IMG/VR virus record: IMGVR_UViG_3300035182_000721
Location: 1-33,135 of that record
Strand: one strand, 5' to 3'
DNA: 33,135 nucleotides
DNA from: a virus
Shown here: piece after piece, positions 1 through 33,135 of the stretch
Numbering within the stretch: position 1 is the stretch's first letter
Layout: each line of letters starts with the position of its first letter
Made by a program: the position numbers and the translations under genes
Notes under the pieces: model-generated
Told to the model about the DNA's origin: nothing
Database searches by the model: none
The model's input: the letters and a program-made list of their open reading frames with translations, nothing else

Positions 1-26
1 CCACTGCGCCCGCATCGGCGGGGAGC
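1..26. repeat. 26-bp terminal direct repeat, left copy
   Basis: The first 26 bases are identical to bases 33110-33135. The preceding base cannot be compared because the contig starts here. The repeat lies inside the protease gene, and removing one copy closes the circle with that gene in frame. This is typical of an assembly overlap from a circular or circularly permuted phage genome. It is too short and too gene-internal to look like a true packaging repeat. Confidence 0.9.
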
Positions 27-517
27 GGGACCACACTGATCTCGAAGAGTTCGCAGTCCGAGAGGACTGCGATCTCCTGATCGTTGACGATCTCGAAGGT
101 CACCGTGTGTGGGAGGAACCCCACGCTGACGGCGTTGAGATACCCAGCTGCAAAAGCGCGGTATACCTGCTCGGCAAATGGGTTGATTTCTTCCGTGGCA
201 AAGGTGATCGACGCCTTAAGCGTGTCCCCCTCGACCCGGACGTGCGACGCCTTACCGATCGGCAGCGTGTCCGACGGGCGAACGTTGCCGAACAGGTCTG
301 CGCGGTCCGCGTGCCCGTACAGGACTACCGGATTTGCCTTGTAACGATCGAGCTGCCACGAGGCGTTATCGACGCGAGCCCCGTGGTTGTTGATGTTCGA
401 TGTACAGGCGGTGACCTCGATCGTCCGGTCGGCCTCGGCGGGAGTCGCCGAGTCGAACGCGAGGCGCACGAGTGCCCCCGCCTCCCGGTTTCTGGCTGCT
501 TTCGTGGTCGTGGTCAT
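1..517 (-). CDS. Prohead protease, N-terminal part (continues at 33113)
   Basis: This is the N-terminal 172 codons of an HK97/Mu-type prohead maturation protease, which cleaves scaffold and capsid N-termini inside the procapsid. ATG is at 517. Visible family signatures are an early substrate-strand region with YKANPVVLYGH (catalytic His candidate), then AFAAGYLNAVSVGF (catalytic Ser candidate in VSVGF), then LFEISVVPLPADAGA, the usual end of the protease core. Codons run in register from 517 to 2, and the codon at 4-2 matches the one at 33113-33111. The protein therefore continues without a break into the right end, for about 415 residues in total. It lies downstream of the LamG-like gene and upstream of the major capsid gene. 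Confidence 0.9.
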   Translation of the reverse strand, partial: MTTTTKAARNREAGALVRLAFDSATPAEADRTIEVTACTSNINNHGARVDNASWQLDRYKANPVVLYGHADRADLFGNVRPSDTLPIGKASHVRVEGDTLKASITFATEEINPFAEQVYRAFAAGYLNAVSVGFLPHTVTFEIVNDQEIAVLSDCELFEISVVPLPADAGAV

Positions 518-527
518 TGATGGCCTA

Positions 528-1742
528 TCAGGCGAGGACACGGTTCGTGGCCCGGCTTCGGGGAGGGCCGTTGTTCGTGAAGGCTCTCACCTGGTCTCCA
601 GTATGATTGGCTTGCACAAGCTGGGCACCGGCCACGTAGATGACACCCGCCGCGTTGACCCCTGCTCCATCGCGGAAGTTAAGGAACGCGCTGGAGATGC
701 CGTTGCCGGTCGCGGTGACGGTGACACGCTGCCAGGCCGTCGTCAGCGTCGCGATCGTCGAGCCGAAACCGTTAAGGTTCACCTCGACGTTCCTCGTCCC
801 CGAGGCGACACGCATCCAGATCCCGCCCGTGTACTGGACGGGACGGAGGATGACGCCTCCCGAGGAGATCGCGCATCTGTACTGACCTGCCGTCCCGCTG
901 CCGTCGTACACGATTTTCCCGACCGGGAGCCCGGTGAGCGGAGGGGGCACGTCGAGGGAGTTGTCCGTCCCGCTCGTCCCGCCCCACGCATAGCTCCAGA
1001 GGCTCGGGGTATCGGCATTCGCTAGGAGGTTCTGGGGCCTATTTGCGAGGACGCGGCCTGTCTGTGGAGAGCGCATTTTCATCGGCGAGTCAGCCAAGAA
1101 GGCCGCACCACCGCTGAGGGTCAGAGGCAGGCCGCCGAGGGTTGCCCGCGCCGAGGAGCCGGCACCGTCGTCGAGGGGCCACCGGTGCGTGACGCTGGCG
1201 GGAACCGTCCCATGGATGTAGTCCGACGTGACCTGGGCCTGGCTCCAGGCCGTGCCCACGTCGTATACGATGTCCGCCATGGGCTCGCCCGGCGACGCGC
1301 CCGAGCCCGTGACCCCGAGCTGGAATGTCGCGTTCGCGTTGAGCGCCCCGGACCAGGCGCCACCGGCCGACTGCCCGACGAGGACCCCATTCTCCCAGAC
1401 GTAGGCCGTATGCGTCGAGGCATCGAAGACGACCACTACGCGGGTCCACCCGAGGAACCGGACAGGGATCGACGCGATGGGCGCGCCGCTCTTGACGTAG
1501 ACCTTGGTGAAACTGCCGTAGTGGTCGATCATCCACCCATCGGTCGAGTAGGTCGCGACCGAGTAGCCCGCCACGTAGTGGCTCGTGAGAGGCAGACTGC
1601 GACGGTTCGCCCAGTAGGCGATCGTCCATGATCCCGCCCCGGGCGAGAGAGCAGCAGACGAAGCCGTCACGGCGCCGGAGGTCGAGTTCTCCCCGCCGAG
1701 GCCCAGACTCCCCCCGTACTGACGTGCGCGGAGACGGGCCAC
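528..1742 (-). CDS. LamG / concanavalin-like lectin-fold protein in the head module
   Basis: A 404-residue protein starting at GTG 1742. Residues about 35-200 look like a LamG/concanavalin A-like jelly roll: SWTIAYWANRRS, then WTRVVVVFDASTHTAYVWENG, then a late WPLDDGAG. A second beta-rich part (about 235-385) has QNLLANADTPSLWSYAW and WQRVTVTATG, resembling carbohydrate-binding modules common in phage appendages. Such domains bind glycans or decorate virions. Its place between portal-linked genes and the protease, far from the tail-fibre genes, suggests a capsid fibre or decoration protein. Fold assignment is by pattern, and the ligand is unknown. An adhesin role in host attachment is an alternative. 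Confidence 0.65.
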   Translation of the reverse strand: MARLRARQYGGSLGLGGENSTSGAVTASSAALSPGAGSWTIAYWANRRSLPLTSHYVAGYSVATYSTDGWMIDHYGSFTKVYVKSGAPIASIPVRFLGWTRVVVVFDASTHTAYVWENGVLVGQSAGGAWSGALNANATFQLGVTGSGASPGEPMADIVYDVGTAWSQAQVTSDYIHGTVPASVTHRWPLDDGAGSSARATLGGLPLTLSGGAAFLADSPMKMRSPQTGRVLANRPQNLLANADTPSLWSYAWGGTSGTDNSLDVPPPLTGLPVGKIVYDGSGTAGQYRCAISSGGVILRPVQYTGGIWMRVASGTRNVEVNLNGFGSTIATLTTAWQRVTVTATGNGISSAFLNFRDGAGVNAAGVIYVAGAQLVQANHTGDQVRAFTNNGPPRSRATNRVLA

Positions 1743-1745
1743 GGG

Positions 1746-2021
1746 TCAGGCTCCGAAGACGGCGAACGGATCGACGGCCACGGGCTCGGGGGCCGCCTCG
1801 AAGCGTGCGGCCTCTTCGGATTCGTCGTGGTCGGCGACCGCCTGGCACTTCGCCTTGAGGTACGTCGCGTTGGAGGCGGCGAACTCGTACGTGTGCGGCA
1901 TCGAGGTCCCGCGCGAGGTCGTGATAGTGAAGTCGACGAACCACACGGGGACGGAGCCCTCGTGCTTCTGCGCGCCGTCGACGGTCGAGGGGACGATGCT
2001 GGAGATCTCGTAGGTAGCCAT
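1746..2021 (-). CDS. Small hypothetical structural protein
   Basis: A 91-residue protein. Its ATG overlaps the stop of the upstream gene (TGATG at 2023-2019), so it is probably translationally coupled. It is beta-rich at the N terminus (MATYEISSIVPSTVDG, then PVWFVDFTITTS), has a short helix around YLKAKCQAVADHDESEEA, and ends acidic and Pro-rich (PEPVAVDPFAVFGA). I do not recognise a family. Its setting between a decoration-like protein and the LamG-like protein suggests a virion accessory or chaperone for its neighbours, but that is inference. Confidence 0.6.
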   Translation of the reverse strand: MATYEISSIVPSTVDGAQKHEGSVPVWFVDFTITTSRGTSMPHTYEFAASNATYLKAKCQAVADHDESEEAARFEAAPEPVAVDPFAVFGA

Positions 2022-2986
2022 CAGACCCCCCAGACCTGGGTGTTGTGATCGGCGGCCGTGGCAGCCGTGTAGGTCCCGGCCGTCGTGCTCCACGCGTAGG
2101 CGATTCCGGTCGAACAGTAGAGGCCGTTCTCCGAGAGCACGTCCTCGCCGATGAGGATCGAGGTCATCGTCGCCACTCGGAACGAGATCAGCGGGACCGC
2201 GCCCGCGGAGGGGGTCGTCGCCGTGTTGTGGATCTGGAGGTACCGGACTGCGGCGTTGGCGTTGTCCCCGATGATGGCCGTCACGACTCCGGCCGAAGCC
2301 TTCGCGTTCTTGGTGACGGTAGCGCCGAAGTCGGCGACCAGCTTGGTCGGTGAATAGGCACCCGCCGCGATGAACCGCCTCGACGTGGCGATCACCTGGT
2401 AGGTGTTGTCTTCCGCCTGCGGGGCGTACGTCTCGGCGACGCTGAGGTCACCCCGCGTGTTGGCTTGTAGCTCGGCGGCCAGGCCGTCGGTTAGGGTCGG
2501 ACGCGTCGCCGTGTAGCGCACTACGGGGACGACGTTGAGGGTGTTCGCCAGGTTCGTGAAGACGCCAGTCTGACCGAGACGCAGCCGATCGATGAAACCA
2601 CGAGTCGCACCCGAACGCGATGGCCGGAAACGGACGACGCCGCTGAGGGTCGGTCCGCTTCCGCCCAAGAACGAGTCGACGGTGACCCATAGAGCCTCGG
2701 CGTCGACCTCGACATCGAGTGGGATCGGGGCTGCCACGTCCGCCGCCTGGATCGTGGTCGTGAGGATCCTCTCGACCGTGGCATCCGAGAGGCGCCAGAC
2801 GGCCAGCGTGACGGCCGTCGGGGAGCCCGTCAGGGCGAGGAAATCGAAGCCGATCTCGGCGTACGGGATGCGGCCGGAGGCCGTGGCGTACTGGCCCGCC
2901 TCCGGGTGAGCGACGAAGAGGCTGGGCGCGGGGACGCCCGCCTCTGCGGCCTGCGTCGTCAGGGTGCGGATCGTCTGCCAGCTCAT
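2021..2986 (-). CDS. Putative head decoration / capsid fibre protein
   Basis: A 321-residue, beta-rich, Ala/Thr-rich protein. Its ATG overlaps the portal stop (ATGA). The last ~80 residues contain AVRYLQIHNTATTP, LISFRVATMTSILIGEDV and GLYCSTGIAYAWSTTAGTY. This resembles a short beta domain that recurs at the C termini of phage decoration and fibre proteins. The N-terminal ~130 residues are a separate beta-sandwich-like part. There are no membrane segments. With the LamG-like gene it forms a decoration block inserted between portal and protease. Exact location on the virion is inferred from context. Confidence 0.55.
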   Translation of the reverse strand: MSWQTIRTLTTQAAEAGVPAPSLFVAHPEAGQYATASGRIPYAEIGFDFLALTGSPTAVTLAVWRLSDATVERILTTTIQAADVAAPIPLDVEVDAEALWVTVDSFLGGSGPTLSGVVRFRPSRSGATRGFIDRLRLGQTGVFTNLANTLNVVPVVRYTATRPTLTDGLAAELQANTRGDLSVAETYAPQAEDNTYQVIATSRRFIAAGAYSPTKLVADFGATVTKNAKASAGVVTAIIGDNANAAVRYLQIHNTATTPSAGAVPLISFRVATMTSILIGEDVLSENGLYCSTGIAYAWSTTAGTYTAATAADHNTQVWGV

Positions 2987-4392
2987 GGAGTCGTGACCTC
3001 GGGTGAGGGAGTTGAAGATGGAGACGCCTCGGGGGCCGAGGGCTCGACCTCTGGGGTCGGGTCAGGCGTGCCGGGCTCGGGGGCATCCACGGGCGGGGGT
3101 ACGTCGAGGAGAGGAATCTGATACTGGGCCAGGAGTGCCCGAACATCGACTGGAGCCCGTGCCGCCGTCAGCGTGGAGACAGCCTGGGAGAGCATCTGGA
3201 GCGTTCCCGCCATGTCCTTAAGATCGGCGGCCGGGGTCGTCCTCCAGACGGGCCACGGGGCCGCCTCGGGACTCCCGAAATTGAACATGGCCCACCACGT
3301 CAGGCTCTGATCATGTAGGCACGTCGAGAGCGTCTCTGCGTCCGCCTTCGTTTTGGCGAGAGCTACTCTCCCATGCTCCGACGTGGCCGCCTGTGACCCG
3401 CCCGTGTTCTCGGTCGTGAGGTTTTGGCCGAGCAACGTGATCGCGATGGCCAGATCGCAAAGCTCGATCTGCCGCTGGAACGCCTCCCATGTGCGGGCAG
3501 TGGACTCGATGAGCTTGAGATCGAAACCGGCGTCGATCGCAAGAGAAGCATTGCGACCAAGACTCGCGAGGTCCGCCGAGATCGCTTCCTTCTGCTGCGG
3601 ACCTGTAGCCCCAGTGACCAGCCAGACACCCTGGCCGAGACGCTCCGAGTAAGAAGCGAAGTCCCTACGGGCGTAAACCTTGGCGGCGACGGGCCGGGCC
3701 AACGCCCTCCATGCGCCGTACTGCCAGGGACGCTGCGCTGTACCGCTATACGGCGTGTATAGGATCCATTCCCCCGAGGTCGGGTCGATCTCGATCTCGT
3801 GGGTCGAGGTGCCCGGAGCATCCTCGTCGGCTACGGTGAGGTACCACTGCCGAGAGGTCCAGTCCCACCGGAGGTTCCGGGGCGAGTGCACCACGATACG
3901 CGGGATGATCCGCTCCCCATGCTCCACCCACGACTGACGTGCGAGTCCGACCCCGAGGATCAGACCCCATGCCTGGAGGAGCTTGAGATCGGCCTCTGGA
4001 TACGCTGCCCACCAGTCCTCACCGGCCTCGATCGCCCTAGCCGCCATATTGCGACGACGACCACGACCGGCATCGAACGAGAGGGGGAGACCAAGGAGAG
4101 CGTCCGTACGCGTGTCGAGCGTCGCCTTCACGCGATCGTCGCAGAGGAGTAGCCCCTCACACAGGTCAGCAGCGAGACGGAGCGACCCCCCGTCCGCCTG
4201 CAGTTCGGCAGCTCGAATGAGACTAGGGGTCCACTCGGAGATATATGCCCGGATCGCAGGCTCCACGACCCCGCTACGCGGGACGATGATCGAACTCGCG
4301 GGAGCCTTCGGTGCAGATGCGGCTTGCTGAGCGGTCCCCTGGCCAGATACCCGAAGCCACGACCAGAGACGCGAGAGAATGCCTTCAGCCAC
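2983..4392 (-). CDS. Portal protein, DUF935 / Mu gp29-like
   Basis: A 469-residue portal subunit, a usual size. It forms the dodecameric DNA channel at the capsid vertex and docks terminase and connectors. It starts at GTG 4392 just after the terminase region. Family-like stretches are LCDDRVKATLDTRTDALLG (about 80-98), the WGLILGVGLARQSW core and the Trp-rich RNLRWDWTSRQWYL, followed by an Asp/Ile stem-like helix (AFQRQIELCDLAIAITLLGQ). The C terminus is Pro/Glu-rich and probably disordered. DUF935 portals are characteristic of Mu-like and other contractile-tailed phages, which fits the sheath gene here. Confidence 0.85.
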   Translation of the reverse strand: MAEGILSRLWSWLRVSGQGTAQQAASAPKAPASSIIVPRSGVVEPAIRAYISEWTPSLIRAAELQADGGSLRLAADLCEGLLLCDDRVKATLDTRTDALLGLPLSFDAGRGRRRNMAARAIEAGEDWWAAYPEADLKLLQAWGLILGVGLARQSWVEHGERIIPRIVVHSPRNLRWDWTSRQWYLTVADEDAPGTSTHEIEIDPTSGEWILYTPYSGTAQRPWQYGAWRALARPVAAKVYARRDFASYSERLGQGVWLVTGATGPQQKEAISADLASLGRNASLAIDAGFDLKLIESTARTWEAFQRQIELCDLAIAITLLGQNLTTENTGGSQAATSEHGRVALAKTKADAETLSTCLHDQSLTWWAMFNFGSPEAAPWPVWRTTPAADLKDMAGTLQMLSQAVSTLTAARAPVDVRALLAQYQIPLLDVPPPVDAPEPGTPDPTPEVEPSAPEASPSSTPSPEVTTP

Positions 4393-4398
4393 GGTTGA

Positions 4399-4467
4399 TC
4401 AGACCTCGACCACGATCAGCGCGGTCATCGTCGGAACGTTGCTGCCCATGATGGCGCGGACGGGCAT
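4399..4467 (-). CDS. Possible tiny ORF between terminase and portal
   Basis: The 116-bp space between the large terminase stop and the portal start has a readable minus-strand frame. From ATG 4467 it encodes 22 residues ending TALIVVEV. The same frame stays open further upstream but lacks an ATG, GTG or TTG with a clear ribosome site. It could be a small connector peptide or merely spacer. Weak evidence. Confidence 0.2.
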   Translation of the reverse strand: MPVRAIMGSNVPTMTALIVVEV

Positions 4468-4508
4468 GACGAACCGGGCATGTTGAAACCTCTGCAGAGA
4501 TGGTGGAC

Positions 4509-5975
4509 TCAGTATCCGCGCGTTGATCGATTGAGGATCACCGGGGACCACTGAGGGACCGGAGCGTCATAGGCCGCGAGGGCCAACGCATCGGCCCGGT
4601 CGGTCGAGCGACCGAGACGCTTTCGCATCGAGAGTTTGTCTTCGACTTTATACTTGAGCTTGACATCGTACCCGAGAAGCGGCGCCGTCAGGTCATCGGC
4701 CAGGGCTACGTCCGGCGGGATCGCCCCGCCTTGAAGCCATGTACGAAGGGATAGCCATAGGGCGTCTCGGAGACGGGAGCACGCGGGGTCTGGACTCGAC
4801 TGGGAGGACTCCAGATTGGAAACCGTGCAAATCGCAGCGTGCTCGTGACGGAGCCGATCGAAGACGCCGATCCCGTTGTTGACCCCATCGACGTTGACGT
4901 GGGCTTTCTCGTTCGGACGCCGGTTCGCCTCGATAACCTCCACGACCTTGTCAACGATCGCGTAGGTGTCCTCGCCTTGAAGCATCACCGGGGCAGCAGC
5001 CCAAGAGCCTCGACGTGCGACGATGGCCGTCGAGTCTCGACCCTTCGAAGCTGGGTCCACACCGATGACCAACGGGTCCGTCGGACGCGAAGGAGCGGGT
5101 CGCCAACGCTTCTGAGCTTCGACCACAAGGCCCCTCGGGATCACGCCGTCCGCACCTTTGGGCGGGAACTCCCCAAGGATCTTCGCACTCCATTCAGGGC
5201 TGCCCTCGCCCCATTCGATCCGCTTGTTTTCAATGAAGCGCTTGGTGGCGAGTCCCCGGATCGGGGGGTCCACCTCGCTGGCCTCGATCGAGCTGATCGC
5301 GATCCGATGCCACGTCGATAGACCGCCGAATGCTGCGGCGTACCATCCCGTGTTGATCACGGGGTTCGAAACCGCGATGACCCTGCCGCCACCTGCGAGG
5401 TTCCCGTCGACGGAGGCCCATACAGAGTCGGGAATCGCCGTGGACTCGTCCAGGATGTAGAGGTTGTCGGCGCCACTGATGCCTCGGATACGCTGGGCAT
5501 CCGAGGTCACGAACCCGATGATTTTGGACCCGTTTGAGAACTCCCACCCGGACATGGCAGAGACCGAGCAATCCCCACCCAAAGGAGCGATCGGAGGACG
5601 ACGCGGATTGCCATCTGCGTCCGTGGTCGAGCGGTCGAGGGATTCTCTACGTAGCCGCTGGAGCTCGCCCCACAGGACGTGCTCCAGGTGATGCTGAGAG
5701 GGAGCGAGAAGGATGACGATCGACCGGGGCCGGGTGAGAGCCCACCAGATCGCGAGAATCGCCAGACTGTAGGTTTTCGAGGTTTTCTGCCCGCTGCGTA
5801 CCGCCACCTTGTCGTGCTCGACCAGGGCGAGCAGTAAGTCCGACTGGCGGCTCCAGATGCGGGTGACGCCCAGCGCCTCGTGTGCGAACCGTACCGGATC
5901 ATTCCGCCACCGGGCCAGAGCCTCACGGGCGATGTCTCGGAGGCGGGTCTGCGCCGATGGGGGGGCCACGGTCAT
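4509..5975 (-). CDS. terL: Terminase large subunit
   Basis: A 488-residue packaging motor with ATPase and nuclease domains. The N-terminal ATPase has a Walker A variant RSGQKTSKT (about 60-68) and Walker B NLYILDE (about 171-177, catalytic Glu). The RNase H-like nuclease starts at VIGVDPASKGRDS (first Asp about 307), followed by HVNVDGVNNGIG (Asp about 363) and a late DRADALALAAYDAP supplying the last acidic residues. Its ATG overlaps the small terminase stop (ATGA), so the two are coupled. Length and motif order are complete. The packaging type (headful or cohesive-end) cannot be decided from the sequence. Confidence 0.93.
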   Translation of the reverse strand: MTVAPPSAQTRLRDIAREALARWRNDPVRFAHEALGVTRIWSRQSDLLLALVEHDKVAVRSGQKTSKTYSLAILAIWWALTRPRSIVILLAPSQHHLEHVLWGELQRLRRESLDRSTTDADGNPRRPPIAPLGGDCSVSAMSGWEFSNGSKIIGFVTSDAQRIRGISGADNLYILDESTAIPDSVWASVDGNLAGGGRVIAVSNPVINTGWYAAAFGGLSTWHRIAISSIEASEVDPPIRGLATKRFIENKRIEWGEGSPEWSAKILGEFPPKGADGVIPRGLVVEAQKRWRPAPSRPTDPLVIGVDPASKGRDSTAIVARRGSWAAAPVMLQGEDTYAIVDKVVEVIEANRRPNEKAHVNVDGVNNGIGVFDRLRHEHAAICTVSNLESSQSSPDPACSRLRDALWLSLRTWLQGGAIPPDVALADDLTAPLLGYDVKLKYKVEDKLSMRKRLGRSTDRADALALAAYDAPVPQWSPVILNRSTRGY

Positions 5976-6400
5976 GCCCTGGCGAGAAGATCAGCGAGGC
6001 TCGTGACCACCTCATCAGGCTGATCGAGACCGAGGGCCTTTTTTTTCTGCTCATCCAGGCGTGCCCACACGGTCGTGAGCTTCACGACCTTCTCGACGTT
6101 GGCGACGGTGAGGTCCTGGGCCGCGTCGGCTTGAGCCCTCTCCAGAAGCTCGGAAGTCCGAGCCAAATGCGCATCGAACGTGGAGAGGTCGGTCGGGAGC
6201 GTCCGGGCGATGTGCTCCCGGACGATCAGCTTGCTTGTGTCGGCCCGGGTGGAGCGAGCCTTCCGAACGATTTTATCGATCGCCTGGCGGGAAACAGCGA
6301 TCCCCTTCGCAGACTGGAGCCACCGAGCGACCGAAGCCGTGGACTGTCCCTGAGCGACCATCGCCAGGATGGGGTCATGGAGGTCGAGCGGGACCTTCAT
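5972..6400 (-). CDS. terS: Putative terminase small subunit
   Basis: A 142-residue protein immediately upstream of and overlapping terL. Residues about 8-50 look like a helix-turn-helix (ILAMVAQGQSTASVARWLQ, then VSRQAIDKIVRKAR), suitable for recognising the packaging site. Residues about 60-130 are long Ala/Leu helices suitable for oligomerisation. It ends DEVVTSLADLLARA. Size, architecture and position match small terminases, but these diverge so much that sequence alone is not decisive. A transcription factor is the main alternative. ATG 6400 is preceded by about 185 bp without a gene. Confidence 0.7.
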   Translation of the reverse strand: MKVPLDLHDPILAMVAQGQSTASVARWLQSAKGIAVSRQAIDKIVRKARSTRADTSKLIVREHIARTLPTDLSTFDAHLARTSELLERAQADAAQDLTVANVEKVVKLTTVWARLDEQKKKALGLDQPDEVVTSLADLLARA

Positions 6401-6494
6401 CTTCGTTTTCTACTTAGACTTCGCGCGATCGGCCAGCAACCGAATTGCCAACCCGCAACCCAAATGAATGGGGGCCGCCGTTCCAGGCACCCCA

Positions 6495-6517
6495 CCCCTT
6501 CAACATTTTTGAAGGGG
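6495..6517. promoter_or_regulatory. Hairpin in the gap before the packaging genes
   Basis: A perfect 9-bp stem, CCCCTTCAA / TTGAAGGGG, with a 5-nt CATTT loop lies in the 185-bp gap between the helix-turn-helix gene (ends 6586) and terS (starts 6400). No T-run follows it on the minus strand, so it is not a classical intrinsic terminator. It could terminate early transcription weakly, mark a processing site or belong to a packaging site. I see no convincing promoter in the rest of the gap. Confidence 0.5.
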
Positions 6518-6585
6518 GATGGGTATCTGCCCGACATAGGTGCGAGGCGCACGCTCACCGAGGGCTGGTCGGACGTGCGCGGCCT

Positions 6586-6984
6586 CTACCCTGGCGGGGG
6601 GCGTGGGCTCTCTCGGGCTCTCTCGGGCACTCGCCCCTCGAGGGCCTCGAGTCGTCGCTCGTGCGCGACAAGGTTGTCGGCGATCAAATCTCCGCGGTCG
6701 GAGACGTCCTCGAGGCGCTCGCGCAGCTCGGCGAGCTCGGCGCGCACAGCCTCGACGAGTTCGTCGCGGCGGGAGATGAGTTCAGGTGCATGCTGTCGCA
6801 GGGCTTCGAGGGTGACCAGGTAGCGCCGGCCGTGTGTGCTACCCCCCGCGCGTATGATGAATGGCGCGCCCGATCGCACCTCGACGGCAACGAGGTAGCG
6901 CAGGAGTCGGCGCGCGCGGTCGCGCGGTCGGCCGCTCATGCCGAGGAGCGCGGCGACCTGCCTAACGGTAAGCAGCTCGGTCAC
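6586..6984 (-). CDS. Winged-helix / excisionase-like DNA-binding protein with coiled coil
   Basis: A 132-residue protein from GTG 6984, which overlaps a preceding stop (GTGA). The N terminus LLTVRQVAALLGMSGRPRDRARR is a MerR/excisionase-style helix-turn-helix. It is followed by a wing-like strand pair with RYLVTLEALRQHAPEL. Residues about 75-125 form a heptad-like coiled coil (ELVEAVRAELAELRERLEDV). It probably binds DNA as a dimer and may regulate the switch to late genes, since it is the last gene before terS. A longer GTG start at 7038 is possible but would overlap the upstream gene. Confidence 0.6.
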   Translation of the reverse strand: MTELLTVRQVAALLGMSGRPRDRARRLLRYLVAVEVRSGAPFIIRAGGSTHGRRYLVTLEALRQHAPELISRRDELVEAVRAELAELRERLEDVSDRGDLIADNLVAHERRLEALEGRVPERARESPRPPPG

Positions 6985-7031
6985 CGCGGCCCCTCGGTCG
7001 CCGCCTTCTCGGCAAAGATGTGGGCGATCAC
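6981..7031 (-). CDS. Possible 16-residue micro-ORF
   Basis: GTG at 7031-7029 overlaps the stop of the upstream gene (GTGA). The frame encodes MIAHIFAEKAATEGPR, and its stop overlaps the GTG of the downstream gene, again as GTGA. Exact coupling at both ends suggests a translational relay or leader peptide. Such overlaps can also arise by chance in compact GC-rich DNA. Confidence 0.25.
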   Translation of the reverse strand: MIAHIFAEKAATEGPR

Positions 7032-7588
7032 GCGACACCCCTCAGGAGTCTCGTCAGCGCCTCGGTGAGGCGTCGACGCCGCGGGACGGTCCGAGTCTCG
7101 TGGAGGTCGGCGATCCCTCGCCAGAACGCAAACCTGGAGCGCGCGAGCGCCCACTCGGCTTCGGCTCGCAGTTCGGCGAGCCGGGCGCGCTTGGCCTCGG
7201 ACCGCCGAGCCCCGGCGACGAGCTCGTGCACCGGGCCGAGGCCGTGAAGCACGACGGCCACCGGCCCAGCGGCGCCGAGGTGGTCGGCGAGGAGCGCAGC
7301 GAGGGCGCGCGCGGGAGCCGAGTCCTCGTGCGCCGCGCGGAGGATCCGTTGCTCGTCGTGCGAGAGCCGGTGCAGGACGTCCGAGACCGCACGCCAGCGC
7401 GCGGCCGCTGGGATGGCCCGGATCGCGCGGTCATGCGCGGCAGAGGCCGTGCCGATCGCGTTGCTCGTGCCCCCTGCGCCCGCCATGCAAATTCCCTCGA
7501 AGGCCTCGTGTCCCGATATCAGCCCGAGGTCGCCATCAGGGCCGATCGTTTCGGAAAAGAACCATCTCAGCTCCTGCTCGACGTTCAC
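7028..7588 (-). CDS. Hypothetical protein downstream of dnaB
   Basis: A 186-residue, largely helical, Arg/Ala-rich protein. It starts at GTG 7588, overlapping the DnaB stop (GTGA). Visible parts are RWRAVSDVLHRLSHDEQRILRAAHED, a helix-turn-helix-like or sigma-like segment at about 63-90, then a hydrophobic helix (AAGPVAVVLHGLG) and a long basic helical C terminus. I do not recognise the family. Its place between replication genes and the packaging operon is where lambdoid phages keep late regulators such as Q. An antiterminator-like role is possible but unproven. Confidence 0.6.
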   Translation of the reverse strand: MNVEQELRWFFSETIGPDGDLGLISGHEAFEGICMAGAGGTSNAIGTASAAHDRAIRAIPAAARWRAVSDVLHRLSHDEQRILRAAHEDSAPARALAALLADHLGAAGPVAVVLHGLGPVHELVAGARRSEAKRARLAELRAEAEWALARSRFAFWRGIADLHETRTVPRRRRLTEALTRLLRGVA

Positions 7589-9066
7589 TGGCGACTCCTT
7601 CGCTGGCGCGGCTTCGGCCGCGCGTGATCCCAGCGCTCGACGTCGCCCGCGTGCGGCGTCTCGAGCGTGTACCTTTTACCATTGAATCGAGCGAAGACGC
7701 TCCCAACGTCGCGCCGTCGTCCCTTCGCGAGGATGATCTCGACGCAATCCTTCAGCGCGCGCGCGGCTTCCGTCGTGCGGTCGGGCAGGAGCAGCCAGAG
7801 CCGATGCAAGAAGAACACGAAATTCGAATCCTGTTCGATGCTCGACGAGTCCTTTAGATCCCGGAGCTTCGGTGGCTCGGTGCCGTTCGACGCGTCGCGG
7901 TTGAACTGCGCGAGGAGCATGACGTGCAATCCGAGCTCCATCGCGAGGAGCTTCAGCGCGCGGGTGATCATGCCGATCGAGAGGTCGTTTCGCTCGGCCT
8001 CGGGCCGGTCCATCAGGCCGAGGTAGTCGACTACCACCAGGCCGATGCGGCGTGGCTTGGAGGGATCCGAGGCGTTGCGTATGAACTCGCGCCCAGCGCG
8101 GCGCACGAGCGACCGGATCGCCGTGGCGCTCACGGGCGCGGTGTAGAACCAGAGCGGCAGCGCGCCGAGGGTGTTCGTCGCCGCGCGCAGGCGCTCGCGC
8201 TGCTCGTCGTCGAGCGCCCCGGTCTGCAGCTCCTCGTCGGAGATGGCCGCGAGCGAGCAGAGCGTGCGGTCGACGAGCTCGTCGACGGGCATCTCGAGGC
8301 TCACGTAAACCACGCCGATCGCCTCGCCATTGTGCGAGGTGCCGGCGACGTGCCGAGCGACCTGGAGCGCGAACGCGCTCTTGCCGCCTCCGGTCACCGC
8401 GGCGACGACCGAGAGCGCGCCGGGGCGCAGGCCTCCGGTGAGCTCGTCGAGCTCGTCGAGGCCGGTAGGGAGGCCTCGCGGGGAGCGCCGGCCCTGCCAC
8501 TGCTCGTCGAGATCGGCGACGCGCGCGACCATCGCGTCGTAGGCGACGACGAGCGCCGCATCGCGCTTCCGCTCGGCGACCTGGTGCACGGCCTCGGCGG
8601 CGCGGTTCGCGAGGGCCGCGAAGTCGCTCGGGTCCTCGAAGGCCTCGCCGGTGATCCGCTGGCAGGTCTCGATCAGCCGGCGCACGCCGGCCTTGTCGGC
8701 GACGATCTTCACGTATGCGTCGACGTGCGCGACGACGGGCGTCGCGTCGATCAGCTTCGCGAGGTAGCTCGTGCCGCCGACGGCCTGGAGCAGGCCGCGG
8801 TCGTTCAGCCACGAGCCGATGGTCTGCAGGTCGACGGGCGTCCCGACGCGCTGCAGCTCGAGGGCGGCCTCGTGGATCCGCCGGTGCGCGTCCGAGTACC
8901 AGTCCGCGGGATCGAGGTCGGCGATCTCGTCGAGCCCGCCGGGGCGGGAGAACACGTGGGCGATCAGCGCGCGTTCGACATCAAGGTCATGCGGGGGCAC
9001 GCGGCCGCCAACGTCGAGCACGCGCAGCTCGCGGCGCATGGTGCGCGGCTGGCGCCAGTCGGTCAC
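7585..9066 (-). CDS. dnaB: DnaB-like replicative helicase
   Basis: A 493-residue hexameric helicase that unwinds DNA at the fork and recruits primase. The N-terminal domain (about 24-125: PPHDLDVERALIAHVF, DPADWYSDAHRRIHEA) is the DnaB interaction domain. The RecA-like domain starts near 197 (RGLPTGLDELDELTGGL). Walker A is VTGGGKS (about 224-230) and Walker B is GLVVVDYLGLM (about 342-352), followed by LLAQFNRD and a C-terminal arginine-finger region. GTG 9066 is preceded by GGGAGG at 5-nt spacing and overlaps the stop of the upstream primosomal gene (GTGA). The full motif set is present. The frame also stays open upstream through that gene (see findings). Confidence 0.93.
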   Translation of the reverse strand: MTDWRQPRTMRRELRVLDVGGRVPPHDLDVERALIAHVFSRPGGLDEIADLDPADWYSDAHRRIHEAALELQRVGTPVDLQTIGSWLNDRGLLQAVGGTSYLAKLIDATPVVAHVDAYVKIVADKAGVRRLIETCQRITGEAFEDPSDFAALANRAAEAVHQVAERKRDAALVVAYDAMVARVADLDEQWQGRRSPRGLPTGLDELDELTGGLRPGALSVVAAVTGGGKSAFALQVARHVAGTSHNGEAIGVVYVSLEMPVDELVDRTLCSLAAISDEELQTGALDDEQRERLRAATNTLGALPLWFYTAPVSATAIRSLVRRAGREFIRNASDPSKPRRIGLVVVDYLGLMDRPEAERNDLSIGMITRALKLLAMELGLHVMLLAQFNRDASNGTEPPKLRDLKDSSSIEQDSNFVFFLHRLWLLLPDRTTEAARALKDCVEIILAKGRRRDVGSVFARFNGKRYTLETPHAGDVERWDHARPKPRQRRSRQ

Positions 9067-9728
9067 AGGAGCCTCCCGCGAGCCAGGAGAGCTTCGCGCG
9101 CTTCGCGCAGGCAGTCGGACGATGAGCGGCGGTTGGTGGCGGCTGTGCTTCCCGGATCTCCCGACGGCCCCGAAGGGGCTCCCCCCCCGGGAGGGGGGGC
9201 TAGGGGGGGATCTGGCGTAGGCGTAGGCGTAGGCGTAGGCGTAGGCGTCGGACCGGTGGACACCTTGGCGGATTCCGGCTGGACAGGCGTCTGGATTCCG
9301 CTCGGATTCCGGCTGGATTCCGTCTGGATTCCGCTCGGATTCCGGCTGGATTCCGTCTGGATTCCGTCTGGATTCCGACTGGAAGTCACCTGGCCCTTCT
9401 CGTTCCTGCCCTGCTTTTGACGCCCGATCCCCTTCCTGACGTTGTCCGAGGCTCGCTTCGCTTTGACGTCGGATGCGCTCGGGTTCCATTCGAGGAAGTC
9501 GTGGATCGTGTACCCACCATCCACCCGATCGAGCAGACGCACTTCGACGAGCTTCTTCAACTCGCTCTGTTTCGCAAACCCTTCGGCGATTTCGTCGGGG
9601 ACGAGGCCGTCGGTGAGCTGGGCGCAGGTCCACGTGAGCATCCGGACCCAGGCGCCGAAGGCCGCGTTCCCAGCCCGGACCACCTTCGCGTGGTAGCCCA
9701 TCTGGTCGTCGATCTTGACCCAGCTCAT
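9063..9728 (-). CDS. Primosomal / replication initiation protein carrying repeats
   Basis: A 221-residue protein directly upstream of dnaB. The N-terminal ~95 residues (MSWVKIDDQMGYHAKVVRAG, then WVRMLTWTCAQLTDGLVP, then YTIHDFLEWNPS) match the winged-helix N domain common in phage replication initiators and helicase-loader-like proteins. The rest is low-complexity: an 11-residue repeat (RNPSGIQTES type), a (TP)n run and Gly/Pro stretches. The DNA of this part holds 11-bp iteron-like repeats, so the gene probably contains the replication origin, as lambda gene O does. It probably binds the origin and brings DnaB to it. ATG 9728 overlaps the VRR-NUC stop (ATGA). Confidence 0.72.
   Translation of the reverse strand: MSWVKIDDQMGYHAKVVRAGNAAFGAWVRMLTWTCAQLTDGLVPDEIAEGFAKQSELKKLVEVRLLDRVDGGYTIHDFLEWNPSASDVKAKRASDNVRKGIGRQKQGRNEKGQVTSSRNPDGIQTESSRNPSGIQTESSRNPSGIQTPVQPESAKVSTGPTPTPTPTPTPTPDPPLAPPPGGGAPSGPSGDPGSTAATNRRSSSDCLREAREALLARGRLL
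9181..9209. repeat. Homopolymeric C8 / G7 / G7 tract
   Basis: On the plus strand a run of eight C (9181-9188) is followed by two runs of seven G (9193-9199, 9203-9209), all inside the end of the primosomal gene. The minus-strand mRNA therefore carries C7, C7 and G8 runs that can fold back on each other. In the primosomal frame they contain heptamers C_CCC_CCT and G_GGG_GGA, formally suited to -1 slippage. Replication slippage and sequencing error are also likely here. Confidence 0.6.
9214..9249. repeat. Hexamer tandem repeat (GGCGTA)n
   Basis: Five exact GGCGTA units and a sixth GGCGTC unit run from 9214 to 9249. On the coding (minus) strand they encode alternating Thr-Pro in the linker of the primosomal protein. 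The array sits about 20 bp from the 11-bp repeat array and next to the G-rich tract. Confidence 0.85.
9270..9380. repeat. 11-bp iteron-like array, candidate replication origin
   Basis: Eight uninterrupted 11-bp units with core GGATTCCG plus a three-base variable tail (CTC, GCT, TCT or ACT) run from 9293 to 9380. A further exact core lies at 9270-9280, separated by a 12-nt degenerate unit. Each core contains the small palindrome GGA-T-TCC, and the 11-bp period is about one helical turn. Three units make 33 nt, so the array also encodes an 11-residue protein repeat without breaking the frame. Position inside an initiator-like gene next to dnaB matches lambda-type origins. Origin function is inferred. 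Confidence 0.65.
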
Positions 9729-10069
9729 CGGCTCTCTCCTCGTCGTGCGCGCGCGATGGCCGCGAGCGCCTCCTCTGCGGACGTGACCACTGCGACGAAT
9801 GCGCCGAAGGCGCGCCAGCGGTCGTGACAGCGCGACTGGTGCTCCTCGGGCTTGCCTCCAGGCCGCTTCACCTCGAGGCCCACCGCGCGCCCGTCGACGA
9901 TGCACACGAGGTCGGGCGAGCCGTCCCCGAGGCCGTAGGCGACCCAGCGGCCGCGGACGTCCTGCATCCGGCCGACGTTGTTCCGGAGGCAGAGCACGCC
10001 CGGGAGCGCGCCGATCGCGAGCTCGATCTCGCGCTGCACCTGGCTCTCGAGGGGGACCGCGGGGCTCAT
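9725..10069 (-). CDS. VRR-NUC domain nuclease
   Basis: A 114-residue single-domain protein of the VRR-NUC family (PD-(D/E)XK superfamily). The core is visible: an N-terminal helix with ESQVQREIELAIG (Glu about 8), GDGSPDLVCIVDG (catalytic Asp about 53) and GLEVKRPGGKPEEHQ, giving the E-x-K motif (Glu 66, Lys 68) and the following Gln. Stand-alone phage VRR-NUC proteins are thought to act as structure-specific endonucleases in replication or recombination intermediates, often beside SF2 helicases as here. Its start overlaps the helicase stop (ATGA), so the two are probably co-translated. Confidence 0.88.
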   Translation of the reverse strand: MSPAVPLESQVQREIELAIGALPGVLCLRNNVGRMQDVRGRWVAYGLGDGSPDLVCIVDGRAVGLEVKRPGGKPEEHQSRCHDRWRAFGAFVAVVTSAEEALAAIARARRGESR

Positions 10070-11382
10070 GCGTCCACCGGCGCACGCCCGTGGCGCTTCT
10101 CGAAGAGGGCGACGGCGCGCGCGTGCGCGGAGGCGCCGCGGAGGCGCATGCGCGCCGTCGCGACGTAGACGAAGTAGCGAAGGTAGCGCGCATCGCGCTC
10201 GGCCTGGCTCAGGTGCGAGAGCCGCTCCTCACTCACGATCCGCTTCTCCTCCGCGGTGAGCACCTTCGGGAGCGGCCTCGATCGCACGCTGACCGTCGAC
10301 CCGCACCGCGGGCAGCTCGGGGCCGGAGAGAAGAGCGCGCCGCAGTCCTCGCAGCGGCGGATCGGAGCGGCCGGATCGCTCAGGCGCGGCTTGCCGTCGA
10401 GCGACCAAACGCGGTCCTCGTCGGGGAGACCGAGGCGGAGCGCGCAGCCTGTGAGGTCGAGCACGAGGCACCGGCGCTTGCCGGGTGATGGGCGCAGGCC
10501 TCGGCCGATCATCTGCAGCCAGCGCCCGACGACGTCGGTGTTCCGGGCGACGATGACGGTCTCGATCGCCGGGAGATCGAAACCCTCGACGAAGACGTCG
10601 ACGCTCACGAGCACCAGGAGCTCGCCGCGCGCGCACGCCTCACGGGCCGCTTCGCGTTCCTCGCGAGGCGTCTCGCCGGTGATGGTGGCCGCTGGGATGC
10701 CGAAGGCGATGAAGCTCGAGGTGATGTGCTCGGCGTGCTTGACGTTCTCGGCGAACACGATCGCGCGCGTCCCCGGCGCGTGGCGCTTGTAGGCCTCGAC
10801 CGGCTCCTCGAGCAGCTTCTCGATCATCCGAGAGGGGGCAATGACGTCGCACGGCACGAGGTGCCCCTGCGCGGTGAGCGCGCGCACCGACGGGCCCAGC
10901 ACGAGGCCGTCGAACTCCTCGCCGAGCGGCTGGCCGTCGCCCCGCTGCGGCGTCGCGGTGAGGCCGAGGATGGAGGCCTCGGGGTAGGAGGACAGGATCG
11001 CGCGCACGGTTCGCGCCATCGCCCGGTGGCACTCGTCGACGATCACGAGCTCGGCGGGCGGGCGCGTGCCGCGCGCATAGAGGGTCGCGAGCGAGCAGAC
11101 CTGCACCGGCGCCGTGGGGTCCGATGGGCGGCCGGCCTGGACGAAGCCCGCGCGCACGCCAGCGGCCGCGAGGCGCGCGTGCGTGTCGGTCACGAGCGAG
11201 TCGAGGTGAGCGCCGAAAACGACGCGGTTGCCGCGCGCGACGGTGCGGCGGATGATCTCGGCGGCCGTGGCCGTCTTGCCGCCGCCAGTCGGGAGCTGCA
11301 TCACGACGCTGCGGACCTCGCGGAACGCCTGCGCGCAGCGCGCGACCAGATCGGCCTGGTAGGGTCTCAACGCGAAGGCCAT
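10066..11382 (-). CDS. SF2 DEAD/DEAH-type helicase with zinc ribbon
   Basis: A 438-residue ATP-dependent helicase or translocase of the phage SF2 type. Visible motifs: Q-like LRPYQADLV (about 5-13), Walker A PTGGGKT (31-37), DECH (116-119), GLTATP (140-145), FVEGFDLP in the second RecA domain and QMIGRGLR (290-297). A four-Cys zinc ribbon CEDC...CPRC (Cys 344, 347, 357, 360) follows the helicase core, then a basic helical tail. ATG 11382 is preceded by AGGAGG at 8-nt spacing and overlaps the upstream stop (TGATG). Coupling with the VRR-NUC gene suggests joint action on replication or recombination forks. Confidence 0.9.
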   Translation of the reverse strand: MAFALRPYQADLVARCAQAFREVRSVVMQLPTGGGKTATAAEIIRRTVARGNRVVFGAHLDSLVTDTHARLAAAGVRAGFVQAGRPSDPTAPVQVCSLATLYARGTRPPAELVIVDECHRAMARTVRAILSSYPEASILGLTATPQRGDGQPLGEEFDGLVLGPSVRALTAQGHLVPCDVIAPSRMIEKLLEEPVEAYKRHAPGTRAIVFAENVKHAEHITSSFIAFGIPAATITGETPREEREAAREACARGELLVLVSVDVFVEGFDLPAIETVIVARNTDVVGRWLQMIGRGLRPSPGKRRCLVLDLTGCALRLGLPDEDRVWSLDGKPRLSDPAAPIRRCEDCGALFSPAPSCPRCGSTVSVRSRPLPKVLTAEEKRIVSEERLSHLSQAERDARYLRYFVYVATARMRLRGASAHARAVALFEKRHGRAPVDA

Positions 11383-11585
11383 CAGAAGAGCCTCCTGGGG
11401 CGAGCGCTGACGACGATCGACGCGTTCGGGAAGCGACGCTCGGGAGCGGGCTTGGCGACGGGAGCCTTCTCGACCGCGGGGCCGCCGAGCAGCTCGACGA
11501 CGACGCCGGTCGGGTAGACCGTGCGCGCGACGACCGGGGGCGCCGGCTCCGCGCAGATCTCGCACCGCGGGTCACCGCACTTCAC
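11382..11585 (-). CDS. Small Cys-containing hypothetical protein
   Basis: A 67-residue protein from GTG 11585, chosen because AGGAGG lies 6 nt upstream. The N terminus has a CGDPRCEIC cluster, a possible half zinc site. It then has a short beta-like stretch (ARTVYPTGVVVELLGG) and a Pro/Lys/Arg-rich tail. Its stop overlaps the helicase start. A role with the helicase is suggested only by coupling. The family is not recognised. Confidence 0.5.
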   Translation of the reverse strand: MKCGDPRCEICAEPAPPVVARTVYPTGVVVELLGGPAVEKAPVAKPAPERRFPNASIVVSARPRRLF

Positions 11586-11763
11586 GGCCTGCCTCCTGCG
11601 CGGCATCGACGGCGCACCGCAGAGCGAATCGAAGGTCATCGAGCTCCTGGACGAGCAGCGGCGCGAGCTCGAGCATCTCAACGCCGACCGCCGCGGGGTC
11701 GAGGTCGCGCCACGTGGTGGCCGCGATCATGCGCAGCCGGCCGATCGCCTCCTCGCGCGTCAT
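11572..11763 (-). CDS. Small helical hypothetical protein
   Basis: A 63-residue all-helical protein starting at ATG 11763, with segments MTREEAIGRLRMIAATTW and LLVQELDDLRFALRCAVDAAQEAG. It overlaps the upstream zinc-ribbon gene by 4 nt and the next gene by 14 nt. No family is recognised. The amphipathic helices could form a coiled dimer. It belongs to the early leftward operon. Confidence 0.5.
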   Translation of the reverse strand: MTREEAIGRLRMIAATTWRDLDPAAVGVEMLELAPLLVQELDDLRFALRCAVDAAQEAGREVR

Positions 11764-12011
11764 CGGACGGCCCCCTGCGGCTCGCAGAGCTCGCAGCGAC
11801 CGTCGACCGGGAGGGGCGCCGAGCAGGAGGGGCAGGCGCGCGGGCGAGCGGACGGCGGCCCGCCGACCGCCTCGACGTCGACCCGGCTCGCGCCCATGGC
11901 GAGGATGTCCGCGGCGCCCGAGTCGGCTGCGGACTGCGAGACGTAGAGCCCGGGCACCGGGAAGCGACCGAGCGGCGTGACGGCGATGAGGCGGACGAAG
12001 GGGGCGGTCAT
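11760..12011 (-). CDS. Small zinc-ribbon protein
   Basis: An 83-residue protein from ATG 12011. The N-terminal half is beta-like (FVRLIAVTPLGRFPVPGLYVS). The C-terminal half holds a four-Cys ribbon CPSC...CELC (about 60-76), probably binding zinc. It overlaps the next gene by 4 nt (ATGA). Many early phage proteins of this shape bind nucleic acids or host transcription proteins. A specific role cannot be given. Confidence 0.55.
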   Translation of the reverse strand: MTAPFVRLIAVTPLGRFPVPGLYVSQSAADSGAADILAMGASRVDVEAVGGPPSARPRACPSCSAPLPVDGRCELCEPQGAVR

Positions 12012-12046
12012 CGCGCACCCGTCCAGTGGTCTCCGCGTACCGGCAT
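12008..12046 (-). CDS. Possible 12-residue micro-ORF after the regulator gene
   Basis: ATG at 12046-12044 overlaps the regulator stop (TGATG). It encodes MPVRGDHWTGAR, and its stop overlaps the ATG of the zinc-ribbon gene (ATGA). The double overlap suggests coupling or a leader peptide that hands ribosomes on. It may also be an accident of compact packing. Confidence 0.25.
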   Translation of the reverse strand: MPVRGDHWTGAR

Positions 12047-12294
12047 CAGACGGCCTCGGTATCGTCTGGATCGAGCCACGACTTGGCGGGCACTCCGAGG
12101 ATCCGCTCCATTGCGAGGGCGAACCCGAGGCCTGGCCGCTGTTTGAGCTTTAGCCACTTCGACGCGATCCCGTCGGGGGCGCCAATCCGTCGCTCCAACT
12201 CGCCCTGCGACATCGCTCGACCGTTCTCGTCTCGCGCTCGAGCGAGCGCATCTTGCAGAAGCTTCGGCCCCTCGGGGCCCGAGGATGTAGTCAT
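12046..12294 (-). CDS. XRE-family (Cro/CI-like) transcription regulator
   Basis: An 82-residue single-domain protein from ATG 12294. Residues about 10-60 form an XRE helix-turn-helix (LLQDALARARDENG, then MSQGELERRIGAPDGIASKWLKL). It ends ILGVPAKSWLDPDDTEAV. There is no protease-like oligomerisation domain, so it is more Cro-like than CI-like in size. It is the first gene of the leftward operon and divergent from the rightward recombination operon. The intergenic DNA has paired repeats overlapping both promoters, so it probably controls itself and the divergent promoter. The leftward promoter places transcription start at or next to the ATG. Confidence 0.8.
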   Translation of the reverse strand: MTTSSGPEGPKLLQDALARARDENGRAMSQGELERRIGAPDGIASKWLKLKQRPGLGFALAMERILGVPAKSWLDPDDTEAV

Positions 12295-12301
12295 GGTTCC
12301 G

Positions 12302-12330
12302 ATGGTAGAGACAAATAGCCACGCGGTCAA
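12302..12330 (-). promoter_or_regulatory. Leftward promoter, apparently leaderless
   Basis: On the minus strand TTGACC (12330-12325) and TACCAT (12307-12302) are separated by exactly 17 nt. Only 7 bases separate the -10 box from the ATG at 12294, so transcription would start at or within a base or two of the A of ATG. The mRNA would then be leaderless, as lambda cI is from PRM. Confidence 0.65.
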
Positions 12331-12341
12331 TAGTCCACGCG
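12314..12341. promoter_or_regulatory. Direct-repeat operator candidate at the leftward promoter
   Basis: AATAGCCACGCG (12314-12325) is repeated with a one-base insertion as AATAGTCCACGCG (12329-12341). Start-to-start spacing is 15 bp. The repeats flank and overlap the -35 box and spacer of the leftward promoter. That suits binding by the XRE regulator, but assignment to this protein is inference. Confidence 0.5.
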
Positions 12342-12383
12342 CGCCTCGCGGACCCATGAACGCCGGAGAACGTCCGATCGCGG

Positions 12384-12417
12384 TATGGACACTTGACCAC
12401 GGGGACGATTGTCCATA
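12384..12417. promoter_or_regulatory. Inverted-repeat operator candidate over the rightward promoter
   Basis: Perfect 8-bp arms TATGGACA (12384-12391) and TGTCCATA (12410-12417) are 26 bp apart centre to centre. The left arm abuts the -35 box and the right arm runs into the -10 box. A dimeric repressor bound here would block the promoter. The XRE regulator encoded alongside is the obvious candidate. Confidence 0.55.
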
Positions 12418-12421
12418 TAAA
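12393..12421 (+). promoter_or_regulatory. Rightward early promoter (sigma70-like)
   Basis: TTGACC (12393-12398), a 17-nt spacer and TATAAA (12416-12421) make a near-consensus housekeeping promoter, the best in the window. It faces the recombination operon, whose first gene starts at 12548. That leaves about 120 nt of untranslated leader in which I see no other gene. Confidence 0.8.
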
Positions 12422-12547
12422 GGATCTGTCGCCAAGCCGAGCGGGGTTCCGCCGGCACCGGGACCACGGCACGGACGGGTAGCCACGGCTGAGACCCCGC
12501 CCATGCCGCCGGATAGCGCGACTCCACGCACACCGCCGGAGAGGCAG

Positions 12548-12775
12548 ATGGAAGAGCAGATCGAGAAGGCGCGCGAGTTGGTGCGCCATGGAGAGCGGGC
12601 GCTCGCGAGCGCCAAGCAGTGTATCGTCGAGAGCCAGTACGCGGACGGTCCGCTAGCGTACGAAGAGCGGATCGCCGCCAACAAGGCGTTCAGCAAGGCA
12701 CGCGTCGCGCTCGAGCTGTACCGCGCGCAGCTCGCGAGCCTCGAGCGCGAGGCCGCGCAGTTGGGGGCGGCGTAG
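12548..12775 (+). CDS. Small coiled-coil hypothetical protein
   Basis: A 75-residue, almost wholly helical, charged protein (MEEQIEKARELVRHGERALAS ... ALELYRAQLASLEREAAQ). ATG 12548 is chosen because GGAG lies 6 nt upstream. An in-frame ATG at 12503 would add 15 Pro-rich residues and has no clear ribosome site. It is the first gene of the rightward operon. No family is recognised. Heptad-like patterning suggests self-association or partner binding. Confidence 0.6.
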   Translation: MEEQIEKARELVRHGERALASAKQCIVESQYADGPLAYEERIAANKAFSKARVALELYRAQLASLEREAAQLGAA

Positions 12776-12777
12776 CC

Positions 12778-12882
12778 GTGGCCGCCGAGAACGCGCTTGC
12801 GCGCCGTCCGACATCGCCGGTGATGCCTCGGATCGAAGGCCGCCAGCCGGTGCGCCTGCACGGGGGTGCCACGTGTTCGTGA
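12778..12882 (+). CDS. Possible 34-residue ORF
   Basis: GTG 12778 begins three bases after the preceding stop, and the frame ends at a TGA that overlaps the next ATG (TGATG). The product is basic (LARRPTSPVMPRIEGRQPVRLHGG). Tight packing on both sides supports translation, but no family or motif is visible. Confidence 0.35.
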   Translation: MAAENALARRPTSPVMPRIEGRQPVRLHGGATCS

Positions 12883-13034
12883 TGGCGCGACTCGACGGGA
12901 TCTATTGGAGCCAGTGGGGGGCGCTGCGCGCGTACGGGCGCAGCCCCGAGGAGAGCGCCGTCGCGCTCGTGCTGCATCTCGCCGCGCTGGCGAGCAGGAA
13001 GGGGACATCATGTCGACCGATCTCCGCGTGCTGA
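12882..13034 (+). CDS. Small hypothetical protein (50 aa)
   Basis: ATG 12882 overlaps the previous stop as TGATG. The product starts MARLDGIYWSQWGALRAYG, with a Trp-rich amphipathic N terminus and a short helix (EESAVALVLHLAALASRK). Its 3' end overlaps the exonuclease start by 25 nt and contains that gene's ribosome site (AGGAAGGGG). The family is unknown. It may serve mainly to couple translation of the nuclease. Confidence 0.45.
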   Translation: MARLDGIYWSQWGALRAYGRSPEESAVALVLHLAALASRKGTSCRPISAC

Positions 13035-14017
13035 CCTCGAGCGAGCTGAAGACCTTCCGCCGCTGCCCGCGCGAGCACCGGCTCTCCTACGTCGAGCTCG
13101 TGCGCCCCGCCTACCGCGATGCGGCGATGCGGTTCGGGACGCTCGTGCACCAGGCGCTCGAGGCCTGGTGGAATGCGAGCGACGCGCGCCTCGCGGCGGC
13201 GCTCGACGTCCTCTCGACGGCGCTCGACGTCGATCCCTACGAGCTCGCGAAGGCCGAGGCGATGCTCGCGGCCTACGACGCCCGGTGGCGCGACGAGCCG
13301 CTCGAGGTGATCGCCGTCGAGGCCGAGTTCGAAACCGCGATCGTGAACCCGGCGACGGGGAAGCCCTCAAAAACATACAAGTTGCGCGGCAAGGTCGACG
13401 CGCTCGTGCACCACATCCCGAGCGGCCGCGTGCTCATCGTCGAGCACAAAACCAGCTCGGAGGACTTCGGGGCCGGCTCCGAGTACGTGAAGCGCCTGCG
13501 GCTCGACTCGCAGATCAGCACCTACTACGCGGCGCTCCGCGACCTCGGGCACGACGTCGCCGGCATCCTCTACGATGTGCTTGGCAAGCCGAAGCACGAG
13601 CCGAAGCTCGCGACCCCCGAGGACGATCGCCGCTACGTCATCGACAAGCGAACGAAGGAGCGCCGCCTCGACGCGCGTCAGCGCGAGCGCGACGAGACGG
13701 TCGACGAGTACCAGTCGAGGGTCCTCGACGCGATCGCCGCCGATCCGGACCGCTTCCTATCGCGCGTCGAGGTGGTGCGCCTCGACTCCGAGGAGCTCGA
13801 GGCGCGCGGCGACCTCTGGGACACGGCGAGGATCCTGCGCGAGTCGCAGCTCGCGGGGCGCGCGCCGCGCAACCCCGACGCCTGCGCGAGCTGGGGCCGC
13901 ACGTGCGCCTACTTCGCGCTCTGCACCGGCGAGACGACCGCCGACGACACGACCCGCTACCGGCGCGCGCCGGCCGCGCACGAGGAGCTCTCCGCCCCCA
14001 CCGAAAGAGCTGGATGA
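13010..14017 (+). CDS. RecB/Cas4-like PD-(D/E)XK exonuclease with Fe-S cluster cysteines
   Basis: A 335-residue nuclease of the RecB/Cas4-like PD-(D/E)XK type. Visible: SSELKTFRRCPREH (first cluster Cys about 19), RFGTLVHQALEAWW (motif I His about 47), LRGKVDALV (Asp about 130), VLIVEHKTS (Glu 145, Lys 147) and DSQISTYYAAL (motif with Gln 168 and Tyr). Three more Cys lie near the end (DACASWGRTCAYFALC; about 292, 299, 305), completing a likely 4Fe-4S cluster. It probably resects DNA ends to make single strands for the annealing ATPase encoded next. Start ATG 13010 has a good ribosome site. The stop lies 1 nt before the next ATG. Confidence 0.87.
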   Translation: MSTDLRVLTSSELKTFRRCPREHRLSYVELVRPAYRDAAMRFGTLVHQALEAWWNASDARLAAALDVLSTALDVDPYELAKAEAMLAAYDARWRDEPLEVIAVEAEFETAIVNPATGKPSKTYKLRGKVDALVHHIPSGRVLIVEHKTSSEDFGAGSEYVKRLRLDSQISTYYAALRDLGHDVAGILYDVLGKPKHEPKLATPEDDRRYVIDKRTKERRLDARQRERDETVDEYQSRVLDAIAADPDRFLSRVEVVRLDSEELEARGDLWDTARILRESQLAGRAPRNPDACASWGRTCAYFALCTGETTADDTTRYRRAPAAHEELSAPTERAG

Positions 14018-14018
14018 C

Positions 14019-14987
14019 ATGACCGCTGCGACCACCACGAAGCTCGTCACGAAGCCTACACCCCCCCCGGCGCCTCCCCCCGCTCCGCCGCGGATGACCC
14101 TCGCCGCCGTCACCCGCGGGCGCATCGTGCGCGCGCCGCACCTGGTCATCTACGGACAGGAGGGGACCGGGAAGAGCACGCTCGGGAGCCACGCGCCAGA
14201 GCCTGTCTTCCTCGACCTCGAGGACGGGACCGCGCACCTCGACGTCCCCCGCTTCCCACGTCCCGAGACGTGGCCGGAGGTGCTCGAGGCGATCGACTCG
14301 CTGCGCACCGGAGAGCACGGCTTCTGCACGCTGGTGATCGACACGGCCGACCGGCTCGAGGCGCTGATTTGGGCCGAGGTCTGCAAGCGCGCGGGCAAGC
14401 AGAGCATCGAGGAGTTCGGCTTCGGCGTCGGGTACACGGCGGCGCTCGACGAGTGGCGCCTGCTCGCCTCGCGGCTCGATGGGCTGCGCAAGGCGCGCGG
14501 GGTCGGGTCGATCATCCTCGCGCACTCGCACGTGAAGACCTTCAAAAACCCAGAGGCGGATGACTTCGATCGCTACGAGATGAAGCTGCACCAGAAGGCG
14601 GGGAGCTTCCTGCGCGAGTGGGCGGACGCGGCGCTCTTCGCGCGCTTCGATGTGCTCGTGAAGAAGGGCGGTAAGAACGAGCGCGCGCGCGGCGTCGACG
14701 CGGGCGACCAGCCCACGCGGGTGCTGTGCACCCAGCGGCGCGCGGCCTTCGACGCGAAGAACCGCCTCGGCCTGCCCCCGGAGCTGCCGCTCTCGTGGGG
14801 CGCGCTGCAGAGCGCGATCACCCGATTCTACGGGCTGCGCGAGAGCTTCGAACTGCTCGCCGCGGAGCTGCCCCCGGACCTGCGCGCGCTCGCGCGCGAG
14901 CGGTGGCTCGAGGCCACCGGCGACCACGAGACCCTGGAGAAGCTCGTAGAGAAGGCTCGCGAACTGGTGAAAGAAGGAGCGGTATGA
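14019..14987 (+). CDS. Sak4-like single-strand annealing ATPase (AAA_24 type)
   Basis: A 322-residue RecA-core ATPase of the phage Sak4 type. After a Thr/Pro-rich N-terminal tail (about 1-25) come LVIYGQEGTGKST (Walker A about 46-53), VFLDLEDGTAHLDV, CTLVIDTADRLEALIW (Walker B Asp about 108), SIILAHSHVKTF and WADAALFARFDV. These promote homologous annealing with an SSB partner. It lies between an end-resecting nuclease and an SSB-like gene, the classic recombination trio. The C terminus is a charged helix (EKLVEKARELVKEGAV). Its stop overlaps the next start (ATGA). Confidence 0.87.
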   Translation: MTAATTTKLVTKPTPPPAPPPAPPRMTLAAVTRGRIVRAPHLVIYGQEGTGKSTLGSHAPEPVFLDLEDGTAHLDVPRFPRPETWPEVLEAIDSLRTGEHGFCTLVIDTADRLEALIWAEVCKRAGKQSIEEFGFGVGYTAALDEWRLLASRLDGLRKARGVGSIILAHSHVKTFKNPEADDFDRYEMKLHQKAGSFLREWADAALFARFDVLVKKGGKNERARGVDAGDQPTRVLCTQRRAAFDAKNRLGLPPELPLSWGALQSAITRFYGLRESFELLAAELPPDLRALARERWLEATGDHETLEKLVEKARELVKEGAV

Positions 14988-15451
14988 TGATCAACGCAGG
15001 CACGTATCGGGCGCACGCAACGAAGGCGAATCTGGGGTTCACGAAAAAAGGCGATCCGCAGGTCGCCGTCACCTTCCGCCTCCTCGACGACGAGGTCGCT
15101 GACCAGGAGCTCACCTGGTACGGCTACTTCACCGAGAAGACGAAGATGCGTACGCTCGAGTCCCTCGTGCACGCCGGGTGGGACGGGGAGGACATCGACG
15201 AGCTCGCGGGCCTCGGGACCACCGAGGTCTCGCTCGTGGTCGCGCACGAGGAGTACAACGGGCGCGTCTCGGCGCGGATCCAGTGGGTCAACGCGATCGA
15301 CGGAGCGGTGCTCCAGAAGCCTATGGTTGAGAGCGACAAGAAGGCGTTCGCGAAGAGCCTGAAGGGCGACCTCGCCGACCTCCGCAAGAGGATGAAGCTC
15401 GACGCGCCGAAGGCGGTCTCACCGCGCACGCGCTCGACGCCGTTCGACTGA
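14984..15451 (+). CDS. Single-stranded DNA-binding-like protein
   Basis: A 155-residue protein. The first ~105 residues read as an OB-fold-like beta domain (GTYRAHATKANLGFTKKGDPQVAVTFRLL, with QELTWYGYFTEK), followed by EVSLVVAHEEYNGRVSARIQWVNAID. The tail is charged and ends STPFD, like the acidic Phe-containing tips of SSB proteins. It resembles phage DUF669-type SSBs found beside Sak4 genes. ATG 14984 overlaps the Sak4 stop and has AAGAAGGAG upstream. It probably coats resected DNA and stimulates annealing. Confidence 0.75.
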   Translation: MMINAGTYRAHATKANLGFTKKGDPQVAVTFRLLDDEVADQELTWYGYFTEKTKMRTLESLVHAGWDGEDIDELAGLGTTEVSLVVAHEEYNGRVSARIQWVNAIDGAVLQKPMVESDKKAFAKSLKGDLADLRKRMKLDAPKAVSPRTRSTPFD

Positions 15452-15581
15452 GATTTGCCAGCTCCGAAGGGGAGCTCGCCGACGAAGCAGAATGGCCGCT
15501 ACCTCGTCGAGTGGCGGCCGTTCGTCGTTTTGTGGACGGAGCCGAGCCTGAGAGCGAGCGCAGATAATCCTAGGGAATTTG

Positions 15582-15609
15582 AAAATCGACCGACGCCACG
15601 TCGATTTTT
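15582..15609 (+). terminator. Intrinsic terminator after the recombination operon
   Basis: A perfect 9-bp stem AAAATCGAC / GTCGATTTT with a 9-nt loop runs directly into a T5 tract (15605-15609). It ends the operon that starts at the 12.4-kb promoter and isolates the next leader, whose promoter begins 13 bases later. The A-run on the other side could make it work in both directions. The ~130 bp between the SSB stop and this hairpin holds no convincing gene. Confidence 0.8.
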
Positions 15610-15617
15610 GCGAGCAC

Positions 15618-15698
15618 CCCCTTGCGTAGTGGATAGCAGCTGGCTATCACTATCTCACGACGACGGCGGCACGGAGCCGCCCGACGAGGAGAGACGCC
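15618..15698 (+). promoter_or_regulatory. Duplicated leader, copy 1: promoter, operator-like repeat, hairpin, RBS
   Basis: TTGCGT (15622-15627), 17 nt, then TATCAC (15645-15650) form a plausible promoter. Its spacer holds the inverted repeat GATAGC-N5-GCTATC (15632-15648), a likely operator. The 5' leader has a hairpin GGCGGC-N5-GCCGCC (15665-15681), then AGGAG 7 nt before ATG 15699. The second copy at 16858-16938 preserves all these elements. Counting through the first 21 coding bases, 90 of 102 positions match by hand count. Confidence 0.7.
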
Positions 15699-16334
15699 AT
15701 GAAGACCATCCATAGCACCGACAACGCGGACGTGGACCACATCGCCCTCTCCGCTGGCATCGCGCGCCTGAGCGCGCAGCCGTACGACGACGGCTACGCG
15801 TACTACGAGAGCGGCACGCGGGCCTGGTATTCGGTGTCGACGTCCGACGTCGCTGAGCTTGGGAGGCGCCTCGCCGCAGACCCGCGGGCCTACAGTTTGT
15901 GGTGCGCTGAGACGCAGTCCCACAACCTCACGGAGGACGGGCTGGCGGGTGACGATGTGACGGACGGGCCGGAGGCCACGGCCCTCCATCGAGGGGGCGA
16001 CATGGGCCGTGTGAGGGCCGGTGCCGACGGTGACGGCTCCGGAGACGGCTCCGGAGACGGCGACGGCTCTGGCGACGGTTCCGGCCGTAGCCGCGGCCAC
16101 GGCTACGGCGACGGTGATGGCGACGGCGACGACGCCGGATCTGGCTTCGGCGACGGCCACGGTTATGGATCTGGCTTCAGCTTCGGATTCGGATTCGAGC
16201 ACGGCTCCGGAGCCGGCACCGGCGACGGCTTCGGCGACGGCTCCGGAGCCGGCGTCGGTTTCGGTGACGGCTACGGTGACGGCTACGGTGGCGGCCGCGG
16301 CAGCGGCTTCGACGACGACGAAATTGCGGCGTAG
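15699..16334 (+). CDS. Accessory protein with Gly/Asp-rich low-complexity C terminus
   Basis: A 211-residue reading frame of two unlike parts. Residues 1-101 form a compact acidic domain (YDDGYAYYESGTRAWYSVSTSD, then ELGRRLAADPRAYSLWCAETQSH) that I do not recognise. From residue 102 (internal ATG 16002, MGRVRAGADGDGSG) nearly every second residue is Gly, alternating with Asp, Ser, Tyr and Phe to the end (DDDEIAA). The join falls inside a ~95-nt block that recurs at 16645-16738, so the frame looks like a fusion made by duplication. The Gly-rich part may also be made alone from 16002. Function unknown. RTX-like calcium binding, surface or phase-separating roles are only possibilities. Confidence 0.6.
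   Translation: MKTIHSTDNADVDHIALSAGIARLSAQPYDDGYAYYESGTRAWYSVSTSDVAELGRRLAADPRAYSLWCAETQSHNLTEDGLAGDDVTDGPEATALHRGGDMGRVRAGADGDGSGDGSGDGDGSGDGSGRSRGHGYGDGDGDGDDAGSGFGDGHGYGSGFSFGFGFEHGSGAGTGDGFGDGSGAGVGFGDGYGDGYGGGRGSGFDDDEIAA
15969..16063 (+). repeat. Duplicated ~95-nt block, copy 1
   Basis: This block matches 16645-16738 except for one extra C (GGCCCTCC versus GGCCTCC) and one substitution. It covers the last codons of a DUF6948-type gene and the first codons of the Gly/Asp-rich coding sequence. In this copy the DUF6948-end part is read in another frame because of the inserted base and the upstream fusion. Confidence 0.9.
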
Positions 16335-16362
16335 TGCCGCACGTATGGACACTGAGGATCAC

Positions 16363-16689
16363 ATGAACACCAAGACCGCGAAGAAGACCGCGAAGAAGAC
16401 CACGAAGAAGACCACCCTGCGGCCGGTGATCGTCCGCACCTACAGTGCTGGCGTTCATTTCGGGTACCTCCTTTCCCAGAAGGGCAAGGAAGTGCGCATG
16501 GAGCGCTCGCGCCGAATATGGAAATGGTTCGGCGCATGGACGTTGAGTGAGGTCGCGACGGTCGGTATCGACAAGCTGCGGAGCAAAGTTGCCGCGCCGG
16601 TCACGATCACACTGACGGAGGCAATCGAGGTCATCGACTGCACCCCGGAGGCCACGGCCTCCATCGAGGGGGCGACATGGGCCGTGTGA
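16363..16689 (+). CDS. DUF6948-like phage protein
   Basis: A 108-residue protein. ATG 16363 is chosen for GAGGA 4-5 nt upstream; ATG 16345 is also in frame. The first ~20 residues are a Lys/Thr repeat (KTAKKTAKKTTKKTT type). The rest matches the small phage domain DUF6948 by recognisable phrases: VIVRTYSAGVHFGYL, ARRIW-like SRRIWKWFGAWTLSEVA and TLTEAIEVIDCTPEA. The function of that family is not known to me. Its end is the original context of the duplicated block. Its stop overlaps the ATG of the short Gly-rich frame. Confidence 0.65.
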   Translation: MNTKTAKKTAKKTTKKTTLRPVIVRTYSAGVHFGYLLSQKGKEVRMERSRRIWKWFGAWTLSEVATVGIDKLRSKVAAPVTITLTEAIEVIDCTPEATASIEGATWAV

Positions 16690-16738
16690 GGGCCGGTGCC
16701 GACGGAGACGGCTCCGGAGACGGCTCCGGAGACGGCGA
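16645..16738 (+). repeat. Duplicated ~95-nt block, copy 2
   Basis: This is the second copy of the block at 15969-16063. Here its first half encodes the true C terminus of the DUF6948-like protein and its second half opens the short Gly-rich frame. This is therefore the likelier ancestral arrangement. Confidence 0.9.
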
Positions 16739-16796
16739 TGACAGCGGCTTCAACGACGGTGCTGGTGGCGGTGGCGGCTACGGCACCGGCGGCTGA
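16677..16796 (+). CDS. Short Gly/Asp-rich protein (39 aa)
   Basis: ATG 16677 lies inside the last codons of the DUF6948-like gene in another frame. The product starts MGRVRAGADGDGSGDGS and ends GGGGGYGTGG. It is the short counterpart of the 110-residue Gly-rich stretch starting at 16002, sharing its start region almost exactly. Translation could be coupled to the upstream stop. Truncated relative to copy 1, it may be a decaying or length-variable allele. Confidence 0.5.
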   Translation: MGRVRAGADGDGSGDGSGDGDDSGFNDGAGGGGGYGTGG

Positions 16797-16857
16797 CGTC
16801 GACGATCGCACGTGCACTACAGCGCGCCGAGCATCGCCCCGTCGATTTCTCCGTGCC

Positions 16858-16938
16858 CCCCTTGCGTGCTGGATAGCAGGCGGCTATCACTATCTCGCGA
16901 CGGCGGCGGCGCGGAGCCGCCCGACAAGGAGAGACATC
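16858..16938 (+). promoter_or_regulatory. Duplicated leader, copy 2
   Basis: TTGCGT (16862-16867), 17 nt and TATCAC (16885-16890), with the inverted repeat GATAGC-N5-GCTATC (16872-16888) in the spacer. A hairpin GGCGGC-N5-GCCGCC (16905-16921) follows, then AAGGAG 7 nt before ATG 16939. Element order, spacing and most bases match copy 1. The loop bases of the inverted repeat differ while its arms are identical, as expected for a selected protein-binding site. Confidence 0.7.
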
Positions 16939-17259
16939 ATGGAGACCATCCAGAGCACCTACGAGACCGACAGCACCGCCGCTGCGCCGCCGCGCCGCGC
17001 GACGCTGACGCTGGGCCGCGACGGTCTCGGCGACGCGACCGAGGAGGATTTCGACGCGTGGACCCGCTACGTCGCCGCGCGGGTCCACGCGCGAACCGGC
17101 CTCGACGTCACGGTAGGCCAGACGAGCCCCCGCGACGTGCAGACCGACCGGGTGCGTGCGGCGAGCGAGGACGACGAGCAGACCGTGCGCGAGGCGCTGG
17201 CCGCCCTGTGGGTGGACTGGTGTGCCGAGGGCGCGCCGGGCGTCGAGGCCGCGTCGTGA
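16939..17259 (+). CDS. Hypothetical accessory protein sharing leader and N terminus with the 15699 gene
   Basis: A 106-residue acidic protein. Its first residues METIQST mirror MKTIHST of the 15699 gene because the duplicated leader extends into both coding regions. After a Pro/Arg linker, residues 25-60 (TLTLGRDGLGDATEEDFDAWTRYVAARV) and 85-98 (TVREALAALWVDWC) look like a small alpha/beta fold. The family is not recognised. Its stop overlaps the GTG of the next gene (GTGA), so the two form a coupled pair, which could suit a toxin-antitoxin or regulator-partner arrangement. Confidence 0.6.
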   Translation: METIQSTYETDSTAAAPPRRATLTLGRDGLGDATEEDFDAWTRYVAARVHARTGLDVTVGQTSPRDVQTDRVRAASEDDEQTVREALAALWVDWCAEGAPGVEAAS

Positions 17260-17438
17260 CTGCCCTCCACACCCCCCGTCCCGCCGCCCGCCGCAGGCGC
17301 GGCGCCGGCATCCTACTCCGCGCCACGGACGCCGAGCGCGCCGAGCTGCGCGTAGTCGCCGACGCCGCTGGGCAGAGCCTCCAATCGTGGGCGCTCAGCC
17401 AGCTCCTCGCCGTCGCGCGGCGAGCGCGCCGAGCCTGA
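17256..17438 (+). CDS. Ribbon-helix-helix-like small DNA-binding protein
   Basis: A 60-residue basic protein from GTG 17256. After an Arg-rich tail, a beta strand GILLRATDAERAELRVVA leads into two helices (AELRVVADAAGQSLQSWALSQLLAVARRA). This fits the ribbon-helix-helix fold of Arc, MobC and DUF1778-type proteins. Such proteins bind inverted repeats as dimers. The duplicated GATAGC-N5-GCTATC sites just upstream are natural targets to test. Coupling with the 16939 gene could indicate autoregulation. Fold assignment is from pattern only. Confidence 0.6.
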   Translation: MTALHTPRPAARRRRGAGILLRATDAERAELRVVADAAGQSLQSWALSQLLAVARRARRA

Positions 17439-17451
17439 CCGACAAACGCCG

Positions 17452-17485
17452 GTACGCCCGACTCCCGCGATGGGGTCGGGCGTAC
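17452..17485. terminator. Long hairpin between convergent genes
   Basis: An 11-bp perfect stem GTACGCCCGAC / GTCGGGCGTAC with a 12-nt loop region that can extend pairing lies between the rightward genes (end 17438) and the leftward lysis-like genes (end 17525). Position between convergent units suggests bidirectional termination. There is no T-tract on either side, so it would be non-canonical. Confidence 0.6.
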
Positions 17486-17524
17486 GCGTTCTCGTGGCGT
17501 GGCGTCAGTGCCGCCGCGAACGAG

Positions 17525-17782
17525 CTATCCGGCCGCGCGAGGAGCGGCGGCCATCCGCTCGAGCACCGTGATCCTGGTCTCGTGGTTCGCGAACCCGTCC
17601 TCGAGCTCATCAGTACGCGTCTCCACGTGCGTCACGCGTGGGCCAAGCGCGCCCAGCGCAGCCTCCAGCATGGTCGCCGCACGTGCGAGCCTCACTGCGA
17701 CGTGGAGCAGCCCCCATACGCCTCCTGCCCCAGCGATTCCGAGCGTGAGGGCCGCGCCGAGCATCGTCCCGTCCGTGCTCAT
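17525..17782 (-). CDS. Small membrane-anchored coiled-coil protein (lysis-associated)
   Basis: An 85-residue protein from ATG 17782, with AGGAG 5 nt upstream. Residues about 8-32 form one membrane segment (MLGAALTLGIAGAGGVWGLLHVAV). Residues about 36-76 form a coiled coil (HVETRTDELEDGFANHETRITVLERMAAA). One N-terminal membrane span plus a coiled coil is the plan of Rz-type inner spanins and XhlA-like proteins. It overlaps the putative lysin gene (ATGA) and is last in the leftward run, supporting a lysis role. A holin accessory function is possible. Confidence 0.55.
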   Translation of the reverse strand: MSTDGTMLGAALTLGIAGAGGVWGLLHVAVRLARAATMLEAALGALGPRVTHVETRTDELEDGFANHETRITVLERMAAAPRAAG

Positions 17783-18546
17783 GCGGACTCCTGCACTGCC
17801 ATGGCGAGCGGCGCGGGGTCGACGCTGTCGGCCCGCGGCATCTCTACGGGGCCGATGCGCGATGGCGCGGGGAGCGTGTCGGCGAGCCAGCCGAGCGCCG
17901 CTGGGTTCGGCTCGGAGAAATCGAAGCGCTGGCCGTATGCGTCCCCGATCGCCTGCCAGCCGAGGTAGGGAATGTGGTCTGACGCGAGCGGCCGTCGTGC
18001 CCAATCCTCGTCGCGGTAGACGGCGTGCCCGTCGGTCGCCTGCCTGTAGAGCGCGACCCAGGTCCCACCGCAGCGCGCGCCGGCTGCGACCGCGGCTTCC
18101 AACGCGAGCCACGACGCGGGCCACCAGTTTCGATTTGGCATGTACACGCAGGGCATGAGCGCGCTGCCGTCGAACGCCTTCGACCACCCGGACCAGTAGT
18201 CACGGTGCATGTCGGGCTTCTGCTCGACGTCGAGGAACGCCGACCGCACGACGCTCGCACCGCGCGCCGTCGCGACCTCGACGAGCTTCTCCATCCGCTC
18301 GCGGTCGACCTTGCCGTTGGGCGCGCCGGCGGCCGGGAACTGAACGTTCGCCGAGCGCCTGGCGATCAGGATCACGGGGATCCCGGCCTCCGCAGCGACG
18401 TCGAAGTCGGGCGCGAGATCCTGGTCGGTGTAACGCCCCCACGCGAGCGGGAGCACGCCGCCCGTCTTCTGCAGGAGCAGGGCGACGGCATCGCGCGTGA
18501 GCGGGGCCCAGGAGTCGGTGAAGTAGAGATCGGGATTCGCGTTCAC
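17779..18546 (-). CDS. DUF1906 / Rv2525c-like glycoside-hydrolase-fold protein, putative endolysin
   Basis: A 255-residue protein from GTG 18546 (GTGA overlap). It has a TIM-barrel-like pattern of the DUF1906 (Rv2525c-like) family: LPLAWGRYTDQDL, then AEAGIPVILIARRS, then ASVVRSAFLDVEQKP (acidic pair in a strand end), MPCVYMPNRNWWP, GTWVALYRQA and a late DFSEPNPAALGW. The family is related to GH25-like muramidases and is found in phage lysis cassettes, where it probably cuts cell-wall glycan. There is no signal peptide, so export would need a holin. Enzyme activity is inferred. Confidence 0.65.
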   Translation of the reverse strand: MNANPDLYFTDSWAPLTRDAVALLLQKTGGVLPLAWGRYTDQDLAPDFDVAAEAGIPVILIARRSANVQFPAAGAPNGKVDRERMEKLVEVATARGASVVRSAFLDVEQKPDMHRDYWSGWSKAFDGSALMPCVYMPNRNWWPASWLALEAAVAAGARCGGTWVALYRQATDGHAVYRDEDWARRPLASDHIPYLGWQAIGDAYGQRFDFSEPNPAALGWLADTLPAPSRIGPVEMPRADSVDPAPLAMAVQESA

Positions 18547-18734
18547 GTCATCCCCTGGATGGTCTTCAGCGCGAGTGCGCTCGCCCCCGGGAGCGGCATC
18601 GCCTTCTCGATCGCCTCCGCAACGTGCGGCGGAAGCGCCCCCTCGGGCGCGCCCTTCAAGAGCGCCGCGATCTCCGGGTAGAGCTTGAGCACCAGGCCGA
18701 GCAGCGTAACCCCGATCTCCTCAACCATCGACAT
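18543..18734 (-). CDS. Small hydrophobic hypothetical protein
   Basis: A 63-residue protein. ATG 18734 is chosen for the GGGGG 5 nt upstream; ATG 18728 is also in frame. The N-terminal stretch EEIGVTLLGLVLKLYPEIAALL is hydrophobic or amphipathic, followed by a Pro-rich turn and a second helix (PHVAEAIEKAMPLPG). It overlaps both neighbours by a few bases inside the lysis-like group. It could be a small holin component, though a single weak membrane segment makes this uncertain. Confidence 0.5.
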   Translation of the reverse strand: MSMVEEIGVTLLGLVLKLYPEIAALLKGAPEGALPPHVAEAIEKAMPLPGASALALKTIQGMT

Positions 18735-19569
18735 CGGCACCCCCATCCGCGCTCGGCGAGCGCACGCACGTCCCCATCCTGTCCGCCGCGATCCCCGCCG
18801 CGACCTGGATCGCGGCATCGACGGTGTCCGGGACGGGCGCCCCGAACGCGCGAGCCGCGTCGAGCTGAGCGCGCGCGGCCGCGCTCACGTCCAGCATCGC
18901 GCACGCGGGCGCCCCGCCCGCTCCGTTCGCCCACGCGTCGAGGCCGTGCCCGAGGGTGAGCAGCTCCGCGCGGGTGCGCTCGTACGCCGCCGCGCACGTG
19001 CTCGCGATCGCGGCGCCCCTCGTTCGATCGGTGACCGCCACGCGAAGCGCGACCTCCGCGCAGGCCTCGTCGACGACACGCGCGCCCCCCGCGATAGTCA
19101 GGGACGCGACCCCTGCGTCACGCCGCACGGTCGCCGCGCTCGGCAGGGACGAGCACGCCGAGAGCGAGAGCGACCCCGCGAGCACGAGGCACGCGGCGCA
19201 CGCGTACGCTGCCGGCTCGATCCAGGCGCGGAGCCGATGCAGGATCAAGGGCTCCGGTTCGCTCGCAGCGCTTCCGGGGGCGGTCTTCATATCCCCCGTC
19301 GCGTTGCCCGGCCCGCCGTTGCCGCTGATCGGGGGCGGGAGCATCGCGTAGGCGATGCGGAGCAGGCCCTGCGCGATCTTCACGAAATCGAAGCCCGCGC
19401 CACGTGCGACCTCGAGCAGGCCCGCGAGCTTCGGGTGTCTCTGCTTCATGCCGTCCCACCAGGCGGATCCGGCGAGGCGGAGCGCGATCGAGAGGACTGC
19501 GACCGCGGCATAGGCGGTCAGGTACGGATGCGCCGCGATGTACGCGCGCGCGTCGGTGATGATTTGCAT
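18721..19569 (-). CDS. Two-segment membrane protein with lipobox-like motif, lysis region
   Basis: A 282-residue protein from ATG 19569 (AAGGA upstream). A membrane segment lies at about 16-36 (LTAYAAVAVLSIALRLAG). After a helical and Gly/Pro-rich part, a second segment (AAYACAACLVLAGSLSLSACSS, about 122-144) ends in a lipobox-like LSAC. The C-terminal 130 residues are Ala-rich and helical. An internal ATG (MKTAPGS, about residue 93) preceded by GGGGGA would start a separate protein whose N terminus is exactly this lipoprotein-like signal. It may be a fusion of a holin-like and an outer-spanin-like protein, or two overlapping products. Confidence 0.5.
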   Translation of the reverse strand: MQIITDARAYIAAHPYLTAYAAVAVLSIALRLAGSAWWDGMKQRHPKLAGLLEVARGAGFDFVKIAQGLLRIAYAMLPPPISGNGGPGNATGDMKTAPGSAASEPEPLILHRLRAWIEPAAYACAACLVLAGSLSLSACSSLPSAATVRRDAGVASLTIAGGARVVDEACAEVALRVAVTDRTRGAAIASTCAAAYERTRAELLTLGHGLDAWANGAGGAPACAMLDVSAAARAQLDAARAFGAPVPDTVDAAIQVAAGIAADRMGTCVRSPSADGGADVDG

Positions 19570-19577
19570 GGTGGTCC

Positions 19578-20534
19578 TTACGAGTAGAAGTTGGTGCCAT
19601 CGGTGACGACGATCGCGCGGCCACCGTTGGTGACGGTCGACGTGGTGCCGGTGGCGCCCTTGACAACGACGCCGAATGCGCCCGTACAGGCGTTGATAAC
19701 GTACCAGGAGCGTCCGGCGGTGAGCGGCAAGGTCAGGTTGCGGTTCGCCGTGAGGACCCCGGTGAGCCTCAGCACGTAGGCATCCGTTACCCCTGAGCCC
19801 GGAGCCTGGTCCGCATCAGCCATCGCAATGGTAGATAGCCCCTGAGGCCCCCACGAACCGTCTCCACGGAGCGACTTGTATGCCTCCCCCGGAAGGCTCA
19901 CGAGGCCAAGGGCGCCGATCTGGGCGGGGTAGTACATGCCTGTGGGGCAGATCGACTGATCGTCTCCAATGTTGACCGCCGTGATCGCCGCACCTGCCGG
20001 GAGCTTCACAGCTGACCCACCCCGGTAGAGCGTGATGTAGTTGTTCGTGCAGTTCTTGACTGTCCACTGGTGACCGGGGGGAACCCACTGACCATCCATG
20101 TAGATGCTCAGGTCACCCATCGTGGCCCCGTAGTAGTAGATCGAGTGACACCGGGCCTCTGCGGCCGAAATCGTGTACTCGTCATTCACCGCAGAGAGGT
20201 CCACTCGGACCTCCGTCGGATAGTCCCCGATCCTGGCGTAGCCCTTGCCGGTGCAGAGGACGGCCGACCACTCGCCCGGTACCAGCGTTACCGTGGATCC
20301 GGACCCTCCCGTGATCGTCAGGGCGCGAGATCCCGTCGTCTGGTTGGACACGACCCACTGGGCACCCGCGCGCATCGGTAGGCGCATGATGCCATCGGCG
20401 GTCAGAGCCCCCACGCAGACGAGAGCCCAGCACGCCAGGTGCTCGTCCGAAGGGGTCGTGGTGACCGAACCGTCTTCGATCGTGACGCTCGCGATGCCCG
20501 AGGGCCTGAACAGAGTCTCATCAAGGAAGGTCAT
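19578..20534 (-). CDS. Tail fibre / receptor-binding-like protein with internal duplication
   Basis: A 318-residue beta-rich protein. Two related segments are visible: about 53-103 (RLPMRAGAQWVVSNQTTGSR ... GYARIG) and about 266-318 (LPLTAGRSWYVINACTGAF ... TNFYS). Each is a 'Leu-Pro, Gly-x-Trp, Asn, Val-x-Gly' beta repeat typical of phage fibre and tail-tip proteins. The middle contains GEAYKSLRGDGSWGPQG, a common junction in fibre proteins. It is the last structural gene before the lysis group, a usual site for receptor-binding genes. It probably trimerises. Confidence 0.65.
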   Translation of the reverse strand: MTFLDETLFRPSGIASVTIEDGSVTTTPSDEHLACWALVCVGALTADGIMRLPMRAGAQWVVSNQTTGSRALTITGGSGSTVTLVPGEWSAVLCTGKGYARIGDYPTEVRVDLSAVNDEYTISAAEARCHSIYYYGATMGDLSIYMDGQWVPPGHQWTVKNCTNNYITLYRGGSAVKLPAGAAITAVNIGDDQSICPTGMYYPAQIGALGLVSLPGEAYKSLRGDGSWGPQGLSTIAMADADQAPGSGVTDAYVLRLTGVLTANRNLTLPLTAGRSWYVINACTGAFGVVVKGATGTTSTVTNGGRAIVVTDGTNFYS

Positions 20535-20535
20535 G

Positions 20536-21357
20536 TCAGGGCCTCACGACGGTCGCGCGGAGCGACATGATCTGTGCCGAGCTGGCAGTACTACCGTCGG
20601 CCGCCTTGCTCTGCACCTGGATCGTATACGTGCCCGAGGTGCCGACCGTGCGATCGCAGCAAATGGGTGCGATCGTCACTGCGACGAGGTTCGCCGCCTG
20701 ACCGCCGTACACGACCGATTCCGTGACCGCCGTGTATGCCCCGCCGTTCTCGCTGACGAGTACGCGCGCGTACGAGTTCGCCATAGCTGCACTGTAGAGC
20801 TGCACCACGCCGTCCACTCGCACGATGTCACCCACCAGGAGGCCCGGGAGCGAGATCGAGGCGCCCGCGATGTCCCCGTACGTCGACGACGACGTGACGC
20901 GCGACGAGAGGGCCCCGACGTACCCCGTGGCGACGATCGCGTTGGCTGGCATCTGCGCGGCACGACCCGCCGCCGTCAGCGTCGCGAGGCCCGAGTTTGC
21001 CCCGGCAATGTCGTTGAGGATGTGGATCCACCGGCCCGATCCCGAGTTCGGGCTTGCAATGAAGGGGAGCGATTCGGCCGCCGCGCTGGCTGCCGTGTAG
21101 CGGTAGATCCCCGAGCTGGGAACGTAGCGGAGATCGCCGTCGGTGATCCCCGTGAGGGTGAGCGCCTTCAGGCTCGGGACATCGGCCACAGCCTTGAGCC
21201 GCGGGACGCCGAGCACCTCCGCGAGCTGCTGGAGGTAGTACGTCCTGTTCGCCAGCGCCTGGAAGGGCGTCTGGACGCTGGCGGCGGTACGGGCTTCGCC
21301 CCCGGTCGGGACGGCCACGGGCGAGAAGACCGACGAGTCGGTAAGAGTCAGCGGCAT
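20536..21357 (-). CDS. Tail fibre-like protein
   Basis: A 273-residue Ala/Ser/Thr-rich beta protein. The N terminus (SSVFSPVAVPTGGEARTAASV, then QTPFQALANRTYYLQQLAE) resembles the baseplate-attachment part of small fibres. The middle has SLPFIASPNSGSGRWIHI. The C terminus (about 170-273) is a jelly-roll-like series of strands (GDIVRVDGVVQLYSA, ARVLVSENGGAY). It follows the tail-protein-I-like gene and precedes the second fibre gene, as expected for the proximal fibre or connector. Receptor unknown. Confidence 0.6.
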   Translation of the reverse strand: MPLTLTDSSVFSPVAVPTGGEARTAASVQTPFQALANRTYYLQQLAEVLGVPRLKAVADVPSLKALTLTGITDGDLRYVPSSGIYRYTAASAAAESLPFIASPNSGSGRWIHILNDIAGANSGLATLTAAGRAAQMPANAIVATGYVGALSSRVTSSSTYGDIAGASISLPGLLVGDIVRVDGVVQLYSAAMANSYARVLVSENGGAYTAVTESVVYGGQAANLVAVTIAPICCDRTVGTSGTYTIQVQSKAADGSTASSAQIMSLRATVVRP

Positions 21358-21379
21358 TCGAGTATCCCTCAGTTAGAGG

Positions 21380-22039
21380 TTACGATAGAGGAATTTCAGC
21401 GGTCGAAGCGTCCCACGTTCCTGGATCACTCCAGTAGCCGGACGGGTAGTCCCACGTCTCTCCACTCGTCAGAACGATCAGGCTGACGGCCTTGGCGTGG
21501 GCCGCTCGCCACTTGCGTGCTAGCGCTTTGATCTGGGTGATCGGCTCCTGGGGATAGAGATCCTCCCATACCGCGCCGTCACTCCATGTGCCCGGAGACG
21601 TGTCCCACGGGGCTGGGATCGTCTCCGTGGTCGTGGGCCACAAGACCCAGAAGCGAGCCCAGGAGCCGCCGTCGTCCGTGCTCCATTCGTGTGACTCGAT
21701 GACAGTGGCCGTCGAGTAGCCCGCCTCACGTAGACGGGCCTGAAGCCCAGCCGAGGATCCACCCTGCCTGTAGCTAACGTACGCCCGGAGTAGTCTCCTT
21801 CGGTACTGGTCATCGGTTTCCCCGAGGAGCCGATCGAGGATGTAGTGGGCACCGGCATCCACTAACCCATCGCCCGGCGTCTTCGCGACGAACCTGGCGA
21901 GGACGGCCTGGTAGGCGGACTCGGAGTAGGCATCGAACAGGAGGCCGATCGACTCCAGGAAACGACGACCCCATTTGCGCTGAAGCCACGGCGGGGCCAC
22001 TTCCAATAGATATCGAGTGAACGATGTCAGGTCGTTCAC
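21380..22039 (-). CDS. Tail protein I-like (P2 gpI / Mu gp48) baseplate-fibre connector
   Basis: A 219-residue protein from GTG 22039. The N-terminal half is helical (PPWLQRKWGRRFLESIGLLFDAYSE). The core DAGAHYILDRLLGETDDQYRRRLLRAYVSYRQGGS is followed by LQARLREAGYSTATV, the pattern of P2 gpI-like tail proteins. The second half is Trp-rich and strand-like (WDTSPGTWSDGAVWEDLYP). It lies directly after the J-like gene, as in P2 and Mu, and would join the baseplate edge to the fibres. Confidence 0.75.
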   Translation of the reverse strand: MNDLTSFTRYLLEVAPPWLQRKWGRRFLESIGLLFDAYSESAYQAVLARFVAKTPGDGLVDAGAHYILDRLLGETDDQYRRRLLRAYVSYRQGGSSAGLQARLREAGYSTATVIESHEWSTDDGGSWARFWVLWPTTTETIPAPWDTSPGTWSDGAVWEDLYPQEPITQIKALARKWRAAHAKAVSLIVLTSGETWDYPSGYWSDPGTWDASTAEIPLS

Positions 22040-22040
22040 G

Positions 22041-23144
22041 TCAGACCTCCACGTAGGTCAGACCATCGACGAGGACGGCGAGCTGAGAGGCTGCCAGCGT
22101 CACGTCCTCCGCAGGCGTCGAGATGTCCAAGTGTACTACCCCCCGAGCCGTACGTACGGCGGCGATGATCTCGGCTTGATCGACCACGCCACCGAAGTCC
22201 GTCCCCGCCTGGATCTCCTCGAAGGCCGTGGCGATCGCGGCCTTGGCAGTGGCCATGAGACCGGACTTCACATTGACAGTGCCGGTCACGTCGATCGTCT
22301 GCGTCCCCGCTGGGTCGATGATTAGGCCGACACACTGGGGACGGCGACCGTTCACCTCGAACCACGTTCGGACCGCCGTAGCCACGGTGCCGGTGACAGG
22401 CCCCGCCGGACCTGCGAGGTAGCAGGTGACCCATCCCGGAACCGGCGTGGCTTCGTACACCCGGACACGGGTGACCTCCGACGATGCGGCCTTGCAGTTG
22501 TACGCATAGGCGTCCGAGCTGCCCGCCGCGCCGAGGGTGCTCCACTGCTCTCCGCAGCGGACCCTGAGAGCGTCGTCCGGCTCCTCGTCCACGCCCTGGG
22601 TGACGATCCACCCGAGGCCCGGATCGACCGTGACGGTCACGCCAGCGAGGGGCGTCACGAGACCCTCTAGGGACTCTGCGTCAAGGTTATACGCTGTCCC
22701 CGCCCGCTCGGCCTGCCACGTCATGGCGAGCGCCCCACCGGCCGGGAGGGTGCCGCCCGCCGAGTTCCGATACAGCAGCCCACCGCCCGCCGAGATGTAG
22801 ATGTCTCCAGCCCCGATCGTGTGTGGGGAAATCCCTGCGTTGTTGAGCGTGGCTTTTACGATCGTGTACGTAGCCGGGTTGCGGCTGATACCGAATACCT
22901 CGGAGGCAACGAGATCGAGCCACCCGCCCGTGGCAGTCGTACGCCACGCCGACTGTGCGATACCCGTGACGACCGAGCCGTACTCCTCGATCGCCTGGGA
23001 GACGAGTTGAAGGATGACGCGCGGTACAGCCTTGGTCGCCCAGGAGGTCGTGGGAAACCCGGCCATCTTGGCGAGGCCAATAAGTTTGACGAACGCCTCG
23101 GAGGCCGTAGGTGCCGAGATCAGGGAAGCCCAGTTGATGGTCAT
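22041..23144 (-). CDS. Baseplate J-like protein (P2 gpJ / Mu gp47)
   Basis: A 367-residue baseplate wedge protein. The N-terminal helical part contains GWLDLVASEVFGISRNPAT, the family's 'gwLD-lA-e-fGi-R' signature, followed by ISPHTIGAGDIYISAGGGLLYRNSAGGTLPAGG. The middle has the conserved EEPDDALRVRCGEQW segment. The C terminus has DQAEIIAAVRTARGVVHLDI. It assembles with the W-like protein into the wedge that opens on contraction. ATG overlaps the upstream stop (ATGA). Gene order W-like, J-like, I-like is as in P2 and Mu. Confidence 0.87.
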   Translation of the reverse strand: MTINWASLISAPTASEAFVKLIGLAKMAGFPTTSWATKAVPRVILQLVSQAIEEYGSVVTGIAQSAWRTTATGGWLDLVASEVFGISRNPATYTIVKATLNNAGISPHTIGAGDIYISAGGGLLYRNSAGGTLPAGGALAMTWQAERAGTAYNLDAESLEGLVTPLAGVTVTVDPGLGWIVTQGVDEEPDDALRVRCGEQWSTLGAAGSSDAYAYNCKAASSEVTRVRVYEATPVPGWVTCYLAGPAGPVTGTVATAVRTWFEVNGRRPQCVGLIIDPAGTQTIDVTGTVNVKSGLMATAKAAIATAFEEIQAGTDFGGVVDQAEIIAAVRTARGVVHLDISTPAEDVTLAASQLAVLVDGLTYVEV

Positions 23145-23551
23145 TCGGACACCTGTAGGATCGACGCGTCGAGGCCAGACGACGCGATGACCAGCTTGAA
23201 GGGCCCTTCAGCGGTCACACCCTGGCCGGAAACCGTGAGCGTCTGACTGGAGGCGCTGAAGGTCACACCCACCGAGATCGCCCAGACCCGTTCGTCCGTG
23301 AGGGCATCGGCCTCGGCGCCCGAGGCGATGGCAAGCCGGTCCGCTTCGTCGATGTCCGCATTGAGCCAGTCGGCCAGGGCGAAGCCCTCGGACGGCGCCC
23401 ATTCCATCGAGCCTTGGGGAGTCTCCCAGCCTCGGACCACACACTGGGCGACGGCAAGCGCACCCTCGACGGTGGCGCCCGTGGGATCGAGATCCCATGC
23501 ACCCTCATCGTTGTGCGTCTGGTTCCAGTCGGATCCGAGTCCTTCGGTCAT
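23141..23551 (-). CDS. Baseplate wedge protein, gpW/gp46-like
   Basis: A 136-residue protein between the spike-like and J-like genes. It starts with GSDWNQTHNDEGAWDLDPTGA and contains VEGALAVAQCVVRGWETPQG, matching the short 'Mu gp46 / gpW-like' tail proteins. Its C terminus is beta-rich (VWAISVGVTFSASSQTLTV). It probably attaches the J-like wedge to the hub. Identification rests on position and general pattern, as the family is divergent. Confidence 0.68.
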   Translation of the reverse strand: MTEGLGSDWNQTHNDEGAWDLDPTGATVEGALAVAQCVVRGWETPQGSMEWAPSEGFALADWLNADIDEADRLAIASGAEADALTDERVWAISVGVTFSASSQTLTVSGQGVTAEGPFKLVIASSGLDASILQVSE

Positions 23552-23552
23552 G

Positions 23553-24035
23553 TCAGGCGCTCAGCTTGGTAGGTACGCCACCGGCAGGCGTGGTGATGGA
23601 GACCATCCCAGCAGCTCCTCCGCTCGGACCGGGGATCGCCACCGTGTCACCAACTCGGAGGACTGGGGCGCCGCCCATCGTGATCGTGGGGGCATCGATC
23701 TCAACTCGCGCAGAAGCCGTAATCTTGATTTCCATGAGTCCTTCTGGACTCGTCAGAGAGGCGATGGGCCGGCCCTGGTCCGCATCCTCGAAGCCAACCA
23801 GGACGACCGTCCCGGGCTTCACCTTGCACTCGACGCCGGGAATACCTCGAAGGGGCACCTGGGTGAGGCCGAGGGCCTTGGACCTCGTGATCTGTGTGCC
23901 GACCTCGATACGGACATCGAGGGTCGATCCCGACTGGCTCACGACCGTAGCCGGGTAGATGCGGGTCCACCTGACGAGCGGTTCCACGACGCTGAGGATC
24001 AGCGTTCGGATCTCGGAGCGGAGGTCAGAGGCCAT
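23553..24035 (-). CDS. Baseplate spike protein, gpV/gp45-like
   Basis: A 160-residue protein. Residues about 25-100 look like the OB-fold of spike proteins (RIYPATVVSQSGSTLDVRIEV, then PGVECKVKPGTVVLVGFEDAD). They are followed by a short beta-helix-like repeat region (EGLMEIKITASARVEIDAPTITMGG) and a compact tip segment. As a trimer it would form the membrane-piercing spike under the tail tube. It overlaps the hub gene by 11 nt. No His-x-His iron-binding tip motif is visible, unlike in P2 V. Confidence 0.7.
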   Translation of the reverse strand: MASDLRSEIRTLILSVVEPLVRWTRIYPATVVSQSGSTLDVRIEVGTQITRSKALGLTQVPLRGIPGVECKVKPGTVVLVGFEDADQGRPIASLTSPEGLMEIKITASARVEIDAPTITMGGAPVLRVGDTVAIPGPSGGAAGMVSITTPAGGVPTKLSA

Positions 24036-24669
24036 GGATCTCGACCCGCACCTTCTCGGCAGTGATTCGATACGTGACGGAGACGATCTTGAACCCGTCG
24101 AGGGTCATGCCTGGACGTACCGAATAGGTGGACGTGGCGATCTCGCGATACCGACCAGCCACGTCCACCTCGGTGACATGGTGGCTCAGATCGAGGTCGG
24201 TCCAGGTGTCGATGCCCACCCAGACGGTGCCGTCGTCTCGGACCCGCCAGACGGCTCCAGCGCTGTATGTGAGGGCGTCCATCTCACGGGCCGCCCTCCC
24301 CTCTCCACGAGTCCACGCGGCCAGCGTGTGTGCAAGGACGGCCTCGTCAGAGGCCGTCGAAAGCATCTCACCGGCTTCATCGAGAGCGGAGCCCACTGGG
24401 AGGCGCAGAGGGGCGTTGCGCCACCATCGTGGGCCGACCGATCGCGAGAGGTTCCCAGCCCCACCGACGATCCGAACCGACGTGCGAGAGTAGGCCGACC
24501 CGCCACTGACGACGGTCCCCGAGAGGGCCATCCCGGGGGCATCCACGGAGACCCGACCCGTGGGGGCCGTCTTCCCCTCGACCACGAGGGTCGATGTCCA
24601 CGCCCCTTGATAGGGGTATGTAATGGACCCTTCGAGGACCGTGAGCCCTGCGACGCTGACGAGTGCCAT
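24025..24669 (-). CDS. Baseplate hub protein, gp44/gpD-like (probable)
   Basis: A 214-residue protein located where Mu-like phages encode the baseplate hub. The N terminus is beta-rich (VEGKTAPTGRVSVDAPGMALSG). The middle is helical (VGSALDEAGEMLSTASDEAVLAHTLAAW), followed by AVWRVRDDGTVWVGIDTW and GMTLDGFKIVSVTYRITAEKVRVEIHGL, which resembles the C-terminal strands of hub proteins. It is shorter than gpD or gp27 homologues, so the hub may be shared with the upstream 24671 gene. Assignment is mostly by synteny. Confidence 0.55.
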   Translation of the reverse strand: MALVSVAGLTVLEGSITYPYQGAWTSTLVVEGKTAPTGRVSVDAPGMALSGTVVSGGSAYSRTSVRIVGGAGNLSRSVGPRWWRNAPLRLPVGSALDEAGEMLSTASDEAVLAHTLAAWTRGEGRAAREMDALTYSAGAVWRVRDDGTVWVGIDTWTDLDLSHHVTEVDVAGRYREIATSTYSVRPGMTLDGFKIVSVTYRITAEKVRVEIHGL

Positions 24670-24670
24670 A

Positions 24671-25261
24671 TCAGTACCACGATCCCGACTTCGGAGGCGG
24701 GTCAGCCTTCGAGACGCGGGGCTTTCTGTTCGGTTGGGCCTTGGGGAGAACGGTCTTGGTTCCTTTCGTTACCGCCTTGACCGCCGTATGGAGTGCGTCG
24801 CCCGCAGCCTTGGCCGTGGTGGGATCGTATGCCCCACCACCCGCCGAGGGCTTGGGCTTCCTGAACTCACAGGCTGAGAGCTGGACCTCCCAGAGGCCGG
24901 GTTCAGGCTGCGTCGGCCCATCGATCGATTCGAAGAGGATCGACGAGATGCCGAGGATCGATAGGACCGGGTGGCTCACCTGCCAGGGAGAGGACTCTCC
25001 AGCAGGGAACAGGTCCGAGATGAGCGCCGAGAGTTGCTCCATCTGAGTCTGGGTCCACACGCGGATCGTCACCGTGAGGCTCGGGACATCGCGGCCCTGA
25101 ATCGTCGTGGTCCCGCCGTCCTCACCGAGACCCGCCTTCTTGTCGACCTTGAGCCCCTTCTTGGGCTTCACCGTGGCGATGCCTGGAGCCGCCTGGCCGG
25201 CGATGATGAGCGTGTGCCAGGCGGCCGATCCTTTGCCGACGAGGGGAGGGAGAGCGGGCAT
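24671..25261 (-). CDS. Tail/baseplate protein upstream of the hub
   Basis: A 196-residue protein. Its ATG overlaps the tape-measure stop by one base (TAATG). N-terminal strands (HTLIIAGQAAPGIATVKP) lead to a domain with VPSLTVTIRVWTQTQMEQLSALISDLFPAG and SILFESIDGP. The last ~65 residues are Lys/Pro-rich and probably disordered. It occupies the slot of the Mu gp43 or LysM-type tube-initiator proteins that join tape measure to hub. The peptidoglycan-binding motif is not clear. Function is inferred from gene order. Confidence 0.55.
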   Translation of the reverse strand: MPALPPLVGKGSAAWHTLIIAGQAAPGIATVKPKKGLKVDKKAGLGEDGGTTTIQGRDVPSLTVTIRVWTQTQMEQLSALISDLFPAGESSPWQVSHPVLSILGISSILFESIDGPTQPEPGLWEVQLSACEFRKPKPSAGGGAYDPTTAKAAGDALHTAVKAVTKGTKTVLPKAQPNRKPRVSKADPPPKSGSWY

Positions 25262-27099
25262 TAGGTTACGGTCTCCTCACCGGACTGGGCGTTGAGATCC
25301 TGGATCTGCACCCGAAACTCCCGGGCGAATGCACGCGCGAAGCCCTGGGCTGCGGACTCAGAGACGTTGCCACCATCCAGGTTGAGGACGATCGAGAGGT
25401 TCTCGATGGTGACCCCGCCGCGCTCCTGGACCTGCGGAACAGGACCTCCGGCGATCGTGGGGATGTCCAGCGTGGGGAGCGGCGGAGGCTCCACCAGCTC
25501 CTCGACGGCCTCCCGAGCGTTGTCGTTCTCGCCACCGATGCCGGCGGCGAAACCCTCACCGACGAAACCGCCAATCTCGGCGAAGACCTTGGACGGGCTG
25601 GCGATCCCTAGTGCCTTCTTGGCTGCCGCAGGAAGCAGATCGAGAAGCCCCTCGATGGACTCAAGGAGCCATCGCCAACCGTCCTTGATGCCATCCCAGA
25701 GCCCGTCGACGATGTTCTGGCCGATGTCGAACAGGTCGATCGAGTCGAACCAGTCGGTCAGCTCATCCCAGGACTTTGGGATCACATCCCATACGTCAGC
25801 GATGGACGAGGCGATCTCAGCGATCTTCCTCGGGAAGAGCGTGAACGTGGAGATCATGCTCCCGAACGCAGCGCCTACGAATTCCGCCAGCCACTCGACG
25901 GTGGCACCGATCGCCGCCAGTGCGATCTGGGCACCCTCGGAGTCCCCGGTAAGTTGCTGGAAGGGCTTAAGGACTGGCTCAAGCCCCTTCATGAGACCAT
26001 TCGAGAATGCAGACCCGAGGTCGATGACAGCATCGGCCAGCCTGATCGCGCCGTTCAGGAACTGCTCGATGTCCTCGGGCTTGATCTTGCTGACCCAGTC
26101 GGCAACGCCCTGGAAAGCCCTTCCGAGCGTATCTCGGATCTTCTGGCCGCTCTCAGTGGTCGGGTCGAGGAGCTTGTTAATCGACTTGAGGGCCTCTATG
26201 AACGGCCCAGTCACCGCGGATTCCGCGAAGACTGAGTTGAGCTGGTTCTTGAGCCCGGTGAGCTGGCCCGAGATCGAATTGCCACCGATCTCCTTGGCGA
26301 TCGATCCGAGCGGCCCATTATGGTCGAGTTTGTTCGAGACGATCTCCAGGATCGCCTTCGTGCCCGTGTCTGCGTCGATCTTGCCGTCCTGAAGTAGCTT
26401 CTCGATCTCCTGCTTCGTCTTGCCGAATGAGGCCGAGCCTTGCATCGAGGTGAGCACCTGGAAGAACTCATCTGAGTCCCCGATTCCTGCGCCCTTGAGA
26501 TGGCCCAGCGTCTCCGCGGAGAGCTTACCCTTCTCTCGGAGTCCCTTGACAGCCTCGATCAGCCCCTTACCCGCCTGGTCACCCAGCACGGCGGAAACGT
26601 CGAGACCCGCGTTTAGGATGTCCTGGACCTGCTCGACGGCTAAGCCAGACAACCGGAGTTCTTTGTAAAACTCGGTTAGCTTCTCGGTCGGGAGGCCCGC
26701 GCCGTTGGCCATGCCACGGAGGGAATCGAGCGTTCTTTTGGCGCTCGTCCCGGTTCCGTCGATCGCCTCGAATGCGGCGAGAGAGCGGGTTTGAAACTCG
26801 CTGGCTTCGATCGCCCACTTCTCAGCGGCCACGACCATGGCTGCCGCAGTGGCTGCGACGGCAGCTCCTGCTGCTACGGCGAACTGAGCTACGTTGATCC
26901 ACGCCCCTTGGCTCGCCTCGCCCACACGCTTCATCGCGTCGGCGTGCGACTTGGACGCCTCCTCGGCCCGCTTCTCGGCCTTCTCGGCCTCGGAGAGCCC
27001 CGATTTGAGGCCCTTGAGGGACTTCTCTGCCTTGTCTGCATTCTTGCTCACATCATCGGTGAGCTTGATAGCGAACTCAGCTGAGTTGTTGGAGGACAC
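25261..27099 (-). CDS. Tail tape measure protein
   Basis: A 612-residue protein from GTG 27099. The N terminus is Lys/Glu/Ala-rich coiled coil (ADKAEKSLKGLKSGLSEAE and on). A hydrophobic segment AVAAGAAVAATAAAMVVAA (about 73-91) follows, then the tape-measure-like ALDSLRGMANGAGLPTEKL region and a C-terminal LAAGI/GEGFAAGIGGENDN part. It sets tail length and occupies the tube lumen before ejection. It lies right after the frameshifted chaperone, the standard place. At roughly 0.15 nm per residue it predicts a tail near 90 nm. Confidence 0.87.
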   Translation of the reverse strand: MSSNNSAEFAIKLTDDVSKNADKAEKSLKGLKSGLSEAEKAEKRAEEASKSHADAMKRVGEASQGAWINVAQFAVAAGAAVAATAAAMVVAAEKWAIEASEFQTRSLAAFEAIDGTGTSAKRTLDSLRGMANGAGLPTEKLTEFYKELRLSGLAVEQVQDILNAGLDVSAVLGDQAGKGLIEAVKGLREKGKLSAETLGHLKGAGIGDSDEFFQVLTSMQGSASFGKTKQEIEKLLQDGKIDADTGTKAILEIVSNKLDHNGPLGSIAKEIGGNSISGQLTGLKNQLNSVFAESAVTGPFIEALKSINKLLDPTTESGQKIRDTLGRAFQGVADWVSKIKPEDIEQFLNGAIRLADAVIDLGSAFSNGLMKGLEPVLKPFQQLTGDSEGAQIALAAIGATVEWLAEFVGAAFGSMISTFTLFPRKIAEIASSIADVWDVIPKSWDELTDWFDSIDLFDIGQNIVDGLWDGIKDGWRWLLESIEGLLDLLPAAAKKALGIASPSKVFAEIGGFVGEGFAAGIGGENDNAREAVEELVEPPPLPTLDIPTIAGGPVPQVQERGGVTIENLSIVLNLDGGNVSESAAQGFARAFAREFRVQIQDLNAQSGEETVT

Positions 27100-27102
27100 G
27101 TC

Positions 27103-27596
27103 CTAGCCTTTGGGCTTCGAGGGTCGAAGCCACGCGTTCAGAAAGGCCCGTAGAAGGGCCGCATCTTCTGCTTCGATTAGGGCACCGGCCAGGGCATCGA
27201 CGGTCGGACTGACCCCGCGTGCGGCGAGCCTGAGCCTCGCGGCAACCAGGGAGTCAGACCGTCCCTTTCCGGCACGCCTCAGAGCGCTTTTCCCGACTCC
27301 ACCTCTTCGGCCGCAGCGATCTGCGCCGCCGTGTTGGCGATCTTGATCACCGCCCCGGGGTACTTGTCGATGATGGCCGTGAGGGCGTCGCCAGAGGGCT
27401 CCACGACGACATCGATCGCGAACATCCGGTGCGCCTGGATCCTCTTCTGGGGGTCCACCATGAGGCTCATGTAGCGCTCGAACTGCGGCCCCGTGGGTCG
27501 CTTGAGCATGATCGAGAACCCCGCGGGGAAGTCGATCTGCCAGACTTCACCGTGCGCCTGTTTGAGGGAGGCGATCTTGTCATTCGAGATGGTCAT
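27103..27596 (-). CDS. Frameshifted tail assembly chaperone (G-T type product)
   Basis: A -1 shift at 27288-27294 joins the first 103 codons of the 27596 gene to an overlapping frame that runs to TAG at 27105-27103, giving about 164 residues. The added part (SALRRAGKGRSDSLVAARLR ... FLNAWLRPSKPKG) is helical and basic, as expected of the T domain that binds tape measure and tube. The frame has no start of its own and ends 3 bases before the tape-measure GTG, which strongly supports the frameshift model known from lambda G/GT. Confidence 0.8.
27279..27596 (-). CDS. Tail assembly chaperone, unshifted product (G-like)
   Basis: A 105-residue acidic protein from ATG 27596. It is the abundant partner of the frameshifted product. 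It coats the tape measure during tail assembly and is absent from the virion. Visible: KQAHGEVWQIDFPAGFSIMLKRPTG, then PQKRIQAHRMFAIDVVVEP, then AIIDKYPGAVIKIANTAAQ, ending EVESGKAL. It lies between tube and tape-measure genes. Confidence 0.82.
   Translation of the reverse strand: MTISNDKIASLKQAHGEVWQIDFPAGFSIMLKRPTGPQFERYMSLMVDPQKRIQAHRMFAIDVVVEPSGDALTAIIDKYPGAVIKIANTAAQIAAAEEVESGKAL
27288..27294 (-). promoter_or_regulatory. -1 ribosomal frameshift site GGGAAAA
   Basis: In the chaperone frame the codons TCG GGA AAA create G_GGA_AAA, a canonical X_XXY_YYZ slippery heptamer related to GGGAAAG in lambda. Two codons later the zero frame stops (TGA at 27281-27279), while the -1 frame is open for 61 codons. 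Confidence 0.85.
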
Positions 27597-27621
27597 GTGA
27601 TTCTCCTGCCTTGGTACCTGT

Positions 27622-27647
27622 GAGGGACGCCTTCTCAGGCGTCCCTC
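27622..27647. terminator. Strong hairpin between tail tube and chaperone genes
   Basis: A perfect 11-bp stem GAGGGACGCCT / AGGCGTCCCTC with a TCTC tetraloop lies 9 bp after the tube stop. No T-run follows on the minus strand. It could attenuate transcription or protect the upstream mRNA 3' end, keeping tube and sheath levels above those of chaperone and tape measure. Confidence 0.6.
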
Positions 27648-27656
27648 CTAGATGGA

Positions 27657-28115
27657 TCACTCCGTGGCTTCACCGCCGATGCGGATCCCGTTGAGGACGA
27701 GACCACAGATGTTGAGGTCGACCTTCACCACGTCCGGCTCCTCGCCCTGTGCGAATCCCTGGTCACCCTTGTTGATGGTGACCCGCTCCATCTTGTCGGT
27801 CTGGATCGGTTCGGTTCCAAAGCTGATGGAGTGAACGATGTCGAACTCCACGAGCGTCGGATCGACCTGACCGCCATTGGAGAGGTCATCGAGGAGCCGA
27901 AGGAACTCCTCGCGCAGCAGCTCCATCGAGGCGGTGAAAGTCACCTGACCCGCCGTGTACCCCAAAGGGACGCGGGGCTGGCCGTACACGGGCTTCTTCT
28001 TCGATTCGAAGGAGTAGTTCAGGGCCTTGAGCGTGTAGTACCGCTCCCCGTTGATCGTGAAGCGGCTGGACGAGAAGTCGGGTCGGATCCCGTTCGTGCG
28101 AGTGGCGAGTGCCAT
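27657..28115 (-). CDS. Tail tube protein
   Basis: A 152-residue protein directly downstream of the sheath gene, the usual order and a usual tube-subunit size. It has a beta-sandwich pattern: FTINGERYYTLKALNYSFESKKKPVYG, GYTAGQVTFTASMELLREEFLRLLDDLSNGG, EFDIVHSISF and a C-terminal DVVKVDLNICGLVLNGIRIG. Hexameric rings of this protein stack to form the inner tube. A strong hairpin follows its stop. Confidence 0.82.
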   Translation of the reverse strand: MALATRTNGIRPDFSSSRFTINGERYYTLKALNYSFESKKKPVYGQPRVPLGYTAGQVTFTASMELLREEFLRLLDDLSNGGQVDPTLVEFDIVHSISFGTEPIQTDKMERVTINKGDQGFAQGEEPDVVKVDLNICGLVLNGIRIGGEATE

Positions 28116-28120
28116 GGTGA

Positions 28121-29524
28121 TCAGGCCCCCTTCGTGAAGCCGACGTTGTAGGAAATGAAGCTGGCGTATCCGCGCCGCAGCTCACGGACTTCGCCAGAGA
28201 TGGCGCTCGACGTGAGGACGTTGTTCGTGCGTTTCACGTAGCCCTCTGCGCTAACGACGTACTTGGTATCCACGAGAGCCTCACGGAGACGACCCGTGAG
28301 ATTGGCGTCGATGGCTTCCGCCTGGGCGTCGGTGAGGCTCCCAGTCCCGTCCTTCTTGAGGTCGAGATCGCGATTGAGCCACCCGATGAGCACGTCACGG
28401 GCGACCTTCGATCCGAGGTCCGACACTCGGCAGAACTGGTGCTCCGAGTAGTCCGAGCCACTGGCAGCCATCGTCGGCCCCCTGGTGACGTAGAACCCAG
28501 GACGGCCGGGGACCGTGCGGAAGGTGACGAACCGAGCGGCGTCGAGGGTCACGCGATCGGCTGCCGAGTTGTAGAGCGCCCTGACCCGGCTCGGGAGCGG
28601 CCCGCCACGGACCTCGCCCGGGTGTCTCTGCGGGGTGATCGAGGCGATGCGCGCGCCGTATGTGGAAGCCCCGGGACGCTTGTGTACGAGCTGCGTGATC
28701 GGGCTCATGATGTCGATGGGCTCGGCCACCACGAGCACGCCCGCATCGGCCACGCCCGCGAACGCCGTGACCAGCGTGGAGTTGAGGACGACGAAGGGCG
28801 CATCCATGACGGCACGGAAGTACTTCCCGACGGCCTTGGCTGCCGAGACGATCGCACCGGCCGCCGCCGCCATTGCGGTACATGCGGAGGTCATGGCCGC
28901 ATCGTCAGCCCCGATCTGGCGGCCGATCACGAGGAGCGTGCCGAACTCACGGGGATCGTTCACGACCACGTTGCCCGCCGTGGTGAAGTTCGTGGGGCTG
29001 TAGTACGGCGCGGAGCAGTCGATCGAAGCCGTGTCGTTCACGCCGTACGCACCTGCCGCGAAGTCCAGCGTGACGCCGGTCCCCGTGAGGACGATGGTGG
29101 CCGCCGTCGCGACCGGAGCCGCATAGGTGTTGCCGCCGTCGAGGGAGATCGCGACCTGGCTCGTCCCGATGACGCCGCCCGTCGTGATCTTGGTGCGGAT
29201 CCGGTAGTCGTCGTTCGGGGTTCCGGTGGCCGTGATGGGCGGCGACGAGCCCGTGTAGGAGGGCGTGCCCGTCACACCGGCCACGTCCGAGGTGGGCGAG
29301 CAGAGGTAGACGGCGCCGTTCTCTGCGATCTGTTCGGCCGCAGCCTCGACGCCTGGCCCCTTGCCGCGGGCGGCCACGAGGCTGGGGATGTCTAGATACA
29401 GCTCCATCGCGTTCGCGGGGCCGCTGGAGGTGTACCCGATGATGCAGTTGATGCCATCGGTGGCCGGAGGCGCGACTGCCGCCGCACCATCGACCGACGT
29501 GAGCTTGACGTACGGGAGGGTCAT
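28121..29524 (-). CDS. Tail sheath protein
   Basis: A 467-residue contractile sheath subunit; its presence identifies a myovirus-like tail. N-terminal AVAPPATDGINCIIGYTSSGP and an Ala/Gly-rich outer domain are followed by the conserved core AYMAMAAAAG-like SACTAMAAAAGAIVSAAKAVGKYFRA, AARFVTFRTVPGRPGFYVTRGPTMA, then YSEHQFCRVSDLGSKVARDVLIGWLNRDL. The C-terminal arm ends YASFISYNVGFTKGA. On contraction these subunits rearrange to drive the tube through the envelope. Confidence 0.88.
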   Translation of the reverse strand: MTLPYVKLTSVDGAAAVAPPATDGINCIIGYTSSGPANAMELYLDIPSLVAARGKGPGVEAAAEQIAENGAVYLCSPTSDVAGVTGTPSYTGSSPPITATGTPNDDYRIRTKITTGGVIGTSQVAISLDGGNTYAAPVATAATIVLTGTGVTLDFAAGAYGVNDTASIDCSAPYYSPTNFTTAGNVVVNDPREFGTLLVIGRQIGADDAAMTSACTAMAAAAGAIVSAAKAVGKYFRAVMDAPFVVLNSTLVTAFAGVADAGVLVVAEPIDIMSPITQLVHKRPGASTYGARIASITPQRHPGEVRGGPLPSRVRALYNSAADRVTLDAARFVTFRTVPGRPGFYVTRGPTMAASGSDYSEHQFCRVSDLGSKVARDVLIGWLNRDLDLKKDGTGSLTDAQAEAIDANLTGRLREALVDTKYVVSAEGYVKRTNNVLTSSAISGEVRELRRGYASFISYNVGFTKGA

Positions 29525-29535
29525 ATGGACTCCAC

Positions 29536-29584
29536 GTCACCATCACTTGAGGGTGACCTAGGCGAAGGCCGGAGATCCCCGGCC
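29536..29584. other. Two hairpins in the sheath-terminator gap
   Basis: GTCACC-N10-GGTGAC (29536-29557) and GGCCGG-N6-CCGGCC (29567-29584) lie in tandem in the 78-bp gap between the tail terminator stop (29603) and the sheath ATG (29524). They could set sheath expression by RNA processing or weak termination. Neither has a T-tract on the minus strand. Confidence 0.4.
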
Positions 29585-29602
29585 GAAGTGGGTATAGGCG
29601 AT

Positions 29603-30085
29603 CTATGGGATGAAGCTCTGGGTCATCCCTGAGACGTGCGCGGCTTGGCCGGTCAGCGGTTCCTCATCCTCGATGGCGCCGCCCGGCGTAGTTGGGAGCG
29701 CCTGTACCGGGATCGGAATCGTCACGTGCACCGTCTGAAGGACTACGCATCCCTTCATGCCCTTGTCTCTCGGGGGCCAGTCAGCCGGGCCGATCAGAAA
29801 CGTGCCATGGGCCGCCATTCGGAGCGCGGTCAGGAGGGCGTGCCGCATCCTCCATGCGTGCTCGTAGGTCGAGCCGTACACATGTACCACGAAGGCTGTA
29901 TCGAGAGCACCCATGATCCGGTCGTCCGAGGGCCAGTCCGATGACCACGACTCGCCCGACGGGATCCACGTATAGCGAGGCGGGCTCATCGTGTCGGTCA
30001 GGTGCTCCGCCCCGACGTACGTCTGAGCGACGTTGGCCAGGATGTCCCGGACCTCTGCGATGTATTCGAGCGGCGGGATGCTCAC
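29603..30085 (-). CDS. Tail terminator / completion protein (probable)
   Basis: A 160-residue protein from GTG 30085 (GTGA overlap with the gp10-like gene). N-terminal helix IPPLEYIAEVRDILANVAQTY, then a beta sheet with AFVVHVYGSTYEHAWRMRHALLTALRMAA and VTIPIPVQAL. This matches tail terminator folds, which cap the tube and sheath and join tail to head. Its slot between the gp10-like protein and the sheath is the standard place. The C terminus is a short disordered tail. Confidence 0.65.
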   Translation of the reverse strand: MSIPPLEYIAEVRDILANVAQTYVGAEHLTDTMSPPRYTWIPSGESWSSDWPSDDRIMGALDTAFVVHVYGSTYEHAWRMRHALLTALRMAAHGTFLIGPADWPPRDKGMKGCVVLQTVHVTIPIPVQALPTTPGGAIEDEEPLTGQAAHVSGMTQSFIP

Positions 30086-30591
30086 GTTGACCAGACCTTT
30101 CCGAACAACTCAGTCATCCGGGCGTTGATCGCATCCCTCCACCTCGGTGGAAGACGACCGCCATTCGGCACCATTGAGCGGGCAGGAAGACGCCAGCCTC
30201 GATTGAGACTCTGGCGTTGCTCCCTGTTCATCGCCTTGATCTGCTTCCCACTCACTGACTTCCCGTTGAGGGTCACGCGTCGTGCGCCCTTTTGATGGGC
30301 GAGTGCGTGTGGGAACTCGACGGCCACCTTGGCGACCGTGGCGAAGATCGCCCGCCGCAGCGAAGACGATGCGATCCGCAGCGGGAGGCCGCTGTTCTTC
30401 GTCCCCGGTGCAAGCCGTCGCCAGGCGACGCCACGAGGGTTACGCCCTGCGGCGATCCCCTCTTCAGCCAGTCCGTACATCGTCTCCGCAATGGCCTCGA
30501 CTGCCTTCGTCCGAAACTGACCAGTCGAGAGCGTGTTGATTTTCGCGATGATCGAGTCGAGCTGGGCGAACGCCCGGGAGTTCTTTCCCAC
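30082..30591 (-). CDS. HK97 gp10-like / tail completion protein
   Basis: A 169-residue protein from GTG 30591, chosen because GAGG lies 8 nt upstream and the gp36-like gene ends just before. It has helical AQLDSIIAKINTLST and AIAETMYGLAEEGIAAG, then GVAWRRLAPGT, SSSLRRAIFATV and FPHALAHQKGARRVTL. This is the Mu virion morphogenesis (gpG) / HK97 gp10 pattern 'W-x-x-L', 'G-x-L-x-x-S' and 'y-a-x-xHq-G'. It ends in a basic tail. It would help connect completed head and tail. Confidence 0.72.
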   Translation of the reverse strand: MGKNSRAFAQLDSIIAKINTLSTGQFRTKAVEAIAETMYGLAEEGIAAGRNPRGVAWRRLAPGTKNSGLPLRIASSSLRRAIFATVAKVAVEFPHALAHQKGARRVTLNGKSVSGKQIKAMNREQRQSLNRGWRLPARSMVPNGGRLPPRWRDAINARMTELFGKVWST

Positions 30592-30592
30592 G

Positions 30593-30994
30593 TCACCATC
30601 CTCGACGCGGCTCGGAGTAGGCGGCGATCCCACTCTCCTCAACCTCGGGGGTCGAGTCCGTACAGCCGGGAGAGCCGTACTTCGCGATCCGCTCCAGGGT
30701 GGCCAGGGCCTCGTCACGACCGTCCCGCCACTGGGAGGTCCCCTGCTCGTCCGGGTTGTGCCCGAGTATGCGCATCGCATCCCAGGCCACGAGCTGGCAG
30801 ACGGCGATGGTGACCGACTGAGAGACGGTCACCATCGGAAGCGCGTAGAACCGCCCTAGGTAGTCGTCAGCATACGCCGACCGTGCGGACAGCATGGTCG
30901 TCAGCCGAGCGGGCGTGATCTCAGCACTGCCCTCGTAGAGGGCAGGTGATAGTCCGTAAGAACCGAGGTCGTCGAGGCTGGCGTAGACGGTCAC
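30593..30994 (-). CDS. DUF1320 / Mu gp36-like head-tail connector
   Basis: A 133-residue helical protein from GTG 30994. It has YASLDDLGSYGLSPALYEG, then ARLTTMLSARSAYADDYLGRFYALPM, then VTIAVCQLVAWDAMRILG and DEALATLERIAKYGSP. These fit DUF1320 (Mu gp36-like) connector proteins, which attach below the portal. It follows the major capsid block as in Mu-like genomes. Its 5' end overlaps the upstream small gene by 4 nt. Confidence 0.75.
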   Translation of the reverse strand: MTVYASLDDLGSYGLSPALYEGSAEITPARLTTMLSARSAYADDYLGRFYALPMVTVSQSVTIAVCQLVAWDAMRILGHNPDEQGTSQWRDGRDEALATLERIAKYGSPGCTDSTPEVEESGIAAYSEPRRGW

Positions 30995-31257
30995 GGGATG
31001 GATCCAATCACACGGGCAGCCTGGTGAACGGTGAGACCGACGGACGCCACCAGCTCCTCCACGTCCGCCCCTCGCACATCCTCGATCGCCGTGTAGTGGG
31101 CCCTGAGGAGATTGCTACGGGCGGGGAACCCCGCAGGAAGTGGAGTGCCAGGCTGGCCCTCGTGGATCGCCAGGAGGGCCGCCTCTGCCGCCCATAGGCC
31201 GGACGCACGGGCGGCCCGCATCATGGATAGCAGGGTCCGCCTATACGTGTCGGCCAC
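30991..31257 (-). CDS. Small head-tail region hypothetical protein
   Basis: An 88-residue helical protein from GTG 31257. It contains RRTLLSMMRAARASGLWAAEAALLAIHEG and EDVRGADVEELVASVGLTVHQAARV. No family is recognised. Located between the capsid and gp36-like genes, it may be a connector or capsid-assembly accessory. It overlaps the next gene by 4 nt. Confidence 0.5.
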   Translation of the reverse strand: MADTYRRTLLSMMRAARASGLWAAEAALLAIHEGQPGTPLPAGFPARSNLLRAHYTAIEDVRGADVEELVASVGLTVHQAARVIGSIP

Positions 31258-31263
31258 GGTGCA

Positions 31264-31446
31264 TCACCCCTTCTGGACCTTCTGGGCCTTCTGGGCCTTC
31301 TGGTCCTTCTGGTGGTCCATACCTGCGCCCTGAACGACGGGGATGGGCTGACCCTCACCCGTCGACTCGATGGCCCTCTGGGCCTGGGCCGCCCTCTCCC
31401 GGGCGATCTTCGCGTACCACGAGCCTGGATACAGAAGTACGGTCAT
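31264..31446 (-). CDS. Small protein with Gln-Lys repeat tail
   Basis: A 60-residue protein from ATG 31446, two bases after the capsid stop. The N terminus TVLLYPGSWYAKIARERAAQAQRAI is amphipathic. The C terminus is a DQK/AQK/AQK/VQK repeat encoded by a 9-bp tandem array. The position after the capsid gene and the basic repeat tail suggest a capsid-internal or DNA-binding accessory. There is no family match. Confidence 0.5.
   Translation of the reverse strand: MTVLLYPGSWYAKIARERAAQAQRAIESTGEGQPIPVVQGAGMDHQKDQKAQKAQKVQKG
31271..31315. repeat. 9-bp tandem repeat (TTCTGGNCC)n
   Basis: Four units of TTCTGG(A/G/T)CC and a fifth, degenerate unit run from 31271 to 31315. On the coding strand they give the x-Gln-Lys tail of the 31446 gene. 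Being a multiple of 3 bp, copy-number change would alter tail length without shifting the frame. Confidence 0.8.
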
Positions 31447-31448
31447 GA

Positions 31449-32336
31449 TCAGCCGTTCGACGCGATGGTGACCACGCCAGGCTTCGAGAGACCGTCCATC
31501 GTCGGGTAGCGGTAGGCCGCGAAGTATGCGAACCACGCGAGCACGTCCGAGTTCGTGAGCGGATCGCGGAACTCGTTGATCTGCGGCTTGCCGTTCGCCC
31601 AGAGGACGAGCGCACTCTTCTTGATCACGACGCTCGTGTACTTCGGGTGGTTCGGATCGGTCATGTCCTTGGGCATCCGATCCGAGACGATCGTGGGGAT
31701 GCCGAGGAAGGTCGGGAGGCCTCCCTTCGACGCCGCATCGATCAGGAGCGGACGGCCGTAGGAGTCCGTAAGTTTGTACATGTTTGCGAGAACCGAGCTG
31801 TGAACCACGACGGCGGCCACGTCCGCCTGCTCGTCGCCGAAAGACATCTTGGCGTCGACGAAAGTCGGGTAGTCGATCGTCTTCGGGGTCGTGGCCGACC
31901 AGATCGAGATCTTCTGCGCAGCAGGGAGGCCGGTCGCGGCCACAGCCACGTCGATGAGCTTCTGATCCCAGGCACGGGTGATCGTCGCCAGGATCTGGCG
32001 GCCCGCCTCGGCATACGGATCCGCGAAGGCCGCAGCGATCTGCGCCCACTTGGTCATCGTGACGGCGTTGCCGACCTGGAAGACGGTCGCCGTCTCCGAG
32101 TCCATCGAGAGCACCTGGGGGACGAGCGGGTCACCGTCGGCCACGATCTGTGCCGCCGCGAGAGCGTTGAAGCGAGGGATCGTCACGGTGTCCCCGCCGC
32201 GCTTCTCCTCGGGGAGACTCGGCACGACGGCGGCCGCCTCGGTCCCGTAGAGGGCGATCTGGCCAGCGAACCCCTGGTGGAGGACATCCTCCAGGATCTG
32301 GGGAATGAACATGTTGGACTTGAGCGTCGTGGTCAT
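31449..32336 (-). CDS. Major capsid protein
   Basis: A 295-residue HK97-fold-type capsid protein. N-arm TTTLKSNMFIPQILEDVLHQGFAGQIALYG; then GGDTVTIPRFNALAAAQ and the E-loop-like SETATVFQVGNAVTMTKWAQ. P-domain helix DPYAEAGRQILATITRAWDQKLIDVAV; then VVVHSSVLANMYKL, LGIPTIVSDRMP and a C-terminal WFAYFAAYRYPTMDG, typical of capsid proteins of this shape. It lies directly downstream of the protease-scaffold gene. GAGG lies 6 nt before ATG 32336. Confidence 0.85.
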   Translation of the reverse strand: MTTTLKSNMFIPQILEDVLHQGFAGQIALYGTEAAAVVPSLPEEKRGGDTVTIPRFNALAAAQIVADGDPLVPQVLSMDSETATVFQVGNAVTMTKWAQIAAAFADPYAEAGRQILATITRAWDQKLIDVAVAATGLPAAQKISIWSATTPKTIDYPTFVDAKMSFGDEQADVAAVVVHSSVLANMYKLTDSYGRPLLIDAASKGGLPTFLGIPTIVSDRMPKDMTDPNHPKYTSVVIKKSALVLWANGKPQINEFRDPLTNSDVLAWFAYFAAYRYPTMDGLSKPGVVTIASNG

Positions 32337-32378
32337 TGCTTACCTCGAATCATGGAAGCAGAAGGAGGTGTGAGGCGA

Positions 32379-33056
32379 TCAGCGGGCCGACTGGCGACGC
32401 TGGTATTCCGCGCGGAGCGCCTCGAACGCCTCGCGGTTCTCGACGTAGAGCGAATGACGCTCCATGTTGCTCATCGACTCCCACGCCTTGGAAGCGGCGG
32501 GGGCGGCCTCGACGGCCTTGGTCGTGAGGGCGGTGATCGGGGACGCCACCGAGGAGAATGCCTGGAGGGCGCCCAGCTCGACGGTCTGCGCCCAGCCACG
32601 CATGGCCGGGGTGAGTTTCTTCTCGGCCGAGAGCTTCGCGATGAGAGCCTTGCGCTCATCGCCCTTGGCCACGCCTTCCAGCTCCTCGATCCGACGCTGC
32701 AGGACCGGGACCGACTGGGCTGCGAGACGCCAGCCCTCGATCACCCCGAGTGCCTGGGTGCGGGTATGGGTGCCGGTGAGGCCACGGAGGCTCTGCGCCT
32801 TCATCATCTTCTTCGGTTCCTCGACGGGGGCCGAAGCTGGAGCGGGTTCACCCTCTGCGGGGCCCTCTGCGGGGCTCTCCCCGAGAGACTCTCCACACAT
32901 CGGGCAGAAGTGGAACGACGGATCGCATTCGGCCCCACACTCGGGGCACAGCACGGGGGCCGCCTGCTCCACGGGCTTATCTGCCTCGGAGGCAGTCTCG
33001 GCGGTCTTATCGATGGTAGGATCGGCGGCCTCCACCGCCTGCTGACGAAGGCTCAT
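32379..33056 (-). CDS. Possible separate scaffold protein from an internal start
   Basis: Within the protease frame, ATG 33056 is preceded by CAGGAG at 4-nt spacing and would give a 225-residue scaffold (MSLRQQAVEAADP and on) lacking the protease domain. Nested in-frame scaffolds are known for lambda C/Nu3 and for Mu protease/scaffold. The internal product would be made in excess of the full-length protease. Confidence 0.55.
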   Translation of the reverse strand: MSLRQQAVEAADPTIDKTAETASEADKPVEQAAPVLCPECGAECDPSFHFCPMCGESLGESPAEGPAEGEPAPASAPVEEPKKMMKAQSLRGLTGTHTRTQALGVIEGWRLAAQSVPVLQRRIEELEGVAKGDERKALIAKLSAEKKLTPAMRGWAQTVELGALQAFSSVASPITALTTKAVEAAPAASKAWESMSNMERHSLYVENREAFEALRAEYQRRQSAR

Positions 33057-33135
33057 GATGCTCCTGTGAGAGGCCGCAAAGGCGACCAGAGAGGACGTGT
33101 TCCTGGTCGCCACTGCGCCCGCATCGGCGGGGAGC
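32379..33135 (-). CDS. Prohead protease, C-terminal scaffold part (joins the N-terminal part at position 1)
   Basis: Continues the protease from the left end of the window; the codon at 33113-33111 is equivalent to 4-2. After the protease core comes a linker with a four-Cys zinc ribbon (CPEC...CPMC within APVLCPECGAECDPSFHFC), a Pro/Glu/Ala-rich stretch, a helical scaffold-like region (TQALGVIEGWRLAAQSVPVLQ, then RRIEELEGVAKGDERKALIA) and the motif KLTPAMRGWAQTVELGALQAF. That motif resembles the C-terminal segment of Mu-type protease/scaffold proteins. The scaffold part would guide capsid assembly and then be degraded by the protease. Confidence 0.85.
   Translation of the reverse strand, partial: LPADAGAVATRNTSSLVAFAASHRSIMSLRQQAVEAADPTIDKTAETASEADKPVEQAAPVLCPECGAECDPSFHFCPMCGESLGESPAEGPAEGEPAPASAPVEEPKKMMKAQSLRGLTGTHTRTQALGVIEGWRLAAQSVPVLQRRIEELEGVAKGDERKALIAKLSAEKKLTPAMRGWAQTVELGALQAFSSVASPITALTTKAVEAAPAASKAWESMSNMERHSLYVENREAFEALRAEYQRRQSAR
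33110..33135. repeat. 26-bp terminal direct repeat, right copy
   Basis: Identical to bases 1-26. Reading from 33109 into position 1 of the other copy preserves the protease frame, which supports circular closure of the contig. Confidence 0.9.

Follow-up and report, generated by a model that had tools for sequence, protein, structure and literature searches.

An 11-bp iteron array inside a phage initiator gene as a very probable replication origin

Introduction

Only a minority of phages have a known replication origin. An origin whose iterons lie within the gene of their own initiator is a known kind; in phage lambda the iterons, of about 18-20 bp, are located inside gene O and are followed by an A+T-rich stretch, and the helicase-loading gene adjoins. 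In the lactococcal phages Tuc2009 and TP901-1, the gene of the replisome organizer is reported to contain a repeat-rich region that the protein binds and that serves as ori (PMC8965321), and ORF11 of phage r1t is referred to as a replisome organizer (Zuniga et al., 2002, cited in PMC8965321). The same arrangement is established for RepA_N plasmids such as pSK41, where the winged-helix N-terminal domain (NTD) binds boxes in the middle of rep, the central linker encoded by the ori is dispensable and the C-terminal domain (CTD) is DnaD-like (PMC5703833). For the plasmid-type RepA of mycobacteriophages, the cis-acting ori lies presumably in or beside repA (PMC7157519).

The stretch of DNA analysed here (the window) comprises the 33,135 nucleotides of the viral record IMGVR_UViG_3300035182_000721; one of its genes codes for a contractile tail sheath, and for this gene the best relatives with an annotation are those of Myxococcus phage Mx4 and Meiothermus phages. 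Inside a gene for a putative initiator it holds a row of 11-bp repeats, which an earlier sequence-only reading had likened to the logic of lambda ori. The likeness holds for the iterons within the initiator gene and for the adjoining helicase-related gene; the lambda iterons, however, are longer and accompanied by the A+T-rich stretch, and lambda uses the loader P, whereas the window phage encodes its own DnaB. No Pfam match to Phage_rep_O was found in the window initiator at E ≤ 1, and in its logic the locus is closer to the lactococcal P335 replisome organizers and to RepA_N plasmids than to lambda.

In r1t ORF11/Pro11 and Tuc2009 Rep an in-gene 11-bp array stands right behind the N-terminal DNA-binding domain, at their codons ~103-115, as in the window. 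The r1t gene has TGGAACC four times at 11-bp steps at codon ~103, and Tuc2009 Rep, annotated with the words 'contains origin of replication', has a GGCAACC-like 11-bp array at codon ~112. These cores differ from the GGATTCC of the window, both proteins have a DnaD-like C-domain, and r1t has a DnaC-like loader downstream instead of dnaB. The two belong to one profile group, A2 (E 1e-24 for r1t ORF11 and 1.6e-32 for Tuc2009 Rep), to which the window N-domain is remote (HMM E 0.008; profile-profile E 0.0017, probability 16%) and with which it was joined in iterated search. TP901-1 REP (ORF13) follows the same logic, since direct repeats in its own gene are reported to be bound and to act as ori (PMC8965321), yet by profile it is of another family, without the 11-bp array. 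RepA_N of the pSK41 kind shares the winged-helix NTD and the central position of the boxes in the initiator gene, but its Rep boxes are A+T-rich and its CTD contacts the DnaG primase; the RepA_N domain PF06970 gave no Pfam match in the window initiator.

The Iteron Array and Its Gene

The 8-bp core GGATTCCG starts at 9293, 9304, 9315, 9326, 9337, 9348, 9359 and 9370, and the eighth unit closes the array (Table 1). These units had been called eight perfect tandem copies, which is true of the cores and of their exact 11-bp steps, whereas the 3-bp spacers vary (CTC, GCT, TCT, ACT) and build a partial 33-bp super-repeat; every spacer change leaves the core intact. The mini-palindrome GGA-T-TCC, said to be present in each unit, was found as GGATTCC in nine copies, eight in the array and one at 9270, where the outlying unit does contain the heptamer but stands outside the register of the others. 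A single further GGATTCC occurs in the rest of the window, at 26218, and the pair pattern GGATTCCGNNNGGATTCCG gave seven matches, compared with none in 100 dinucleotide shuffles. The array strand, folded as DNA, reached z -3.7; repeated near-palindromes would give such folding, and it was set aside as a function. The hexamer array and the G/C tract (9180-9211) that had been noticed beside the iterons are both there; they were rejected as origin parts, as they encode a Pro-rich linker and their DNA folding is ordinary, and they look like this linker rather than like elements of the origin.

Table 1. Features of the candidate origin, its initiator gene and the adjoining helicase gene in the window.
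Feature	Position	Strand	Remarks
Core iteron array	9293..9380	.	8 units of GGATTCCG + 3-bp spacer; 11-bp pitch; dyad YGGAWTCCR
Outlying iteron GGATTCCGGCT	9270..9280	.	23 bp off the array; out of register by one base
Degenerate 12-bp unit GGACAGGCGTCT	9281..9292	.	Between outlier and array; read from sequence
Degenerate unit GGAAGTCACCT (GGAAGTC)	9381..9391	.	Right edge of the array; read from sequence
GGCGTA hexamer array	9214..9248	-	Encodes Pro-Thr linker; probably outside the origin
Replication initiator gene, 221 aa	9063..9728	-	Holds the array at about codons 117-153; PHROG matches
N-terminal winged-helix domain, residues 1-110	9399..9728	-	AlphaFold2 prediction; proposed iteron binder
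dnaB-type replicative helicase	7585..9066	-	DnaB_C E 1.4e-52, DnaB_N E 6.6e-23, phrog_19 E 1.9e-85; proposed loading target

The gene that holds the array had been described as initiator-like and immediately upstream of dnaB, and both statements are borne out. Its residues 1-186 match phrog_2447, 'replication initiation protein' (E 8.7e-35), a second match is to phrog_3926 (E 5e-19), and the dnaB GTG start overlaps the initiator stop codon by 4 bp (GTGA). Neither Pfam (E ≤ 1) nor NCBIfam gave a match for the initiator, and a recognisable DnaD-like C-terminal domain is absent from it. In an AlphaFold2 model of the N-domain, built with 61 aligned sequences, residues 1-117 have a mean pLDDT of 93 and are predicted to form a winged helix, with HTH helices at 45-51 and 54-62 and the wing at 66-75, followed by a long basic helix at 85-107. 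Among predicted viral structures compared by Foldseek, the nearest to the N-domain are phage HTH proteins and replisome organizers; in the PDB no significant relative was found, by fold or by profile. On the 5' side of the initiator gene lie genes for a VRR-NUC-like nuclease and a DEAD/ResIII helicase. A DnaB helicase resembling that of the window sits downstream in 17 of the 326 examined loci, the window counted.

Arrays Found by DNA Pattern

Three copies of GGAWTCC at 11-bp pitch, searched as a pattern in viral and genome contigs, were found in 69 viral and 82 genome contigs. Homologous domains were detected by an iterated profile seeded with the window N-domain. Of the 62 loci in which such a domain adjoins the array, 50 belong to the 69 viral contigs; in all 62 the array centre lies 325-506 bp behind the N-domain start, and these loci span 36-71% GC. 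The control pattern with 12-bp pitch gave 45 contigs, of which 5 were linked to the domain, versus 50 of 69 at 11 bp (Fisher p 5e-11), and judged by sequence appearance these control contigs are mostly 4-codon protein repeats. Four loci have initiator-linked GGAWTCC arrays at 12-bp pitch, a possible pitch variant, and a 12-bp array is also present in Arthrobacter phage 1191A.

One may ask if the array is a neutral minisatellite produced by recent slippage, given that the unit cores of the window hardly differ and that some units are duplicated in blocks of 33 bp. This is highly improbable, since the spacer changes all leave the 8-bp core untouched, very divergent phages, of 36-72% GC, have an identical core at identical pitch and place, and such arrays are nearly absent from the remainder of the same loci.

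The genome contigs were rejected as a wider sample, because many of their matches are an unrelated Nocardia repeat. This palindromic repeat of the GGATTCCTCGAGGAATCC type is found in many Nocardia genomes, often near hairpin-like sequence; no initiator domain adjoins it, and it is a separate genomic repeat that has only the core in common. When 198 actinobacterial genomes were searched with PHROG, just 7 matches came out.

Conservation of DNA and Protein

The array is also read as an 11-residue repeat (SSRNPSGIQTE), as had been noticed earlier, because 33 nucleotides make three units. It could thus be the peptide that is selected, as a linker, with the regularity of the DNA as a by-product; the array is in frame throughout, no stop codon is formed and the spacers show the 33-bp super-repeat. 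Protein selection, however, would yield 33-bp and not 11-bp periods, and the codons of 77 GGANTCC arrays point in the other direction. Their 384 units are spread evenly over the three codon phases, and third codon positions, in units that were not forced by the search, fit the core with the same frequency as the other two positions. The central bases are mixed in 51 of the 77 arrays, where exchange of the central A/T alters the amino acid in every codon phase (I/F, N/I, E/D); a purine prevails at base 8 and a pyrimidine at base 11, widening the dyad to YGGANTCCR. The conservation of third positions, together with A/T swaps that change the amino acid, argues that selection acts on DNA, and judged by these codons the conserved object is the DNA rather than the protein. 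Moreover, the stop codon of a short ORF that encodes the N-domain only precedes the array in 11 of the 62 loci; in most of them another open frame covers the array, so these loci speak for an altered protein context and not for absent translation. Selection of the linker peptide is accordingly a very unlikely source of the array. The sequence-only reading had named as one outcome against it that related phages keep the protein repeat with scrambled codons; the opposite was found, the DNA array being kept while the protein repeat changes.

In eleven loci the initiator seems to be split, the ORF with the N-domain only (~103-125 aa) ending just before the array.

Cores Across Clades

By protein alone, 264 initiator homologs were collected and 236 distinct segments were scored by the best self-match of a 33-bp window at a given lag, with at least 24 of 33 positions, within 300 bp behind the domain. 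At lag 11 this score was reached by 35% of the 236 segments, but by a single one of 3007 control segments taken from other parts of these loci; the same scoring gave 8% at lags 10 and 12, 18% at lags 15 and 22, and 0-5% at the rest. The cores are clade-specific (GGANTCC, GGTTGCC/GGCAACC, GGAACC, GTATAC, TGTCAG, CGACACG, AGCAAA, GAASTTC, GTCCGC), so that between clades the core varies while pitch and place are constant, and four of four dyad pairs are present in 32% of the distinct consensus cores versus 8% in shuffles. Core type tracks the N-domain tree (7 changes versus at least 19 in shuffles; 13 versus at least 28). Some of the columns that associate most strongly with core type fall in the post-wing helix, and window residues 91, 95 and 99 are among the top columns; as the association includes shared ancestry, this is only suggestive.

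A large clade, noted in six loci, has an 11-bp unit CGACACGACGG at the same in-gene place, with no obvious dyad. The Streptococcus satellite phage Javan230 has the same initiator type together with an 11-bp GACAACC array, and satellites thus seem to use this origin design. In the actinophage relatives VWB, Phinally and Cumberbatch, the initiator is without a strict 11-bp array.

Within the open-access literature, spread across phyla with a fixed pitch and a changeable core appears little described. Our opinion is evenly divided on whether all these arrays form a single broad class of phage origin, from Clostridia to Actinobacteria and beyond, with a fixed 11-bp pitch, a fixed in-gene place and a dyad core of 6-8 bp that drifts with the N-domain, perhaps via the post-wing basic helix. 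Such a class, if real, would make it possible to find the origins of many uncultured phages in their sequence and to read off the specificity there. Since the core changes from clade to clade while the pitch is constant, swaps of domains and cores offer a direct test of initiator-origin specificity.

The Array as a Probable Replication Origin

The row of repeats is kept, and its place with it, in phages that differ widely, even where the encoded protein has changed; for this reason the array is very probably the iteron cluster of a replication origin nested in its own initiator gene and bound by the N-terminal winged helix of that initiator. Established here are the array, the gene family, the predicted fold, the conservation of DNA over protein and the presence of arrays in relatives that are reported to have an in-gene origin. 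The origin candidate proposed by the sequence-only reading is in this way supported by the gene family, by the predicted winged helix and by the arrays at the same place in r1t ORF11 and Tuc2009 Rep. The N-terminal winged-helix domain (residues 1-~107) would bind the YGGAWTCCR dyads; the 11-bp spacing puts these on roughly one face of the DNA, where we propose that protomers stack side by side. The stacked protomers may distort or open the neighbouring DNA, the initiator would bring in the phage DnaB encoded immediately downstream, as the gene order suggests, and replication would start at the array. The protein stretch that the array encodes is proposed to be a tolerant linker, in which a DNA element can live.

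The sites bound by the initiator could instead be mainly an autoregulatory operator or a copy-number/incompatibility site, with the replication start elsewhere. Binding arrays in initiator genes can serve both roles, and the overlap of the initiator gene with dnaB would make repression effective. No AT-rich unwinding region stands out near the array, the maximum being 48% AT at 9541 (99th percentile of the genome). However, the array lies mid-gene rather than at a promoter in nearly all relatives, the array of Tuc2009 Rep is at the same place in a gene annotated as origin-containing, and the reported binding sites of lactococcal replisome organizers are repeat-rich regions within the organizer genes, with the role of ori (PMC8965321). 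A mainly regulatory role is therefore improbable. Cumulative GC skew, which had been suggested as a check on the origin, does not turn clearly at the array; it tells little here, because gene strand dominates the skew.

As a replication origin, the candidate is placed to about 110 bp by sequence alone. The rule that 11-bp dyad iterons stand right behind the initiator N-domain gives candidate origins in many phages, and it also covers two named lactococcal phages on which experiments had been done before.

Repeats of another kind were seen elsewhere in the window: long arrays of 6- and 12-bp units (CGACGG, GACGGCTCCGGA) at 16025-16295 and 16703-16736, in or near the small ORF 15699-16334, encode Gly/Asp-rich repeats, with several frames open.
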